From an uncultured Clostridia bacterium (GTDB taxonomy: Bacteria; Bacillota; Clostridia; Oscillospirales; CAG-272): a stretch of DNA of 64,000 nt. Positions within the stretch are counted from its first letter, which is position 1. Each line of letters begins with the position of its first letter. The notes below the pieces were generated by a model, which saw only the letters and a program-made list of their open reading frames with translations, was not told where the DNA came from and did no database searches. The stretch is from the NCBI GenBank assembly GCA_947630015.1, contig CANRFY010000005.1, positions 40,972 through 104,971 of the forward strand, written 5' to 3'. Shown piece by piece: positions 1-64,000 of the stretch. The position numbers were made by a program, and so were the translations under genes.

Positions 1-540
1 GAGCTTTTTATTTATAAGTCCCGATTTGCGCCTCGGCGGGAACATCGGGTCGAGATATATCAAATCTGCGCCGAGATCGCTCGTCGGCATCAATTCGGTG
101 CTGTCGCCCTCCGTGAGATGCATATGGGACGTTATCGCGCACAGGCGCTCGTCAGACTCCGCGCGGCGCAGAGCGTCGCGAAGAAGCGCCGCGATCACGG
201 CGTTTTTTTCATACAGCGATACTTCATAGCCGCAGGCGGCGAGCAAAAACGCGTCCTCGCCCATTCCGGCGGCGGCGTCGACGGCCTTAAGGCCGCCCGA
301 TCTCGGTTTCGCCGTCCTGATCAGCAGCTCCTGTCGAAGCCCCGCGCCGATCCTTGACAGCATCTGCGTAAAATCGCCGCGATATTTCATTCCGTATCCC
401 GAAAGCGACACACCCGTCCGATCGAACAAAACGGTCACGCCGTCCCCCTCCCGATCGCAGAGCGGCGCGCCCGTGCGCCTCGCAAGCGCCTCCGCCTCGT
501 CATACATCACGCCGTCTGAAACGCAAATCACAAGCTCCAT
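1..540 (-). CDS. rsmJ: 16S rRNA (guanine(1516)-N(2))-methyltransferase RsmJ-like, C-terminus cut by window edge
   Basis: Read by hand on minus strand from ATG at 540: MELVICVSDGVMYDEAEALARRTG...KAVDAAAGMGEDAFLLAACGYEVSLYEKN...FDLVYLDPMFPPRRKSGL; DAxAGxGxDAF and YLDPMFP motifs of the RsmJ/YhiQ family. Open at base 1. Confidence 0.75.
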   Translation of the reverse strand, partial: MELVICVSDGVMYDEAEALARRTGAPLCDREGDGVTVLFDRTGVSLSGYGMKYRGDFTQMLSRIGAGLRQELLIRTAKPRSGGLKAVDAAAGMGEDAFLLAACGYEVSLYEKNAVIAALLRDALRRAESDERLCAITSHMHLTEGDSTELMPTSDLGADLIYLDPMFPPRRKSGLINKKL

Positions 541-681
541 ACGCGCCTCCGTCCTTCAGCTGTCGTCGACGATCTATCATAACACGAAGGAGGCGTGTTG
601 TCAACATTTGAAAAAGCCGTTGAAATCGGACGCGTAATGATTTATAATAGCTTTGGGAGAACTGTTTTCGGAGAGACAAAT

Positions 682-1113
682 ATGACGTTTTATGCAAAGA
701 AATTTTCGGAGCTGTCGGCCGGCGAGATATATGAAATCCTCAAGGCGCGCGCCGACGTATTCATAATCGAGCAAAACATAAATTATCAGGATATGGACGA
801 CGTCGACTATGACAGTCTGCACTGTTTTCTGTCCGACGGCGGCAGCGTCGCCGCGTATCTGCGCGCATACGGCGCTGGCGACGGCGCCGTCAAGCTCGGA
901 CGCGTCCTGACGCGTCCGCACGGGCGCGGTCTCGGGCGGACGCTCATGGAGCGCAGCATCCCCGCGGTCGCGGAGGCGACGGGATGCCGCCGCATCGTCC
1001 TCGACGCGCAGAAATACGCCGTCGGATTCTATGAAAAGTTCGGCTTCCGCGTCGTTTCGGGCGAATTCTTGGAGGAAGGCATCGTTCACGTCGCGATGGC
1101 GGCCGATATATGA
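682..1113 (+). CDS. GNAT family N-acetyltransferase (ElaA-like)
   Basis: MTFYAKKFSELSAGEIYEILKARADVFIIEQNINYQDMD...LGRVLTRPHGRGLGRTLM...FYEKFGF; start moved to ATG 682. Confidence 0.8.
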   Translation: MTFYAKKFSELSAGEIYEILKARADVFIIEQNINYQDMDDVDYDSLHCFLSDGGSVAAYLRAYGAGDGAVKLGRVLTRPHGRGLGRTLMERSIPAVAEATGCRRIVLDAQKYAVGFYEKFGFRVVSGEFLEEGIVHVAMAADI

Positions 1114-1164
1114 AATATTCGCCGGCTCCCGTTCCGGCAAAAATAAACATCTAAGGAGTACGTC

Positions 1165-3120
1165 ATGGTAACAAAGCTTGAAAATTCGCTCGAATGTCGG
1201 TTCGGACACGAGAACATGAAGATCGAGGCGTGGGGACGCGGCATCCGCGTGCGCATCACGCCGATAGGCGCGATTCCCGATGAGGACTGGGCGCTCGCCG
1301 AGGACGTCCCGCACAAGGCCGATGCCGTTTCCGCCGACCGCGAGGGCGGCACATACGTCGAATGCGGCGGGCTTCGCTGCGAGCTGCTCGGCGATCACTT
1401 GCGCTTTACGCGCGGCGGGGACGTGCTGTTTGAGGAGGTATGGTATCCGTGGTCGCTTCGCGATCGTCCGCGCGTGTATAAGACGCTGCGCGGCAGCGAT
1501 ACGTTCGAGGCGACGATCAAATTCGCCGCCTACGACGGCGAGCATCTGCACGGCATGGGTCAGTACCGCGACGCGCGATTTGACCTGAAAGGCTCGACGC
1601 TCGAGCTTGCGCACCGCAACTCGCAGATATCGGTGCCGTTTCTGCTCTCCTCGCGCGGATACGGATTTCTGTGGAACAATCCCGCGATCGGCCGCGCGAC
1701 ATTCGCCGAGAATGTGACCGAGTGGCACGCGGACGCGACGCGCGCGATCGATTTCTGGATCTGCGCCGGAGATTCGCCCGCAGAGATCATCGAAAAATAC
1801 GCCGACGTCGTCGGTCACGCGTCTCCCCTGCCCGAGAGTTTGCTCGGACTGTGGCAGTGCAAGCTTCGCTATCGCACGCAGGACGAGCTTCTCACGGCGG
1901 CGCGCGAATATCACAGGCGCGGAATCAAGCTTGACGTCATCGTCATCGATTTCTTTCACTGGATATATCAGGGCGACTGGGATTTCGATCCCGAATACTG
2001 GCCCGATCCGCAGGCGATGGTGGACGAGCTGAAATCAATGGGAATACGCCTGATGGTGTCCGTATGGCCGACGGTCGATCCGCGCTCGAAAAATTACCAT
2101 GGGTTCTCGTCGAACGGCTACCTCATCCGCACGGAGCGCGGTCTGCCCGCCGTCATGGATTTTAACGGTCAGGTCGGCATCTACGACGCCACCGACCCCG
2201 GCGCGCGCGAGTTCGCATACGGAATTCTGAAGCAGAACTACGGCAAATACGGCATCGATATGTTCTGGCTCGACGAGGCGGAGCCGGAGTATTCCGTCAC
2301 CGATTTCGATCATTACCGCCAGTACATAGGCCCCGCGCTTTCGACGGGCAATATCTATCCGCGTATGCATTCGATGATGGTTTACGACGGGCAGAAAAAG
2401 GACGGCGTACACGACATCCTCAACCTCGTGCGGTGCGCTTGGGTCGGCAGCCCGAAATACGGCGCGCTCGTCTGGAGCGGCGACATCGAATCGTCGTTCC
2501 GCGAGATGAAGGTGCAGATCAGAAACGGCATCAACATGGGTGTTGCCGGCATCCCGTGGTGGATATCTGACACGGGCGGCTTCTACGGCGGCAACGTCAA
2601 CGATCCCGTGTTCCGTGAACTGCTCGTGCGCTGGTTCCAGTGGGCAGTTTACACGCCGGTGCTTCGTATGCACGGCGACAGGCAGCCGAACAAGGGCGCG
2701 CTCGCGTGGAACACCGACCGCGGCGGCGGATTCTGCTCGTCCGGCGCCGACAACGAGCTGTGGGTCTACGGCGAGGAGATATATGAAATACTCAAGTCAT
2801 ATGTCGATATTCGCGAATCGATGAAGCCGTACATCGTGAAAGCCGCGGACGAATCCGTCCGGACCGGACTGCCTATGATCCGCGCGATGTACATCGAATT
2901 CCCCGACGACGAGGAATGCTGGCGCGTCGACGACGAGTATATGTTCGGCTCCGACTTGCTCGTCGCGCCCGTGACCGAATACGGCGCGCGCGAACGGCGC
3001 GTATATCTGCCGCGCGGCAGATGGGAGGCGTGCGACGGCAGCGGCGTCGTCGAGAGCAAGGGCGAATACGTCACGGCGAACGCTCCGCTCGAATATACGC
3101 CCGTTTATAAAAAAGTCTGA
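1165..3120 (+). CDS. Glycoside hydrolase family 31 (alpha-glucosidase/alpha-xylosidase-like)
   Basis: 651 aa; GIDMFWLDEAEPE catalytic region and GHxxLLGLWQCKLRY-type GH31 context, C-terminal beta-sandwich APVTEYGARERRVYLPRGRW. Confidence 0.88.
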   Translation: MVTKLENSLECRFGHENMKIEAWGRGIRVRITPIGAIPDEDWALAEDVPHKADAVSADREGGTYVECGGLRCELLGDHLRFTRGGDVLFEEVWYPWSLRDRPRVYKTLRGSDTFEATIKFAAYDGEHLHGMGQYRDARFDLKGSTLELAHRNSQISVPFLLSSRGYGFLWNNPAIGRATFAENVTEWHADATRAIDFWICAGDSPAEIIEKYADVVGHASPLPESLLGLWQCKLRYRTQDELLTAAREYHRRGIKLDVIVIDFFHWIYQGDWDFDPEYWPDPQAMVDELKSMGIRLMVSVWPTVDPRSKNYHGFSSNGYLIRTERGLPAVMDFNGQVGIYDATDPGAREFAYGILKQNYGKYGIDMFWLDEAEPEYSVTDFDHYRQYIGPALSTGNIYPRMHSMMVYDGQKKDGVHDILNLVRCAWVGSPKYGALVWSGDIESSFREMKVQIRNGINMGVAGIPWWISDTGGFYGGNVNDPVFRELLVRWFQWAVYTPVLRMHGDRQPNKGALAWNTDRGGGFCSSGADNELWVYGEEIYEILKSYVDIRESMKPYIVKAADESVRTGLPMIRAMYIEFPDDEECWRVDDEYMFGSDLLVAPVTEYGARERRVYLPRGRWEACDGSGVVESKGEYVTANAPLEYTPVYKKV

Positions 3121-3137
3121 GGCTTAAACGGAGGCAC

Positions 3138-3165
3138 GGGGGGAGAAGCTTTTGCTTCTTCCCCC
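3138..3165. other. Stable hairpin between GH31 and response regulator genes
   Basis: GGGGGGAGAAGC-TTTT-GCTTCTTCCCCC, 12-bp stem with one G-U pair; no clear T-tract follows on the + strand. Confidence 0.6.
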
Positions 3166-3178
3166 ATAGAAAAATCAA

Positions 3179-3853
3179 GTGAAATATCGCATACTGATAG
3201 TTGAGGACGACGCGCGTATCGCGGCCGCGATACGCGAGGACGCGGCGAGGTGGGATCTCGACGCGCGTGCAGTTTCCGATATGCGCGCGGTGATGTCCGA
3301 GTTTTCGGAATATCAGCCGCATATCGTGCTGCTCGATATAGGACTTCCCTTTTATAACGGCTACCACTGGTGCCGCGAGATAAGAAGCGTATCCAAGACG
3401 CCCATCATCTTCATCTCGTCCGCGTCGGACAACATGAATATCGTCATGGCAATGAATATGGGCGCGGACGATTTTATCGCAAAGCCGTTCGACGGCGAGG
3501 TTTTGATCGCCAAAATACAGGCGCTTCTGCGCCGCACATACGATTACGCCGGAGGCGTCCATATTATCGAGCATCGAGGCGCGATGCTCGACACCGCGAG
3601 CGGCGCGTTTTTCTATAACGGCGAGCAAATTCAGCTGACGAAAAACGAATACCGCATCATCCTTTGCCTCATGGAGAACAGAGGACGCGCCGTCAGCCGC
3701 GAACGGCTCATGGTGAGGCTCTGGAAAACGCGCGAATACGTCGACGAGAACACGCTGACGGTCAACATCAACAGACTGCGCAAAAAGCTCGACGCCGCGG
3801 GCCTTTGCGATTTTATCAAGACAAAGGTCGGCGTCGGCTATATTATCGAATGA
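3179..3853 (+). CDS. OmpR-family response regulator (BceR-like)
   Basis: GTG start; N-terminal receiver ILIVEDD...VLLDIGLPFYNG...KPFDGEVL and C-terminal winged helix; adjacent to HK and ABC genes. Confidence 0.88.
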   Translation: MKYRILIVEDDARIAAAIREDAARWDLDARAVSDMRAVMSEFSEYQPHIVLLDIGLPFYNGYHWCREIRSVSKTPIIFISSASDNMNIVMAMNMGADDFIAKPFDGEVLIAKIQALLRRTYDYAGGVHIIEHRGAMLDTASGAFFYNGEQIQLTKNEYRIILCLMENRGRAVSRERLMVRLWKTREYVDENTLTVNINRLRKKLDAAGLCDFIKTKVGVGYIIE

Positions 3854-4854
3854 AAGGCCCACGTATCATGAAAAACGTCGTTTTATATCTGCGCGGACGC
3901 GTCGGATTTATTATATTGCAGGCGGCGTTCGCCGCCATATTCGCGGTATCGTTCGCCCTTTACCATCTGCCGATCGCCGCCGTCGCGTATCCGGCCCTGC
4001 TCTGTCTATGTCTGTTGATCGTCTGCGCCGCGATCGGCGTCATACGCCAAAGGAGCCGCCACAGGCGGCTGTCACATCTGTCCTCCCTGCCCGCCGATAT
4101 GATCTCCGAGCTGCCCGAGCCGCGCTCGGTCGACGAGCGCGATTATCAGGCGATCATATATAAGCTGCGCGACGATATGGCGGCGCTCGACGGCGACCGC
4201 ACCGCGCGTCTGCGCGATACGATCGAATATTATACGGTGTGGGCGCATCAGATCAAAACGCCGATAACGTCGATGCGTCTCGCGCTCGAAAACGAGGACA
4301 CGCCGCTCGGGCGCGAGCTTACTACCGATCTGCACGCGATCGAGCGTTACGTCGGGATGGTGCTGGCATATCTTCGCCTCGACTCCGAAAGCAGCGATTA
4401 CGTATTCAAAAAATGCAGTCTCGACGACATAATCGGCGGGGCCGTATCGGAGCTTGCATCCGAATTCATCAGCCGGCGGATCAGCCTCGATTACGATCGT
4501 GTCGGCATGGAGGTCGTGACAGATGAAAAATGGCTGTCGTTCGTGATCGGTCAGGTGCTGTCGAACGCCCTCAAATATACGCCGCAGGGCAGCGTATCGA
4601 TATATGCGTCGGGCGAGGACACGCTCTGCATCGAGGACACCGGCATCGGAATCGAAGAGAGCGATCTGCCGCGCATTTTCGAGAAGGGCTACACGGGCTG
4701 CAACGGGCGGATCGACAAGCGCTCGACGGGGATCGGGCTTTATCTGTGCCGCCGCGTCTGCGACAGGCTCGGCGCATCGATCACGGCAGAATCCGAAGTC
4801 GGGCGCGGGACGCGCATTTTCATTCGATTCGATCGCCGCGCCGACGCCGCATAA
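3850..4854 (+). CDS. Intramembrane-sensing histidine kinase (BceS-like)
   Basis: MKGPRIMKNVVLYLRGR..., two N-terminal TM segments, YYTVWAHQIKTPI H-box, GTGIGLYLC; ATGA overlap with the RR gene. Confidence 0.87.
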   Translation: MKGPRIMKNVVLYLRGRVGFIILQAAFAAIFAVSFALYHLPIAAVAYPALLCLCLLIVCAAIGVIRQRSRHRRLSHLSSLPADMISELPEPRSVDERDYQAIIYKLRDDMAALDGDRTARLRDTIEYYTVWAHQIKTPITSMRLALENEDTPLGRELTTDLHAIERYVGMVLAYLRLDSESSDYVFKKCSLDDIIGGAVSELASEFISRRISLDYDRVGMEVVTDEKWLSFVIGQVLSNALKYTPQGSVSIYASGEDTLCIEDTGIGIEESDLPRIFEKGYTGCNGRIDKRSTGIGLYLCRRVCDRLGASITAESEVGRGTRIFIRFDRRADAA

Positions 4855-4863
4855 CGCGCCGTC

Positions 4864-4877
4864 TTACAAAAATGTAA
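4864..4877. promoter_or_regulatory. Putative response-regulator operator TTACA-N4-TGTAA upstream of the ABC transporter genes
   Basis: Perfect palindromic arms TTACA AAAA TGTAA, with another TGTAA half-site 21 bp downstream (4894-4898); lies upstream of a TATAAT at 4933-4938. Confidence 0.5.
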
Positions 4878-4932
4878 TAATAAACGCGGGAAATGTAAGC
4901 CGAATCGATGGCGAAGCGTTTCCCGCGTCTGA

Positions 4933-4938
4933 TATAAT
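4933..4938 (+). promoter_or_regulatory. -10 element of the promoter for the ABC genes
   Basis: TATAAT with a poor -35, about 45 nt upstream of the ABC ATPase start. Confidence 0.5.
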
Positions 4939-4979
4939 TGCAGCTGTAAGACGACAAACTGACACGGAGGTTTACTGTC

Positions 4980-5744
4980 ATGAGCTATTTGGAAGTCAAA
5001 GGCATAAGAAAGGTATATTCGCAGCGTATCGGGACGCAGACGGTCGAGGCGCTCAAAAACGTCAATTTCACGGTCGAGGCAGGCGAATTCGTCGCGATCA
5101 TGGGCGAATCGGGCAGCGGCAAGACGACGCTACTTAACATCCTCGCCGCGATCGACAAGCCGACGAGCGGCTCCGTCGTCCTTGACGGGATGGAGCTGAC
5201 GCGGATAAAGGATTCGGCGATATCGGCGTTCAGGCGCGACAATCTCGGGTTCGTGTTCCAGCAGTTCAATCTGCTCGACACGTTCACGATCGAGGACAAT
5301 ATATATCTTCCGCTCGTACTGTCCGGAACGGATCATAAATCGATGCGCGCGCGGCTGACGCCGATCGCCTCGCGGCTCGGAATATCGGCGATATTGCGGA
5401 AATATCCGTATGAGGTGTCGGGCGGACAGAAGCAGCGCGCCGCCGTCGCGCGCGCGCTGATCACAAATCCGAAGCTGATACTCGCCGACGAGCCGACGGG
5501 CGCGCTCGATTCAAAATCGACGGACGAGCTTTTGTCGATGTTCACCGACGTCAATTCGCTCGGACAGACGATATTGATGGTGACGCATTCGATCAAGGCG
5601 GCCAGCTCCGCAGGCCGCGTGCTGTTCATCCGCGACGGCGAGGTGTTTCATCAGATATACCGCGGAGGCGACTCTAACGAGCAGCTTTATCAGAAAATTT
5701 CGGACACGCTTACGCTGATCGCCGCCGGAGGTGACGTCAAATGA
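4980..5744 (+). CDS. ABC transporter ATP-binding protein (BceA-like)
   Basis: GESGSGKTTLLNILAAIDKPTSG, QQFNLLDTFT, VSGGQKQRAAVARAL, ILADEPTGALD motifs. Confidence 0.93.
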   Translation: MSYLEVKGIRKVYSQRIGTQTVEALKNVNFTVEAGEFVAIMGESGSGKTTLLNILAAIDKPTSGSVVLDGMELTRIKDSAISAFRRDNLGFVFQQFNLLDTFTIEDNIYLPLVLSGTDHKSMRARLTPIASRLGISAILRKYPYEVSGGQKQRAAVARALITNPKLILADEPTGALDSKSTDELLSMFTDVNSLGQTILMVTHSIKAASSAGRVLFIRDGEVFHQIYRGGDSNEQLYQKISDTLTLIAAGGDVK

Positions 5745-7801
5745 AGATAGGATTCTATCCGAAGCTGGCCGCCGTCAGCATTCGCAAAAATAAAAAGATG
5801 TTCGCCCCGTTCATCCTGACGTGCGTCGGGATGGTGATGATGTTCTATATCATAATGTTTCTCGGCGTCAACGGCGTATCCGACGATATGATCGGCGCAG
5901 AATTTGTTCGCAGTATGCTGCAGCTCGGGAGCTGGGTGATCGCGGTGTTTTCGTGCATATTCCTGTTCTATACGAATTCGTTTCTGATGCGCCGCCGCAA
6001 AACCGAGTTCGGCCTATATAACATCCTCGGCATGGGAAAATGGAGCATCGGGCGCATCCTGTTCTGGGAGACGCTGATCGAGGCCGCCGTCTCGATCACT
6101 ACGGGCTTGGCGCTCGGCATTGCGCTTTCAAAGCTGGCGGAGCTTGGATTCGTCAACGTGATGCGCGGGCAAATCACATATGATCTCAAAGTGTCGCCGC
6201 TCGCCGTAATTAGGACGCTCGAGGTGTTCGGCGTAATATTCATGCTTCTGCTCTTGAACTCGATACGTCAGGTGCGCTTCGCGAGCGCTGTTCAGCTTAT
6301 GCGCGGCGAAAATACGGGCGAAAAACCGCCGCGCGCGAACTGGCTTTTCGGGATTTTGGGCGTTTTGGTCCTCGGCTGCGCGTACTGGATCGCCGTGAAG
6401 ATAAACGATCCTATAAACGCTGTCATGTGGTTCTTTGCAGCCGTTCTTATGGTAATTGCCGGCACGTATCTTTTGATGATATCGGGATCGGTCATGTTCT
6501 GTCGGCTCTTGCAGAAGAATAAGCGATACTACTATAAGCCGAATCACTTCGTCTCCGTGTCGTCGATGGCGTTCCGCATGAAGCGCAACGGCGCGGGACT
6601 CGCCTCTATATGCATTCTCGCGACGATGGTGCTTGTCATGATATCGTCGACGACGTGTCTTTACTTCGGCGAGGAAAACGCGGTGAATCAGCGCTATCCG
6701 CGCGATATCAACATCGATTTCAGATTCGGCGAATTAAAGGGGCTGTCCGACGATACGGCCGAGGCGATCAGGCGCGATCTGCAAAAGATGACCGCGGACG
6801 CGGGCGCCGATGAAAGCGACGTCATCTCGTACCGCGCGGCTTACGTATCGGGGCTGCTGCTGGGCGATACCGTCGAGCTTGACGTGCGCAATGTCGACTC
6901 CGTCGGCATAGATACGATGTCGAACGTGTGGCAGTTCTATTTCGTCCCGCTGTCGGATTTCAATAGTATGGTCGGCGAGGATATATCCCTCGGCCGCGAC
7001 GAGGCGCTCGTCTGCGTCTATCGCGGAGAATTCGACGGGGACACACTGTCGTTTAACGGCGGCAGATCGTTTAACGTAAAGAAATACGACGGGACCAAAT
7101 TCGAGCATGGAGAGGGGTATATTTTATCGCAGTTCATGATCGTGATCGTGCCTGATCTCGAATATGCGACGGAGGGTATCGCAGAAATGACGGACGCGCT
7201 CGACGAGCGTATGCTCCGCTACCGCATGAAGTACAATTTCAACACCGAGCTTGACGCGGACGAAGAGATCGCCCTCTGCGATAAGATCAACGAGTTATTA
7301 TACTCTACGCCGCTCGATGCGAGTTACATGGAGGCGACATACGGCGCGTATGCGTCGATCTCGTCGCGCGAGGAAAACAGGCAGGATTTCTACGGTATGT
7401 TCGGCACGCTGTTCTATATCGGCATAATTTTGAGCATCGTATTCATACTCGCCGCCGTGCTTATCATCTACTATAAGCAGCTCTCCGAGGGATACGAGGA
7501 TCAGGGGCGGTTCGACATAATGCAGCGGATCGGCATGACGAAGCGAGAAATCAAACGAAATGTCAATTCTCAGCTTTTGACCGTGTTTTTCCTTCCGCTC
7601 TCGTTCGCCGCGCTCCATCTTTTGTTCGCGTTCCCCATCATATCGAAGCTTTTGATGCTGTTCGGTCTTGACAACGTCGCGCTGTTCGCGGCGACGACGG
7701 GGATAAGTCTCTGCGTTTTCGCCGTGTTCTACACGATCGTCTATTTCGTCACCGCGTCCGCGTATTATAAGATCGTCAGCGGGATCGGAGAGCGCGCATG
7801 A
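5741..7801 (+). CDS. ABC transporter permease, FtsX/BceB-like
   Basis: 686 aa, multiple TM segments, ATGA overlap with the ATPase gene, large extracellular domain. Confidence 0.9.
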   Translation: MKIGFYPKLAAVSIRKNKKMFAPFILTCVGMVMMFYIIMFLGVNGVSDDMIGAEFVRSMLQLGSWVIAVFSCIFLFYTNSFLMRRRKTEFGLYNILGMGKWSIGRILFWETLIEAAVSITTGLALGIALSKLAELGFVNVMRGQITYDLKVSPLAVIRTLEVFGVIFMLLLLNSIRQVRFASAVQLMRGENTGEKPPRANWLFGILGVLVLGCAYWIAVKINDPINAVMWFFAAVLMVIAGTYLLMISGSVMFCRLLQKNKRYYYKPNHFVSVSSMAFRMKRNGAGLASICILATMVLVMISSTTCLYFGEENAVNQRYPRDINIDFRFGELKGLSDDTAEAIRRDLQKMTADAGADESDVISYRAAYVSGLLLGDTVELDVRNVDSVGIDTMSNVWQFYFVPLSDFNSMVGEDISLGRDEALVCVYRGEFDGDTLSFNGGRSFNVKKYDGTKFEHGEGYILSQFMIVIVPDLEYATEGIAEMTDALDERMLRYRMKYNFNTELDADEEIALCDKINELLYSTPLDASYMEATYGAYASISSREENRQDFYGMFGTLFYIGIILSIVFILAAVLIIYYKQLSEGYEDQGRFDIMQRIGMTKREIKRNVNSQLLTVFFLPLSFAALHLLFAFPIISKLLMLFGLDNVALFAATTGISLCVFAVFYTIVYFVTASAYYKIVSGIGERA

Positions 7802-7959
7802 TGCGGCGGGTGCGGCGCATTCTGTCAGGCGTTGTGTTCTGGTGCGGGATCGCGGTCGTATTCATTATCTCGCTGCCTGCGGAGCTGCTGTTCGGCATAG
7901 TTAGCATAACGGTCAACGCGCTCGACGCGATAATAAAAAAGATAGACGGCGGCAGCTGA
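7798..7959 (+). CDS. Small hydrophobic protein (53 aa) translationally coupled to the Bce-type permease
   Basis: Below the ORF track cutoff; read by hand: MMRRVRRILSGVVFWCGIAVVFIISLPAELLFGIVSITVNALDAIIKKIDGGS*; ATGA overlap with permease stop; GGAGAG upstream. Confidence 0.6.
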   Translation: MMRRVRRILSGVVFWCGIAVVFIISLPAELLFGIVSITVNALDAIIKKIDGGS

Positions 7960-7978
7960 TGCCTTTTTGGAGGATAAA

Positions 7979-8869
7979 ATGGACAAAACAGAAAAAAGCC
8001 GCAGACGGCAGCGCACGCTGATCGCGCTTTTGATCGCGTGGGGCGCGATTTTGGCGTCCGCCGTCATAGGCTTATGCATATATGATAATTACAGGATCGC
8101 GCGCACCGAGATAACGGTCGCGGACGGCGCGCTGCCGCCGTCCTTCGACGGATATAAGATCGCGCACGTATCCGATCTGCACAACAGAGAATTCGGGCGC
8201 GGCAGCGAAAGACTGCTTTCGATCCTCGAGGAAGAGCGTCCCGACATGATCGCGATCACGGGCGATCTGATCGATTCGCGCCGCACCGACGTCGACGCCG
8301 CAGTCACATTTGCGGCGGGAGCCGTCAAGATCGCGCCTACGTTTTACGTCACCGGCAATCACGAGGCCGCGTCGGATAAATACGGCGAGCTTGCGGAAAA
8401 GCTCGCCGGAGTCGGCGTCGCCGTCATCGACGACAGCTCGGCCAAAATTTATCGCAGAAGCGGCTGCATTTTGATATGCGGGCTGCGCGATCCGAATTTC
8501 GATATGCTCGGATGCACGCCTGACGAAAGGGCGGCGGCGGTCAGGGATAAGCTGTGCGCCATGATCGGCGACGGCGGCGAATTCGTCATATTGCTGTCGC
8601 ATCGGCCGGAGCTGTTCGACGCTTACGCGTCGAGCGGCGTCGATCTTGCGCTGTGCGGCCATGCGCACGGCGGACAGTTCCGCATCCCGTTTATCGGCGG
8701 CGTTTACGCGCCGGATCAGGGATTTTTGCCGAAATACGACGCCGGCATATATGAAAGCGGTCGATGCAGGATGGCGGTCAGCCGCGGACTCGGCAACAGT
8801 GTGATCCCCTTCCGCTTAAATAATTCGCCGGAGCTTTTGATATTGACGCTTAAGCGGGACGCGGGATGA
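7979..8869 (+). CDS. Membrane-anchored metallophosphoesterase
   Basis: HVSDLHN, TGDLIDSR, VTGNHE, LSHRPE, CGHAHGGQ motifs; one N-terminal TM. Confidence 0.9.
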   Translation: MDKTEKSRRRQRTLIALLIAWGAILASAVIGLCIYDNYRIARTEITVADGALPPSFDGYKIAHVSDLHNREFGRGSERLLSILEEERPDMIAITGDLIDSRRTDVDAAVTFAAGAVKIAPTFYVTGNHEAASDKYGELAEKLAGVGVAVIDDSSAKIYRRSGCILICGLRDPNFDMLGCTPDERAAAVRDKLCAMIGDGGEFVILLSHRPELFDAYASSGVDLALCGHAHGGQFRIPFIGGVYAPDQGFLPKYDAGIYESGRCRMAVSRGLGNSVIPFRLNNSPELLILTLKRDAG

Positions 8870-8874
8870 ATTCG

Positions 8875-10263
8875 TCAAATCCCTGTTTGCGGCGGAGTTT
8901 TCGCGCGTTCGAGTTCGAGCCGTTTTATAAGTCTTGCCAAAACGATGACTGCCGCGGCGGCAAGCACGATCTCCGCCGTCAGCTGCGCGTATGCGAGTCC
9001 GTAAAGCGGGAACAGAGCGTTTAATATGTACAGCGCGGGGATCTCAAGCACGATCTTGCGCAGAATGGCGAACAAAAGCGCGTTTTTGCCGAGTCCGCAC
9101 GACTGAAACACGCCTACGCCGAGAAAATCCGTACACAGAAACGGCATCGCGAGGCACATCCCGCGCAGAAAGCGCGTGCCGTATCCGACGACGTTGTCGT
9201 TCTTCATGAACATACGCAAAAGCTGTTCCGCGCCGATGAAGTATCCGACGGATACGACGATCATCATCGTGATCATGATGCGCGCGGCGAACGCGATCGA
9301 TTTTTTCATTCTGCCGACGTCGCCGGAGGCGTAGTTATATCCGACGAGCGGCATTATGCCCTGCGAAAATCCGAGGGCGACCTGAACGGGGACCATGTTG
9401 ATCTTCTGCGCGATTCCCATCGCGGATACGGCGTCCGGCCCCGCCGCCGAGGTGAAATTGTTCAATACCGTCATGCCGGTGACGTTGAGCAGATTCTGTA
9501 TCGACGCGGGGATGCCGACGGCGCATATGCCGAGTATTATATCGCGGCGGAAGCGCAGACGGCGCGGATTTACGCTTACGTATGTCTTCCCACGCCTGCA
9601 AAACAGCAAAATGAAAAAGTACAGGCACGCGGCGCAGTTAGAGATAAACGTCGCGAGTCCGGCGCCGGCGGCGCCCATGCCGAGTCCCCACGGGAGAATG
9701 AATATCGGATCGAGGATCATGTTAAGACCGCATCCGCTCATCGTTCCGATGCTCGCGTGCAGCGACGATCCCTCCGAGCGGACGAGATATGCCAAAACGA
9801 CGTTCAGTATCGACGGCACGGCGCCGCACGTAACGGTCCATTTGAGGTATTCGGACGTCGCGGCGGACGTCTGCGCGTCCGCCCCAAGCACAACGAGAAA
9901 CGCGCCTTTAAGCGATGTATATACGATCGAAAACACCATTGCCGAGACGAGCGCGCAGTAAAATCCGACGGCGGAGCTTGCATAGACCGTATCGTATTCC
10001 TTCCGTCCGAGCGCGCGGCTCATCATGCTCGACGCGCCGACGCCGAACAGATTGTTGATCGCGTTGAACGCCAAAAGCACGGGCGCCGCCAGCGTCACCG
10101 CAGAATTTTGTATAGGATCGTTGAGCATACCGACGAAATACGTGTCGGCGAGATTGTACAGCACCATCACGAGCGAGCTTACGATCGTCGGGATCGCGAG
10201 CGTCATGACGGCGCGCGGTATCGGCATCTGCTCAAACAGCTGCGCCTTTTGCGTGTCCTGCAT
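8875..10263 (-). CDS. MATE family efflux transporter
   Basis: 462 aa, 12 TM-like; MPIPRAVMTLAIPTIVSSLVMVLYNLADTYFVG. Confidence 0.93.
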   Translation of the reverse strand: MQDTQKAQLFEQMPIPRAVMTLAIPTIVSSLVMVLYNLADTYFVGMLNDPIQNSAVTLAAPVLLAFNAINNLFGVGASSMMSRALGRKEYDTVYASSAVGFYCALVSAMVFSIVYTSLKGAFLVVLGADAQTSAATSEYLKWTVTCGAVPSILNVVLAYLVRSEGSSLHASIGTMSGCGLNMILDPIFILPWGLGMGAAGAGLATFISNCAACLYFFILLFCRRGKTYVSVNPRRLRFRRDIILGICAVGIPASIQNLLNVTGMTVLNNFTSAAGPDAVSAMGIAQKINMVPVQVALGFSQGIMPLVGYNYASGDVGRMKKSIAFAARIMITMMIVVSVGYFIGAEQLLRMFMKNDNVVGYGTRFLRGMCLAMPFLCTDFLGVGVFQSCGLGKNALLFAILRKIVLEIPALYILNALFPLYGLAYAQLTAEIVLAAAAVIVLARLIKRLELERAKTPPQTGI

Positions 10264-10349
10264 TTTTGACCTCCGTTTGCTTTACGCGACATCAATTATA
10301 ATGTCGCGCGCGGCCGCTTGTCAAGTACGTACCCGCACAATATAATGCA

Positions 10350-10384
10350 AAAACCGCGGACGGCGTCTGCCGTCCGCGGTTTTA
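10350..10384. terminator. Terminator-like hairpin
   Basis: AAAACCGCGGACGGCGTCTGCCGTCCGCGGTTTTA. Confidence 0.7.
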
Positions 10385-10408
10385 TGCGCTTGAGATATCA
10401 ATTTATTA

Positions 10409-11083
10409 TCATTTGTCGGACGCGCCGTCGATCGCCGCGATCTCGCCCGCGCGCTTGTAAATCGAATACGGCAGCACGCATCCGCGCACGCTCGACAGCG
10501 GATAGACGCGTGCGCCGCGTCCTATAACCGTGCCGGGATTCAGTACGCTGCCGCAACCGATCTCAGCGCCGTCGCCAAGGATCGCGCCGAATTTTTTGCG
10601 TCCCGTCTCGATGTCGCCGTCGGGCGAATGAACGACGACGGGCGTCTTGTCGCTCTTTACGTTTGATGTGATCGCGCCCGCGCCCATATGCGCGCCGAAT
10701 CCGAGTATCGAGTCGCCGACGTAGTTGTAATGCGGGACTTGCACCTTGTCGAACAGGATCACGTTTTTAAGCTCCGTCGAATTGCCGACGACGGCTCCCC
10801 TGCCCACAATCGCGGAACCGCGTATGAACGCGCAGTGGCGCACCTCGGCTCCGGCCTCGATTATGCACGGACCCGTGATGCTCGCCGTCGGCGCGACCGT
10901 CGCAGATTTCGATATCCATACGTCAGGCGACGGATTGTCGTATTCGTCGACGGACAGCCCCGCGCCCCGCGCGCGTATGTAGTCGCCGATCCACGGCAGC
11001 GCCTCCCATGCATACTCGCATCCGTCGAATATGTCCCCCGACATCGTGTGGTCAAGATCGAACAGCTCTGATATTGTAAGCAT
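10409..11083 (-). CDS. Left-handed beta-helix (hexapeptide repeat) protein, GlmU C-domain-like
   Basis: MLTISELFDLDHTMSGDIF...; hexapeptide repeats; no N-terminal nucleotidyltransferase domain. Confidence 0.75.
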   Translation of the reverse strand: MLTISELFDLDHTMSGDIFDGCEYAWEALPWIGDYIRARGAGLSVDEYDNPSPDVWISKSATVAPTASITGPCIIEAGAEVRHCAFIRGSAIVGRGAVVGNSTELKNVILFDKVQVPHYNYVGDSILGFGAHMGAGAITSNVKSDKTPVVVHSPDGDIETGRKKFGAILGDGAEIGCGSVLNPGTVIGRGARVYPLSSVRGCVLPYSIYKRAGEIAAIDGASDK

Positions 11084-11091
11084 TTTTATTT

Positions 11092-11155
11092 TGTGAGGGA
11101 GCGACTTTTTGAAAAAAGTCACTCCCCCACACCCCCTCTTCAAAAACTTTTACTG
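11092..11155. repeat. Intergenic hairpin element (GAGGGAGCGACTTTTTGAAAAAAGTCACTCCC...)
   Basis: GGGAGYGACTTTTT / AAAAAAGTCACTCCC inverted arms followed by CCCACACCCCCTCTTCAAAAACTTTTACT. Confidence 0.5.
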
Positions 11156-11171
11156 ACCTGTTATTTACCGC

Positions 11172-12800
11172 TTATTTTACATCGTATCCCTTTTCCTTGA
11201 TGAGCGAAATCAGCTCGTCGACGACTGCGTTGCAGAAATCGATATCCTCGCCCTCCGCCATGACGCGTATTACAGGCTCCGTTCCGCTTTTGCGCAGAAG
11301 CACGCGCCCCGTATCGCCGAACCGCTTCGTTATATCCTCGACGCGCTCCGCGATATCATGATCGTTCATCACGACGTCCTTATCCGACACGCGGACGTTT
11401 TTGAGTACCTGCGGATATATCGTGACCGCCGAGGCGAGCTTGCCGAGAGTCGATTTTCGTTCGAGCATTTCCTCCATCAGCATGAGCGCCGTCAGGATGC
11501 CGTCGCCCGTCGTCGCATATTTGCGGACGATGATATGTCCCGACTGCTCGCCGCCGAGGGAATAGCCGTTTCTCATCATTTCCTCGTAGACGTATCTATC
11601 GCCGACCGTCGTCTGCACCGTATCGATGCCGGCCTCGCGGAACGCTTTATAAAGTCCCGCGTTCGACATTATCGTCGTGACGACCGTATTTTTCTCGAGC
11701 GCGCCGCGCCGCTTTAACAGATGGCCGAGTATGTACATTATAACGTCGCCGTTGACCTCGTTGCCGTTTTCGTCGACCGCTATGCAGCGGTCGGCGTCGC
11801 CGTCGAACGCGAAGCCTATATCGAGATGATTTTCACGCACGAATCTGCACAGATTTTCGATATGCGTCGATCCGGCGTCGCGGTTTATATTTCTGCCGTC
11901 CGGCTGACCGTTTATCACGCGAATCTGCGCGCCGAGCGCCTCGAAAACGGCCGGCGCTATGCGCCATGACGCGCCGTTTGCGCAGTCGAGTCCGACCTTT
12001 ATATCGCGGAACGAATGAGCCGCGATCGAGATGAGATATCCTATGTAGCGGTTGCGTCCCGCCGCATAGTCGATGATGGCGCCGATGCGGTCCGTGCGCG
12101 CGAGCGGGATATCGCCGCCGTCGACGCCGAGAGGCTCCAAATTGCCGTCGATATATGCCTCGACGAGCGCGAGCGTGCCGTCGTCCATCTTTTCGCCGTA
12201 TGTATTTATGAGCTTTATGCCGTTGTCGGAATAGACGTTGTGCGACGCCGATATCATGACGCCGCAGTCGAAGCCGTCCTGACGCGTGACGTATGAGACG
12301 CTCGGCGTCGTCGTGACGTGCAGCATATACGCGTCGGCTCCGGACGACGTGAGTCCGGCCGCGATCGCGTATTCGAGCATATAGCTCGACAGACGCGTAT
12401 CCTTGCCGATCACGATCTTCGGTTTATAGTTGCGGTCGCGGCAGCCCGATATGGGATCGGAATAGTACCATCCGAGGAAGCGTCCGATGCGGAACGCGTG
12501 TTCAGCCGTCAGAACGCCGTTCGCCTCGCCGCGGAATCCGTCCGTCCCGAAATATTTGCCTGATTTAAGCTCCGTTACAACGGGGCCGCATCTGCGGAGT
12601 TCCGCGTCCTCGCGGATAAGATCGTCCATCGTCACGCGGAACAGCTCGCACATCTGCGGCAGCTTATCGAGGCGCGGCTCCGTCTGGCTGACCTCCCATT
12701 TCGAGACTGCCTGACGCGAGACGCCAAGCGTCTCCGCCAGCTCCTCCTGCGACATATTCATCGACGAGCGATAGTAAGCGATCTTTTCCCCTATCTTCAT
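11172..12800 (-). CDS. glmM: HTH_XRE domain fused to phosphoglucosamine mutase
   Basis: N-terminal MKIGEKIAYYRSSMNMSQEELAETLGVSRQAVSKWEVSQTEPRLDKL (Cro/C1 HTH), then KYFGTDGFRGEANG, GVMISASHN, FDGDADRC, GEQSGH of GlmM. Confidence 0.88.
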   Translation of the reverse strand: MKIGEKIAYYRSSMNMSQEELAETLGVSRQAVSKWEVSQTEPRLDKLPQMCELFRVTMDDLIREDAELRRCGPVVTELKSGKYFGTDGFRGEANGVLTAEHAFRIGRFLGWYYSDPISGCRDRNYKPKIVIGKDTRLSSYMLEYAIAAGLTSSGADAYMLHVTTTPSVSYVTRQDGFDCGVMISASHNVYSDNGIKLINTYGEKMDDGTLALVEAYIDGNLEPLGVDGGDIPLARTDRIGAIIDYAAGRNRYIGYLISIAAHSFRDIKVGLDCANGASWRIAPAVFEALGAQIRVINGQPDGRNINRDAGSTHIENLCRFVRENHLDIGFAFDGDADRCIAVDENGNEVNGDVIMYILGHLLKRRGALEKNTVVTTIMSNAGLYKAFREAGIDTVQTTVGDRYVYEEMMRNGYSLGGEQSGHIIVRKYATTGDGILTALMLMEEMLERKSTLGKLASAVTIYPQVLKNVRVSDKDVVMNDHDIAERVEDITKRFGDTGRVLLRKSGTEPVIRVMAEGEDIDFCNAVVDELISLIKEKGYDVK

Positions 12801-12843
12801 TCGTTAAACTCCTGTTTTTGACCGTGCGGTATAATTCCATACT

Positions 12844-12872
12844 ATTATATTATGCATCCGTCTTATTTGCAA
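12844..12872 (-). promoter_or_regulatory. Sigma-A-type promoter of the HTH-glmM gene
   Basis: Minus strand TTGCAA (12867-12872), 17-nt spacer, TATAAT (12844-12849). Confidence 0.6.
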
Positions 12873-12904
12873 CCAATAAATATATACTTTTTTCGCAATC
12901 AATA
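12869..12904. promoter_or_regulatory. Direct repeats GCAAYCAATA, possible operator
   Basis: gcaaccaata at 12869-12878 and gcaatcaata at 12895-12904; the first overlaps the -35 box. Confidence 0.4.
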
Positions 12905-13047
12905 GTTGCGTATCGTGTATGATTCCGCGCCGGCAGGCGCGATCGCCGCCGATTCCAACCGTGATCGGCCGCGTTTGCGCAACCGTTGCTCACATGATTT
13001 CGCCGCATTTGCGGCGTATGCGCAAAGCATACCCGCCGTGCGCATAT

Positions 13048-13082
13048 ATAAAAATGACGCGCGCTGCGCGTCATTTTTGCTT
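13048..13082. terminator. Terminator-like hairpin downstream of carD-like gene
   Basis: AAAAATGACGCGCGCTGCGCGTCATTTTT. Confidence 0.65.
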
Positions 13083-13098
13083 TTGCGGTCAGGGTAGG

Positions 13099-13626
13099 TC
13101 ACGCTTCCTTAACGGCGGCGTTTTCGATCCTCGAGGCGATATATGTGTCGACGTCGCGTCTGTCGAGTCCCGTGACGTATGATATCTCGTCGCCGAGGAT
13201 CCTCTGTGCGCGTTCGAGGAAATGTTCGTCCGCGATGTGGAGGCGCTTCTTTTTGGAACGCTGCTCTTCCCTGCGCGAACGGAGTGTGCGTATCATTTCG
13301 ATTATATGCGTCGGCTGATTCTCAAGCAGTATCGCCGAGTAAGCCTCCTTTCGCTTATTGTCGTTCTCGATCCAGATGTTCTCCGCGCGCGGCATATATT
13401 CGATCGCGTCGTCGACCTCGTCGCGCGTCATCGCACCGCGTATGCGAGACACAAGCTTTTCGTTGCCTGTCGGGACATATACGAGCGATCCCGAATCGTA
13501 AAGCGGACGCAGCACATAATATTCCGTGCTTTCCCCGCAGAATTCACCGACTGTTATATCCTCCACCGCGCACACGCCGGACTGACTGTAAATGATCTTA
13601 TCGCCAATGGAATACCGTTTGTTCAT
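13099..13626 (-). CDS. CarD/CdnL-type transcriptional regulator
   Basis: MNKRYSIGDKIIYSQSGVCAVEDITVGEFCGESTEYYVLRPLYDSGSLVYVPT; CarD_CdnL_TRCF domain pattern. Confidence 0.87.
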   Translation of the reverse strand: MNKRYSIGDKIIYSQSGVCAVEDITVGEFCGESTEYYVLRPLYDSGSLVYVPTGNEKLVSRIRGAMTRDEVDDAIEYMPRAENIWIENDNKRKEAYSAILLENQPTHIIEMIRTLRSRREEQRSKKKRLHIADEHFLERAQRILGDEISYVTGLDRRDVDTYIASRIENAAVKEA

Positions 13627-13632
13627 ATGACC

Positions 13633-13824
13633 TCAAACTATGGCGTCCGTCGAAGGAGCGCCTCTCTGCTCTGACTCTTCAAACTCCCCGTTCTTGTTGA
13701 CTACGCTGTCCGCGTCGTCAAACACGCATTCCTTGTGCGAGCATGAACCGAAATAAAGACAAAAACGACAGTCATGTTCGCGCATGAACGATTTCTTCGC
13801 GTTTCCGCGCTTAACTCTGCCCAT
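13633..13824 (-). CDS. Small Cys-rich (putative zinc-binding) protein
   Basis: 63 aa, CRFCLYFGSCSHKEC; GGAGG Shine-Dalgarno; directly upstream of carD-like gene. Confidence 0.6.
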   Translation of the reverse strand: MGRVKRGNAKKSFMREHDCRFCLYFGSCSHKECVFDDADSVVNKNGEFEESEQRGAPSTDAIV

Positions 13825-13887
13825 ACGTGATTACCTCCAAAACTAAAGCTGACATCTTTGACAAAAAAACAATTCTTCCTTGTATAT

Positions 13888-13915
13888 ATTATACCATAAC
13901 CCGTAAAATTTTCAA
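13888..13915 (-). promoter_or_regulatory. Sigma-A promoter for the small Cys protein/carD
   Basis: Minus strand TTGAAA-16-TATAAT. Confidence 0.6.
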
Positions 13916-13987
13916 GTGGAGAAAGTGCCGAATAAAACGACCGGCCTTGAGCGGATTCTGCGCAATTTTACATATCCGTCATGAATA

Positions 13988-14016
13988 TTGACATTTCGGC
14001 TCCAATACATTATAAT
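13988..14016 (+). promoter_or_regulatory. Consensus sigma-A promoter for vanZ-like gene
   Basis: TTGACA (13988-13993), 17-nt spacer, TATAAT (14011-14016). Confidence 0.75.
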
Positions 14017-14050
14017 ATGGCATATAAACTCTCGGCTCGGAGGCGATTTT

Positions 14051-14578
14051 ATGGCGGAAAGAAAACGACTTGGCGGAGGCGTCGCGATCGCGCTCGCGTT
14101 CTGCGCTGTGATGCTTTGCGTGATCTGGGGGCATTCGCTTCTCTCGATCTCGGATTCATCGCAGGAATCGTCGAGACTGTTGAGCTTTATCCTGTCGGTG
14201 CTGCATATCGACGTCTCGGCGGCGCGGTTCGCCGCGCTCGAACATATAATGCGCAAATGCGCGCATTTCACCGAATTCGCCTGTCTCGGCGCACTTTCGT
14301 CGGCGGCGGCATATTTCATCTGCGGACGCGACGTCGGCAGAACGCTGTCGGCGCTTCCCCTGCCCGCGCTGTGCTGTCTGTTCGTCGCGTCGACGGACGA
14401 GACGATACAGATATTCTCCGGACGCGGCAACGCCGTATCGGATGTGTTCCTCGATTTTTCGGGAGCGCTGACCGCGATGATCATTTTCGTGTGCGTGCTT
14501 CTCATAAGACGCAGAAAGCGCCGCGACGGCGAGTCCATCACAGGCGATGAGACGCAAAATACAGACGATGATGCCTGA
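14051..14578 (+). CDS. VanZ family protein
   Basis: MAERKRLGGGVAIALAFCAVMLCVIWGHSLLS...MRKCAHFTEFACLG...DETIQIFSGRGNAVSDVFLDFSGAL. Confidence 0.87.
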   Translation: MAERKRLGGGVAIALAFCAVMLCVIWGHSLLSISDSSQESSRLLSFILSVLHIDVSAARFAALEHIMRKCAHFTEFACLGALSSAAAYFICGRDVGRTLSALPLPALCCLFVASTDETIQIFSGRGNAVSDVFLDFSGALTAMIIFVCVLLIRRRKRRDGESITGDETQNTDDDA

Positions 14579-14605
14579 CGCCTCCGGCGTCGGGCATTTT
14601 TGCCG

Positions 14606-15640
14606 TCAGAAGCATTTTTCGAGGCGCTGGCTGCGGCACGTCGCCGTCTTGCCGCAATGATAGCAAAGCTCGTCCTCGCACGTCCCGCGCTCGAAGAATG
14701 TGACTATATTGTCGACGGTGCGCTCCGCGATATTGTGGAGCGCCTCGCGCGTTAAGAACGCCTGATGCGACGTCACAAGGACGTTCGGCATCGACAACAG
14801 CCGCGCGAGCGTATCGTCGTCCATTATGTGGCCGGAATTGTCCTCGAAGAATATATCCGATTCCTCCTCGTAAACGTCGAGGCACGCCGCGCCGATCACG
14901 CGCGATTTTATCCCCGCGAGCAGCGCTTCCGCGTCGATGAGCGCGCCGCGCGACGTATTGACGATCACAACGCCGCGCTTCAGCTTCCCTATCGAATCGC
15001 GGTTCAGCATATGATACGTCTCATCCGTCAGCGGACAGTGGAACGAGATTATGTCTGCGCGCGAGTACAGCTCGTCGAGCGATACGTAATCGATTCCGGC
15101 GTCGGCCGCCGGATATTTGTCATACGCGATCACGTTCATGCCGAAGCCGCGGCATATATCGATGAATACGCGTCCGATGCGTCCCGTGCCGATGACGCCG
15201 ACTGTCTTTCCGTGAAGATCGAATCCCGTAAGCCCCGACAGGCTGAAATTGAAATCGCGCGTGCGCGCGTATGCCTTGTGGATGCGCCGCACCGACGTCA
15301 ATATCATCGCCATCGCGTGTTCCGCGACGGCGTATGGCGAATACGCCGGAACGTGGACGACGTGGACGCGTCCGTATGCGTGCTTCACGTCGACGTTGTT
15401 ATAGCCCGCGCACCGCAGCGCGAGCAGTCGTATGCCCGATTCGGTCAGTCTGTCGATCACGCCGGCGTCGACGGTGTCGTTGACAAAGACGCATACGCCG
15501 TCATATCCCGCGGCAAGACCGACTGTGTCGGCCGTCAGCTTCGGCTCGAAGAATTTAAAATCGACGCCCCGCGCCTCGCCGCACGGCTTCATCGATTCGA
15601 TATCGTACTGTTTTGCGTCGAAAACCGCTATTTTTATCAT
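14606..15640 (-). CDS. D-lactate dehydrogenase-like 2-hydroxyacid dehydrogenase with Cys-rich C-terminal tail
   Basis: GKTVGVIGTGRIGRVFIDICRGFGMNVIAYDKYP, NTSRGALIDAEAL, VLVTSHQAFLTREAL; tail CEDELCYHCGKTATCRSQRLEKCF. Confidence 0.88.
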   Translation of the reverse strand: MIKIAVFDAKQYDIESMKPCGEARGVDFKFFEPKLTADTVGLAAGYDGVCVFVNDTVDAGVIDRLTESGIRLLALRCAGYNNVDVKHAYGRVHVVHVPAYSPYAVAEHAMAMILTSVRRIHKAYARTRDFNFSLSGLTGFDLHGKTVGVIGTGRIGRVFIDICRGFGMNVIAYDKYPAADAGIDYVSLDELYSRADIISFHCPLTDETYHMLNRDSIGKLKRGVVIVNTSRGALIDAEALLAGIKSRVIGAACLDVYEEESDIFFEDNSGHIMDDDTLARLLSMPNVLVTSHQAFLTREALHNIAERTVDNIVTFFERGTCEDELCYHCGKTATCRSQRLEKCF

Positions 15641-15826
15641 ATGTCCGTTTCCTTTTTCGCTTTTTTATTTATTTTACCACTGCGGGTCCGCCGCGTCAAC
15701 GGCGGCCTCCGTTTGTATTTTCGCCGTGTTTGACGCGCGTAAAACATTTTTCTCAAAAATTTTAAAATAACTATTGCAATTGACGCCGAGATATGATATA
15801 CTACTGGAGCGTCGGAAAAAACGCAT

Positions 15827-15900
15827 GGAAGCGTAGCTCAGATGGTTAGAGTGCTTGGTTGACATCCAAGAGGTCACTGGTTCGACTCCAGCCGTTTCCA
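15827..15900 (+). tRNA. tRNA-Val (anticodon GAC), CCA not encoded
   Basis: GGAAGCG acceptor pairs with CGTTTCC; anticodon stem CTTGG/CCAAG with loop TTGACAT; GGTTCGACTCC T-arm; promoter-like TTGCAA-17-TATACT upstream. Confidence 0.93.
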
Positions 15901-15904
15901 TTAA

Positions 15905-15960
15905 ATATTCCCGTCTTGCGACGGGAATATTTTTATTCCCGCTGTAAAGCGGGAATATTT
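15905..15960 (+). terminator. Two tandem hairpins downstream of tRNA-Val
   Basis: ATATTCCCGTCTTGCGACGGGAATAT then ATTCCCGCTGTAAAGCGGGAAT followed by ATTTTTT. Confidence 0.7.
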
Positions 15961-15978
15961 TTTATACGATCATACGCA

Positions 15979-16019
15979 TAAAAATCGGAGAGCGGATACG
16001 ATCCGCTCTCCGATTTCAT
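15979..16019. terminator. Bidirectional terminator-like hairpin
   Basis: AAAATCGGAGAGCGGATACGATCCGCTCTCCGATTT. Confidence 0.7.
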
Positions 16020-16034
16020 ATTAAACAGAGTTGC

Positions 16035-17084
16035 CTATAAGCTCCCACCTGCGGGGTTCTGATCCGTCGGCTGCGCGCTTTTCGCCGCGCTTTCCGTTTT
16101 GCGCTTTCTGACGGCCCTGATTATGAGATACACCGCGAGTGCCATGATTCCGATCGCGATACTGAACATGATATGATCGCGCAGCGTCACCGTTCTGCCG
16201 AAGATGTTCGACTCCGTATCGATCACAATTACGATCGGAATGCCCGTTTTTTCGGTAAATTCGTCGAGCGCGGCGTTCACGGTCTCCTCGGTTATATCGA
16301 GCTTTGTGAGATTTTTGACGTGCGGGCGCGCCGCGCCGCTGTGATCGAGTTCGGTGTTGAACGATGAATCGAATCCGAGCGCCGAGATTGCGTTCGTCAT
16401 TTTATTGACCGCCATCGCAAGATTTGAATCGAGTGAATACGCGTAATATTCCCCGTTGACGGATTCGCCGATCGCGCGTCCGAGCATCGTCGTTTCGTCG
16501 CCGAACATCTGATTTATCTCGTATCTGACGTTGTCGCCGACCCATCCGATCGCGTAATAACCGTCGGCGTCGCTGTTCGTCGAGAACACGATCAGGATGT
16601 TGTCCTCATAGCACCGATACGATCCGAACTCTGCCTTGTACTGTTCGTTCGCATATGACTGGAGCTTTGCCTCGTCGTATTTGATCCCGCCGTCGCTGAA
16701 AATATTTGAAAACGCAGTCCCGATATAACCGATGATGAGCGTACCCGCGATCACGATCAGTACCACGGACAATAATATCATGCTCATAAAGCTGCCGAGG
16801 CATCCGCCGCCTCCCCCGCCGTACATATACGGACGGCGGCGGTAGCCGCCTGCGTTGACAATGACCGGCGGCGGTCTGTGTCCGACAAATCCGCCTCTCG
16901 GCGGTCTGCCGATCGGCGGCCTGCCGCCGATCCCTCCGCGCGGCGCGCCCGACGGTCTGTCACTGAAACCGCTGCGCGATCCGCCTCCGAATCCGCCTCC
17001 GTGCGATCCGCCTCCACCGAATCCGCCGCCGTGCGAGCCTCCGCCGAAGCCTCCGCCGTGTGATCCTCCTCCGGGTCCCGGCAT
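16035..17084 (-). CDS. Gly-rich, two-TM membrane protein with TPM-like extracytoplasmic domain
   Basis: N-terminus MPGPGGGSHGGGFGGGSHGGGFGGGGSHGGG..., TM, domain ending LDEFTEKTGIPIVIVIDTESNIF, second TM. Confidence 0.6.
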   Translation of the reverse strand: MPGPGGGSHGGGFGGGSHGGGFGGGGSHGGGFGGGSRSGFSDRPSGAPRGGIGGRPPIGRPPRGGFVGHRPPPVIVNAGGYRRRPYMYGGGGGGCLGSFMSMILLSVVLIVIAGTLIIGYIGTAFSNIFSDGGIKYDEAKLQSYANEQYKAEFGSYRCYEDNILIVFSTNSDADGYYAIGWVGDNVRYEINQMFGDETTMLGRAIGESVNGEYYAYSLDSNLAMAVNKMTNAISALGFDSSFNTELDHSGAARPHVKNLTKLDITEETVNAALDEFTEKTGIPIVIVIDTESNIFGRTVTLRDHIMFSIAIGIMALAVYLIIRAVRKRKTESAAKSAQPTDQNPAGGSL

Positions 17085-17145
17085 AATTACGCGCCTCCTT
17101 TATAACAGTTGATGATTGCAGTCTGCGCGAAAACGCGCAGATATA

Positions 17146-18120
17146 TTATTCTTGAAACTCCATATTCGCGAATATCCGCTCCATCCGCTCGTCGGGGAAT
17201 CTTTCGTCCATAAATTCGCCGACGATGCTCGACGGCTCCCTGCCGTCGATCCTGCGCACCCAGCGCGTCACCGCCGCGACAGTCATGAACGAGTCGAATA
17301 CGAAGAACGCGAGCAGCGCCCACGTAGCTATTTTCCCCGCTTTGTTCGGGATCATAAGTATAAATCTCGCCAAAAGCGGATATATGCGCTTGATCCACAA
17401 AACGCCGAGAAAGCCCCAGAATATCGAATATAATAGACAAATCCTGCCGTTGAGATTGAACGGCATCGCGCTGTAATCCCACGATCTTGTGCCGAATACG
17501 GCCTCCTGACCCCATGAGCAGGCGTATTCGAGCGCGCTGCCGACGATCGCGCCGCCGATAAACGAGATGAGCGCGCCGCGGTTGCGGAATTTATACAGCG
17601 ATACGGTGAGCAATACGGCGCCTGCGCCGTAAAGCAGATTGAACGGGCCGTAGACGAGTCCCGACCTGCTCTCGATGTAGCCGTGCCTCAAAAGGCACCA
17701 GATCAGCTCGATGATAACGCCGGCAAAGCTGCCGACAAAGCATACGAGCAGCACTTTATATATATTCAGTCCCTTGGCAAATGAGTCGGACAAATCCTCG
17801 GACATATCGATCGAAGCGTTCGCGGGAGACGGAATATGCAGTCTGCCGCGCTTTTTCTGCTTTCTGATGTCCTTCATCCGCGCGTGAAATTCGTCGCTGA
17901 TGCGGAATATCTCAATCTCCGCCTTCGTTATGTTGGACGCCGCGCGCCTCAGCGAATCAGCCGTTCCCGTTATCTCGTCGGAGTCCGGGTCCTCCACCAT
18001 TTTCGGATAAAGCTCCGCGACGTCGCGCTCCGTCTGCGACGCCATGCCGACAAGCTCTTCGCTTTCCTTCTCGATCGCGGTTATGTATCGTTCGTCAATG
18101 AGTTTTTCTTTTGATTCCAT
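17146..18120 (-). CDS. CmpB-type putative ABC transporter permease-like membrane protein
   Basis: GLVYGPFNLLYGAGAVLLTVSLYKFRNRGALISFIGGAIVGSALEYACSWGQEAVFGTRSWDYSAMPFNLNGRICLLYSIFWGFLG (ABC_trans_CmpB-like signature). Confidence 0.75.
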   Translation of the reverse strand: MESKEKLIDERYITAIEKESEELVGMASQTERDVAELYPKMVEDPDSDEITGTADSLRRAASNITKAEIEIFRISDEFHARMKDIRKQKKRGRLHIPSPANASIDMSEDLSDSFAKGLNIYKVLLVCFVGSFAGVIIELIWCLLRHGYIESRSGLVYGPFNLLYGAGAVLLTVSLYKFRNRGALISFIGGAIVGSALEYACSWGQEAVFGTRSWDYSAMPFNLNGRICLLYSIFWGFLGVLWIKRIYPLLARFILMIPNKAGKIATWALLAFFVFDSFMTVAAVTRWVRRIDGREPSSIVGEFMDERFPDERMERIFANMEFQE

Positions 18121-18252
18121 TTTTCACCGATCCGTATGTCGCTTGACGATATTCTACCACGAATCGACATGAAAATCAATATCCCGCGCGCTGTATTGCC
18201 GAATACGTAAATTTGCCGTATCCGCCATGATCGATATCGCGTCGCATTCGCG

Positions 18253-18455
18253 CACGAACGTGCGACGCAGAGACGAACACATTCGCCCTACACCATCGGT
18301 GTTCGCGCCCCGCGCGACTACTTCGTCGGCGCACGAACGTGCAACGCAGAGTTGAACACACTTGCCATAAACCCCTGTAATAAAAATTCTTGAAGATTCT
18401 TAAGGAACTTCTTATAAGAAGTTCCTTAAGCGGGGTTCGGGGCAGCACCCCGAAT
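18253..18455. repeat. Dispersed composite intergenic repeat, copy R1
   Basis: Contains two GCACGAACGTGCRACGCAGAG..GAACACAYTTGCC modules, then the 30-nt palindrome TTAAGGAACTTCTTATAAGAAGTTCCTTAA (18400-18429) and GCGGGGTTCGGGGCAGCACCCCG; same string recurs at 43.86 kb. Confidence 0.8.
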
Positions 18456-18459
18456 ATAA

Positions 18460-19044
18460 TTAAATAATCCCTGTCAAGAATATTTCGAGGCCGATCGCGA
18501 TCAGGATGACGCCGCCGAGAATCTGCGCTTTATTTGAGAGCTTTGTTCCGAAGCGCTTGCCGATCAGAAGTCCCGCCATGCATATCGCGAACGTGACGGC
18601 GGCGATTATGAGCGCCGCTGTCAGCGCCATCGCTGCGCCGTATTCCGCGATCGTGAATCCGACCGACAGCGCGTCGATTGACGTCGCGACGCCCTGTACG
18701 AGCAGCGCAATCGCGCCGACGCCGCGCGGTCTGCCGTCGTCTTCCTTTTTGCGTATGCCGCCGATCAGCATATCGACGCCGATCACCGCAAGCAGAAACA
18801 GCGCGATCCACGGGATCGCGGCCGAGAACGATTCAAAATACTGAACGACGGTATGTACGCAGATCCAGCCTATCATCGGCATCGCAAACTGAAATCCCGC
18901 AAATACGCCGGCAACGACGCACATTTTGGCGCATTTCATCTTCGGCTCGTTCAGTCCGTTCGCCATCGACACCGAAAACGCGTCCATCGCAAGCCCGACG
19001 CTGAGCATTATGCTGTTAAGAACGAACATGAAGCTCCATTCCAT
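18460..19044 (-). CDS. mntP: Manganese efflux pump MntP
   Basis: SIMLSVGLAMDAFSVSMANGLNEPK...VQGVATSIDALSVGFTI; 194 aa, 6 TM. Confidence 0.9.
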   Translation of the reverse strand: MEWSFMFVLNSIMLSVGLAMDAFSVSMANGLNEPKMKCAKMCVVAGVFAGFQFAMPMIGWICVHTVVQYFESFSAAIPWIALFLLAVIGVDMLIGGIRKKEDDGRPRGVGAIALLVQGVATSIDALSVGFTIAEYGAAMALTAALIIAAVTFAICMAGLLIGKRFGTKLSNKAQILGGVILIAIGLEIFLTGII

Positions 19045-19107
19045 TTTTTATCACTCCAATTTTAATTGTACGATCCGCTTGTCTGCTCACTGAATCCGAC
19101 TTTGATA

Positions 19108-19136
19108 ATTGTACAACGTCCGCCTGTCGATGTCAA
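19108..19136 (-). promoter_or_regulatory. Sigma-A promoter of mntP
   Basis: Minus strand TTGACA-17-TACAAT. Confidence 0.7.
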
Positions 19137-19272
19137 CCGAAATCGCGCGTCATGAGATAAAAATCGGGCATTCGCCGTGTAAACGCTTCAAATACGGCGA
19201 ATTTTTCGTTTGCGCTTGCGATATCGCGCGGGCTGTGGTATACTGACGGTAAGAAACTGTTTGAGGTGCGGC

Positions 19273-19749
19273 ATGACTAAAACGAACGCCCAGCGGATGC
19301 TCGACGCCGCCGGCATTAAATATGAAACGATCGAATACGACGTCGACGAGAGCGATCTGTCCGGCGTCCACGCGGCGCAGGTCAGCGGGATCGATCCCGA
19401 TCTGATGTTCAAAACTCTCGTCGGAAAAAATGAACGCGGCGAATTCCTCGTGTTCTGCATCCCCGTCGCGGAAGAACTCGATTTGAAAAAATGCGCCGCC
19501 GCCGCAAAATGCAAAAGCGTGGCGCTTATACCGGTGAAGGAGCTTTTGCCTGCGACGGGATACATACGCGGCGGATGCTCCCCCGTCGGGATGAAAAAAC
19601 GCTTTCCGACATTTTTTGACGATACGTCGGAGCTGTTCGATGAAATTTACGTAAGCGCTGGGATGCGCGGCCATCAGATGAAGGTCGCGACGTCCGAGCT
19701 TCTTCGATATCTCGACGCCGTCTCGGCCGATCTGTTGGCGCGACACTGA
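19273..19749 (+). CDS. ybaK: Cys-tRNA(Pro) deacylase, YbaK/EbsC family
   Basis: MTKTNAQRMLDAAGIKYETIEYDVDESDLSGVHAAQVSGIDPDLMFKTLV...GYIRGGCSPVGMKK. Confidence 0.9.
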   Translation: MTKTNAQRMLDAAGIKYETIEYDVDESDLSGVHAAQVSGIDPDLMFKTLVGKNERGEFLVFCIPVAEELDLKKCAAAAKCKSVALIPVKELLPATGYIRGGCSPVGMKKRFPTFFDDTSELFDEIYVSAGMRGHQMKVATSELLRYLDAVSADLLARH

Positions 19750-19787
19750 CAAAACGGCGCATCAAATAACAGGAGGCGATACTCTTT

Positions 19788-20948
19788 ATGCTTAACGTGG
19801 CGATAATCGGTACGGGCAATATCTCGCCCGCACATATAAACGCGTATCTCACATTTCCCGATCGGTGCCGCATTATCGCGCTGTGCGATATTTATCCCGA
19901 AAAGGCAGAGGAAAAAAAGGCGAGATTCGGGCTTTCGGACGCGAAAATATACGATTCTCACACAGAGCTTCTGCGCGAGCTTTCGGGCAAGCTCGATCTA
20001 TGCAGCGTCTGCACGCCGCCGTTCACTCATTCAAAAATCGCAATCGACGCGCTTTTATCCGGCGTGAACGTGATCGTGGAAAAGCCGATGGCGTCGTCGC
20101 TCGAGGAATGCGACAGGATGCTCGACGCCGAGGCGCAGAGCGGACGAACGCTTTCCGTGATCGCGCAGAACAGATTCACCGATCCGTATATGAAGCTGCG
20201 CCGCGTGCTTGATTCGGGGCTTGCGGGCCGCGTACTGCACGCCGAGATCGATTCGTATTGGTGGCGCGGCCATTGCTACTACGATCTGTGGTGGCGCGGC
20301 GCGTGGGCGACTGAGGGCGGCGGATGCACGCTGAATCACGCCGTCCATCACATCGATATGCTCGGATGGCTGCTCGGCGAGCCGGAGCGCGTAACCGCCG
20401 TTTTATCGAACGCGGCTCACGACAACGCGGAGGTCGAGGACATCTCGATCGCCGCGATGCAGTATCCGAACGGCGCGCTCGCCGAGGTCACAAGCTCCGT
20501 GATCCATCACGGCGAGGAACAGCAGATAATCCTTCAATGCGAACGCGCACGCATATCGGCGCCGTGGCGCGTGTATGCGTCGACGCCGCGTCCGAACGGC
20601 TTCCCCATCAGAAACGAATCGCTCGAATCCGAGCTTTGCGCGCTTTATGATTCGCTGCCCGATCTCAAATATACGGGGCACACTGCCGAGATCGACGACG
20701 TGATGCGCGCGCTCGAATCGGGCGGACGCCCGTTCATCGACGGGCGCGACGGCAGACGAACTGTCGAGATCATCACGTCGATCTATAAATCGGGCTTCGA
20801 GCAGCGCACCGTTTCCCTGCCGCTCGATTCGTCCGATCCGTTCTACACCGTCGACGGCATACAGAAAAACGTGCGTCATTTCTATGAAAAGACGAATTCG
20901 GTCGAAAATTTCACCGACGGCGTCATAACCGTCGGCGGCAGCAAATAA
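19788..20948 (+). CDS. Gfo/Idh/MocA family oxidoreductase
   Basis: LNVAIIGTGNISPAHINAYLTFP...VEKPMASSLEECD; AxHHxD region LNHAVHHIDMLGWLLG. Confidence 0.92.
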   Translation: MLNVAIIGTGNISPAHINAYLTFPDRCRIIALCDIYPEKAEEKKARFGLSDAKIYDSHTELLRELSGKLDLCSVCTPPFTHSKIAIDALLSGVNVIVEKPMASSLEECDRMLDAEAQSGRTLSVIAQNRFTDPYMKLRRVLDSGLAGRVLHAEIDSYWWRGHCYYDLWWRGAWATEGGGCTLNHAVHHIDMLGWLLGEPERVTAVLSNAAHDNAEVEDISIAAMQYPNGALAEVTSSVIHHGEEQQIILQCERARISAPWRVYASTPRPNGFPIRNESLESELCALYDSLPDLKYTGHTAEIDDVMRALESGGRPFIDGRDGRRTVEIITSIYKSGFEQRTVSLPLDSSDPFYTVDGIQKNVRHFYEKTNSVENFTDGVITVGGSK

Positions 20949-20970
20949 AACGCGAAAGGACGAAACCCAC

Positions 20971-22059
20971 ATGGCAAACGATTTTCAGATGTCGGACGGA
21001 ATGAACTACGCGCCGATCGGCAAGCCGTCGCCCGTCGTCGGCAAAGGCGAATTCTTATTCGCCGCGATCGGACTCGATCACGGTCACATCCACGGAATGT
21101 GCAACGGTCTGTGCGAGGCCGGAGCAACGCTCAAATACGTATACGATCCCGATCCCGCAAAGGTCGCGGACTTTTGCCGACGCCACCCGGGCGTCGCCGT
21201 CGCCGAAAGCGAGGAGCAGATACTGTCCGATCCGGCGATCAGGCTCGTCGCGAGCGCGGCCGTCACATCAGAGCGCTGCGCGCTCGGTATGCGCGTCATC
21301 GACGCCGGAAAGGATTATTTTACCGATAAAGCGCCGTTCACGACGCTTGCGCAGCTGTCAGTCGCGCGCATGAAAACGGCGCGGACCGGACGCAAATACA
21401 TGGTCTATTTCGGCGAGCGCCTCCATTCGGAGGCGGCGGTGTACGCCGGTCAGCTCATAAAATCCGGCGCGATCGGACGCGTCGTTCAGGTGATCGGCCT
21501 CGGGCCGCACAGACTGAACGCGCCGTCACGTCCCGATTGGTTCTTCAAAAAGGAGAAATACGGCGGAATCCTCTGCGATATCGGCAGCCATCAGGTCGAG
21601 CAGTTCCTTTATTACGCGAACGAGACCGAGGCGCGCGTCGTGCGCTCTCAGATAGGCAATTTCGCGCATCCGGAATATCCCGAGCTTGACGATTTCGGCG
21701 ACGCCGTGATCGTGGGCGGGAGCGGAGCGACGCAGTATTTCCGCGTCGATTGGTTCACGCCGGACGGACTGCGCACGTGGGGCGACGGTCGATCCATCAT
21801 CCTCGGCACTGACGGCTACATCGAGCTGCGCAAATATATCAACATCTGCACCGACGACGGCGGCGATCAGGTCTTTCTCGTCGACGGACACGGCGAGCAC
21901 AAATTCTCCGTGCGCGGCAAGGTCGGTTATCCGTTCTTCGGCGAGCTTATCCTCGACTGCATAAACCGCACCGAAAACGCCATGACGCAGGCGCACGCGT
22001 TCCTCGCGGCCGAGCTGGCGCTGCGCGCGCAGGCGGATGCCGAGTACATCACGAAGTGA
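20971..22059 (+). CDS. Gfo/Idh/MocA family oxidoreductase
   Basis: FLFAAIGLDHGHIHGMCNGLCEAGATLKYVYDPDPAKV...GGILCDIGSHQVEQFLYY. Confidence 0.88.
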   Translation: MANDFQMSDGMNYAPIGKPSPVVGKGEFLFAAIGLDHGHIHGMCNGLCEAGATLKYVYDPDPAKVADFCRRHPGVAVAESEEQILSDPAIRLVASAAVTSERCALGMRVIDAGKDYFTDKAPFTTLAQLSVARMKTARTGRKYMVYFGERLHSEAAVYAGQLIKSGAIGRVVQVIGLGPHRLNAPSRPDWFFKKEKYGGILCDIGSHQVEQFLYYANETEARVVRSQIGNFAHPEYPELDDFGDAVIVGGSGATQYFRVDWFTPDGLRTWGDGRSIILGTDGYIELRKYINICTDDGGDQVFLVDGHGEHKFSVRGKVGYPFFGELILDCINRTENAMTQAHAFLAAELALRAQADAEYITK

Positions 22060-22099
22060 TCGCGCGCGTGAGGCCCTGCCGATAAATCCGCATAAACGA

Positions 22100-22141
22100 T
22101 CCCCCGACATCGCGTCGAATCTGTGCGATGTCGGGGGATTT
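22100..22141. terminator. Bidirectional terminator-like hairpin
   Basis: ATCCCCCGACATCGC...GCGATGTCGGGGGAT. Confidence 0.75.
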
Positions 22142-22156
22142 GCCTGTCTGGACTTA

Positions 22157-23083
22157 CTATTTTATGTTCCACAAGGTTTTGTCAAGATAGCACAGGATCG
22201 TGCGTTCGAGCCAGTATGAAAACTCCGTTCCGCTTTTGTAAAGCGGCTCTAACGATTTGAACTTTTCGTACAGTGCGACGCCGTCGCCGGCGTCGTGCCA
22301 TATGTCCGCGAATATGAAATCATATCCGAGCGCGGGCGCTGTCTTTTCCGCGTATTCGACGGCGTCGCCGATCACGAGCGTGATCTTGCCGCCGAAATCG
22401 AACTGCGGCAGTATCTCGGTGCGGAACAGCTCCGCCGCCTCCTCGGACCGTTCGACGACAGTCACCGACGTCACGCATTCCTTCCTCGACGCCATATAGG
22501 CGAAATAGCCGAGGCCGAGGCCGTATGTCAAAACGCGCCCGCGGGCGCGTTTTATCGCGTCGGCGGAGGTGACTGTTTCGTTCGGCATCAGCGTCATCCA
22601 TTCCCTGCCGGATTCGAGGATCGCGGGATATCGGAACTCGCGCATGAAATAGCCTATGCACGGGATCAGCTCGCGCCTATCCGTCACCGTAAAATCGTTG
22701 CAGACGAACGCCTCGCACGGCTCTATCTTCATATTCGTGAGCCGCCATTTTCCGACCGTTTTGTCCGCGATCTTGATGTTTTGATAGTACGGATCGGACT
22801 CGAAATCGGACGCGTCAAGCTCGTTCACCATCGGGACGAAATAATTATAGTAGATGTCGCGGTCGTCGCCGTCAAAGCTGACGCCGCATTCCATCGCGAG
22901 CAGCATCGCGTATGCCTGCTCGCGCGTCATCGACGCGTCGTTCGCGAGTCCCGTCACCATATCGGGCGTGATCGCCGTCGGTGTGAGATTCAAATACAGC
23001 GAGAGCAGCTCCGCCGTCCGTGAATTAAGCTCGCGTATGCGATCGGAACTGAGCAGACGGCGCGGCACGGTCGGGCTTGTCAT
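22157..23083 (-). CDS. Spermidine-synthase-like SAM-dependent methyltransferase-fold protein
   Basis: GRVLTYGLGLGYFAYMASRKECVTSVTVVERSEEAAELFRTEILPQF...YDFIFADIWHDAGDGV. Confidence 0.65.
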   Translation of the reverse strand: MTSPTVPRRLLSSDRIRELNSRTAELLSLYLNLTPTAITPDMVTGLANDASMTREQAYAMLLAMECGVSFDGDDRDIYYNYFVPMVNELDASDFESDPYYQNIKIADKTVGKWRLTNMKIEPCEAFVCNDFTVTDRRELIPCIGYFMREFRYPAILESGREWMTLMPNETVTSADAIKRARGRVLTYGLGLGYFAYMASRKECVTSVTVVERSEEAAELFRTEILPQFDFGGKITLVIGDAVEYAEKTAPALGYDFIFADIWHDAGDGVALYEKFKSLEPLYKSGTEFSYWLERTILCYLDKTLWNIK

Positions 23084-23919
23084 TTGCGGTATGAGAGCGC
23101 GGCGCCGATCACGGTGCCGAACTGCGATTTTGGCGGGATCATGAAGTTCAAGCCGAAGTAGGCCGACAGCGACGCGAATATGCGCTTGGCGGGAGACGCC
23201 GTCGTCAGATTGCCCGTCAGCACGATATCGCTGACGTTATATGAGCGGGACGCGAATATTGCCATCATCGCGATCGTCTCGTACACCATATTGAACAGTC
23301 CGAGCGCGATATCGGACGGCGTGGCGAATCCGCTTATATTGCCGAAATTGGACGCCGTCAGCTTTGCCGACATCCCCTCTAAATTTTTCTTCGTCATATT
23401 GCCGACGAACAGATCGATATTTTCGATATTGCCGTTCTTCGCCAGCTCGTCGATGTCCTCGATCTTATCCGTGCCGAGCAGCTTTTTTGACAGTCCGAGC
23501 AGCGTGCCGCCGCCGACGCCAGTTCCGCCGAGATAAACGGGCGATCCATTGCTGTCGGCATATACGAGCGCCGTGCCTGTGCCGAGGCTCGCGACGACGG
23601 CGCGGTCGAGTCCCGACAGATACCGTCCGCCGAGTCCGACGCTGTCAAATTCGCTGACGTGCATACACGGCAGCGAATATATCGGCTTTTCGATAAACGT
23701 CGAGCCGACGCCGGTCACCATCACGCATTCGATATCGGACAGCGCAAGCGAGTTTTCGTCCGTGAATTTGCCGAACGCGCCGTAAAGCGACGTCAAAGGA
23801 TCGGTCGCGCGCACGAACAGCGGATCGATGAGCGTATCCGGCGTCATATTTTCGGAATCGCGGAATCCGACTATCTTCGTCGTGCTGCCGCCGACGTCGA
23901 TACCAATAATTGCTGACAT
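23080..23919 (-). CDS. coaW: Type II pantothenate kinase
   Basis: MSAIIGIDVGGSTTKIVGF...CVMVTGVGS...VASLGTGTALVYAD...YLGGTGVGGGTLLGLSKKLL. Confidence 0.88.
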   Translation of the reverse strand: MSAIIGIDVGGSTTKIVGFRDSENMTPDTLIDPLFVRATDPLTSLYGAFGKFTDENSLALSDIECVMVTGVGSTFIEKPIYSLPCMHVSEFDSVGLGGRYLSGLDRAVVASLGTGTALVYADSNGSPVYLGGTGVGGGTLLGLSKKLLGTDKIEDIDELAKNGNIENIDLFVGNMTKKNLEGMSAKLTASNFGNISGFATPSDIALGLFNMVYETIAMMAIFASRSYNVSDIVLTGNLTTASPAKRIFASLSAYFGLNFMIPPKSQFGTVIGAALSYRK

Positions 23920-24024
23920 AATTTTCTCCGTTTGTTTTTTCGTCACTATATGATAACACACTGTTGAAAAAAATGCAAGCGAGTGGTATACTTATCATAT
24001 AAAACATATTGCGGAGGGATCACT

Positions 24025-24837
24025 GTGGGAGCGCTGAGCTGCAAACAGCTTTTTATATTCGATCTTGACGGCACCGTATATCTCGGCGCGCGCCCGTTCG
24101 ATTTTGCCGTTCGGTATGTGAACAGACTGCGCGAAACCGGCCGCCGCGTCCTGTTTTTCACGAACAACGCCTCGCACGGCACGTCGTTTTATTACACGAA
24201 GCTTGCGACTCTCGGCTTTGCCCCGCGATCGGGCGAGATCATGACGTCCGGCGACGTCACGATCGAATTTCTGCGCCGCCACCGCGAGGGCGCGTCCGTC
24301 TATTTACTCGGTACATCCGATCTGCGCCGCGATTTCCGCGCGCGCGGGATCAGGCTTGTAACCGACGACGACGTGGAGCGCGGCGTGCGCGCGGACATAG
24401 TCGTATCGAGCTTTGATACGGAGCTTACATATGCGCGGCTGACGAACGCCGCGCTCCAGATACGCGCGGGTGCCGAATTCCTCTCGACGCATCCCGACGC
24501 CGTATGCCCGACCGAAAACGGATTCATCCCCGACAGCGGCGCGATCGCATCGGCGCTGACGACGGCGACGGGCGTCACGCCACGATATTTCGGCAAGCCG
24601 TATGCCGAGACTGCGGCGATGATACTCGAGGTCACGGGATACGACAGGGGCGACGTCTGCGTTTTCGGCGACAGGGTCTACACCGATATCGCGCTCGGCA
24701 AAAAGAACGGCATCACGTCGTGTCTCGTCCTGACGGGCGAGACGACGCGCGCCATGCTCGCCGACGTGCCGCCGTCGTCGATGCCCGATCTCATTTATCC
24801 GTCGCTTTCCGAGGCGGAAGCCGACACGTTTGAATGA
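24025..24837 (+). CDS. HAD-IIA family hydrolase (NagD-like)
   Basis: FIFDLDGTVYLGARPF...VLFFTNNASHGT...YFGKPYAETAAMIL...CVFGDRVYTDIALGKKNGI; GTG start with GGAGGG upstream. Confidence 0.9.
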   Translation: MGALSCKQLFIFDLDGTVYLGARPFDFAVRYVNRLRETGRRVLFFTNNASHGTSFYYTKLATLGFAPRSGEIMTSGDVTIEFLRRHREGASVYLLGTSDLRRDFRARGIRLVTDDDVERGVRADIVVSSFDTELTYARLTNAALQIRAGAEFLSTHPDAVCPTENGFIPDSGAIASALTTATGVTPRYFGKPYAETAAMILEVTGYDRGDVCVFGDRVYTDIALGKKNGITSCLVLTGETTRAMLADVPPSSMPDLIYPSLSEAEADTFE

Positions 24838-24890
24838 TCGGCCGTGCAACCGGATATAATTGGTACAGAATGATATAAAGGAGTGTGATT

Positions 24891-25628
24891 ATGGACGCGA
24901 GAAACATAACGAGAGTGGCGCTTCACGCGCTGATCGTCATTATTGCGGCGGCGCTTGTCGCCGGAGCGGTAATCATGATAACGCGCAGCGTTTCGACCGA
25001 GCCGAGCGATACGTCGCCTCCGGCGACCGACAAGCCGCAGTCGACCGATCCGCCCGAAACTGATGCGCCTGCCGTCACCGAGCCGATCGCGACGGAGCCG
25101 CCCGCAACGGAGCCGCCAGATACAGACGCGCCTGTCGTCACCGAGCCGCCCGTTACGGTGACGCATTACGACGAGCCTGTTACGATGTACGCGCTCTACA
25201 ACGTCAACGCCAGAATGAAGCCGACGACGGAATCGGACATCATGGGGATGATCTATCAGAGCGAGGCTGTAAACGTATACGGCGAGACGGACAACGGCTG
25301 GTACGAGGTCCGCTTCCGCGGATACGAAGCCTACATCAGGACCGATCTTTTGTCGGCGGATCAGTCGGAGAGCGCGGTCAAGATCGAAACATACGACAGC
25401 CCGAAGACGATGTACACGCAGCGGCAGGTCAACGTCCGCGAAAGCTATACGACAAATTCGCAGTCGTTTGAAATTCTCGACGCGGGCGTCGAGGTGACCG
25501 TGATCGGGATCACCGAAAACGGTTGGTACGAGATCTCCTACCGCGACGGCGTCGCATTTATCAGCAAGGATTACCTCGGCGACACGATGCCCGTCATACC
25601 CAAACCCGAACCTGATCGTGAAGCTTAA
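24891..25628 (+). CDS. Membrane-anchored protein with Thr/Pro/Glu-rich linker and two bacterial SH3 domains
   Basis: N-terminal TM, repeated TEPPATEPPDTDAP linker, two SH3b repeats MYALYNVNARMKPTT... and MYTQRQVNVRESYTT.... Confidence 0.85.
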   Translation: MDARNITRVALHALIVIIAAALVAGAVIMITRSVSTEPSDTSPPATDKPQSTDPPETDAPAVTEPIATEPPATEPPDTDAPVVTEPPVTVTHYDEPVTMYALYNVNARMKPTTESDIMGMIYQSEAVNVYGETDNGWYEVRFRGYEAYIRTDLLSADQSESAVKIETYDSPKTMYTQRQVNVRESYTTNSQSFEILDAGVEVTVIGITENGWYEISYRDGVAFISKDYLGDTMPVIPKPEPDREA

Positions 25629-25640
25629 TTTTTGCGGCAT

Positions 25641-25710
25641 TCGCGGGGTTGCACTCCGAACCCCGCTTAAGGGAAACTTTCCGCAAGCGGAAAGCTTCTC
25701 TTCCCCGACA
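25641..25710. repeat. Reverse-oriented relative of the dispersed intergenic element (R4)
   Basis: Reverse complement contains CTTTCCGCTTGCGGAAAG then CCCTTAAGCGGGGTTCGGAGTGCAACCCCGC, matching the tail architecture of R3 at 58.86-58.94 kb. Confidence 0.65.
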
Positions 25711-25717
25711 ACAAAAA

Positions 25718-25744
25718 GAGCAGACTTTCGTCTGCTCTTTTATT
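25718..25744. terminator. Terminator-like hairpin
   Basis: AAAAAGAGCAGACTTTCGTCTGCTCTTTTA. Confidence 0.75.
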
Positions 25745-25766
25745 TGCATTTGCTGAATTATATCGA

Positions 25767-27152
25767 TCAGCCTGCGAACTGACCCCAGAACTCGATCTCG
25801 GACATATTGCAGTAGCCGTCCTTCGGGCTGACGTAACGGACATAGTGGAATACAGTCTCCACATAGTCTTCGGCAACAGCCAGAGTCTCGAACGTGGTGC
25901 AAGCGGAGTTAGCCTCGATCGTTGCGAGCGTCACCCATGTCGTTCCGTCCTCGGAAGCCTCGAAGTAACCGCCGGCATTTCTGTTGGCGTTAGCTGCACG
26001 GCCGAACCAACGGATATGAGTGAGCGTTACGCCCTGCTCGAAGTAAGCGCCTACGTAACCGGTCTTTGTCGTATCGCCATCCCAGTTATCGAAGTCGTAC
26101 ATAGCGACGTTCATGTTCTCGTCGTTTTCCGTTCCGCACGTCTCATCGCAGTCGTATGTATCGCCGACCTGCTTATTGAAGACCATCGTCGGGAGCGTGC
26201 TTGTGGAATTCTGATACGTACCCTTGCCGTCGTGGATCACGTTTTCGGGATCGACGGGGAGATATACGGATTCCGGATGAGGAGCGCCGAATGCGTAACC
26301 GCCTTCATCCTTGGGCATAACGGACAGCGGGATATCGGTGCCGTTATACGGATAGAAGTTGTTCACCATCTCATCGTTGCCGATCTGGAGAAGCATTTCG
26401 CCGCCGATGTAGATGTCGATGTATGTTCTCGTCGTTGTGATACCGACGGACGTCCAAGCGTCAGCCGGAAAATCATGAATGATCGTGAACTGTGCGTTTA
26501 CCTTCGTGCCGTCGGTCACCTTGTAGCACGTAACGCTGTTTGTGCCGTTCTCATTGAACGAAAGGACGTAGTAGTTGTTCTCGTCGGTGACGTTGAAGTA
26601 AATGTCGCCGGAAGAAGACGTATCAGCGAGATACACCTTCATCTTGTACTGATAGAAGTTCCAGTCCTTTTCGCCTGTCATGAACGTCTCGCCTGCCTTA
26701 GCTGCGACAGCGTGGTTCGTGGCAGTCTCGCCCTCTGCGGTCAGCGGATCGTCCACTACCTCGGGGACTATCGCGTCGGTCGCGCCAAGAGCGTGGAATT
26801 CGGGAAGCGCGGACGCATCCTCGCAGTCGCTCTGCGGGATAAGCTCAAACTTGCCGACGCCCTGATCGAGAAGCGCGATGTTGTCTACGTAGAACGTGCC
26901 GGCCGTCGTGCCGAATCCGACGTATCCTCTGTACGGGCAGTCGGGATCGGGCTGATATTCCGTCACAACGGGCAGCTCTGTGTCGGAAGGAAGCCCGCCC
27001 GGAGCGTTTGTATCGTTTCCGCCGGCTGCCGTTCCGCCGCCCTGCGTGCCATCGCCGCCGCTCGGAGGCGGAGGAGTGCTTCCGTTATCGCAGGCTGAGA
27101 AAGCCAAAAGCATCATAACGGCAAGAAGCAGAGCAGTTATTCTTTTTGTCAT
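25767..27152 (-). CDS. Secreted lipoprotein with C-terminal F5/8 type C-like (discoidin) region
   Basis: MTKRITALLLAVMMLLAFSACDNGS lipobox; laminin-G/LamGL-like middle; C-terminal region with ITHIRWFGRAANANRNAGGYFEASEDGTTWVTL. Confidence 0.7.
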   Translation of the reverse strand: MTKRITALLLAVMMLLAFSACDNGSTPPPPSGGDGTQGGGTAAGGNDTNAPGGLPSDTELPVVTEYQPDPDCPYRGYVGFGTTAGTFYVDNIALLDQGVGKFELIPQSDCEDASALPEFHALGATDAIVPEVVDDPLTAEGETATNHAVAAKAGETFMTGEKDWNFYQYKMKVYLADTSSSGDIYFNVTDENNYYVLSFNENGTNSVTCYKVTDGTKVNAQFTIIHDFPADAWTSVGITTTRTYIDIYIGGEMLLQIGNDEMVNNFYPYNGTDIPLSVMPKDEGGYAFGAPHPESVYLPVDPENVIHDGKGTYQNSTSTLPTMVFNKQVGDTYDCDETCGTENDENMNVAMYDFDNWDGDTTKTGYVGAYFEQGVTLTHIRWFGRAANANRNAGGYFEASEDGTTWVTLATIEANSACTTFETLAVAEDYVETVFHYVRYVSPKDGYCNMSEIEFWGQFAG

Positions 27153-27257
27153 TTCTAAATTACCTCCATGATGATAATTTTTTTCGGTAGGATAATTTTA
27201 TCACAAACAGAGGCGCTTGTCAATTGTAATTTGAAGCTTTTCAACAAAAGTTTGGTT

Positions 27258-27845
27258 TTACGCCCGTTTTTCGCCGGTTTCGATATTGGGCGCGAGGTTC
27301 GCGCGCGACAGCGCGAACACGATCGGAGGTATCAAAACTATCTGCACTATTATGCCCGGGATCGCGTCGGCGACGGCTCCCGTCCAAAACGCCGCGAGTC
27401 CGAACTTCGACGGATCGAGTCCCGCCAGGAAGAATCGCGCCGTTCCCCACACGATTCGGCCGCACAGCATCGCGGTGAGCAGATCGACGTACAAAAACGG
27501 CAGCTTTTTAGGCAGCGCGCGGAACATGATCCCCGCGATTATGCCGTATGCGGCAAGCTCGAACGCCATGCCGAGCGCGGTCGGATACATGGGCGGCATC
27601 GGATTCGTCAGCGAGCGTATGATCGGCACGGTGAAGCCCACGACGGCGCCCCACTGCCATCCGCAGAGAAAGCCGCACAAAATCACCGGCAGATGCATCG
27701 GACACAGCATTTGTCCGATCTGCTGTATCTGTCCCGTGAAATACGGCAGCACGTATGCGAGCGCGAACAAGAGCGCCGAAAATACGAGCTTGCGCAGCGA
27801 TGCCGAACGATATGCGCTCGAATGTTTTTTTACGTTTTCGTTCAT
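27258..27845 (-). CDS. ECF transporter S component
   Basis: LRKLVFSALLFALAYVLPYFTGQIQQIGQMLCPMHLPVILCGFLCGWQWGAVVGFTVPIIRSL; start at MNENVKK. Confidence 0.82.
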   Translation of the reverse strand: MNENVKKHSSAYRSASLRKLVFSALLFALAYVLPYFTGQIQQIGQMLCPMHLPVILCGFLCGWQWGAVVGFTVPIIRSLTNPMPPMYPTALGMAFELAAYGIIAGIMFRALPKKLPFLYVDLLTAMLCGRIVWGTARFFLAGLDPSKFGLAAFWTGAVADAIPGIIVQIVLIPPIVFALSRANLAPNIETGEKRA

Positions 27846-27870
27846 TTTTTCCTTCCTTCCCCGCCAAACG

Positions 27871-27912
27871 GCAAAAAAAAGCGCGCGGACGATCGCCATT
27901 ACTTCGGTAACG
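27871..27912 (-). terminator. Intrinsic terminator/attenuator in the 5' leader of the ECF S component gene
   Basis: Minus strand GCGCGCGGACG...CGTCCGCGCGC followed by TTTTTTTT, between promoter and start codon. Confidence 0.75.
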
Positions 27913-27985
27913 TCCGCGCGCCTTCATAGCGCGTATTATTTTTTATGATCAGCGTTTGTGCCGGCTTCCTGCCGGCGTTTTGCAT

Positions 27986-28014
27986 ATTGTATCACAATCG
28001 GCGGCGCTTGTCAA
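27986..28014 (-). promoter_or_regulatory. Sigma-A promoter of the ECF S component leader
   Basis: Minus strand TTGACA (28009-28014), 17 nt, TACAAT (27986-27991). Confidence 0.8.
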
Positions 28015-28421
28015 CCCCCGATCGCGCGCAAAAGCTCAGATTTCGCCTCGTCGATCAGTCTGCCGAGCGAATATTCCGCGACGCCGACGATGATATTGTC
28101 GCACGAATTAAACGGGATCAATATGCGCTTCGCGGCAGATTGGCCGACGGCGCGCGCGATCGCGGGCGTTATCTCGCCGAGCATCGCGTCCGCGATGACG
28201 ATGCCGATCGGTCCCATAATTATATCCGCGCGTCTGCACGCGACGACGACGGCGTTCTCGCCCGTCGCCGCCTCGTCGGCTCCGGCCTTCAGCATCGCGG
28301 ACGTTGCGGCCGTATTCGTCCCGACGGCGGTAACGCGCGCCTCCGGCGCGGACGATTTCGCCGCGGCGACGAGCTGTTTTCCGACGCCCCCGCCCTGCGC
28401 GTCGATGATAAGAATGTTCAT
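28011..28421 (-). CDS. DUF3842 family protein
   Basis: MNILIIDAQGGGVGKQLVAAAK...AVGTNTAATSAMLKAGADEAATGENAVVV...DIIMGPIGIVIADAMLGEITP. Confidence 0.75.
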   Translation of the reverse strand: MNILIIDAQGGGVGKQLVAAAKSSAPEARVTAVGTNTAATSAMLKAGADEAATGENAVVVACRRADIIMGPIGIVIADAMLGEITPAIARAVGQSAAKRILIPFNSCDNIIVGVAEYSLGRLIDEAKSELLRAIGG

Positions 28422-28425
28422 ATTT

Positions 28426-28473
28426 AAATCCCCCTTTTGCGGTTATTGTACCACATAAAGGGGGATTTGGCAA
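28426..28473 (-). promoter_or_regulatory. DUF3842 promoter embedded in a 12-bp perfect inverted repeat
   Basis: AAATCCCCCTTT (28426-28437) / AAAGGGGGATTT (28457-28468); minus-strand TTGCCA-17-TACAAT lies between and at the arm edge. Confidence 0.55.
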
Positions 28474-28505
28474 GAACGCGGATAAAGTTTGGAGAGAATA
28501 GGAGA

Positions 28506-29417
28506 TTATTGGGCAGGAGAAGGGGTTTGCTGCAAATGCGCTTTGCCGGTTACTATTATTGAGCCTGTGTGTCCGCACCGTTCACATCTTTGTTTGCTGC
28601 TGTTCCACTGTGCCGAATGCGGTTCGGTTATAGTTTCGCCGCACGCTGAACACTTGCCTTTATGACAATATGCATCATAGTCATACCAGCTTGTTATATA
28701 TCTCGAATGCGTATGTATTCCGTCACATAATGCGCATTGCGCATATGTGCCATGATCTACCCAAACATGAGTTACATGGAGGCCGGTGATTACATTAAAG
28801 CCTTTGACATCACTTGGCGTAGGTGCTGTTGCCTTCATATCTGCTGTACCATACATGATCTTATCTTTATTTTTACTAAGATATAAATCATTTAAGCCAA
28901 ATGTATGTCCTACTTCATGTGCAATTACTATTGGTAAAATATCGTCATATTCATTTTTATTAAGCTCAATTGTAATTTTAGATATATGGCCATTGCTATC
29001 TGGGTTTGAACTACCTCTTAATGTTTGTGCCATAATTGAAAGATTATTTGGCATTGTTATTAAGCTGAACACTATATTTGCTTCGCTCTCGTTCGTTGTG
29101 CGAACAAATTTTACAACAGAATTCCACTTAGACACTCCATCAACAACATATTGAATAAATTTATCATTGGAAAAAGCAATATAATATTTTAATGTCGTGC
29201 CGGAAATATTGTTCATGTGATATTCCTCACATATACTCCACCCCATGTCTTCTCCGCCGACATAGCTACGGCTTCCATATGGTAGAGATCCATCCGGCTT
29301 TACTATTTGATTTGAATCAATATAGCCTGCTTGTGAATGTGGATGCGCATAAATTGTATTCAGAAAACACATTACAAGAAATATTGAACATATAATACTT
29401 GTCATTTTCTTTTTCAT
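28506..29417 (-). CDS. Secreted metzincin-type zinc protease (copy 1) with Cys-rich C-terminal domain
   Basis: Signal peptide MKKKMTSIICSIFLVMCFLNTIYA; HEVGHTFGLND (HExxHxxGxxD), Met-turn DKIMYG; C-terminal CALC, CSAC, CERC. Confidence 0.8.
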   Translation of the reverse strand: MKKKMTSIICSIFLVMCFLNTIYAHPHSQAGYIDSNQIVKPDGSLPYGSRSYVGGEDMGWSICEEYHMNNISGTTLKYYIAFSNDKFIQYVVDGVSKWNSVVKFVRTTNESEANIVFSLITMPNNLSIMAQTLRGSSNPDSNGHISKITIELNKNEYDDILPIVIAHEVGHTFGLNDLYLSKNKDKIMYGTADMKATAPTPSDVKGFNVITGLHVTHVWVDHGTYAQCALCDGIHTHSRYITSWYDYDAYCHKGKCSACGETITEPHSAQWNSSKQRCERCGHTGSIIVTGKAHLQQTPSPAQ

Positions 29418-29445
29418 TGCATTTCTCCTATTCTCTTAAAATTAT

Positions 29446-30297
29446 TTAGTCTGCATAACTGAAATATTCAAGAAGTTTATCCATCGTTATATACAGTACA
29501 TTGATGTGTTCATCTATATCGCCATTCGATTCAAGCTCGTCGAGCATTTCTTTAGCTTCCGCAAGAGAAATCTCATTATTTTCGATTTGCAGCTTTACTT
29601 CCGATAGTGTTTTGCGCGATGTTTCGGTCATTGCTATGAGCGATGTTTCTGTGCCTATAACGCTTGGCTCTTCCGACAATGCAAACATCTCTATATCGTT
29701 GAGATTGTAATAATTATTCGATCTGCAAAAGTAATCGATTCCGTCGATATTTCTGACATAAAGCGGTGTCGTTGGATCACAAACGATGCCAAATACCTCT
29801 CCATAAGGTTCAAACGGTTCATATCCTTGATCAACAGTCAAGCATAAAAGCAATCGCTCACCGTCGGGGAACGGCGTATATCCATCAATCATGAATTTTG
29901 TAGTTGCATACTGCGCCACATTTAAAGTGTCCGATGAAAAACCGATATCGTTTTTCAATATATTTTCAACGGACGCTTCAAAGATCGTAAAATAATCATT
30001 TGCTTCTCCAAGCCAATGCTCTATCTTGACGACGGCGACAAGATCGGCTTCACTGTATGCCTCGGCGATTGAATATATTTTATTAAAAAAAGGCGATGAT
30101 GTTGGTATCGCGTTAACGTCAACCTGCGGGCGCTCGGGATACGTTTTTTCGCCCTCGCCGTTCGTCTTCGCTATTGCGAATATGCTCACCGAAAGCGCTG
30201 CGGCGAGAAGTATAATCAAAATGCTTACGGTTATTTTTTTCATGTTTTTTGTTTGCTCCTTTTCGTAGTTATCGCGGCGCTTCACAAGCTCCGCCAT
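29446..30297 (-). CDS. Single-TM membrane protein (copy 1), putative anti-sigma-like N-terminus plus extracytoplasmic domain
   Basis: MAELVKRRDNYEKEQTKNMKKITVSILIILLAAALSVSIFAIAKT; ectodomain ADLVAVVKIEHWLGE...YFTIFEASVENILKND...GERLLLCLT. Confidence 0.65.
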   Translation of the reverse strand: MAELVKRRDNYEKEQTKNMKKITVSILIILLAAALSVSIFAIAKTNGEGEKTYPERPQVDVNAIPTSSPFFNKIYSIAEAYSEADLVAVVKIEHWLGEANDYFTIFEASVENILKNDIGFSSDTLNVAQYATTKFMIDGYTPFPDGERLLLCLTVDQGYEPFEPYGEVFGIVCDPTTPLYVRNIDGIDYFCRSNNYYNLNDIEMFALSEEPSVIGTETSLIAMTETSRKTLSEVKLQIENNEISLAEAKEMLDELESNGDIDEHINVLYITMDKLLEYFSYAD

Positions 30298-30342
30298 TAT
30301 TTCTTCATTTGAATTTTGGAGAGAATAGGAGAGAATAGGAGA

Positions 30343-31239
30343 TTATTCAACAGGAGAAGGGGTTTGCTGCAAATGTGCTTTGCCGGTTACAATTATTGAG
30401 CCTGTGTGTCCGCACCGTTCACATCTTTGTTTGCTGCTGTTCCACTGTGCTGAATGAGGTTCGCTTACTGTAGCACCGCATACTGCGCATTTACCCATAT
30501 GACAATAATTATCATAGTCATACCAGCTTGTTCCAAAATTCAAATGAGTATGAATTCCGTCACATATTGTGCATTGTGCATATGAATCATAAACTAACCA
30601 TTCATGAGTAACATGGCGGCCGGTAATTACATTAAAGCCTTTGATATCGCTTGACGTAGGTGCTGTTGCTGTCGAAGCATATGTATAATACATAAGTTTA
30701 TTTCTATTGGATGATGATTTTAAATCTTTTAATCCGAACACGTGACCAATTTCGTGTGTCAAAACTTTTATTATTATATTCGCATCAAGTTCATTGCTGC
30801 CGCCAGTATAATAATCCGGATTAAACGAAATTTTACAACTTTTAATATGACCATTATTATCTACATTATATTCATGGGTTACCGCAACATATGAATAAAA
30901 ATATGATGGAATTGAGCTGTCATAAAATCCGAAAGTAACAGTAGGATTAGAAGCGTCATATAATACCTTTGCACATACACTCCAGTTTTCCGCAGCTTTT
31001 GATACATAACTCTCAAATTCTTTGGTTATGTTAGATGCGAATGTATAGGTAACTGTAGTCGAATTCATATGATAACCTTCATCTACAATCCAACCGATTT
31101 CTTCACTACCTATAAGATCACCATCGTGATCAAGGGCATTCTTTAGCGTACTTGAATGTGCGTTTACATTTATCAGGAGTTGTAGTATAAGAATAAAGCA
31201 TATGATTATAGTAAAAGCGCTCTTTTTACAATGTTTCAT
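30343..31239 (-). CDS. Secreted metzincin-type zinc protease (copy 2) with Cys-rich C-terminal domain
   Basis: HEIGHVFGLKD and NKLMYY; C-terminus SAQWNSSKQRCERCGHTGSIIVTGKAHLQQTPSPVE nearly identical to copy 1. Confidence 0.8.
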   Translation of the reverse strand: MKHCKKSAFTIIICFILILQLLINVNAHSSTLKNALDHDGDLIGSEEIGWIVDEGYHMNSTTVTYTFASNITKEFESYVSKAAENWSVCAKVLYDASNPTVTFGFYDSSIPSYFYSYVAVTHEYNVDNNGHIKSCKISFNPDYYTGGSNELDANIIIKVLTHEIGHVFGLKDLKSSSNRNKLMYYTYASTATAPTSSDIKGFNVITGRHVTHEWLVYDSYAQCTICDGIHTHLNFGTSWYDYDNYCHMGKCAVCGATVSEPHSAQWNSSKQRCERCGHTGSIIVTGKAHLQQTPSPVE

Positions 31240-31280
31240 TTTTTATAACCTCCTATAAATTCCATCGTAATCGTTTTACA

Positions 31281-32138
31281 TTACTCGCCGTGTTCGAGCG
31301 AGTACATATACTTTAAAACGTCCTCTACGGCGAAAATTTTCGTGCCGTGGAATTTGTCCAGAACGTGTTCAGCAGCATTATTAAAATTGATCGCGGCCGC
31401 ATCCGTCATATCGACGTTCATATTGACATTCTGACTGCCGTAAAGTTCTTCACAAAGCTCGCTGTCGTCGACACTGCAGAATTTCTCGATATCGGATAAA
31501 TTCTCAAATGCGCTACTCCTTGCAAGATAAGTTTCACCGTTTATATCTATATAATATAACTCGGTCATCTGCTCCCATTCCGCATAAAATCCCGGACCCG
31601 GCTCATATTCCGACCCTTCGTAATAGCACAGGCATAAAAGCATCTTCGTGCCGACATTATAGATCGGAAAGTCGTCGAACGGCGAGTTTGACGTGCCGCT
31701 CTGAGCGAAAATGATGTCCTGATCAGTATAGCCTATATTGTCTTTGTAAACATTCAGAATACGCGCCTTGAAATATGTTCCATATTTGGTTTCCGTTAAC
31801 CATTCTGTAATTATTATATCGGCCACCATATCCGCAGATTCATATGCTTCACCGATGGTGTGGGATCTGTCCCATATTGCGGACATCCCGCCTGACGGGT
31901 TTGCTACCACCGGCGTTGGCGTGCCGAATTCCGTCGGCTCCGGATATGAGCGGATCGGCACGAGGTAATCTACATCGCCGTCCGTCTTCGCTATTGCGAA
32001 TATGCTCACCGAAAGCGCTGCGGCGAGAATTACTGTCAATATGCTTACGGTTGTTTTTTTCATGTTTTTCGTTTGCTCCTTTTCGTAGTTATCGCGGCGC
32101 TTCACAAGCTCCGCCATTATTTCTTCATTTGTCTTCAT
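31281..32138 (-). CDS. Single-TM membrane protein (copy 2), putative anti-sigma factor, overlapping the ECF sigma gene
   Basis: MKTNEEIMAELVKRRDNYEKEQTKNMKKTTVSILTVILAAALSVSIFAIAKT; 14-bp overlap with the upstream sigma factor gene. Confidence 0.68.
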   Translation of the reverse strand: MKTNEEIMAELVKRRDNYEKEQTKNMKKTTVSILTVILAAALSVSIFAIAKTDGDVDYLVPIRSYPEPTEFGTPTPVVANPSGGMSAIWDRSHTIGEAYESADMVADIIITEWLTETKYGTYFKARILNVYKDNIGYTDQDIIFAQSGTSNSPFDDFPIYNVGTKMLLCLCYYEGSEYEPGPGFYAEWEQMTELYYIDINGETYLARSSAFENLSDIEKFCSVDDSELCEELYGSQNVNMNVDMTDAAAINFNNAAEHVLDKFHGTKIFAVEDVLKYMYSLEHGE

Positions 32139-32679
32139 ATACGAATCCCTCCGATTCGAGTTTCTTTTTGAGAGCCGCTCGGCCGCGGCTCAAGAGATTG
32201 TTCACCTGCACCCTGCTTTTTTTCATCACAGACGCAATCTCCGCCATGCTCATTTCCTCGAAATAGAACAAGTAAAGCGTCTGTCTGTAATCGGGCGAAA
32301 GCTCGCCGAGCGCGCGGTGGAGCGCGCGTTTGCGCTCGTCTTTTATATAGCTGTCCTCAACGTTTTCTTCCTCGTCCGCGATTTCCAGCTCGTCCGGCGG
32401 CGTCGGCGATATGCGCGACCGGCGGCGCATATCGTCGATCGCCATGTTTCGCGCTATCGCGTAAAGCCACGTTTTAAACGTGCTTTTGCCGCCGAAGCGC
32501 GGCTTTTTGATGAAAAGCTTCGCGAACGTGTCCTCCATCAGTTCCTCGGCGCGCACAATATCGCCTGTAACGGTGCGAAGATACATCGTCAGCTCGACTT
32601 TGTATTCGTTTATGATCCCGACGAATGCGTCGTCGTCGCCGTCAAGATATCGGCGGTAGCATTGCGCGCCGCTGTCCAT
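32125..32679 (-). CDS. ECF-family RNA polymerase sigma factor
   Basis: MDSGAQCYRRYLDGDDDAFVGIINEYKVEL...FKTWLYAIARNMAIDDMRRRSR...LSPDYRQTLYLFYFEEMSMAEIASVMKKSRVQVNNLLSRGRAALKKKLE; AAGGAGCG Shine-Dalgarno. Confidence 0.9.
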   Translation of the reverse strand: MDSGAQCYRRYLDGDDDAFVGIINEYKVELTMYLRTVTGDIVRAEELMEDTFAKLFIKKPRFGGKSTFKTWLYAIARNMAIDDMRRRSRISPTPPDELEIADEEENVEDSYIKDERKRALHRALGELSPDYRQTLYLFYFEEMSMAEIASVMKKSRVQVNNLLSRGRAALKKKLESEGFVYEDK

Positions 32680-32786
32680 ATTGCGCTCCTTTCTTATTTC
32701 GTTTTTCGGGCCCTTCACTGTTTAGACGTTCGGGACATATGAAATCTATCACTAATGCCGTGCAAAATTTGATTTTTAAAAAGCAT

Positions 32787-32822
32787 AAGGGAGAAGCTCG
32801 CAGGACAGGCTTCTCCCTTTTT
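32787..32822. terminator. Terminator-like hairpin downstream of polC
   Basis: AAGGGAGAAGCTCGCAGGACAGGCTTCTCCCTTTTT. Confidence 0.65.
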
Positions 32823-32828
32823 GCGCCA

Positions 32829-35800
32829 TCAGAAAAACATTGAAAGCTGATTCGATTCGTCTATGCCGTCAAGCACGCCGCAGCGGCGCAGCGTCTCGAT
32901 CACGGTCTTCGATACGTGCGAGCGCTCGCGCAAGTCCTCCACCGAGAACCGATCGCTGCCGAAGCTGTCGCGCGCGGCCGCTAACTTTTCGGCGGCTCCG
33001 CCGCCGAGTCCCGACAGGCACATGAACGGCACGCGTATCTTGCCGTTTTCCGGCAGGAACGCCGTCGCGTCCGATTTGTATATGTCGACGGGCAGGAATT
33101 TGTAGCCGCGCTGATAGTATTCGTTGACGATCTGGAGCGCCGCGATCTGCATTTCCTCCTTCTGCGTCGCGTCAGCGCCCTTCGAGCTGTATTCCTCGAT
33201 ACGCGCTCTGACCGCCGCCGGTCCCGATAAAACGAGTTCGCCGTCAAATCCGTCCGGCGCCGCCGTGAAATACGCGGCGTAAAATTCGACGGGATAGTTG
33301 ATCTTGTACCAGCCGAGGCGTATCGCCGACATGACGTATGCCGCCGCGTGCGCCTTCGGGAACATATATTTTATCTTCTTGCACGAGTCTATGTACCATT
33401 CGGGTACGCCGACCTTGAGCATCTCCTCCTCGTATTCGGGATCGACGCCCTTTCCCTTGCGCACCTTTTCCATGATCTTGAACGACAGCGACGAGTCGAG
33501 GCCGTATCTGATCAGGCGCAGCATTATGTCGTCGCGGCAGCCGATAACTGTCGATATGTCGCACACCCCGTCCTTTATCAGCTCCTGCGCGTTGCCGAGC
33601 CATACGCCCGTGCCATGCGACAATCCCGAAATTTGTAAGAGATCGCCGAACGTCTTGGGCTGGCAGTCCGTCAGCATCTGCATTACGAACCGCGTCCCCA
33701 GCTCGGGAAGTCCGTATGTGCCGGGTTCGTCAGGCTCTTTTCTGATCCCGAGCGCGCGGCTCGAGGTCAAAAGACTGTATACGGCGCGGTCGTTCATCGG
33801 CACGTCCATGACGCTCGTCCCCGTGTACCGTTCGAGCATTTTGTATTTTGTCGGGATATCGTGGCCAAGCTCGTCGAGCTTGAGGATCGTATCGTGCAGA
33901 TACGAAAACGCGAAATGCGTCGTTATTACGTTCGAGTCGGCGTCGTCGGCGGGATGCTGCACCGGCGTAAAATCGTATACCTCGTATTCGCTCGGCACGA
34001 CGATGATACCGCCCGGGTGCTGTCCCGTGCTGCGCTTCACTCCCGTGCAGCGCACACAGTAGCGCTCGACGTCGGCGCGCGTCAGGCGCGCGCCCTTGTC
34101 CTCGAGATATTTCATCACAAAGCCGTATGCGGTCTTTGACGCGATCGTGCCGAGCGTTCCGGCGCGGAACACGTTTTCGGAGCCGAACAGCTCCTCGGTG
34201 TATTTATGCACCTTGCCCTGTATATCGCCGGAGAAATTCAGATCGATATCTGGCGACTTGTCGCCGTAGAAGCCGAGGAACGTCTCAAACGGGATGTCGT
34301 GGCCGTCCACTATCATCCGCGTCCCGCATTCGGGGCAGTTTTTGTCCGGCATATCGAAGCCGGAGGCGAATTCGTCCTTGTGGAATTCGCTGTATTTGCA
34401 CTTCGGGCATCTGTAATGCGGCGGCAGCGGATTTACCTCCGATATCCCCGCAAACGACGCGACGATCGAGCTTCCGACCGATCCGCGCGAGCCGACGAGA
34501 TAGCCCTGGCTCTCCGAATATGAAACGAGCTTCTGCGCGATTATATAAAGCACCGCGTAGCCGTTTTTGATTATCGAGCCAAGCTCGCGCTCGAGGCGCT
34601 CCGTCACGACGTCGGGTATTTTGCCGTTGTGGCAGTACCAGTCGTTGGCGCGCTGCCAGCACAGCGTTTTAAGCTCGTCCTCCGCGCCGTCGATTTTAGG
34701 CGTATACGTCCCCTTCGGGATCGGTCTGACGTCCTCGATCATGTCCGCGATCTTATTCGTATTTTCGACGACGACCTCGTATGCAGTTTCTTTGCCGAGA
34801 TACGAAAATTCCTCGAGCATTTCGTCCGTCGTGCGCAGATACAGCTTCGTTTCGCGGTCGGCGTCGGAAAATTTCATTCCCTTTTGCAGTATCTGGCGGT
34901 ATATCTCGTCCTCCGCGTCGAGGAAATGGGCGTCGCACGTCGCGACGACGGGCTTGCCGAGCTTTTTGCCCAGCTCGACTATCCGCCTGTTTATGTCGCG
35001 CAGCTCGTCAAATCCCGACACGCGCTCCTCGGCCACGAGGAACGCGTTGTTCGTGAGCGGCTGTATTTCGAGATAATCGTAGAAATTCGCGATGCGCTCG
35101 ATCTCGGATTCGGGCTTTGAATCGAGTATGGCTCGGTAAAGCTCGCCGGCCTCGCACGCGGAGCCGATGATGAGTCCGTCGCGATGCTCCATAAGCACCG
35201 TTTTCGGTATGCGCGGATTGCGGCGGTAGTAATCGAGATAGCTGTATGAGACGAGCTTATAGAGATTTTTTAGGCCCGTCTGATTTTTGACGAGTATGAT
35301 CTGATGATACGACGGCAGATGGAGCGGATCGGCGTGTTCGCTCATCTGCTTCACCATGCCCGATACGTCCGCGACGCCCTCGTTTTGGAGCGCCTCCGCC
35401 ATTTTCATGAATATCATCGCGCACATCTTCGCGTCCTCAAACGCGCGGTGATGCTCGAAATCGCCGAGTCCGTAATGCTCCGCGACGGCGTCGAGCGTAT
35501 GGCGCGTAAGATCGGCGTTGACGTATCGCGACATACCGAGCGTATCGATATACGCGTTGTCGAACGGGATATGAAGCCGCGACGACGCATTTCTGATAAA
35601 GCCCGTATCGAAGTTGGCGTTATGAGCTATCAGCGGCCGCTTGCCGCAGAATTCGAGAAATTCGGGCAGGACTTTATCGATCGTCGGCGCGTCCTTTACG
35701 GTTTCGTCCGATATGCCCGTGAGCTTCGTTATATTTTCGGGGATATGGCGTTCGGGATTCACATACGCCGAATACGTTTCGGCGACCTCGCCGCCGCGCA

Positions 35801-37271
35801 GAACGACGGCTCCTATCTCCGTTATCGCGTCGCCCGTGATCGACAGTCCCGTCGTTTCGATATCGAACGCGACGAATTCGCCGTCGAATCCGCAGTCGAC
35901 GTCGCCGAATACGGCGCGCGCCTCGTCGTCGACGAAGTACGCCTCCATGCCGTATATCACCTTCATGCCGCTCTTTTCGGCTTCTATCATCGCGTCGGGG
36001 AACGCCTGCACGTTGCCGTGATCCGTGATCGCGATCGCGGGATGTCCCCAATACTGCGCGCGCCGCAGTGCCTCCTCCGGCACGATCAGCGCGTCCATCT
36101 GCGACATCGTCGTGTGCAGATGAAGCTCCACGCGCTTTTTCTCGGCAAGGTCGCGCCGTATGACGCGTTTCACCTTTGATATCGCGCGCGGGCGGATGTG
36201 ATATTCGATGTCGGGGAACGGATCGCGGCGTTCCTCATCCGTCTGCGGCCTGTTTCGACGGGCGTTCATATCCTCGCCGCGGACGGCTCCCTCGACGACG
36301 ACGCACGCGCCGACCGACAGAGCTTTGACGAGCTTTTCGCCCTCGTCCTTCGGCTTCGTCATGCGCAGATACGCCGACAGCATATTGTCCGTGATGCCGA
36401 CTGTTATGTTCAGCTTATCGTATGTGCGCGTTTCCTTTGAGTTGACCTCGAATATCTGCCCCGCGAATACGGCGTGCGGCGTTTCGTGGTCGAGCGATGA
36501 AAGCGGCGAAATTTTCGACGTGTCGATCGTTTCGCCAAGGATCGGCGACGGCTCGGATATATCGAGCGTCAGGCCTCCTGCCTTGATCGTATGCGCATTT
36601 TCGTCTACACAGCTGACCACGTCCTCGCCGCCCAAAAGCGGCTTTTTATACGCCGCCTCCATGTCGGCGGCCGCGGCCGCCAAATTAGCGCTCGCCTCCG
36701 CCTCCGCGCGGACGCGCTCGCGTCTCGCGTTTTCGATCTCATTGGACAAATATGCGTCGCGGCGGCGCGCGCGTTCGTCCAGCACTTCCCTGTAATCGCT
36801 GCGCTGCGCGATCCTGATCGGCACGTCGATGCCGAATTCGCTTTTAATTATGTTCGATATGATGCCCGCCGTCTGCGCGTCGCCGAGCATATCGAGTCCG
36901 CCCTGCAAAAACGGGATCTCGATCTTAAGTCCGTCCTTCGCCGTGCCGCTGACGGAATAATCGTCGAAAAAGCCGTTCGCGACGGCCCCGACGTTCGTCG
37001 CCTCGACGAATATCTGCGGCAGATATCCGACCGTGAACAGCTCCGGCGCATATTCGGGCAAAATCCGCATCGCGAACAGATCATACGCTTCGCGTATGCC
37101 GTCCTCGATCGCGTACAGCTCCGACTTCGGCACGATATCGGGAAATTTGACGCGCGCCTCGATTATGCGTCGATCCTTGTCGATCTTCAGCGAATAGCCG
37201 AGCGCCGCGTCAAGCACGCGGCGCGCCGCGTCGTCGGGCTTGTATTTCGAGAATTTTTCGAGTATCGTCAC
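32829..37271 (-). CDS. polC: DNA polymerase III PolC-type (Gram-positive alpha subunit with 3'-5' exonuclease)
   Basis: OB fold, PHP (RVELHLHTTMSQMDALI), DnaQ exonuclease (FVAFDIETTGLS), PDIDLNFSGDIQG; probable GTG start at 37271. Confidence 0.95.
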   Translation of the reverse strand: MTILEKFSKYKPDDAARRVLDAALGYSLKIDKDRRIIEARVKFPDIVPKSELYAIEDGIREAYDLFAMRILPEYAPELFTVGYLPQIFVEATNVGAVANGFFDDYSVSGTAKDGLKIEIPFLQGGLDMLGDAQTAGIISNIIKSEFGIDVPIRIAQRSDYREVLDERARRRDAYLSNEIENARRERVRAEAEASANLAAAAADMEAAYKKPLLGGEDVVSCVDENAHTIKAGGLTLDISEPSPILGETIDTSKISPLSSLDHETPHAVFAGQIFEVNSKETRTYDKLNITVGITDNMLSAYLRMTKPKDEGEKLVKALSVGACVVVEGAVRGEDMNARRNRPQTDEERRDPFPDIEYHIRPRAISKVKRVIRRDLAEKKRVELHLHTTMSQMDALIVPEEALRRAQYWGHPAIAITDHGNVQAFPDAMIEAEKSGMKVIYGMEAYFVDDEARAVFGDVDCGFDGEFVAFDIETTGLSITGDAITEIGAVVLRGGEVAETYSAYVNPERHIPENITKLTGISDETVKDAPTIDKVLPEFLEFCGKRPLIAHNANFDTGFIRNASSRLHIPFDNAYIDTLGMSRYVNADLTRHTLDAVAEHYGLGDFEHHRAFEDAKMCAMIFMKMAEALQNEGVADVSGMVKQMSEHADPLHLPSYHQIILVKNQTGLKNLYKLVSYSYLDYYRRNPRIPKTVLMEHRDGLIIGSACEAGELYRAILDSKPESEIERIANFYDYLEIQPLTNNAFLVAEERVSGFDELRDINRRIVELGKKLGKPVVATCDAHFLDAEDEIYRQILQKGMKFSDADRETKLYLRTTDEMLEEFSYLGKETAYEVVVENTNKIADMIEDVRPIPKGTYTPKIDGAEDELKTLCWQRANDWYCHNGKIPDVVTERLERELGSIIKNGYAVLYIIAQKLVSYSESQGYLVGSRGSVGSSIVASFAGISEVNPLPPHYRCPKCKYSEFHKDEFASGFDMPDKNCPECGTRMIVDGHDIPFETFLGFYGDKSPDIDLNFSGDIQGKVHKYTEELFGSENVFRAGTLGTIASKTAYGFVMKYLEDKGARLTRADVERYCVRCTGVKRSTGQHPGGIIVVPSEYEVYDFTPVQHPADDADSNVITTHFAFSYLHDTILKLDELGHDIPTKYKMLERYTGTSVMDVPMNDRAVYSLLTSSRALGIRKEPDEPGTYGLPELGTRFVMQMLTDCQPKTFGDLLQISGLSHGTGVWLGNAQELIKDGVCDISTVIGCRDDIMLRLIRYGLDSSLSFKIMEKVRKGKGVDPEYEEEMLKVGVPEWYIDSCKKIKYMFPKAHAAAYVMSAIRLGWYKINYPVEFYAAYFTAAPDGFDGELVLSGPAAVRARIEEYSSKGADATQKEEMQIAALQIVNEYYQRGYKFLPVDIYKSDATAFLPENGKIRVPFMCLSGLGGGAAEKLAAARDSFGSDRFSVEDLRERSHVSKTVIETLRRCGVLDGIDESNQLSMFF

Positions 37272-37278
37272 TGTAAAT

Positions 37279-38391
37279 TCAACCTTCCGCGCCGTCGATG
37301 ATACGGCGAATCTCATCTATGAGAGCGTCTTCGGCCCCGCTCTCGCTCACCTTTCCGACGACGCGGCCGCGGCAGAACAGCGCGGCCTCGCCGCGTCCGC
37401 CCGCGATCCCGCAGTCGGCGTCGCGCGCCTCCCCGGGACCGTTCACGACGCATCCCATCACGGCCACCTTTATGCGCTTGCCGCGCGTATCGATCGCGTC
37501 AAGACGCGGTTCGAGCCGTTCGAGCAGACCGAGCAGATCGATCTGCGTCCGTCCGCACGTCGGACACGACACAAGCTCGATACCCGAATCGAATATGCCG
37601 ACTGCGCGCAGAATATCGCGTCCCGCCGGTATCTCGTCCTCCGGCGCCGCAGAAAGCGTTACGCGTATCGTATCGCCGATGCCGTCGCACAAAAGCGAGC
37701 CGATGCCGACGGCGTTTTTGAGCGTTCCCATGCGCGCCGTTCCAGCCTCGGTGACGCCGAGATGGAGCGGACAATCGCAGTTTGCCGCGATCATGCGCGT
37801 CGAGTCGATCATCGTTTTGACATTTGACGATTTGACCGACACGACGATATCGTAAAAGTCATGCTTATAGAGCGTCTCGACGTATGAAAGCGCCGACTCC
37901 GCGAGCGCCGCAGGCGTCGCGCCGCCGTATTTTTCGACGAATTTTTTCTCCGCCGAGCCGCCGTTGACGCCGACTCTCATCGCTACGCCGTGTTCGCCGC
38001 ACGCCTCGGCGACGGCGAGCAGTCTGTCCGTGCCGCCGAGATTGCCCGGATTTACGCGGACCTTGTCCGCGCCGCGCGCAGCCGCCGCCACCGCGAGTTT
38101 ATAATCGAAATGGACGTCCGCGACGAGCGGCCCCGTAATGCCGCGTTCGCGGCAGTATTCAAACACCGGCACGCAGCTTTCGTCCGGCACCGCGATGCGG
38201 ACGATATCGCATCCGCGCGCGAACAGCAATTCGGTCTGCTCCGCGACCGCGGCGAAGTCATGGCTGTCACGGTTCGCCATCGACTGCACCGAGATCGGTG
38301 CGTCCCCGCCTATCGTTATGCCGCCGACGCGGACGGCGCGCGAGGCGCGGCGCGTTATTTTTTCGCAGTTATTCGACTTGATTTCGTCCAT
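37279..38391 (-). CDS. ispG: 4-hydroxy-3-methylbut-2-en-1-yl diphosphate synthase
   Basis: VGGITIGGDAPISVQSMANRDSHD...CPTCGRTQIDL...VAVMGCVVNGPGEARDAD. Confidence 0.95.
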   Translation of the reverse strand: MDEIKSNNCEKITRRASRAVRVGGITIGGDAPISVQSMANRDSHDFAAVAEQTELLFARGCDIVRIAVPDESCVPVFEYCRERGITGPLVADVHFDYKLAVAAAARGADKVRVNPGNLGGTDRLLAVAEACGEHGVAMRVGVNGGSAEKKFVEKYGGATPAALAESALSYVETLYKHDFYDIVVSVKSSNVKTMIDSTRMIAANCDCPLHLGVTEAGTARMGTLKNAVGIGSLLCDGIGDTIRVTLSAAPEDEIPAGRDILRAVGIFDSGIELVSCPTCGRTQIDLLGLLERLEPRLDAIDTRGKRIKVAVMGCVVNGPGEARDADCGIAGGRGEAALFCRGRVVGKVSESGAEDALIDEIRRIIDGAEG

Positions 38392-38404
38392 CTGTGATCT
38401 CACC

Positions 38405-39448
38405 TCAGAATAAATTCGCAATATCCTTGAACGTCACAAGCACCATTATGCCGAGCAGTATCATGATGCCGACAAAATGCACCATCGCCTCGACGTTCTG
38501 ATTTACGCGCTTGCCGCGTATCAGCTCTATGATCATAAACAGTAGTCTGCCGCCGTCGAGCGCCGGTATCGGCAACAGATTCATGATGCCAAGATTCATC
38601 GACAATACGACGGCAATATAAACAAGATCGGATATGCCGCTCGACGCCGCCTCGCCGAGTATTTCGGTGACGCCGACGGGGCCGCTGACGGCCTCGACGC
38701 CGTACCGTCCCGTCACAAGGTCGAACAGCGATTCCCATATCATCTCGACCGTCAGCTCCGATCGGAAAAACGCCTGCTTCACGACGTTTCCGAACGTGCG
38801 CGGTTCGGAGTAAACGTAGAAATCGAGCGCGCCGAACGCGATCCCCTCGTCAGACGTCAAAGGAAAGCTGACGCTTTCAAGCTCGATCGTCTCCCCGTCG
38901 CGTTCGACCGTCAACGGAATCGGCTTGATTCCGCGTCTCATCACCTCATACGCGAGTTCGTTCGCCGTATGGACGCGCTCGCCGTCGACGCTTACGAGCC
39001 TGTCGCCGGCGCGAAGTCCGCTCGCCTCGGATACCGCCATCTCGCCGTCCTCGCGCTCGACGAATCCGTAAACGACTGTGCTTCCGAGCGATCCCGAGAA
39101 TATGACGAGCGCCGTCATCAGTATGATGCCTATCGTCAGATTTGAAAGCGATCCCGCCGCCGTGATCAAAAACCGCTGCCAGAGCGGCTTATTCGGCAGC
39201 GCGTTCGGGTCGTCGGAGTCGTCGTCCTCCCCCGCCATGCTCGTAAATCCGCCGAACGGCAGAAGCCGCAGCGAATATCTCGTGCCTGATTTCTTTCCGA
39301 CCCATGAGATCAACTTCGGCCCCATTCCGATCGCGAATTCAAGCACGGTGACGCCGCACGCGCGCGCGACGAGAAAATGCCCCATCTCATGAATGAAAAT
39401 GAGCAGTCCGAACACGAGTATTGCGATTATTATCGAAAAAATGTTCAA
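38405..39448 (-). CDS. rseP: RIP metalloprotease RseP
   Basis: FIHEMGHFLVARACGV, PDZ domain, NLLPIPALDGGRLLF. Confidence 0.94.
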   Translation of the reverse strand: MNIFSIIIAILVFGLLIFIHEMGHFLVARACGVTVLEFAIGMGPKLISWVGKKSGTRYSLRLLPFGGFTSMAGEDDDSDDPNALPNKPLWQRFLITAAGSLSNLTIGIILMTALVIFSGSLGSTVVYGFVEREDGEMAVSEASGLRAGDRLVSVDGERVHTANELAYEVMRRGIKPIPLTVERDGETIELESVSFPLTSDEGIAFGALDFYVYSEPRTFGNVVKQAFFRSELTVEMIWESLFDLVTGRYGVEAVSGPVGVTEILGEAASSGISDLVYIAVVLSMNLGIMNLLPIPALDGGRLLFMIIELIRGKRVNQNVEAMVHFVGIMILLGIMVLVTFKDIANLF

Positions 39449-40623
39449 TCGGCGCCTCCTATGCGCGCCGACATCTCACGCGCGCGGACGCGCGCTTCCC
39501 TGTCGGCGTCTATAATTTCATCAAACGACGCCTCGCCCGACCGGCCGTATTTTTCGGTCACGCCGGCGACGACGTCAGCCACATCGCAGAATCCGATCCT
39601 GCCGCGCAGGAATTCATGCACCGCGATCTCATCGGCCGCCGACATGACGGCGGCATATGTGCCGCCCCGCCGCGCCGATTCATACGCGAGCGGCAAGAGC
39701 GGGAACGATTCCGTATCAGGCTCGTAAAACGTCAGCTTCGATATCGTCCGCCAGTCGAGGCGCTTTGCAAGTCCGAGCCGCCGGCTCGGATATGTGAGCG
39801 CATACTGGATCGCGGTCCTCATATCGGGCGAACCGAGCTGCGCTATAACCGCGCCGTCGCGGAATTCCACCATCGAATGTACGATGCTTTCGCGATGGAC
39901 GACGACCTCGATCTTGTCGGCGGGCATCGAAAACAGATGCATCGCCTCGATCACCTCGAAGCCCTTGTTCATCATCATGGCGCAGTCGACCGTTATCTTC
40001 GGCCCCATCAGCCATGTCGGATGCGCAAGCGCCATCTCCGGCGTGATCGCTGACAGCTCGCCGCGCTTTTTTCCGAAAAAGGGACCGCCCGACGCCGTCA
40101 AAATCAGCTTATCGACGTCGTCCCGACGTCCCGAATGAAGGCTCTGGAATATGGCGCTGTGTTCGCTGTCGACGGGGATAAGCTCCGCGCCGCCGCGCTT
40201 TATCGCGCCGAGCAGATGACCGCCCGCGGCGACGATCGCCTCCTTGTTCGCCATACAGATGCGTCGGCACCGTCCTGCCGCCGCTATCATCGGCGCGCTC
40301 GCCGCCATTCCCGATATAGCGATAACGGCGTCCGCCGCTGTCGTCTCCGACGCCGCCGCGATCACGCCGTCCTCGCCGCCCAATACTTTTATATCCGTAT
40401 CCGCAAGCGCGACCCTGAGACGCGCGGCTGCATCACAGTCCGCCATGGCGGCGATCCGCGGCTTATATTTCCTGCACGCCGTCTCGAATACGTCGTCCCG
40501 CGCCCCGGCCGTCATAACGTCAATCCGCGCGCCTATGTTGTCGGCGACGTCGAGCGTCTGCCGGCCTATCGAACCCGTCGCGCCGAACACCGAGATCGTA
40601 TTCGGTTCCGTTTCGCGGTTCAT
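39445..40623 (-). CDS. dxr: 1-deoxy-D-xylulose-5-phosphate reductoisomerase
   Basis: ISVFGATGSIGRQTLDV...CMANKEAIVAAG...LIPVDSEHSAIFQ. Confidence 0.95.
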   Translation of the reverse strand: MNRETEPNTISVFGATGSIGRQTLDVADNIGARIDVMTAGARDDVFETACRKYKPRIAAMADCDAAARLRVALADTDIKVLGGEDGVIAAASETTAADAVIAISGMAASAPMIAAAGRCRRICMANKEAIVAAGGHLLGAIKRGGAELIPVDSEHSAIFQSLHSGRRDDVDKLILTASGGPFFGKKRGELSAITPEMALAHPTWLMGPKITVDCAMMMNKGFEVIEAMHLFSMPADKIEVVVHRESIVHSMVEFRDGAVIAQLGSPDMRTAIQYALTYPSRRLGLAKRLDWRTISKLTFYEPDTESFPLLPLAYESARRGGTYAAVMSAADEIAVHEFLRGRIGFCDVADVVAGVTEKYGRSGEASFDEIIDADREARVRAREMSARIGGAD

Positions 40624-40694
40624 GAATACCGCCTGCCTTTCGATTTGCCGCGCGTTTTTCCTGCGCGCGAGCCTATATTTACGCTATGTATGAT

Positions 40695-41543
40695 TTACGA
40701 AAAATATGAAAAGATCATCGAAAACACGAACAGCAGCGGCGTCACCGCGATCACGCTGTCGAATCTGTCGAGCATCCCGCCGTGGCCGGGGAACAATTTT
40801 CCGAAGTCCTTTATCCCATACGTGCGTTTGATGAACGAAGCGTTGAGATCGCCTATCTGCGATATGATCGACAGGCACGCGCCCGTGCAGCAGATCGCGA
40901 TATAATCGGCTGTCAGCTCCGTCGCAGCGGATACGATAAATCCGTAAAGCGCGAATATCGCGACCGCCATAACGGTGCCGCCGACCGAACCCTCGACGGT
41001 CTTTTTCGGCGATACGCTCGGGATGAGCTTATGCTTGCCGAAGAAGCTGCCGCACAGATATGCAAAGCTGTCCGTCGCCCATGAAGCTATGAATACCATC
41101 GGCAGGATAAATCCGCCGTGTGGGCGCTGCGTTATCGCCACCGCCGTCATCGACGCGGCGCTCACGTATACGAGCATCAGGCATATTTCCGATACGGGCG
41201 AGCGGTTCGGCTTCAATGCGCCGAATACGCCGAGCGCATACAGTATGAATACGGCCGCAAACGCCGCCGTCAGAAGCGACGGCGTCCATATCGCCGTATC
41301 GGCGTGTTCGCTGCTCCATCCGATATAGTATTGCAGAAACGGACAGGCCGCCGCCAAAACGCAGAACAGAAGCGTTGCGCCGCCGGAGAGCTGCGACTTG
41401 TTCTTTATGCATTCGGACGTCTCGTACATCGAAAACAGCGCTATGATGCCCCACAAAACGGGCGTTACGGGCGTGTCGAAGAATATGAGCGCCGGCACAA
41501 GTATCGCGACGAGCAGCACGGACGTTATGATTCGTTTTAACAT
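40695..41543 (-). CDS. cdsA: Phosphatidate cytidylyltransferase
   Basis: MLKRIITSVLLVAI...; SPKKTVEGSVGG and PGHGGMLDRFDS signature. Confidence 0.93.
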   Translation of the reverse strand: MLKRIITSVLLVAILVPALIFFDTPVTPVLWGIIALFSMYETSECIKNKSQLSGGATLLFCVLAAACPFLQYYIGWSSEHADTAIWTPSLLTAAFAAVFILYALGVFGALKPNRSPVSEICLMLVYVSAASMTAVAITQRPHGGFILPMVFIASWATDSFAYLCGSFFGKHKLIPSVSPKKTVEGSVGGTVMAVAIFALYGFIVSAATELTADYIAICCTGACLSIISQIGDLNASFIKRTYGIKDFGKLFPGHGGMLDRFDSVIAVTPLLFVFSMIFSYFS

Positions 41544-41562
41544 ACTGAATAATCCTTTTTTG

Positions 41563-42306
41563 TCATTTCGGCGTAACGCCGCCGAAGCGGCGTTCGCGCG
41601 CATAGAAATCACGAACGGCGGCGTCTACGTCAGCCGGCTGCATATCGGGCCACAGCGTCGGGGTAAAATACAGCTCCGAATATGCCGCCTGCCAGAGCAG
41701 AAAATTCGACAGTCTGCGCTCGTTGGCCGTTCTGACGATCAGATCGGGATCGGGGCATCCGGCCGTGTACAGATGATCGGACAGCGTCCGCTCGTTTATT
41801 TCCTCGCCCGACTCCGCAAGCTCGCGGCACGCCCGCACGATCTCGGCGCGCGAGCCGTAATTCAGCGCGATATTCAGCCGCAGTTCATATCCTGACGAGA
41901 TCTGTTCGAGGCGCGTCATCCGCTCCGCCATCGGCGCCGCGAATACTGATTTATCGCCGAGAAACGTGTATCTGATCTTGTTTTCCTCAAGCTCACGTTC
42001 AGCTCCCGCGATGTATTCGTCGAGAAGCGAGACGATCCTGTCGACCTCGTTTTTCGGGCGCGACCAATTCTCGGTCGAAAATGCGTACACGGTCACGATC
42101 TTTATCCCGATATCGCCGCAGTAGCGGACGATCCGCTTGAACGTCTGCGCGCCCTCCGAATGGCCGTATTCGCGCGGCAGGCCGCGCTTTTTCGCCCATC
42201 TGCCGTTTCCGTCGAGTATGAACGCGATATGGCGCAGTCTGTCGTCGACGGCGACGCGCGCCGGCTCGCCCTTAGATGAATCGTTTTTTTTGAATAGAAG
42301 CGGCAT
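41563..42306 (-). CDS. uppS: Isoprenyl transferase (undecaprenyl diphosphate synthase)
   Basis: HIAFILDGNGRWAKKRGLPREYGH...YAFSTENW...DLIVRTANERRLSNFLLWQAAYSELYF. Confidence 0.95.
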   Translation of the reverse strand: MPLLFKKNDSSKGEPARVAVDDRLRHIAFILDGNGRWAKKRGLPREYGHSEGAQTFKRIVRYCGDIGIKIVTVYAFSTENWSRPKNEVDRIVSLLDEYIAGAERELEENKIRYTFLGDKSVFAAPMAERMTRLEQISSGYELRLNIALNYGSRAEIVRACRELAESGEEINERTLSDHLYTAGCPDPDLIVRTANERRLSNFLLWQAAYSELYFTPTLWPDMQPADVDAAVRDFYARERRFGGVTPK

Positions 42307-42376
42307 CTGTCGTCCTCTTTCGCACCTAAAAATTTATCGGCGGGGATAATGTCCCCGCCGAGTTACAATTTTGTCC

Positions 42377-42931
42377 TCAAACGGACATGATCTCCTTGAC
42401 CTTGTTCTCGGTCACGCCGTCGATCTCCTTGATATATTTATCCGTCAGCGTCTGCACGTCCTTTTCGGACTGCTTCTGCTCGTCCTCAGTCATCGTGCCG
42501 GCCTTCTTTTCGGATTTCGCCTTGTCCATCGCGTCGCGGCGGATATTGCGGATCGCGACCTTGGCTTCCTCGCCGAGTCTCTCGACCTGCTTTTTCAGCT
42601 CGCGGCGGCGCTCCTCATTGAGCGGCGGGATCGCAAGTCTGATCAGCTTGCCGTCGTTCTGCGGCGTCACGCCGACGTCGGAGGTGAGTATCGCGCGCTC
42701 TATCGACTTCAGCGTCGACGGATCGTATGGCGAGATCACGAGCGTGCGCGCATCCGACGAGCGTATCTCCGCCATCTGCGCGATCGGAGTCGGCGCGCCG
42801 TAATAATCGACCGTCACTCGCGACAGTATCTCCGGATTGGCGCGTCCCGCTCTGATCGTTGCGAGATTCTCCGCGTATGCCGAGATTGATTTCTTCATTC
42901 TGCCTTCAAATTCTGTTGTAGTGAGTTTCAC
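42377..42931 (-). CDS. frr: Ribosome recycling factor
   Basis: 184 aa; TIRAGRANPEILSRVTVDYYGAPTPIAQMA. Confidence 0.96.
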   Translation of the reverse strand: MKLTTTEFEGRMKKSISAYAENLATIRAGRANPEILSRVTVDYYGAPTPIAQMAEIRSSDARTLVISPYDPSTLKSIERAILTSDVGVTPQNDGKLIRLAIPPLNEERRRELKKQVERLGEEAKVAIRNIRRDAMDKAKSEKKAGTMTEDEQKQSEKDVQTLTDKYIKEIDGVTENKVKEIMSV

Positions 42932-42958
42932 GATGTATTACCTCCCCTTGGCTGTGAT

Positions 42959-43672
42959 TTATTTTGTATGCGTTACGACTGTGCCTATATGCTCGCCGCA
43001 TACGGCGCGGACTATGTTCTGCGGGTCCTCGAGCGCGCATAAGAGAAGCGGTATGCTGTTCTCGCTCGACAGCGCTGCCGCCGCGAGATCGATAACGCCG
43101 AGCTTATGGCTTATGATATAATCGTAATCGACTGTGCAGAACGCCTTTGCGTCCGGATTCGTGCGCGGGTCCTTGTCGTAGATCGCGTCGATGTTTTTCG
43201 CGAGGATCGCGACGTCGACGTCAAGCTCGCCGGCGCGGATGATCGCCGCCGTATCAGTTGTGAAATACGGATTCCCGATCCCTCCGCCAAGCACGACGAC
43301 CTTTCCGTCAGTCATGTATTTGATCGCCTTATCGCGGACGAATACCTGCGCGAATTCGGTCATTTCAATCGACGACATCGCGACGGCGTCGACGCCGTTG
43401 CGAAGGAGCGAATCCTCGATCGCGAGCGCGTTTATGACTGTCGCCAGCATTCCCATATGATCGGCGCGCGAACGATTCATGCCGACGCCGTTCCGTGCGC
43501 CGCGCCATATGTTCCCCGCGCCGACGAGGATCGCAGCCTCGACGCCCATAGCGACGCATTCCCTGATCGCCTCCGACACGCGGTCGAGCTTCGTGAAATC
43601 GAGGACGTTGCCGTCGCCGGCGAGCGCCTCGCCCGACAGCTTTATCAGAACGCGCTTATATTTTGCCTGCAT
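42959..43672 (-). CDS. pyrH: UMP kinase
   Basis: YKRVLIKLSGEALAG...ILVGAGNIWRG...VVLGGGIGNPYFTTDTAA. Confidence 0.95.
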   Translation of the reverse strand: MQAKYKRVLIKLSGEALAGDGNVLDFTKLDRVSEAIRECVAMGVEAAILVGAGNIWRGARNGVGMNRSRADHMGMLATVINALAIEDSLLRNGVDAVAMSSIEMTEFAQVFVRDKAIKYMTDGKVVVLGGGIGNPYFTTDTAAIIRAGELDVDVAILAKNIDAIYDKDPRTNPDAKAFCTVDYDYIISHKLGVIDLAAAALSSENSIPLLLCALEDPQNIVRAVCGEHIGTVVTHTK

Positions 43673-43854
43673 TGTCAAACCTCCGCAATTGTTTCCACAG
43701 ACTATTATACAGTTTTTTTCGTCTGTTGTAAACAGAAATATTGATGTTTGCGCGCATTTTTTTCGTTAAATTTGCAATCAGACGAAAACATTTGATCAAC
43801 GGCTATTATAATGAAAGGTTTTACTGTAATTTCAGACTTTTGGCAATGCCCCGA

Positions 43855-44022
43855 AAATCGGTGTTCGCACTCCGCGCGACTACTTCGTCGTTGCACGAAC
43901 GTGCGGCGCAGAGATGAACATACTTGCCAAATAAACCCTGTAATAAAAATTCTTGAAGATTCTTAAGGAACTTCTTGTAAGAAGTTCCTTAAGCGGGGGT
44001 CGGGGCAGCGCCCCGAATATAA
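43855..44022. repeat. Dispersed composite intergenic repeat, copy R2 (between pyrH and tsf)
   Basis: ATCGGTGTTCGCACTCCGCGCGACTACTTCGTCG... and TTAAGGAACTTCTTGTAAGAAGTTCCTTAA (43963-43992) GCGGGGGTCGGGGCAGCGCCCCGAATATAA, near-identical to R1. Confidence 0.8.
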
Positions 44023-44035
44023 ACAAAATAATCAA

Positions 44036-44064
44036 AAAGGCGGGCTGCGCCCGCCTTTTTTTGA
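44036..44064. terminator. Terminator downstream of tsf
   Basis: AAAGGCGGGCTGCGCCCGCCTTTTTTT. Confidence 0.8.
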
Positions 44065-44067
44065 TAT

Positions 44068-45006
<939 letters not shown>

Positions 45007-45076
45007 ATTAAATTACCAATCCTTTCGCTGCGCACGCAAAACCTGCCGTGCGCGCATTTGTCGTTATTGTTTCGCT

Positions 45077-45829
45077 TTACTCTGCGCTCTCGGCGTCTTC
45101 TTCGTTCTCAGCTTCCGTCTTTTCTGTTTCGGCGGAATCGAACGATTCGCCCTGCTTGCCCTCGATAACGGCGTCTGCAAGTACGGACGAGATGAGCTTG
45201 ATCGCACGGATAGCGTCGTCGTTGCCCGGGATCACGTAATCTGCATCCTCGGGATCGCAGTTCGTATCAACGATCGCTACGACGGGTATGCCGAGCTTCT
45301 TTGCCTCGAGTACGGCGTTATGCTCCTTGCGCGTGTCGACGATGAAAATCGCGTCGGGGAGACGATCCATTTCCTTGATACCGCCGAGGTTGCGTTCGAG
45401 GTTGTCCATTTCCTTCTGGAGAGCCGCGACTTCCTTCTTAGGAAGCGATGCGAACGTGCCGTCCTCCTGCATCTTTTCGAGCTGATACAGACGGCTGATC
45501 GATCTTCTTATCGTTCTGTAATTCGTCAGCATACCGCCGAGCCAGCGCACGTTGACATAGAACTGGCCGCAGCGCTTTGCCTCTTCCTTGATGGCGTCCG
45601 CCGCCTGCTTCTTTGTTCCGACGAAGAGAATCTTGCCGCCCTGTGCGGAAAGATCGCGTACGAACATATACGCCTCGTCGAATTTCTTGACCGTCTTCTG
45701 AAGGTCGATGATGTAGATGCCGTTGCGCTCCGTAAAGATGTACTCCGCCATCTTCGGGTTCCAGCGTCTCGTGTGATGTCCGAAATGGACGCCTGCTTCA
45801 AGCAGCTGCTTGATAGTGATGATAGACAT
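45077..45829 (-). CDS. rpsB: 30S ribosomal protein S2
   Basis: [41 protein letters not shown]. Confidence 0.97.
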
Positions 45830-45953
45830 AACAATGTCCTCCTTCGGTTTTTTCCACCACGGGCGTCATGCGCGGGCAACCGAAAAACGGAACCGACCCT
45901 TCGTCCCGACGCCGTGTGTGAATTATATTTGCGCGTTTTGACGCACGATAGAC

Positions 45954-45982
45954 AGTTTACCATAAATGCGCGCGTTTGTCAA
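45954..45982 (-). promoter_or_regulatory. Sigma-A promoter of the rpsB-tsf operon
   Basis: Minus strand TTGACA (45977-45982), 17 nt, TAAACT (45954-45959). Confidence 0.7.
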
Positions 45983-45989
45983 CAGCGGC

Positions 45990-46027
45990 GTTAAAAAAAC
46001 CGACCGCTGCGCGGTCGGTTTTTTTAT
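45990..46027. terminator. Terminator-like hairpin downstream of the solute-binding lipoprotein
   Basis: AAAAAAACCGACCGCTGCGCGGTCGGTTTTTTT. Confidence 0.8.
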
Positions 46028-46042
46028 TGTTTTTTTGCTTGA

Positions 46043-47827
46043 TTACTCGGCTGCGGGCGCGTCTTCGCCGCCTTCGGCGTCGGTAGAATCTTCCGTGCCG
46101 GGTTCAGCCGTTGCGAAGTTGTCGGAATAGAACTGGTTGTAGAGCGTCGCCGGACCGAATTCCCATGTGCCGCCGCCCATGCTTGCGAACGCTTCGTTCG
46201 TCGTGATCTCGGTCGCGGCCTGCTCGAAGAATTCGTCGACTTCGTCAAGCGAAATGTTCATCATCTTCTCGTAGTATTCCGCCGACAGATCGGACAGCTG
46301 CTTATAGTATGCGGCGTTCTCGGTCGAACGCAGTCCCTGTACGTACAGATACGGGGATACAATGGAATCGAGGTTTCTCGCCATGTCGTACTGCCACTGA
46401 TTCGGGTCCATGCCCTCCTCCGTGTATGCGATATATGTGTTGCCCGTATGAACGATATTCATCATGTAATCTTGATTGATGCGCTCTACGAGTCCGTCGT
46501 CGTTGAGACGGTAGTTCACGTTCTCAATGCCGTACTGTAGCAGGTTGCGAATCTCGGGATTCGTATTGATCGTCGTGATGACTTCCATCGCGCGGGCGAG
46601 ATTCTTGGACGCGGTGCTGACTGCGAACGCGCCTGCGAATACTTCCTCCTGCGTTGCTCTCGGATATTCGTAGATCGAGTAGTTGTATCCGTCGCCGTAC
46701 TTAGCCTTTACTTCCTCAAGGCTCGTGCCGGAGACGACGCCGACTGCGAACTTCTCGCACGTATCGGGATCGTCCGCGATCATGCCGGCTTCTTCAAACT
46801 CCTTCATGAGCTTGAAGTTCGCCTTGTATTCGGCGCTTCTGAATATATTGGTGAGCGGCATATTGACGCTCGCGTCGGACTCGTTGCCGAGAACGGATGC
46901 GAGAACGCTCCATTCGCCGTTTTCAGACCAGTACGTCATTCCGGCGGGATCGACCCACGACAGAAGCGGCGCTACCGAATCGTCGTCGACATATCTTGCA
47001 ACATCGCGGATGAAGTCCTCGTAATACGAGATCGGTCTGCCGTTCGCCTCGGACATATCCTCGTAATTATAGTTATAGTAGCACTCGTCTGCAAGCTCTT
47101 TGTTCGTGAGCAGGAACTTGTACTCGCCCATACCGTGGTTGTTCGGAATGGCGTATGTTCCGCCCGCGCTGTACGGGCTGCTCATTGCCTGAAGGAACGT
47201 CGGGTATATGTAGCTCTTGAGGACCTTCGACGTCGTGTTCAGGTTCGAGTCGAGATTCTGCAAAGCGTCGTGTTCATACAGCTCCATATACATATCGAAG
47301 CTCGTGATGAGGAATATATCGAACTGATACTCGCCGACTGCGGGATATCTCGTCTCCTTCTGGCCGATATCGTTTATCATCGTAGCGACTTCCGTAGCCG
47401 TAGCCGCATCCGTCGATTCGGCTTGAGTCGTAATGCCGGCCTTGCGCAGACTTTGAAGAATCTCGCGCTGGCGGCTCGATTCTTCCTCGTCCGCGCGGAT
47501 CTTATCCTCGATCTTCGACACCTGCTCCATGACGGCCTTTTCATATTCGTCTACCGGGAACAGACGGAACTCGACAGCCGTCGTGTATGTAGTCTTGAAG
47601 AATGAGTTCAGCTCGTCTTCGACCGCCTGTCTTGCCTCGTCGGTCGCGCCGAGCGTAGGCATCCACAGCGTAAGCGTTACAGGCGTGCGGTTGCTGAGGT
47701 CTTCCTCGCCGTCCTCGCCCGTGTCGGTGCCTTCTTCGGCTCCGCCGCCCAGAATCGAGCAGCTCGACATAACGAACGCCACAAGCATCATGAGCGCAAG
47801 AAGCAGACTTATAAGTTTTTTGTTCAT
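46043..47827 (-). CDS. Extracellular solute-binding lipoprotein (ABC-type, orphan)
   Basis: MNKKLISLLLALMMLVAFVMSSCSILGGG lipobox; SBP family 1-like body (VTLTLWMPT...). Confidence 0.75.
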   Translation of the reverse strand: MNKKLISLLLALMMLVAFVMSSCSILGGGAEEGTDTGEDGEEDLSNRTPVTLTLWMPTLGATDEARQAVEDELNSFFKTTYTTAVEFRLFPVDEYEKAVMEQVSKIEDKIRADEEESSRQREILQSLRKAGITTQAESTDAATATEVATMINDIGQKETRYPAVGEYQFDIFLITSFDMYMELYEHDALQNLDSNLNTTSKVLKSYIYPTFLQAMSSPYSAGGTYAIPNNHGMGEYKFLLTNKELADECYYNYNYEDMSEANGRPISYYEDFIRDVARYVDDDSVAPLLSWVDPAGMTYWSENGEWSVLASVLGNESDASVNMPLTNIFRSAEYKANFKLMKEFEEAGMIADDPDTCEKFAVGVVSGTSLEEVKAKYGDGYNYSIYEYPRATQEEVFAGAFAVSTASKNLARAMEVITTINTNPEIRNLLQYGIENVNYRLNDDGLVERINQDYMMNIVHTGNTYIAYTEEGMDPNQWQYDMARNLDSIVSPYLYVQGLRSTENAAYYKQLSDLSAEYYEKMMNISLDEVDEFFEQAATEITTNEAFASMGGGTWEFGPATLYNQFYSDNFATAEPGTEDSTDAEGGEDAPAAE

Positions 47828-47894
47828 TACGGAATATCCTCCTCGTTTATACGGTATGCGCGCGCACATGACGGCGCTACGATATTCTTATGAC

Positions 47895-47923
47895 ATTTTA
47901 CATCAAATAAAGCGCCGTGTCAA
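47895..47923 (-). promoter_or_regulatory. Sigma-A promoter of the solute-binding lipoprotein gene
   Basis: Minus strand TTGACA-17-TAAAAT. Confidence 0.65.
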
Positions 47924-48107
47924 GCGGTGTTTGTGAAAAATGATAAAGTTATTGACATGAAATCTGAGGTTCAAATCGGGTATGAAGCCGTTTTAGTTGT
48001 ATCTTTTTCACAAATTTGCGTCTTGATTTTTGTACTTTTCCACATCAGTTCTGTCGATAATGTACAACTCTTTTTGATAAAGTTTGTTGCTTTCGCGAAA
48101 AAATATT

Positions 48108-49199
48108 TCAATCAAGAAAATCGCGCAGACGCTTTGAACGGCTCGGATGGCGCAGCTTGCGCAGCGCTTTCGCCTCGATCTGGCGTATGCGCTCGCGCGT
48201 GATATTGAATTCCTTGCCGACTTCCTCGAGCGTGCGCGTTTTGCCGTCGTCAAGTCCGAACCGGCGCTTCAAGACAAGCTCCTCGCGCGGCGTCAGCGTA
48301 TGAAGCACCTCCGCGATCTGCTCGCGCAGCATCGCGTATGACGCGGCGTCCGGCGGAGCCGGCGATTCCTCGTCCTCGATGAAGTCGCCGAGATGGGAGT
48401 CCTCCTCCTCGCCGATAGGCGTTTCGAGCGACACGGGATCGCGCGCGATCTTCATGATCTCGCGCACCTTGTCGGGCGTCATATTCAGCTTTTCCGCGAT
48501 CTCCTCCGGCGTCGCCTCGTGGCCGAGTTCCTGCAAAAGCTGGCGCGAATAGCGCGATACCTTGTGTATCGTCTCGACCATGTGGACGGGGATTCGTATC
48601 GTGCGCGCCTGATCCGCGATCGCGCGGGTGATCGCCTGACGTATCCACCATGTCGCGTATGTGGAGAATTTGTAGCCCTTCGTGTAGTCGAATTTGTCGA
48701 CCGCCTTCATCAGGCCGAGATTGCCCTCCTGTATGAGATCGAGGAAGAACATCCCCTTGCCGACGTACCGCTTCGCGATGCTGACGACGAGGCGCAGATT
48801 CGCGACGACAAGCTCTTCCTTCGCTTTCTCGTCGCCCTCCGCCATGCGCTTAGCCAGCTCCAGCTCGCGGTCCGAATCGAGCAGCGGCACCTTGCCTATC
48901 TCCTTGAGATACATACGCACGGGATCGTCGATGGCGAGTCCCTCCTGCGAGAGCTGCTTTTCCATCTCCTCCGCGCTTCCCATGCGTTCGACCTCGCTTT
49001 CGATGTCGGACGTGCTTGCCATGTCGGCGTCGATGCCGATGCCGTTGCTCTCGAGAGTATCGTAGAGCTTTTCTATGCTTTCAAGATCGACGTCCTCGTC
49101 GTCGCCGAGCGCGTCTTCGATGTCGCTCTGCGACAGCGATCCCGACGCCTTTCCCTTCTCAATAAGGTCGAGTTCTCTTTCGTTCGGTGTCTTCTCCAT
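48108..49199 (-). CDS. rpoD: Primary sigma factor RpoD/SigA
   Basis: [16 protein letters not shown]...[53 protein letters not shown]. Confidence 0.97.
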
Positions 49200-49215
49200 G
49201 ACGTTTTCCTTTCAG

Positions 49216-50982
49216 TTATGTATTTCCTTTATTTTTCTCGCGCAGGCGGCGGATCGCGTCGAACGCGTCCTCGCCCTTTGCGAGCTGCCTGCTTTTTTCG
49301 GCGCGGAGCGCCGCGACGTTCGCGTCGAATACGTCCTCGCCATTGTCGAGGCGCGATCTTCCGACCGCAAGCTTCGTGATCCGCGATATCTCGTCCGGCG
49401 TCAGAACGCCGGCTGCCGCACCTATATCGAACGAGCCGTTTTCCGCGTATATCTCCGCCATCGCAGAAAACGCGCGGCGGCCGAATTCGGTCGAGAAATC
49501 GTCCTTTGTCAAAGGCTCGCCGTTCGAGCTGCGCGCCAGATATTCGGGGAATGACGCGAGCATCCCGAGAACGGTTTCCTCGCACGACGCCGCGTGGAGC
49601 TTCGTCAGCTTATCGCGGTTGACTCGGTCGCCGATGCCGGACGCCTCGCGCAGAAGCTTCCCCTGCTCTTCCTTCCTGCCGCGCCTGCGGTTTTTATTTA
49701 TGATGAACGAAACGTCGCTTTTTATACTGTCCGCCGAGATTCCGAGCGCCGCCGACGCCTGATTTATGTAAATTTCGCGTTCGACCGCGCTGTCGATGCC
49801 GGCGATGTATTCGTTCACCTCGCGCGTCATTTTGAGCTTAGTGTCGGGATCGCCGCCCGTGTATTTGTCCATGATCGATTTGAGCGTATGTGTGAATTTG
49901 CCGTCGCTGCCCGCAAGCGCGTCGCGGAACGCGTCCGCGCCGTATTTTCGGATGAATTCGTCGGGGTCCTTCGCGCCCTGCAGCTTCAATATGCGGACGT
50001 CAAGTCCGACCTCGGACAAAAGTCCGATCCCGCGCGCGTCCGCGCGCTGTCCGGCCTCGTCGCTGTCATACGTCAAAATCACGCGCTTCGTGTATTTCGT
50101 CATTATCCGCGCCTGCTCCGGCGTCAGCGCCGTTCCGAGCGTCGCCACCGCGTTGCCGAATCCGGCGGCGTGCAGCGCGATCACGTCCATGTAGCCCTCG
50201 CAAAGGATCATCTCGTCCGCGCAGTTGTTTTTTGCGTAGTTGAGCGCGAACAGATTCCGGCTCTTTTTGAATACGGGCGTATCGGACGAATTCAGATATT
50301 TCGGCTTTCCGTCGCCCATGACGCGTCCGCCGAACGCGATGACGCGCCCCGACGTGTCGATTATGGGGAACATGACGCGTCCGCGGAACATATCGTAGGG
50401 CCGGCCGTTCTTTTCGCTGATCTTGCAGAGAAAGCCCGCCGTCAGCTCCGCGTCCGTATAGCCGAGTCCCTTCATATGACGGCTCATCGCGCCGAAATCG
50501 TCGGGCGCAAATCCGAGTCCGAACCGCTTTATCACGGCCGGCGACAGCCCGCGATCGGTCAAATACCGTCTCGCGTCGGCGCCGATTTTTTCATCGAACA
50601 GCTGATCGCGGTAATAGCGCGCCGCGTCGCGGTTCATATCGTATAGCCTGCGGCGCGACACTGTCTCGACGCCGCCCGCGGCGTCCGATTCCGGCAGCGT
50701 CACCCCCGCCCGTTCGGCGAGCGTCCGCAACGCGTCCATATATTCGAGATTTTCTATTCGCATCAGAAACGTGATGACGTCGCCTCCGGCTCCGCATCCG
50801 AAGCAGTAGAACGACTGCGTCGACGGGAACACGACGAACGATGGCGTCCGTTCCGAATGGAACGGGCATCTCGCAGTCAGATTGCTTCCGGCGCGTTTGA
50901 GCTGCACATAGCGCGAAACGACCTCGTCGATCGGCGAGCGCTCCTTTATCTCCTCTATCAGCGATACAGGTATTTTCGCCAT
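49216..50982 (-). CDS. dnaG: DNA primase
   Basis: MAKIPVSLIEEIKERSPIDEVVSRYVQLKRAGSNLTARCPFHSERTPSFVVFPSTQSFYCFGCGAGGDVITF; TOPRIM EGYMDVIAL. Confidence 0.95.
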   Translation of the reverse strand: MAKIPVSLIEEIKERSPIDEVVSRYVQLKRAGSNLTARCPFHSERTPSFVVFPSTQSFYCFGCGAGGDVITFLMRIENLEYMDALRTLAERAGVTLPESDAAGGVETVSRRRLYDMNRDAARYYRDQLFDEKIGADARRYLTDRGLSPAVIKRFGLGFAPDDFGAMSRHMKGLGYTDAELTAGFLCKISEKNGRPYDMFRGRVMFPIIDTSGRVIAFGGRVMGDGKPKYLNSSDTPVFKKSRNLFALNYAKNNCADEMILCEGYMDVIALHAAGFGNAVATLGTALTPEQARIMTKYTKRVILTYDSDEAGQRADARGIGLLSEVGLDVRILKLQGAKDPDEFIRKYGADAFRDALAGSDGKFTHTLKSIMDKYTGGDPDTKLKMTREVNEYIAGIDSAVEREIYINQASAALGISADSIKSDVSFIINKNRRRGRKEEQGKLLREASGIGDRVNRDKLTKLHAASCEETVLGMLASFPEYLARSSNGEPLTKDDFSTEFGRRAFSAMAEIYAENGSFDIGAAAGVLTPDEISRITKLAVGRSRLDNGEDVFDANVAALRAEKSRQLAKGEDAFDAIRRLREKNKGNT

Positions 50983-50987
50983 AACGT

Positions 50988-52025
50988 TTAGAGATCGGAT
51001 ACGCGCTGCCATACCTCCGGTATGAACAGCTCTTTGTATTTGTCTATGGCGTAGCGATCCGTCATGCTCGATATATAATCGCATACGGCGCGGCCGACGC
51101 CCTCGATCTCGGCGTTTTTCGCGTAAAACGCCGGCATTCTGTCCGGATGCAGGAAGAAATATTCGTAAAGCCGCGCCAAAAGCTCCTTCGCCTTCGATTC
51201 CTCGGATTTGGCCGCGCTGTCGATGTAGACGCGCTCGAAAAGGAACCGCCGCAGCTCCGTTGTGGCGTCGCATATCTCGTCCGACATTTTTATCGTCGGG
51301 CTGTCGGTCGAGTTGTCGATGACGTCCGTCACCATCGTGTTGATCCTGCCGCTGTGAGTCTCGCCGAGCGTTCGGCGCAGCTCTTTAGGTATGTCGCCGT
51401 TTGACAGTATCCCCGCGCGGATCGCGTCGTCGATGTCGTGATTTATGTATGCGATCTTATCCGCGAATTTGACGACGACGCCCTCGAGCGTCGACGCGCC
51501 GTGTCCACCGCGCAAGTCCCCGCCCGAATGGTTCACGATCGCGTCGCGCACCTCCCACGTCAAATTGAGGCCCGCCCCGTCGTGTTCGAGAAATTCGACG
51601 ACGCGCAGGCTTTGTCTGTAATGCGAAAACGACGGATCGAAGCAGCGGCGCATCACGTCCTCGCCGGCGTGGCCGAACGGCGTATGACCGAGATCGTGGC
51701 CGAGCGCCGCAGCCTCGGCGAGATCCTCGTTCAGCCTGAGCGCGCGGCAGATGATTCGCGCGATCTGCGCGACCTCGAGCGTATGCGTCATGCGCGTGCG
51801 GTAATGCTCGTCCTTCGGCAGGATGAACACCTGCGTCTTATGCATCAGCCGGCGGAACGCCTTGCTGTGGATGATTCTGTCGCGGTCGCGCTGAAATTCG
51901 GTGCGGTTGACGCACGGGACGTAATCGTGATCGCGTCCGCGCGTGTTCTCCGTCAGAAACGCATACTTCGATAAAAAGCTGTGTTCCCGTTCAAGGAACA
52001 AATCGCGCACATTCCCGCCGTCCAT
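50988..52025 (-). CDS. dgt: Deoxyguanosinetriphosphate triphosphohydrolase-like (HD domain)
   Basis: FRRLMHKTQVFILPKDEHYRTRMTHTLEVAQIAR...AAALGHDLGHTPFGHAGE. Confidence 0.92.
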   Translation of the reverse strand: MDGGNVRDLFLEREHSFLSKYAFLTENTRGRDHDYVPCVNRTEFQRDRDRIIHSKAFRRLMHKTQVFILPKDEHYRTRMTHTLEVAQIARIICRALRLNEDLAEAAALGHDLGHTPFGHAGEDVMRRCFDPSFSHYRQSLRVVEFLEHDGAGLNLTWEVRDAIVNHSGGDLRGGHGASTLEGVVVKFADKIAYINHDIDDAIRAGILSNGDIPKELRRTLGETHSGRINTMVTDVIDNSTDSPTIKMSDEICDATTELRRFLFERVYIDSAAKSEESKAKELLARLYEYFFLHPDRMPAFYAKNAEIEGVGRAVCDYISSMTDRYAIDKYKELFIPEVWQRVSDL

Positions 52026-52132
52026 GCCGCAAATCCTCCGCCCGCGTCGTTTTTTCAATAATAATATACGCAAGTGTCCGCGAAAACACTTGCGTAAACA
52101 TACGGATTTTTTGATTTTTTCCGAGAAATTTT

Positions 52133-52426
52133 TCACGCGTCGGGTTTATTTTCCGATTTCTCTATATGCGCTCTGATCTCTCTTTCGCGTTCGGCGCAGT
52201 AACTGTACGCGCACTCCATAAAACGCGTGATGCCGGAGCTTTTGTACATTCGGTCGATCGTTTCAAGTATCGACTCGCCGCCGACGTTCATATCGAAGAA
52301 ATAAGAATAGACGCATTCGGTGTAATACGGATTTATCGAGCTGAGTCTTTTATCGTTCATTACGCTCTTGACCGCCATCTCGCTCAATATCCATTTCAGC
52401 GACGTGCTTTCATAAATGTTTTTCAC
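52133..52426 (-). CDS. Conserved-looking small hypothetical protein (97 aa)
   Basis: GTG start overlapping the stop of the YigZ gene (GTGA): KNIYESTSLKWILSEMAVKSVMNDKRLSSINPYYTECVYSYFFDMNVGGESILETIDRMYKSSGITRFMECAYSYCAER. Confidence 0.55.
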   Translation of the reverse strand: MKNIYESTSLKWILSEMAVKSVMNDKRLSSINPYYTECVYSYFFDMNVGGESILETIDRMYKSSGITRFMECAYSYCAEREREIRAHIEKSENKPDA

Positions 52427-53049
52427 GCGTCGAATCTGACGCCGCGGGACTCGGCCGCGGTGCGTCCCGATGTGATCTCCAAAATGCGCGCGGCGAATTC
52501 GTCCGCGCGCTCGGACGGCACCGCCGCCCTCACGGTCACATTGACGCCGAAATCGGTATCGTCGACGATCGCGCCGAATTTCGGCAGCTCCGCCGAGACG
52601 CGCTGATAATCCGAATACGTCGCCGTCAGCGACATCTCCGCGTATTCGCGGTAAACGACGACGCCCGCGTCGGCGACGGCGAGCTTCGCCGCCTCCGAAT
52701 ATGCGTGGACGAGTCCGCCGGTGCCGAGCAGTATGCCGCCGAAATAGCGCGTCACCACGACGGCGCAGTCGAGCGCGCCCGATCCGTTTATGACGGACAG
52801 TATCGGCAGACCGGCCGTTCCCTGCGGCTCCCCGTCGTCGGAATAGCGCGCGATGCCTCCCTCCGTCATATGATACGCCCACGCGTGATGGCGCGCGTCC
52901 GAATACTGCTTTTTCACAGACGCGACAAATTCGCGCGCCGCCACCTCGTCCGCGACGTGCGCCGCCTGACCGATGAACACCGATCTGCGGTCCTCAAATC
53001 TGCCCTCTCCATATCGGCCAAGGGTCGTATATGTGCGCGTCCCGCTCAC
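52423..53049 (-). CDS. YigZ/IMPACT family protein
   Basis: YSDARHHAWAYHMTEGGIARYSDDGEPQGTAGLPILSVINGSGALDCAVVVTRYFGGILLGTGGLVHAYSEAA. Confidence 0.93.
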   Translation of the reverse strand: MSGTRTYTTLGRYGEGRFEDRRSVFIGQAAHVADEVAAREFVASVKKQYSDARHHAWAYHMTEGGIARYSDDGEPQGTAGLPILSVINGSGALDCAVVVTRYFGGILLGTGGLVHAYSEAAKLAVADAGVVVYREYAEMSLTATYSDYQRVSAELPKFGAIVDDTDFGVNVTVRAAVPSERADEFAARILEITSGRTAAESRGVRFDA

Positions 53050-54350
53050 GGCTTTTCGATGAATCGCGAAAGCTGTCCGCGCGCGGCCTCGTCGGTCACG
53101 GCCGTGACCCTGACGCTGCCGTCGGGAAGATAATCCGTCGATCTGATCTCGGCTCCCGTTCTGTAAAGCTTCGCAAGGCTCGCGCTCTCGGACGGCGGGA
53201 ACAAAAACGTCGTCACGCGCCGCGAGGCGCGCACGGTCGCTTCAAGCGCCGACAAAAGCTCGTCGACGCCGCGTCCCGTCTTCGCCGAAATATAGACGGC
53301 GCGCTTCCCCGACCCCGCGCGCGGTATCTCCCGCGCCGGAAGATCGCATTTGTTGAAAACGTATATGACGGGCTTGCCCTCCGCTCCGAGCGAGAGAAGT
53401 ATATCCTCCGTCACCGATATATGCGACGCGTATTCCGGATCGGACGCGTCGACTATGATAAGGATGATATCGGCGTCCGCCGCCTCGAGCAGCGTCGAAC
53501 GGAACGCCGCGATCAGGTGATGCGGCAGCTTGCGTATGAATCCGACGGTGTCGGTCAGCAGTATGTCCGCGCCCGACGGGAGCTTATATTTGCGCGTCGT
53601 CGGATCGAGCGTCGCGAACAGCTTGTCCTCGGCGAGGATGCCCGCGTCCGTCAGTCTGTTGAGCAGCGTCGATTTGCCCGCGTTCGTATAGCCCACGATC
53701 GAGACTCGCGGCGTCCCCGACCGTTCGCGCGCCGCGCGCATCGTCGCGCGCGTCCGTTCAAGCTCGCGCAGCTCGCCCTCGAGCGCCGATATGCGCGCCC
53801 TCATGCGCCGTCTGTCGCGTTCGAGCTTCGTTTCACCGGGGCCACGCGTGCCTATGGGATTGCCGCCGACCGCGCCCTGACGCGTCATCTCGACGCCGTG
53901 GCCAGCGAGTCGCGGCGCAGAATAGCGAAGCTGCGCCAGCTCGACCTGAAGCTTGCCCTCGCTCGTGACGGCGTGGCGCGCGAATATATCGAGTATCAGC
54001 ATCGAACGGTCGATGACGTCGACGCCGTCGGGAAGTCCGTCCTCGACGTTTTTGATCTGAGACGGCGACAGCTCGTCGTCGAACACGACGAGGTCGACAT
54101 CGTTCGCCTCGCACAGCCCCGACAGCTCCTCCAATTTGCCTTTGCCGATATAAGTTCTGTTGTCCGGCGCGCTCCTCGCCTGCGTCATTGTAAGCGCCGT
54201 CTCGGCCCCCGCCGTGAACGCGAGACATTCAAGCTCGTAAAGCGATTTTACGCAGTCGATCTCCGTCACGTAAAGGCCGTCGTAGACGCCGACGAGCGCC
54301 GCGCGCCGTATTTCGTTTCTTTCGCTTTCGTTGTCGTAAAGCTCAGGCAT
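53046..54350 (-). CDS. hflX: GTPase HflX
   Basis: GPGETKLERDRRRMRARISALEGEL...VSIVGYTNAGKSTLLNRLTDAGILAEDKLFATLDPTTRK. Confidence 0.96.
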   Translation of the reverse strand: MPELYDNESERNEIRRAALVGVYDGLYVTEIDCVKSLYELECLAFTAGAETALTMTQARSAPDNRTYIGKGKLEELSGLCEANDVDLVVFDDELSPSQIKNVEDGLPDGVDVIDRSMLILDIFARHAVTSEGKLQVELAQLRYSAPRLAGHGVEMTRQGAVGGNPIGTRGPGETKLERDRRRMRARISALEGELRELERTRATMRAARERSGTPRVSIVGYTNAGKSTLLNRLTDAGILAEDKLFATLDPTTRKYKLPSGADILLTDTVGFIRKLPHHLIAAFRSTLLEAADADIILIIVDASDPEYASHISVTEDILLSLGAEGKPVIYVFNKCDLPAREIPRAGSGKRAVYISAKTGRGVDELLSALEATVRASRRVTTFLFPPSESASLAKLYRTGAEIRSTDYLPDGSVRVTAVTDEAARGQLSRFIEKP

Positions 54351-54387
54351 CGTTTCCTCCGATAAAATTCCGATAAAGTGAAAAACG

Positions 54388-54418
54388 GAGCGTCACACCG
54401 CGCGTGTGACGCTCCGAG
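54388..54418. terminator. Hairpin between rpmE and hflX
   Basis: GGAGCGTCACACCGCGCGTGTGACGCTCC. Confidence 0.55.
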
Positions 54419-54452
54419 TCCTGCACCTTTATATGATATGCGGTCCTTTTGA

Positions 54453-54659
54453 TTATTTGCCGCTCGTCTGAAGACGACGCTTGAATTTATCAACACGTCC
54501 GCCCGTGTCCACGAACTTCTGCTTGCCCGTGAAGAACGGATGGCATTTCGAGCAGATCTCAACGCGCATATCGCCCTTGGTGGATCTCGTCACTACGGTT
54601 TCGCCGCAAGCGCATTTAATTGTGCATTCCTTATAATCAGGATGGATACCCTTCTTCAT
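54453..54659 (-). CDS. rpmE: 50S ribosomal protein L31 (Cys-containing, zinc type)
   Basis: [62 protein letters not shown]. Confidence 0.95.
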
Positions 54660-54776
54660 TGCACTGTCCCTCTCTTTAGTCATTGTTCACAATACACCGT
54701 ATTGTATCACATAAGTTTTGAAATTGCAATAGCGAATCGAAATTTTTCATAAATTTTTTCAAGCGGCAGATAATCG

Positions 54777-55535
54777 TCACTCGGAGCCGATGGCGCGGCG
54801 CAGATCGGCGAGAATCTTCTTTTCGAGCCGCGATATATACGACTGCGATATGCCGAGCATTTTCGCGACCTCCGCCTGCGTCCGTTCGCGTCCGCCGCCG
54901 AGTCCGAACCGCAGCGTGATTATTACCTGCTCGCGCTCGGGCAGACTGTCGACGGCCTGATGCAGCAGCTTATAGTCCTCGTCGTGTTCGATCTTGCCGT
55001 AGACCTCGTCCTCGTCCGTCGACAATACGTCGGAGAGCAAAAGCTCGTTTCCGTCCCAGTCGACGTTGAGCGGCTCGTCGATCGACACGTCGGGCCGTCT
55101 GCCCGAATATTTGCGTATGTGCATCAAAATCTCGTTTTCGATGCATCTCGACGCGTATGTCGCCAGCTTTATGCCCCTGTCGGGCCTGAATGTGTTGACG
55201 GCTTTTATCAGTCCGATCGTGCCGATGCTCGTCAGATCCTCAAGATCGGTGCCGGAGCTTTCAAATTTTTTCGCGATATAGACGACGAGGCGCAGGTTCC
55301 GCTCGATCAGAACGCCGCGCAGCTCCGGCTCGTCGTCGAGCCGCGACAGTATATCGGCTTCCTCCGCCTGCGACAGCGGCGGAGGAAGCACGTCCCTGCC
55401 GCCGATATAGTACGATTCCCCGTCGCGGATGAATCGCCATGCGCGAACGAATGCGGCGCGCAGCTTCGCCCGCGCCGCCGCTATGCGGGCCGCCATCTTT
55501 TTTGCGTCAAATATCGATTTCAATTTACGGATCAT
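54777..55535 (-). CDS. sigE: Sporulation RNA polymerase sigma factor SigE
   Basis: [19 protein letters not shown]...[63 protein letters not shown]; adjacent to spoIIGA. Confidence 0.92.
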
Positions 55536-56415
55536 GCCTTTCCCCCTTAACGATCGTTTCAAATATCGGGGCGCGCGCGGCCTCTGCCGGAAATATCGCG
55601 TCGCACCCTCCGAATCCGTCCTTTTTATCCGATATCGCGAGGATGAAGTCGTATTCGCGGCCGTCGGACGAGACACAGTCCGGCCTGTATCCGACGAGCA
55701 TCCCCCGCCCGTACACGTTCGATACGGGCAATAGTCTCACGCGCGCCGCGTCCTCCGGCTTGCACGAATCGAGCGCGCGCGCGATATCGTCGCTTTTGGC
55801 GGCGTCGATCAGCTCGCGCGGCAGGATAGCGCGCGCCGCGTCGGCGGAGATTATTACCGCGGCTCTGCACGATACGGGATCGCGCAGCAGATTTCCGCTG
55901 TCGCACAGCGCGTCATACGATCCTTCGCCGTATGGAGTTTTTACCGTTATGCGCTTTTTTTCGATCCCGCGTCTGCGCGCCGCGATCCTCGCGCCGGCGG
56001 CGACCGCCGTCGCCGCTATCGCCGCCACGGCCGCCATGACGCCCGCGTCGGGGACGCCGCCTCCGTCGAGCGAATCGCCGTATCCCGCGCCGAGCGAATA
56101 AACTGCCGTCATCGCGCCTCCGAGCGCGCATCCGACGGAAAAATGGAGTACGGCCGCGCCGATGCAGAACGCGGCGCCGCCGCGTTTGTACGCGCACAGG
56201 CACATCACGGCCGACACGGCGAGCGTCACGGCGATATAGAGCGCCTCCGGCAGCTCGAAAAACAGCGCCGACACGGCGTAGACCGCGCCTATCGCCGCCG
56301 CCGCGCACAGCCGCGCCGTCCGCATCGGCGCTGACAGCAGCCGCCCCGTTATGTACAGCGACACATAATCGAGGCTGAAATTCACCAAAAACAGTACGTC
56401 CGCGTATACGGTCAC
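55525..56415 (-). CDS. spoIIGA: Sigma-E processing peptidase SpoIIGA
   Basis: [30 protein letters not shown]..., five TM-like segments, C-terminal domain with [24 protein letters not shown]; 11-bp overlap with sigE. Confidence 0.88.
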
Positions 56416-56662
56416 CGCATCACCTCCCACCGTCCGATTATACGCCGCGCGGGATGCAAATCGGGTCGGTGTGTGCGGGCGCATTTTCAGTGTTTGCGTT
56501 ATGTTCCGTTATTTCCCGCGCGGCCGACGCGCGTTCATATTTCGTTCACAATTCGATGCTGTGTAAACTTTATGCTCCGCTCTTGCGCCGCAGAATAAAT
56601 TTGTGCTATAATGAAGCCGTAATTAGTTTAAGTATAAAGTATATGAAAAGGAGATGCACTTT

Positions 56663-58714
56663 ATGGGACCTATGATGGGACCTCCCCCGGGCGGAGGGAG
56701 ACAAAACGACAAACTGAAGCCGCCGAGGCCGAAAAATATCAAAGAGGTGCCGAAATACGTCTGGACGGTCGTATCAGGCTCGCTCTTCCGCCTGTTCTAC
56801 ATATTCAGACTCGTGTGGGAGGCGCGTCCGTCGCTTTTGTTCATAATGATATTCATGAGCATTTTCAACGGCGTGATCCCCGTAATCGGCGCTCTTATCG
56901 CCGGCGACTTGCTTAACTCGCTGACAAATCCGCTCAAGGTCGAGGGATATTCCGCGATCGGAAATCTGATCGTCCACGTCTCGGGCGCGCTCGAATCAGG
57001 CGACGGCTGGCGCATCATTTTGTCGCTGCTCGTTTTGCAGTTCGCCTATATGCTGTTCAATTCGATTATCGGCAGCCTTTACAATATGTTCGTCAATATC
57101 TCCGGCGAGATCGTGACGAACCATATCAAGGTCAAGATCATCAATAAGGCCAAGGACGTCGACGTCGCGAGCTTCGATCTGCCAGAGTTTTACGAAAAGC
57201 TCGAAAACGCGAACCGAGAGGCCGGTATGCGCCCGATCAACATAATGCGTTCGACGTTCTCGCTCGTCAGCACCGTCATCAGCATGGTGAGCTTCATTTC
57301 GATTCTGACCGCCGTCGGCGCATGGATGCCCGTCGTCGTCATCGTGCTTGCGATCCCGTCGGCGATCATCAATTTCACATACAGGCGAAAGACGTTTTGG
57401 TATATGCGCCGCCGCTCCAAGGACCGCCGTCAGATGGATTATTACAGCAATCTGATGGTAAACAAGGATATGGTCAAGGAGATACGCCTGTTCGGTCTGT
57501 CCGACACGTTCATCGACCGCTTCCGTCAGACGTTCAAAAATTACTACGCCGGAATCAAGCGTCTGATCGTGAACGAAAATCTCTGGCACATCGCGATCGC
57601 GATCTTCACCTCGGTCGTCAACTGCCTGCTCTATCTCGTGATCGCGCGCAACGTGTTCCTCGGCGTGTTCTTCATCAGCAATTACTCCGTCTATACGAAC
57701 GCGCTGAATCAGGTGTCGTCCGGCGTGTCGTCGCTCATTACGACGACGTCCTCCATCTATGAAGGAACGCTCTTCATCGACAACACGATCCTGTTCATGG
57801 CCGAGAAAAAACGAATAGTGCCGATCCTCGACGAGCCGCGCCACGTCAAGCGCCATACGGGTCACACGATCGAATTCCGCCACGTCAGCTTCCGCTATCC
57901 GGGGACCGAGCGCATGGTGCTGAAGGATATCAATTTCAAGCTCGAAGAGGGCGAAACGTGCGTGCTTGTCGGGCTTAACGGCGCGGGCAAGACGACGCTG
58001 ATCAAGCTTTTGACGCGTCTATACGATCCGACCGAGGGCGTGATTTTGCTCGACGGATACGACATCCGCGAATACGATACGGACGAGCTTTACGAGATGT
58101 TCGGCATCATCTTCCAGGATTTCGGCAAATACGCCGTATCCGTCAAGGAGAACATCGAGTTCGGCGACATCGCGCGGGAACACAGCGAGGCCGATATCAT
58201 AGAGGCGGCGAAACAGTCGGCCGCCGACGATTTCATCGAGAAGCTGCCGGACGGCTATAAGACGCCGCTGATGCGCTATTTCGAGGAAAGCGGCATCGAG
58301 CTTTCGATCGGTCAGTGGCAGAAGCTCTCCATCGCGCGCGCGTTCTATTCGGATTCGGATTTCCTCATCCTCGACGAGCCTACGGCGTCGCTCGACGCCA
58401 TCGCCGAGCAGGAGATCTTCAATCAGTTCGATTCGCTGCGCGCCGATAAGACGACGATATTCGTCTCGCACAGACTGTCGAGCGCGACGGTCGCCTCGAA
58501 AATACTCGTTCTCGAATACGGCGAGATCATCGAGGAGGGCAATCACAGCCAGCTCATGAACAAGCACGGACGGTATTACGAGCTGTTCTCAACGCAGGCA
58601 AAGCGATATCTCACCGAGGTCGACGAGAGCGATAAGCTGCCCGAAGACGGCGGCGCGCCGTCAAACGGCCGCGGCCGCGGCATGATGCCCCGCCCCGCCG
58701 GCGCAGAATCATAA
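56663..58714 (+). CDS. ABC transporter, fused permease and ATP-binding domains
   Basis: Six TM-type N-terminal domain; VGLNGAGKTTLIKLLTRLYDPTEG, LSIGQWQKLSIARAFYSDSDFLILDEPTASLD. Confidence 0.92.
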   Translation: MGPMMGPPPGGGRQNDKLKPPRPKNIKEVPKYVWTVVSGSLFRLFYIFRLVWEARPSLLFIMIFMSIFNGVIPVIGALIAGDLLNSLTNPLKVEGYSAIGNLIVHVSGALESGDGWRIILSLLVLQFAYMLFNSIIGSLYNMFVNISGEIVTNHIKVKIINKAKDVDVASFDLPEFYEKLENANREAGMRPINIMRSTFSLVSTVISMVSFISILTAVGAWMPVVVIVLAIPSAIINFTYRRKTFWYMRRRSKDRRQMDYYSNLMVNKDMVKEIRLFGLSDTFIDRFRQTFKNYYAGIKRLIVNENLWHIAIAIFTSVVNCLLYLVIARNVFLGVFFISNYSVYTNALNQVSSGVSSLITTTSSIYEGTLFIDNTILFMAEKKRIVPILDEPRHVKRHTGHTIEFRHVSFRYPGTERMVLKDINFKLEEGETCVLVGLNGAGKTTLIKLLTRLYDPTEGVILLDGYDIREYDTDELYEMFGIIFQDFGKYAVSVKENIEFGDIAREHSEADIIEAAKQSAADDFIEKLPDGYKTPLMRYFEESGIELSIGQWQKLSIARAFYSDSDFLILDEPTASLDAIAEQEIFNQFDSLRADKTTIFVSHRLSSATVASKILVLEYGEIIEEGNHSQLMNKHGRYYELFSTQAKRYLTEVDESDKLPEDGGAPSNGRGRGMMPRPAGAES

Positions 58715-58717
58715 CGA

Positions 58718-58748
58718 TAAAAGACGCGCTCACGCGCGTCTTTTTTTC
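58718..58748 (+). terminator. Terminator downstream of the ABC exporter
   Basis: AAAAGACGCGCTCACGCGCGTCTTTTTTT. Confidence 0.8.
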
Positions 58749-58762
58749 GCTGAAATATTGCT

Positions 58763-58940
58763 TACGAACGTGCGGCGCAGAAACGAACACACTTGCCATA
58801 AAACTCCTGAAAGAATAGTTTTTGAAAAATTCTTAAGGGGGCAGATGCGAAGCATCTGCTAAATTTCCGCTTGCGGAAAGTTCAACTTTCTTTCAAAAAC
58901 TTTCCTTAAGCGGGGTGCGGGGTTGAACCCCGCGTGGCGC
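58763..58940. repeat. Dispersed composite intergenic repeat, copy R3 (variant)
   Basis: TTACGAACGTGCGGCGCAGAAACGAACACACTTGCCATAAA module as in R1/R2, then hairpins GCAGATGCGAAGCATCTGC and CTTTCCGCTTGCGGAAAG-like, then CCTTAAGCGGGGTGCGGGGTTGAACCCCGCG. Confidence 0.7.
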
Positions 58941-59015
58941 AGGTTTCGCGCCCGAATCTGTTGCAATCGCACGAAAATGGTATTTCAAACGGAATATTTT
59001 GTCGCAAAACACAAA

Positions 59016-59044
59016 TTGACACCAAACATCTTTACGCATATAAT
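59016..59044 (+). promoter_or_regulatory. Consensus sigma-A promoter of aspartate kinase
   Basis: TTGACA-17-TATAAT. Confidence 0.8.
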
Positions 59045-59080
59045 ATAGTAACATTATGATAATATCAAGAGGTAGAAGAA

Positions 59081-60412
59081 GTGCAGGTCAAGGCAGTAAA
59101 ATTCGGCGGGACGTCCCTGTCGGACGCGGGGCAGTTCCGCAAGGTATACGACATCGTTAAAAGCGACGAGAGCCGCCGCTACGTCGTAGCGTCGGCTCCG
59201 GGCAAGCGCCACGGAAGCGACACCAAGGTCACGGATATGCTGTACGCCTGCTATGATATGGCGGCGGCCGGACTCCCCATCGACGCATTCTTCGACGGCA
59301 TCCGCGCTCGCTTCGACGACATAATCGCGGGACTCGGACTCGATTACAATCTCGACGACGAATACGAATACATCAAATCTACTCTGCGCCACGGCGCAGG
59401 ACGCGATTACGCCGCGTCCCGCGGCGAATATCTGAGCGCCAAAATTCTCGCCCGCTACCTCGGCTACGATTTCATCGACGCGTGCCATGTCGTGTTCTTC
59501 CGCGACGACGGCAGCTTCGACGACGAGTACACGTACCGCAATCTCGAATCTGTTCTGCGCGGCCACGAGCGCGCCGTCATCCCGGGCTTTTACGGCGTGA
59601 TGCCGAACGGCACGATCAAGACGTTCTCGCGCGGCGGCTCCGATATCACGGGCGCTATCGTCGCGCGCGCCGCAAACGCCGATATTTACGAAAACTGGAC
59701 GGACGTTTCGGGCTTCCTCATGACCGATCCGCGCATCGTCCCCTCCCCGCTCCAGATCAAAACGGTCACATACCGCGAGCTGCGCGAGCTTTCATATATG
59801 GGCGCGGGCGTTCTGCACGAGGACAGCGTGTTCCCCGTCAGAACCGTCGGCATACCGATCAATATCAGGAATACTAACGATCCCGAAGAACGCGGCACGA
59901 TGATAGTCTCGTCCGTCAACTGCGCCGATCTCGTCGGCAGCGATCACGTCATCACCGGCATCGCGGGCAAAAAGAGCTTTTCCGTTATCAGGATCGAGAA
60001 GGACCGCATGGCGTATCAGCGCGGATTTTTGCGCCGCGTGTTCGAGATACTCGATCTGAACGGCGTCAACGTCGAGCATATCCCGTCCGGCATCGATACT
60101 GTGTCCGTCATCGTCCATTCGAGCGAGCTGACGGGCAAAAAGGAGCTTCTCACCGAATCGCTGAGACGCGCCGTCAATCCCGATTACATCGAGATACAGG
60201 ACGGACTCGCGCTGATCGCCGTCGTCGGACGCGGAATGGTCGGAAAGCCCGGCGTCGCGTCGCGTATTTTCGACGCCGTGGCCGGCGCGCATATCAACGT
60301 CCGTATGATGGATCAGGGCCTCGGCGAGCTTAACGTCATCGTCGGCGTCGACGAATCCGATTTTGAATCGGCGCTGCGCGCCATTTACAGCGCGTTCGTC
60401 GATAAACAGTGA
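59081..60412 (+). CDS. Aspartate kinase
   Basis: GTG start; VKFGGTSLSDAGQFRKV...FSRGGSDITGAIVARAANADIYENWTDVSGFLMTDPRIV; two ACT domains. Confidence 0.94.
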   Translation: MQVKAVKFGGTSLSDAGQFRKVYDIVKSDESRRYVVASAPGKRHGSDTKVTDMLYACYDMAAAGLPIDAFFDGIRARFDDIIAGLGLDYNLDDEYEYIKSTLRHGAGRDYAASRGEYLSAKILARYLGYDFIDACHVVFFRDDGSFDDEYTYRNLESVLRGHERAVIPGFYGVMPNGTIKTFSRGGSDITGAIVARAANADIYENWTDVSGFLMTDPRIVPSPLQIKTVTYRELRELSYMGAGVLHEDSVFPVRTVGIPINIRNTNDPEERGTMIVSSVNCADLVGSDHVITGIAGKKSFSVIRIEKDRMAYQRGFLRRVFEILDLNGVNVEHIPSGIDTVSVIVHSSELTGKKELLTESLRRAVNPDYIEIQDGLALIAVVGRGMVGKPGVASRIFDAVAGAHINVRMMDQGLGELNVIVGVDESDFESALRAIYSAFVDKQ

Positions 60413-60426
60413 TCGCAAAACGGCAA

Positions 60427-60457
60427 AGGGGAAGAAGATTTAAAATCTTCTTCCCCT
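60427..60457. terminator. Bidirectional terminator-like hairpin
   Basis: AGGGGAAGAAGATTTAAAATCTTCTTCCCCT. Confidence 0.75.
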
Positions 60458-60468
60458 CAAAATGAAGC

Positions 60469-60810
60469 TCACGAGACTATATGCTCCGGCAGCTTTTTGC
60501 CGCCGAGTATGTGGAAATGCAGATGCTTCACGCTCTGGCATCCGTCCTCGCCGCAGTTCGTCACGATGCGGTAGCCGTTGTCGGCGCCTCCGAGACGCGC
60601 TATCTTCGGCGCAAGCTCGAATATGTGCGCGACGACGGCGCTGTTTTCGGGCGTGATCTCATCCGCCGAGCCGATGTGGGCTTTCGGTATGACAAGCACA
60701 TGGCAGGGCGCCTCCGGCGCTATATCGCGAAACGCTAATATCAGTTCGTCCTCATAAACCTTTGTCGACGGGATATCTCCCGCCGCGATGCCGCAGAACA
60801 GGCAGTCCAT
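60469..60810 (-). CDS. HIT family protein
   Basis: MDCLFCGIAAGDIPSTKVYEDELILAFRDIAPEAPCHVLVIPKAHI...HLHFHILGGKKLP. Confidence 0.95.
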   Translation of the reverse strand: MDCLFCGIAAGDIPSTKVYEDELILAFRDIAPEAPCHVLVIPKAHIGSADEITPENSAVVAHIFELAPKIARLGGADNGYRIVTNCGEDGCQSVKHLHFHILGGKKLPEHIVS

Positions 60811-60896
60811 ATAAATTCTCCTTTGATACATATTTTTTATAAGTTTATCATAAATCAGCGCCGATATCAATAGCAAGCTCGGCGAAAGGATGTAAA

Positions 60897-61712
60897 ATGA
60901 ACAGGATTTTCGATGCGCACACCCACACATACCCCGAGCTTTTATCGGTCCGCGCGACGGATAATCTCGGCAAATTTTATAATTTCGTATGCAAGCGCGC
61001 CGGCACCGTCGACGATCTTATGGCGTCGAGCCGTGACGCCGGCGTTTGCGGATTTCTCATCCTCGGCGTCGCGACGAACGCGCGTCAGGTGCGCCACGTG
61101 AACGAGGCCGTCGCATCCGACGTCATGCGCGCGCGCGCCGAAGGCTTTCACGCGTTCGGATATGCGGCCGTGCATCAGGACACGGAGGACTTTGAAGCCG
61201 AGCTTGATTTCGCCGTGTCGGCGGGACTGACCGGCGCAAAGATACACCCCGATATCCAGCGCGTCGATATCGACGACGCGCGGCTCTATCCGCTTTATGA
61301 AATATTGTCTTCGCGCGGGCTTCCGTTCTGCATCCATATGGGCGACGACCGTCCCGAGTACAGATTCAGCGAGCCGAAAAAGCTCGCGCGCGTACTCGAT
61401 ATGTTCCCGCGCCTGCGCGTGATCGCGACGCATCTCGGCGGCTATCGCGCGTGGGACGACGCGATCGAATATCTCGCGCGGCGCGAAAACGTCATATTCG
61501 ATTCGTCAAGCTCGTTCTGGGCTATGACGCCCGAGCTTGCGCGCCGTCTCTACGACGCGCTCGGCGCGGAAAACATCATGTTCGGCACGGATTATCCCGT
61601 CGTCGACGCGGAATCGTATCTCGAACTGTTCGACCGCGTGCCGATGTCGGACGACGAGCGCGAGATGATGCTGTGGGACAACGCCGCGCGCTATTTCGGG
61701 ATCGATGACTGA
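60897..61712 (+). CDS. Amidohydrolase family protein
   Basis: IFDAHTHTYPE...GAKIHPDIQRVDIDDARLYPLYEI...VIATHLGGYRAWDDA...IMFGTDYPVVDAESYLELF. Confidence 0.85.
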   Translation: MNRIFDAHTHTYPELLSVRATDNLGKFYNFVCKRAGTVDDLMASSRDAGVCGFLILGVATNARQVRHVNEAVASDVMRARAEGFHAFGYAAVHQDTEDFEAELDFAVSAGLTGAKIHPDIQRVDIDDARLYPLYEILSSRGLPFCIHMGDDRPEYRFSEPKKLARVLDMFPRLRVIATHLGGYRAWDDAIEYLARRENVIFDSSSSFWAMTPELARRLYDALGAENIMFGTDYPVVDAESYLELFDRVPMSDDEREMMLWDNAARYFGIDD

Positions 61713-62796
61713 CGCATATAAAATTCCCGACGCCAGAACGCCGGACGTATGGGAAAGGCTCGCCGCCGCAGGCGAGCCGATATTCTTATACGGCACCGGC
61801 AACGGAGCCGACAAAATCATCGACGAATTCGAGCGGCGCGGCATCCGCGCCGCCGGCGTGTTCGCCTCTGACGGATTCGTCCGCGACCGCACGTTCCGCG
61901 GCTTTCATGTGCGCTCATACGGGGACGTATGCCGAGATAACGGATCGTTTGCCGTCGCGCTCGCGTTCGGCGCCTCGCGCGCCGACGTGCTTGACAGTAT
62001 CGCGCGCATTGCGTCCGAACGGACGCTTCTCTGCCCCGATGTTCCCGCGTTCGGCAGTCTCGTTTTCGACAACGCCTATTACGCCGCAAACTATGACAGA
62101 TTCGCCGCGCTTTCGGCGCGGCTCGCCGACGACGAATCGCGCCGCGTGCTTGCGCGTCTGCTCGAATATAAGCTGTCGGGCGATATCGATAAGCTTTTTG
62201 ACTGCGGCGTCGACGATCCCGCCCTCGGCGTCGTCGACTATGACAAGATCGGCGTTTACGTCGATCTCGGCGCGTACACAGGCGACACCGTCAAAAGCGC
62301 CGTTTTGAAAATGAAGAATCTGCGCCGCGTCTACGCGTTCGAGCCGGAAGCTCGCGCGTATAAAAAGCTCTCTCTTTTGGCGGACAGCATATCGACGCCT
62401 GTGATCAAGACGTATAACGCCGCCGCGTGGGACGAATCGCGTCCCGTCGAATTCGTCGCTGCGTCGGGGCGCGGAAGCTCCGCCGATGCGCGCGGCCACA
62501 AAGACGCGCGCCGCACCGTCGTCGACGCGGCAGCGCTCGACGACGTGGACGATATCGCGCGCGACAGCGTCGATTACATCAAATTCGACGTCGAGGGCGC
62601 GGAGGCGCGCGCCCTGCGCGGCGCGTCCGGAATCATAACGCGATCGCGCCCGATCCTGTGCGTATCCGTTTATCACAGGACAGGCGATCTGCTCGACATT
62701 CCCGAGCTTATCGACGAGCTTATCCCGAACCGCAGATTTTATCTGCGGCGCGAACGCGGGCTTCCCGCGTGGGGGATCGATCTTTTCGTCGTTTGA
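61705..62796 (+). CDS. FkbM family methyltransferase with N-terminal Rossmann-like extension
   Basis: YVDLGAYTGDTVKSAVLKMKNLRRVYAFEPEARAYKKL...VDYIKFDVEGAEARALRGASGII; 8-bp overlap with amidohydrolase gene. Confidence 0.82.
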   Translation: MTDAYKIPDARTPDVWERLAAAGEPIFLYGTGNGADKIIDEFERRGIRAAGVFASDGFVRDRTFRGFHVRSYGDVCRDNGSFAVALAFGASRADVLDSIARIASERTLLCPDVPAFGSLVFDNAYYAANYDRFAALSARLADDESRRVLARLLEYKLSGDIDKLFDCGVDDPALGVVDYDKIGVYVDLGAYTGDTVKSAVLKMKNLRRVYAFEPEARAYKKLSLLADSISTPVIKTYNAAAWDESRPVEFVAASGRGSSADARGHKDARRTVVDAAALDDVDDIARDSVDYIKFDVEGAEARALRGASGIITRSRPILCVSVYHRTGDLLDIPELIDELIPNRRFYLRRERGLPAWGIDLFVV

Positions 62797-62871
62797 ATCG
62801 CCGCCGCGGCTTGATTTTTCCCCGACTGTGTGTTATTATTGAATAAACAAAAATACACAGCGGAGGTTATT

Positions 62872-63843
62872 ATGTGTACAGCTATCACATATAAGACGAT
62901 CGATCACTACTTCGGACGGAATCTCGACCTTGAATACTCGTATCATGAGACCGTCACGGTCACGCCGCGCAATTATCCGTTTACATTCCGGCGCGCGGGC
63001 GAGCGGCGCACGCATTTTTCCATGATCGGCATGGCATATGTCGCCGGCGGCTATCCGCTCTACTACGACGCTACGAACGAGCGCGGCCTTTCGATGGCGG
63101 GGCTGAATTTCCCGGGCAACGCCGATTATAAGCCGGTCAAAGACGGCTGCGACAACATAGCGCCGTTCGAGTTCATCCCGTGGATACTGACTCAGTGCGA
63201 GACTGTCGCAGATGCGCGCGCGCTGCTCGATCGGATAAATATAGCCGCGATAGATTTTTCGCCGGAGCTTCCTGCGTCGCCTCTGCACTGGATCATATCT
63301 GACGCGGACGCGTCGATCGTCGTCGAATCGGTGCGCGACGGGCTTCGCGTCTACGACGATCCCGTCGGCGTGCTGACGAACAATCCGCCGTTCGATTATC
63401 ATATGCTGAATCTCGCGAATTACATGACGGTGACGCGCGAGGAACCGACAAGCACGTTTTCGCCGAATCTGAAGCTGTCCCCATACAGCCGCGGCATGGG
63501 AGGGGTCGGCATCCCGGGCGATCTTTCGTCGGCGTCGCGTTTCGTCAAAGCCGCGTTCACGCGTGAAAATTCCGTATCCGGCGAGAGCGAGGAGGAGAGC
63601 GTCGCGCAGTTCTTCCATATTCTCGGCTCCGTCGCGCAGCAGCGCGGATGCGCCCGCGTCGGCGAAAAATTCGAGATCACGATCTATTCGTCGTGCTGCA
63701 ACACGACGCGCGGCATCTATTACTACACGACGTATGAAAACAGCGCGATTTCAGCCGTCGATATGCATCGCGTCGATCTTGACGCGGACACGCTTTTCGT
63801 CTACGATCTGCAAAAAAAGCAGTACGTGTACCGCCAGAATTAA
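62872..63843 (+). CDS. Choloylglycine hydrolase / linear amide C-N hydrolase family (bile salt hydrolase or penicillin V acylase type)
   Basis: MCTAITYKTIDHYFGRNLDLEYSYHETVTVTPRNYPF (Cys2 nucleophile), GVLTNNPPFDYHMLNLANYM. Confidence 0.88.
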   Translation: MCTAITYKTIDHYFGRNLDLEYSYHETVTVTPRNYPFTFRRAGERRTHFSMIGMAYVAGGYPLYYDATNERGLSMAGLNFPGNADYKPVKDGCDNIAPFEFIPWILTQCETVADARALLDRINIAAIDFSPELPASPLHWIISDADASIVVESVRDGLRVYDDPVGVLTNNPPFDYHMLNLANYMTVTREEPTSTFSPNLKLSPYSRGMGGVGIPGDLSSASRFVKAAFTRENSVSGESEEESVAQFFHILGSVAQQRGCARVGEKFEITIYSSCCNTTRGIYYYTTYENSAISAVDMHRVDLDADTLFVYDLQKKQYVYRQN

Positions 63844-63912
63844 AAAACGCCCCCCAGGGCGTCATCCAATAAAACAAGTTCAGATTGTTTTCGGAGTGCG
63901 GCATGATTTCGG

Positions 63913-64000
63913 TCATGCCGCGCTTCCGTTTATGAGGTCGTTCAAAAGTGAGGCAGGGAGTATCCCGATGTAGTTGTAGCTGATGTCTACATCCTGCACC
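63913..64000 (-). CDS. C-terminal end of an unidentified protein, start outside window
   Basis: Minus strand open frame ...VQDVDISYNYIGILPASLLNDLINGSAA*; too short for a secure family call. Confidence 0.3.
   Translation of the reverse strand, partial: VQDVDISYNYIGILPASLLNDLINGSAA

Follow-up and report, generated by a model that had tools for sequence, protein, structure and literature searches.

The locus analysed here lies within a 64,000-nucleotide stretch of DNA from a Clostridia bacterium (the window, which denotes this whole stretch) and comprises five minus-strand genes, namely an ECF sigma factor gene followed by two pairs, each consisting of a gene for a protein with a single transmembrane helix (TM) and a gene for a secreted metzincin. 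All five genes were found where an earlier sequence-only reading had placed them, together with the 14-bp overlap between the sigma factor gene and the first membrane protein gene that it had described. The sigma factor (184 aa; 32125..32679, minus strand) scored above the Pfam cut-offs for regions 2 and 4 (PF04542 and PF08281) and matched NCBIfam TIGR02937; its start, the ATG at 32679, is preceded by an AAGGAG-type ribosome-binding site and is kept in the two closest relatives, G006 and G010. The sigma factor gene is followed by TM1 (31281..32138, minus strand), with a cytoplasmic tip of 27-28 aa, one TM helix, a linker and a TIMP/NTR-like ectodomain (~31494-31865) whose fold is assigned by homology to TM2, and by PR1 (30343..31239, minus strand). 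The second pair consists of TM2 (29446..30297, minus strand), which has the same architecture as TM1 and whose TIMP/NTR-like domain (~29698-30078) is assigned from an AF2 model and a Foldseek search of the PDB, and PR2 (28506..29417, minus strand).

Upstream of the operon, a likely intrinsic terminator behind polC (32778..32817, minus strand; GGGAGAAGC...GCTTCTCCC followed by a T run) was recognised in an alignment of three genomes (this one, G006 and G010), with its stem kept in all three, and the sigma operon therefore probably has its own promoter. Matches to the consensus sigma-70 promoter were fewer than in shuffled sequences, and no clear ECF promoter or -35 element was recognised upstream of the operon. 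Further upstream, within a dxr-rseP-ispG-polC cluster, a gene for an RseP/RasP-type site-2 protease of family M50 (38405..39448, minus strand; PF02163, E 5e-64) lies at a distance of 5.7 kb; its product is a candidate for an intramembrane cleavage step.

Both proteases combine a signal peptide, a metzincin domain and a Cys/His-rich C-terminus. The metzincin motif and Met-turn that had been read from the sequence are present in each (HEIGHVFGLKD and KLMY in PR1, HEVGHTFGLND and KIMY in PR2), and both proteins carry the extended zinc motif HExxHxxGxxH/D with Asp as the third ligand. Aligning seven proteases showed no variation at the H, E, H, G, D and M positions of this motif, the last of them being the Met-turn M183 of PR1. 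HMM searches, which the sequence-only reading had proposed as a check, placed the sigma factor and PR1 above cut-offs, and a fold search matched the TM2 model to the netrin/TIMP fold. In particular, PR1 exceeded the Matrixin cut-off (PF00413; 29.2 versus 24 bits), PR2 fell slightly under both the M7 and the M10 Pfam cut-offs, and one relative exceeded the M7 (snapalysin) cut-off. The AF2 model of PR1 was weak (pLDDT 40.6). A profile scan of genome contigs with the protease alignment returned five loci.

The ectodomains of TM1 and TM2 had no Pfam match, and a sequence profile of the membrane partner searched against the PDB returned nothing meaningful. A structural model of TM2 alone, built from an alignment of seven sequences (mean pLDDT 58.7, with the ectodomain core at about 70-83), did give matches: in a Foldseek search against the PDB, 19 of the 20 best matches were TIMP, NTR or agrin NtA entries, the remaining one being the C-terminal domain of C3b. 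The core matched agrin NtA (E 2.6e-4) and TIMP-1 in complexes with MMPs (E 4.1e-4 to 8.3e-4), and the NTR domains of PCOLCE and meteorin were also among the matches. The TM1/TM2 ectodomain is thus predicted to adopt the netrin/TIMP fold of the animal metzincin inhibitors, a fold that controls matrix metalloproteases in animals. Animal TIMPs bind the catalytic zinc through a free N-terminal Cys and have a characteristic disulfide pattern, whereas no Cys lies near the start of the TIMP-like domain in the TM1 and TM2 sequences; since this zinc-binding residue is absent, we describe the ectodomain as a TIMP-like fold and not as a TIMP.

On the cytoplasmic side, the membrane protein encoded directly behind the sigma factor gene has a single TM (hydrophobic segment 28-54) and a cytoplasmic N-terminus. 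Its 28 cytoplasmic residues align gap-free in nine ECF-linked membrane proteins, with a mean pair score of 38.3 versus -7.7 +/- 1.7 for shuffles, and the same tip recurs in further membrane proteins of ECF operons whose ectodomains are unrelated. No named anti-sigma domain was matched in the tip by Pfam. Cytoplasmic length tracks sigma linkage: the cytoplasmic part measures 21-58 residues in six TIMP-like proteins linked to a sigma factor versus 2-9 in 21 unlinked ones (p 1e-4), with one unlinked protein, of uncertain start, having 19. The sigma-linked TIMP-like partners found in other families also bear tips, of at least two kinds. Judged by these alignments, the tip looks like a switch for the neighbouring sigma factor, with a putative sigma-binding segment.

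The two pairs had been read as tandem copies. A second pair of the same architecture is indeed present, but the two are not simple copies, as only their outer ends are nearly identical. The first ~50 codons of TM1 and TM2 and the last ~35 codons of the proteases are near identical, third codon positions included, whereas the middle of the two pairs is only ~30-41% identical at the protein level. At the DNA level, the constant 5' end of copy 1, which covers the tip and TM of TM1 (31982..32130, minus strand), shares ~90% or more identity, synonymous sites included, with that of copy 2 (tip and TM of TM2; 30159..30314, minus strand); the constant 3' ends cover the last ~35 codons of the protease and its flank (30313..30450 for PR1 and 28483..28613 for PR2, both minus strand). 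Separate acquisition of the two pairs was considered and rejected, as their two protease domains are mutual closest relatives (support 95/95), and so are their two TIMP-like domains (support 93/90). For the same reason, an old duplication whose ends were later homogenised fits better.

In G006 and G010, the polC-sigma-TM-DUF3842 order and the tip are kept and the ectodomain is different; neither a TIMP-like protein nor a metzincin was found in that sigma operon of the two genomes. Since the sigma/tip operon of the closest relatives carries another ectodomain and no protease, we conclude that the metzincin/TIMP-like pair is a later addition to a sigma operon that is older. An ECF-linked protein from the same genus (G007) that appeared TIMP-like by eye was rejected by hhalign (3.6%).

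A gene-neighbourhood survey, also suggested by the sequence-only reading, revealed that the association recurs: in 18 tabulated metzincin/TIMP-like pairs, drawn from the present genome and nine others, the two genes adjoin on the same strand at -20 to +130 bp. The genomes belong to several families in at least two orders. By gene order across these genomes, the adjacency is more than chance. Distances between TIMP-like domains correlate with those between protease domains (Mantel r 0.89, p 2e-4), paralogues within single genomes also co-vary (G036, r 0.93, n=5; G111, r 0.99, n=4), and the two domain trees concur in their well-supported clades. This co-variation therefore points to the cognate protease as the partner of the ectodomain.

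The sequence-only reading had not recognised a described system, which holds only for the combination. In Listeria monocytogenes, the metzincin Mtz cleaves and sheds Tim, a TIMP-like lipoprotein, although cleavage of Tim and not inhibition of Mtz was shown there, and the metzincin/TIMP-like pairing was reported across Gram-positives (Boichis et al. 2021, PMC8235301). By layout and description, the likeness is that a secreted metzincin gene (HExxHxxGxxH/D) adjoins the gene of a membrane-anchored TIMP-like protein. In Listeria, however, the metzincin comes first, and Tim is a lipoprotein controlled by a cI/cro-type switch close to phage genes, with no sigma factor or cytoplasmic tip reported. 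A phage origin like the one proposed in Listeria finds no support here, since searching BFVD by fold turned up no convincing relative among viruses and a tblastn search of phage records with a related protease (L089) gave no match.

The second described element is an inhibitor that acts as an anti-sigma receptor: Bacillus subtilis RsiV both inhibits lysozyme and serves as its receptor, before being cleaved by signal peptidase and RasP (PMC5014341). As here, RsiV/SigV involves an ECF sigma operon and a single-TM protein with a short cytoplasmic N-terminus; its ectodomain binds and inhibits the enzyme, triggering sigma release, a likeness that for our locus concerns presumed function only. The RsiV ectodomain (DUF4163/DUF3298) binds lysozyme, whereas here the fold is TIMP-like and the presumed ligand a protease of the same operon; TM1 and TM2 gave no Pfam match to DUF4163/DUF3298 and lie outside the RsiV family proper. 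A metzincin/TIMP-like pair combined with an ECF sigma factor was not found described in the literature. What is new here is the wiring of the pair to the sigma factor, the pair itself being already known.

Secreted proteases encoded beside their inhibitors are also known from Tannerella forsythia, a member of the Bacteroidota, whose KLIKK proteases, some of them metzincins, adjoin genes for lipoprotein inhibitors, the potempins; to our knowledge, these have no sigma link. Known BlaR1 ectodomains bind beta-lactams. In G792, a BlaR1-type M56 receptor has a TIMP-like domain as its C-terminal ectodomain, and a gene for a BlaI-like repressor adjoins, as in BlaR1/MecR1 systems; in contrast, the window locus is of the ECF type.

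The proposal that the locus is a signalling module, in which the TM proteins regulate the sigma factor and/or restrain the proteases, is supported in part by two independent lines, the conserved ECF-operon tip and the predicted inhibitor fold. We consider it probable that the locus is an ECF sigma operon to which two metzincin/TIMP-like modules have been joined, with an ectodomain that is inhibitor and receptor of the protease and a tip that holds or modulates the sigma factor, which binding or cleavage frees. PR1 and PR2 would each have a cognate membrane partner, TM1 and TM2, respectively, whose tip, also present in other membrane proteins encoded after ECF sigma factors of this subgroup, would act on the sigma factor. 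Bound by the TIMP-like ectodomain as its receptor, the protease would be restrained at the cell surface; the ectodomain would be removed after binding, or after the linker that joins the TIMP-like domain to the TM is cut in the way that Mtz cuts Tim. The remaining TM stub would then be cut by a site-2 protease, and the released sigma factor would raise expression of the operon and of further targets. In this way the cell may detect proteases, whether its own or those of others, and adjust its gene expression.

Three other readings were weighed against this sigma-releasing receptor. The TIMP-like protein might only shield the producer from its own metzincin, with the sigma factor driving expression and the tip a non-signalling leftover of the host operon. 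Most pairs elsewhere would suit such self-protection, as their partner is a lipoprotein or simply anchored and lacks a sigma factor, and so would the immunity-like layout in G368, where four tandem TIMP-like proteins accompany one metzincin. However, the near identity of the tip in both copies, the tips of sigma-linked partners in other families and the presence of the same domain on a BlaR1-type receptor argue against it, and we regard it as unlikely. We give still less credence to shedding as in Listeria, by which the metzincin would mainly release the TIMP-like domain and the fragment, with or without the protease, would target the cell wall or neighbours, with control of sigma in a secondary role. 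This would leave the tracking of tip and sigma linkage unexplained, although release and an influence on adjacent cells have experimental precedent (PMC8235301) and a ~40-residue linker separates TM and TIMP-like domain in TM1.

Equally doubtful in our view is that the ectodomain senses foreign metzincins from a host, competitor or kin, the encoded proteases being decoys or amplifiers: the co-variation of ectodomain and neighbouring protease favours the cognate enzyme. Nevertheless, G216 and G799 have a sigma/TIMP-like operon without an adjacent protease (G216 matches the window family at 99.8% in full-length hhalign), and the ligand need therefore not be the neighbour's product.

Signalling through an inhibitor that doubles as receptor has been established with RsiV and lysozyme; here, the sensed enzyme would come from the operon itself, which offers a testable means for bacteria to gauge how much protease activity is secreted. 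Specificity could be tested on several cognate and non-cognate pairs that occur naturally in the locus and its relatives. The appearance of the TIMP-like domain on two unrelated signalling chassis suggests that ligands of unannotated anti-sigma ectodomains could be assigned through the same domain in enzyme-inhibitor pairs. More tentatively, and with rather less conviction than we hold for the locus itself, bacteria could generally use TIMP-like domains as receptor modules for secreted metzincins, grafted onto at least two kinds of ECF anti-sigma tip and onto a BlaR1-type receptor, so that the protease output of the cell or its neighbour would be read via the restraining inhibitor; the core of inhibitor ectodomain and protease domain would diversify as one unit flanked by constant ends, so that cognate pairs stay together. 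A further ECF-linked TIMP-like protein, in G109, carries another type of tip and is followed by a metzincin.

On the minus strand, the ECF sigma gene (32125-32679) overlaps by 14 bp the gene for the single-pass membrane protein TM1 (31281-32138), which is followed by the secreted metzincin PR1 (30343-31239) and a second such pair, TM2 (29446-30297) and PR2 (28506-29417). The span, gene order and protease motif given in the sequence-only reading were borne out. The sigma gene is preceded by a dxr-rseP-ispG-polC cluster and then by a likely terminator, which is conserved in three genomes; a DUF3842 gene comes after PR2 in operon order. Both proteases display a signal peptide, HExxHxxGxxD, a Met-turn and a Cys/His-rich C-terminal end. 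Since their sequences leave scant space for a propeptide between the signal peptide and the catalytic domain, an inhibitor would be a sensible means of keeping them in check. His28 of PR1 (window 31156-31158, minus strand) is the first residue behind the predicted signal-peptide cut (A27-H28), and a His at this place is invariant in the seven aligned metzincins, PR1 among them.

TM1, TM2 and their relatives matched no Pfam family. A TIMP/NTR fold was predicted from the sequence pattern ahead of the Foldseek search against the PDB, and the search agreed. The AlphaFold2 model of the TM2 ectodomain (core pLDDT about 70-83), for which the input was an alignment of the membrane partner with its relatives, grouped with agrin NtA, TIMP-1 in MMP complexes, and the NTR domains of PCOLCE and meteorin. 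Among its top 20 matches, 19 were TIMP, NTR or NtA, and the remaining one was the C-terminal domain of C3b, which we take to be itself an NTR domain. By this modeling, the TM2 ectodomain is predicted to have a TIMP-like fold, and TM1 by homology to it; we claim such a fold, and not a TIMP, because TM1 and TM2 lack the N-terminal cysteine found in animal TIMPs.

The metzincin/TIMP-like pair is of an already known kind. Of 396 genomes of the order, 13 had a match to the protease profile, as did 6 of 392 sampled from the class, both counts including the window's genome. In the 18 pairs tabulated from 10 genomes, the partner is 5' and the protease 3' on the same strand, with a spacing of -20 to +130 bp, and multiple pairs can occur per genome (five tabulated in G036, four in G111). 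The gene order is reversed in G148 and in G368, where four TIMP-like membrane proteins stand in tandem behind a single metzincin (L079 3656-7216; 96.6% profile match to the window family). Protease C37 of G036 has no intact partner next door. Partners elsewhere are either lipoproteins or TM-anchored proteins that lack a cytoplasmic extension. In the pairs of G699 (L098 3772-4516) and G560 (L099 3436-4221) the protease is split or truncated, and these are probably decaying copies. G036 metzincins (L082, L084, L102, L103, L081) bear C-terminal Cys/His-rich repeats of about 40 residues, near identical across scattered loci.

What is new is the joining of this pair to an ECF sigma operon; a search of an open-access library returned no paper that links TIMP-like domains to anti-sigma factors or to BlaR1. 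A 28-residue cytoplasmic N-terminal tip, roughly MK(T/S)xEExxxxVxxRRxxYE, is common to nine membrane proteins behind sigma factors of the window's ECF subgroup (eight from its genus; one, in G216, from another family), with a mean pair score of 38.3 against -7.7 +/- 1.7 for shuffles, and the ectodomains behind it differ. The cytoplasmic N-terminal segment spans 21-58 residues in six sigma-linked TIMP-like proteins and 2-9 in unlinked ones (n=21), with 19 in one of uncertain start. In G006 and G010, whose sigma orthologues are 75-76% identical to the window's, the order polC-sigma-TM-DUF3842 and the tip are as in the window, with a different short ectodomain and no metzincin. The simplest history suggested by these sequences would be that a sigma/tip operon came first and a TIMP-like ectodomain plus metzincin was added to it. 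G216 and G799 combine sigma, tip and TIMP-like ectodomain with no adjoining protease (the G799 contig stops just behind). In G109 a tip of a different type precedes a TIMP-like domain, recognized by a weaker profile match of 70%, and a metzincin comes next. One protein of G345 contains two TIMP-like domains. Serpin genes follow ECF sigma and membrane-protein genes in four loci of the window's genus (L017 from 3080, by Pfam; L018 1-484, L020 from 2690 and L023 from 2769, by sequence similarity), and are a further protease-inhibitor link to this sigma subgroup.

The pairs have constant ends and a variable core. TM1 and TM2 share 91% identity in tip and TM versus 30% in the ectodomain, and PR1 and PR2 share 41% in the catalytic domain and are almost identical over their final 35 residues. 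Third codon positions at the pair ends are also conserved between the two copies, so recent exchange, and not selection alone, is at work. As the two cores are sisters in both the TIMP-like and protease trees, an old duplication with later homogenization of the ends is indicated. Pairs a and c of G111 behave similarly, with 93% identity in the anchor, 35% in the ectodomain, 39% in the catalytic domain and 88% at the C-terminus, and those of G036 in part only. The TIMP-like domain co-varies with the catalytic domain over the whole set of pairs (Mantel r 0.89, p 2e-4), for which phylogeny accounts in part, and within G036 (r 0.93, n=5 pairs) and G111 (r 0.99, n=4 pairs). ORF shadows sharing a string like LLAGKETL (L126 2129-2494, L128 3099-3422, L129 4130-4375), on different contigs of the window's own genome, are probably a dispersed repeat.

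The pairs suggest that the TIMP-like domain senses a metzincin. The reading of the domain as a sensor is strengthened by G792, where a BlaR1-type M56 receptor (L138 3944-5485, minus strand), encoded beside a BlaI-like repressor gene (5482-5877, minus strand), has it as ectodomain; the domain's occurrence on ECF-linked and BlaR1-type proteins therefore indicates sensor use on more than one chassis.

Our proposed mechanism combines two precedents. In Listeria, the metzincin Mtz releases Tim, a TIMP-like lipoprotein, by a cut roughly 50 residues from the Tim N-terminus, and this cleavage fails with the E136A protease (PMC8235301). RsiV is both inhibitor and receptor of lysozyme, whose binding opens it to signal peptidase and then RasP, freeing sigma-V (PMC5014341). 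By analogy, the ectodomain would restrain its cognate metzincin at the cell surface, and metzincin occupancy, or linker cleavage, would start intramembrane proteolysis, with the RseP-type protease encoded at 38405-39448 making the intramembrane cut; the sigma factor would be held by the tip and released after proteolysis, and it may then raise transcription of its own operon. TM1 and TM2 both retain AIAK where the TM helix ends on the outer side; this sequence could be a signal-peptidase site.
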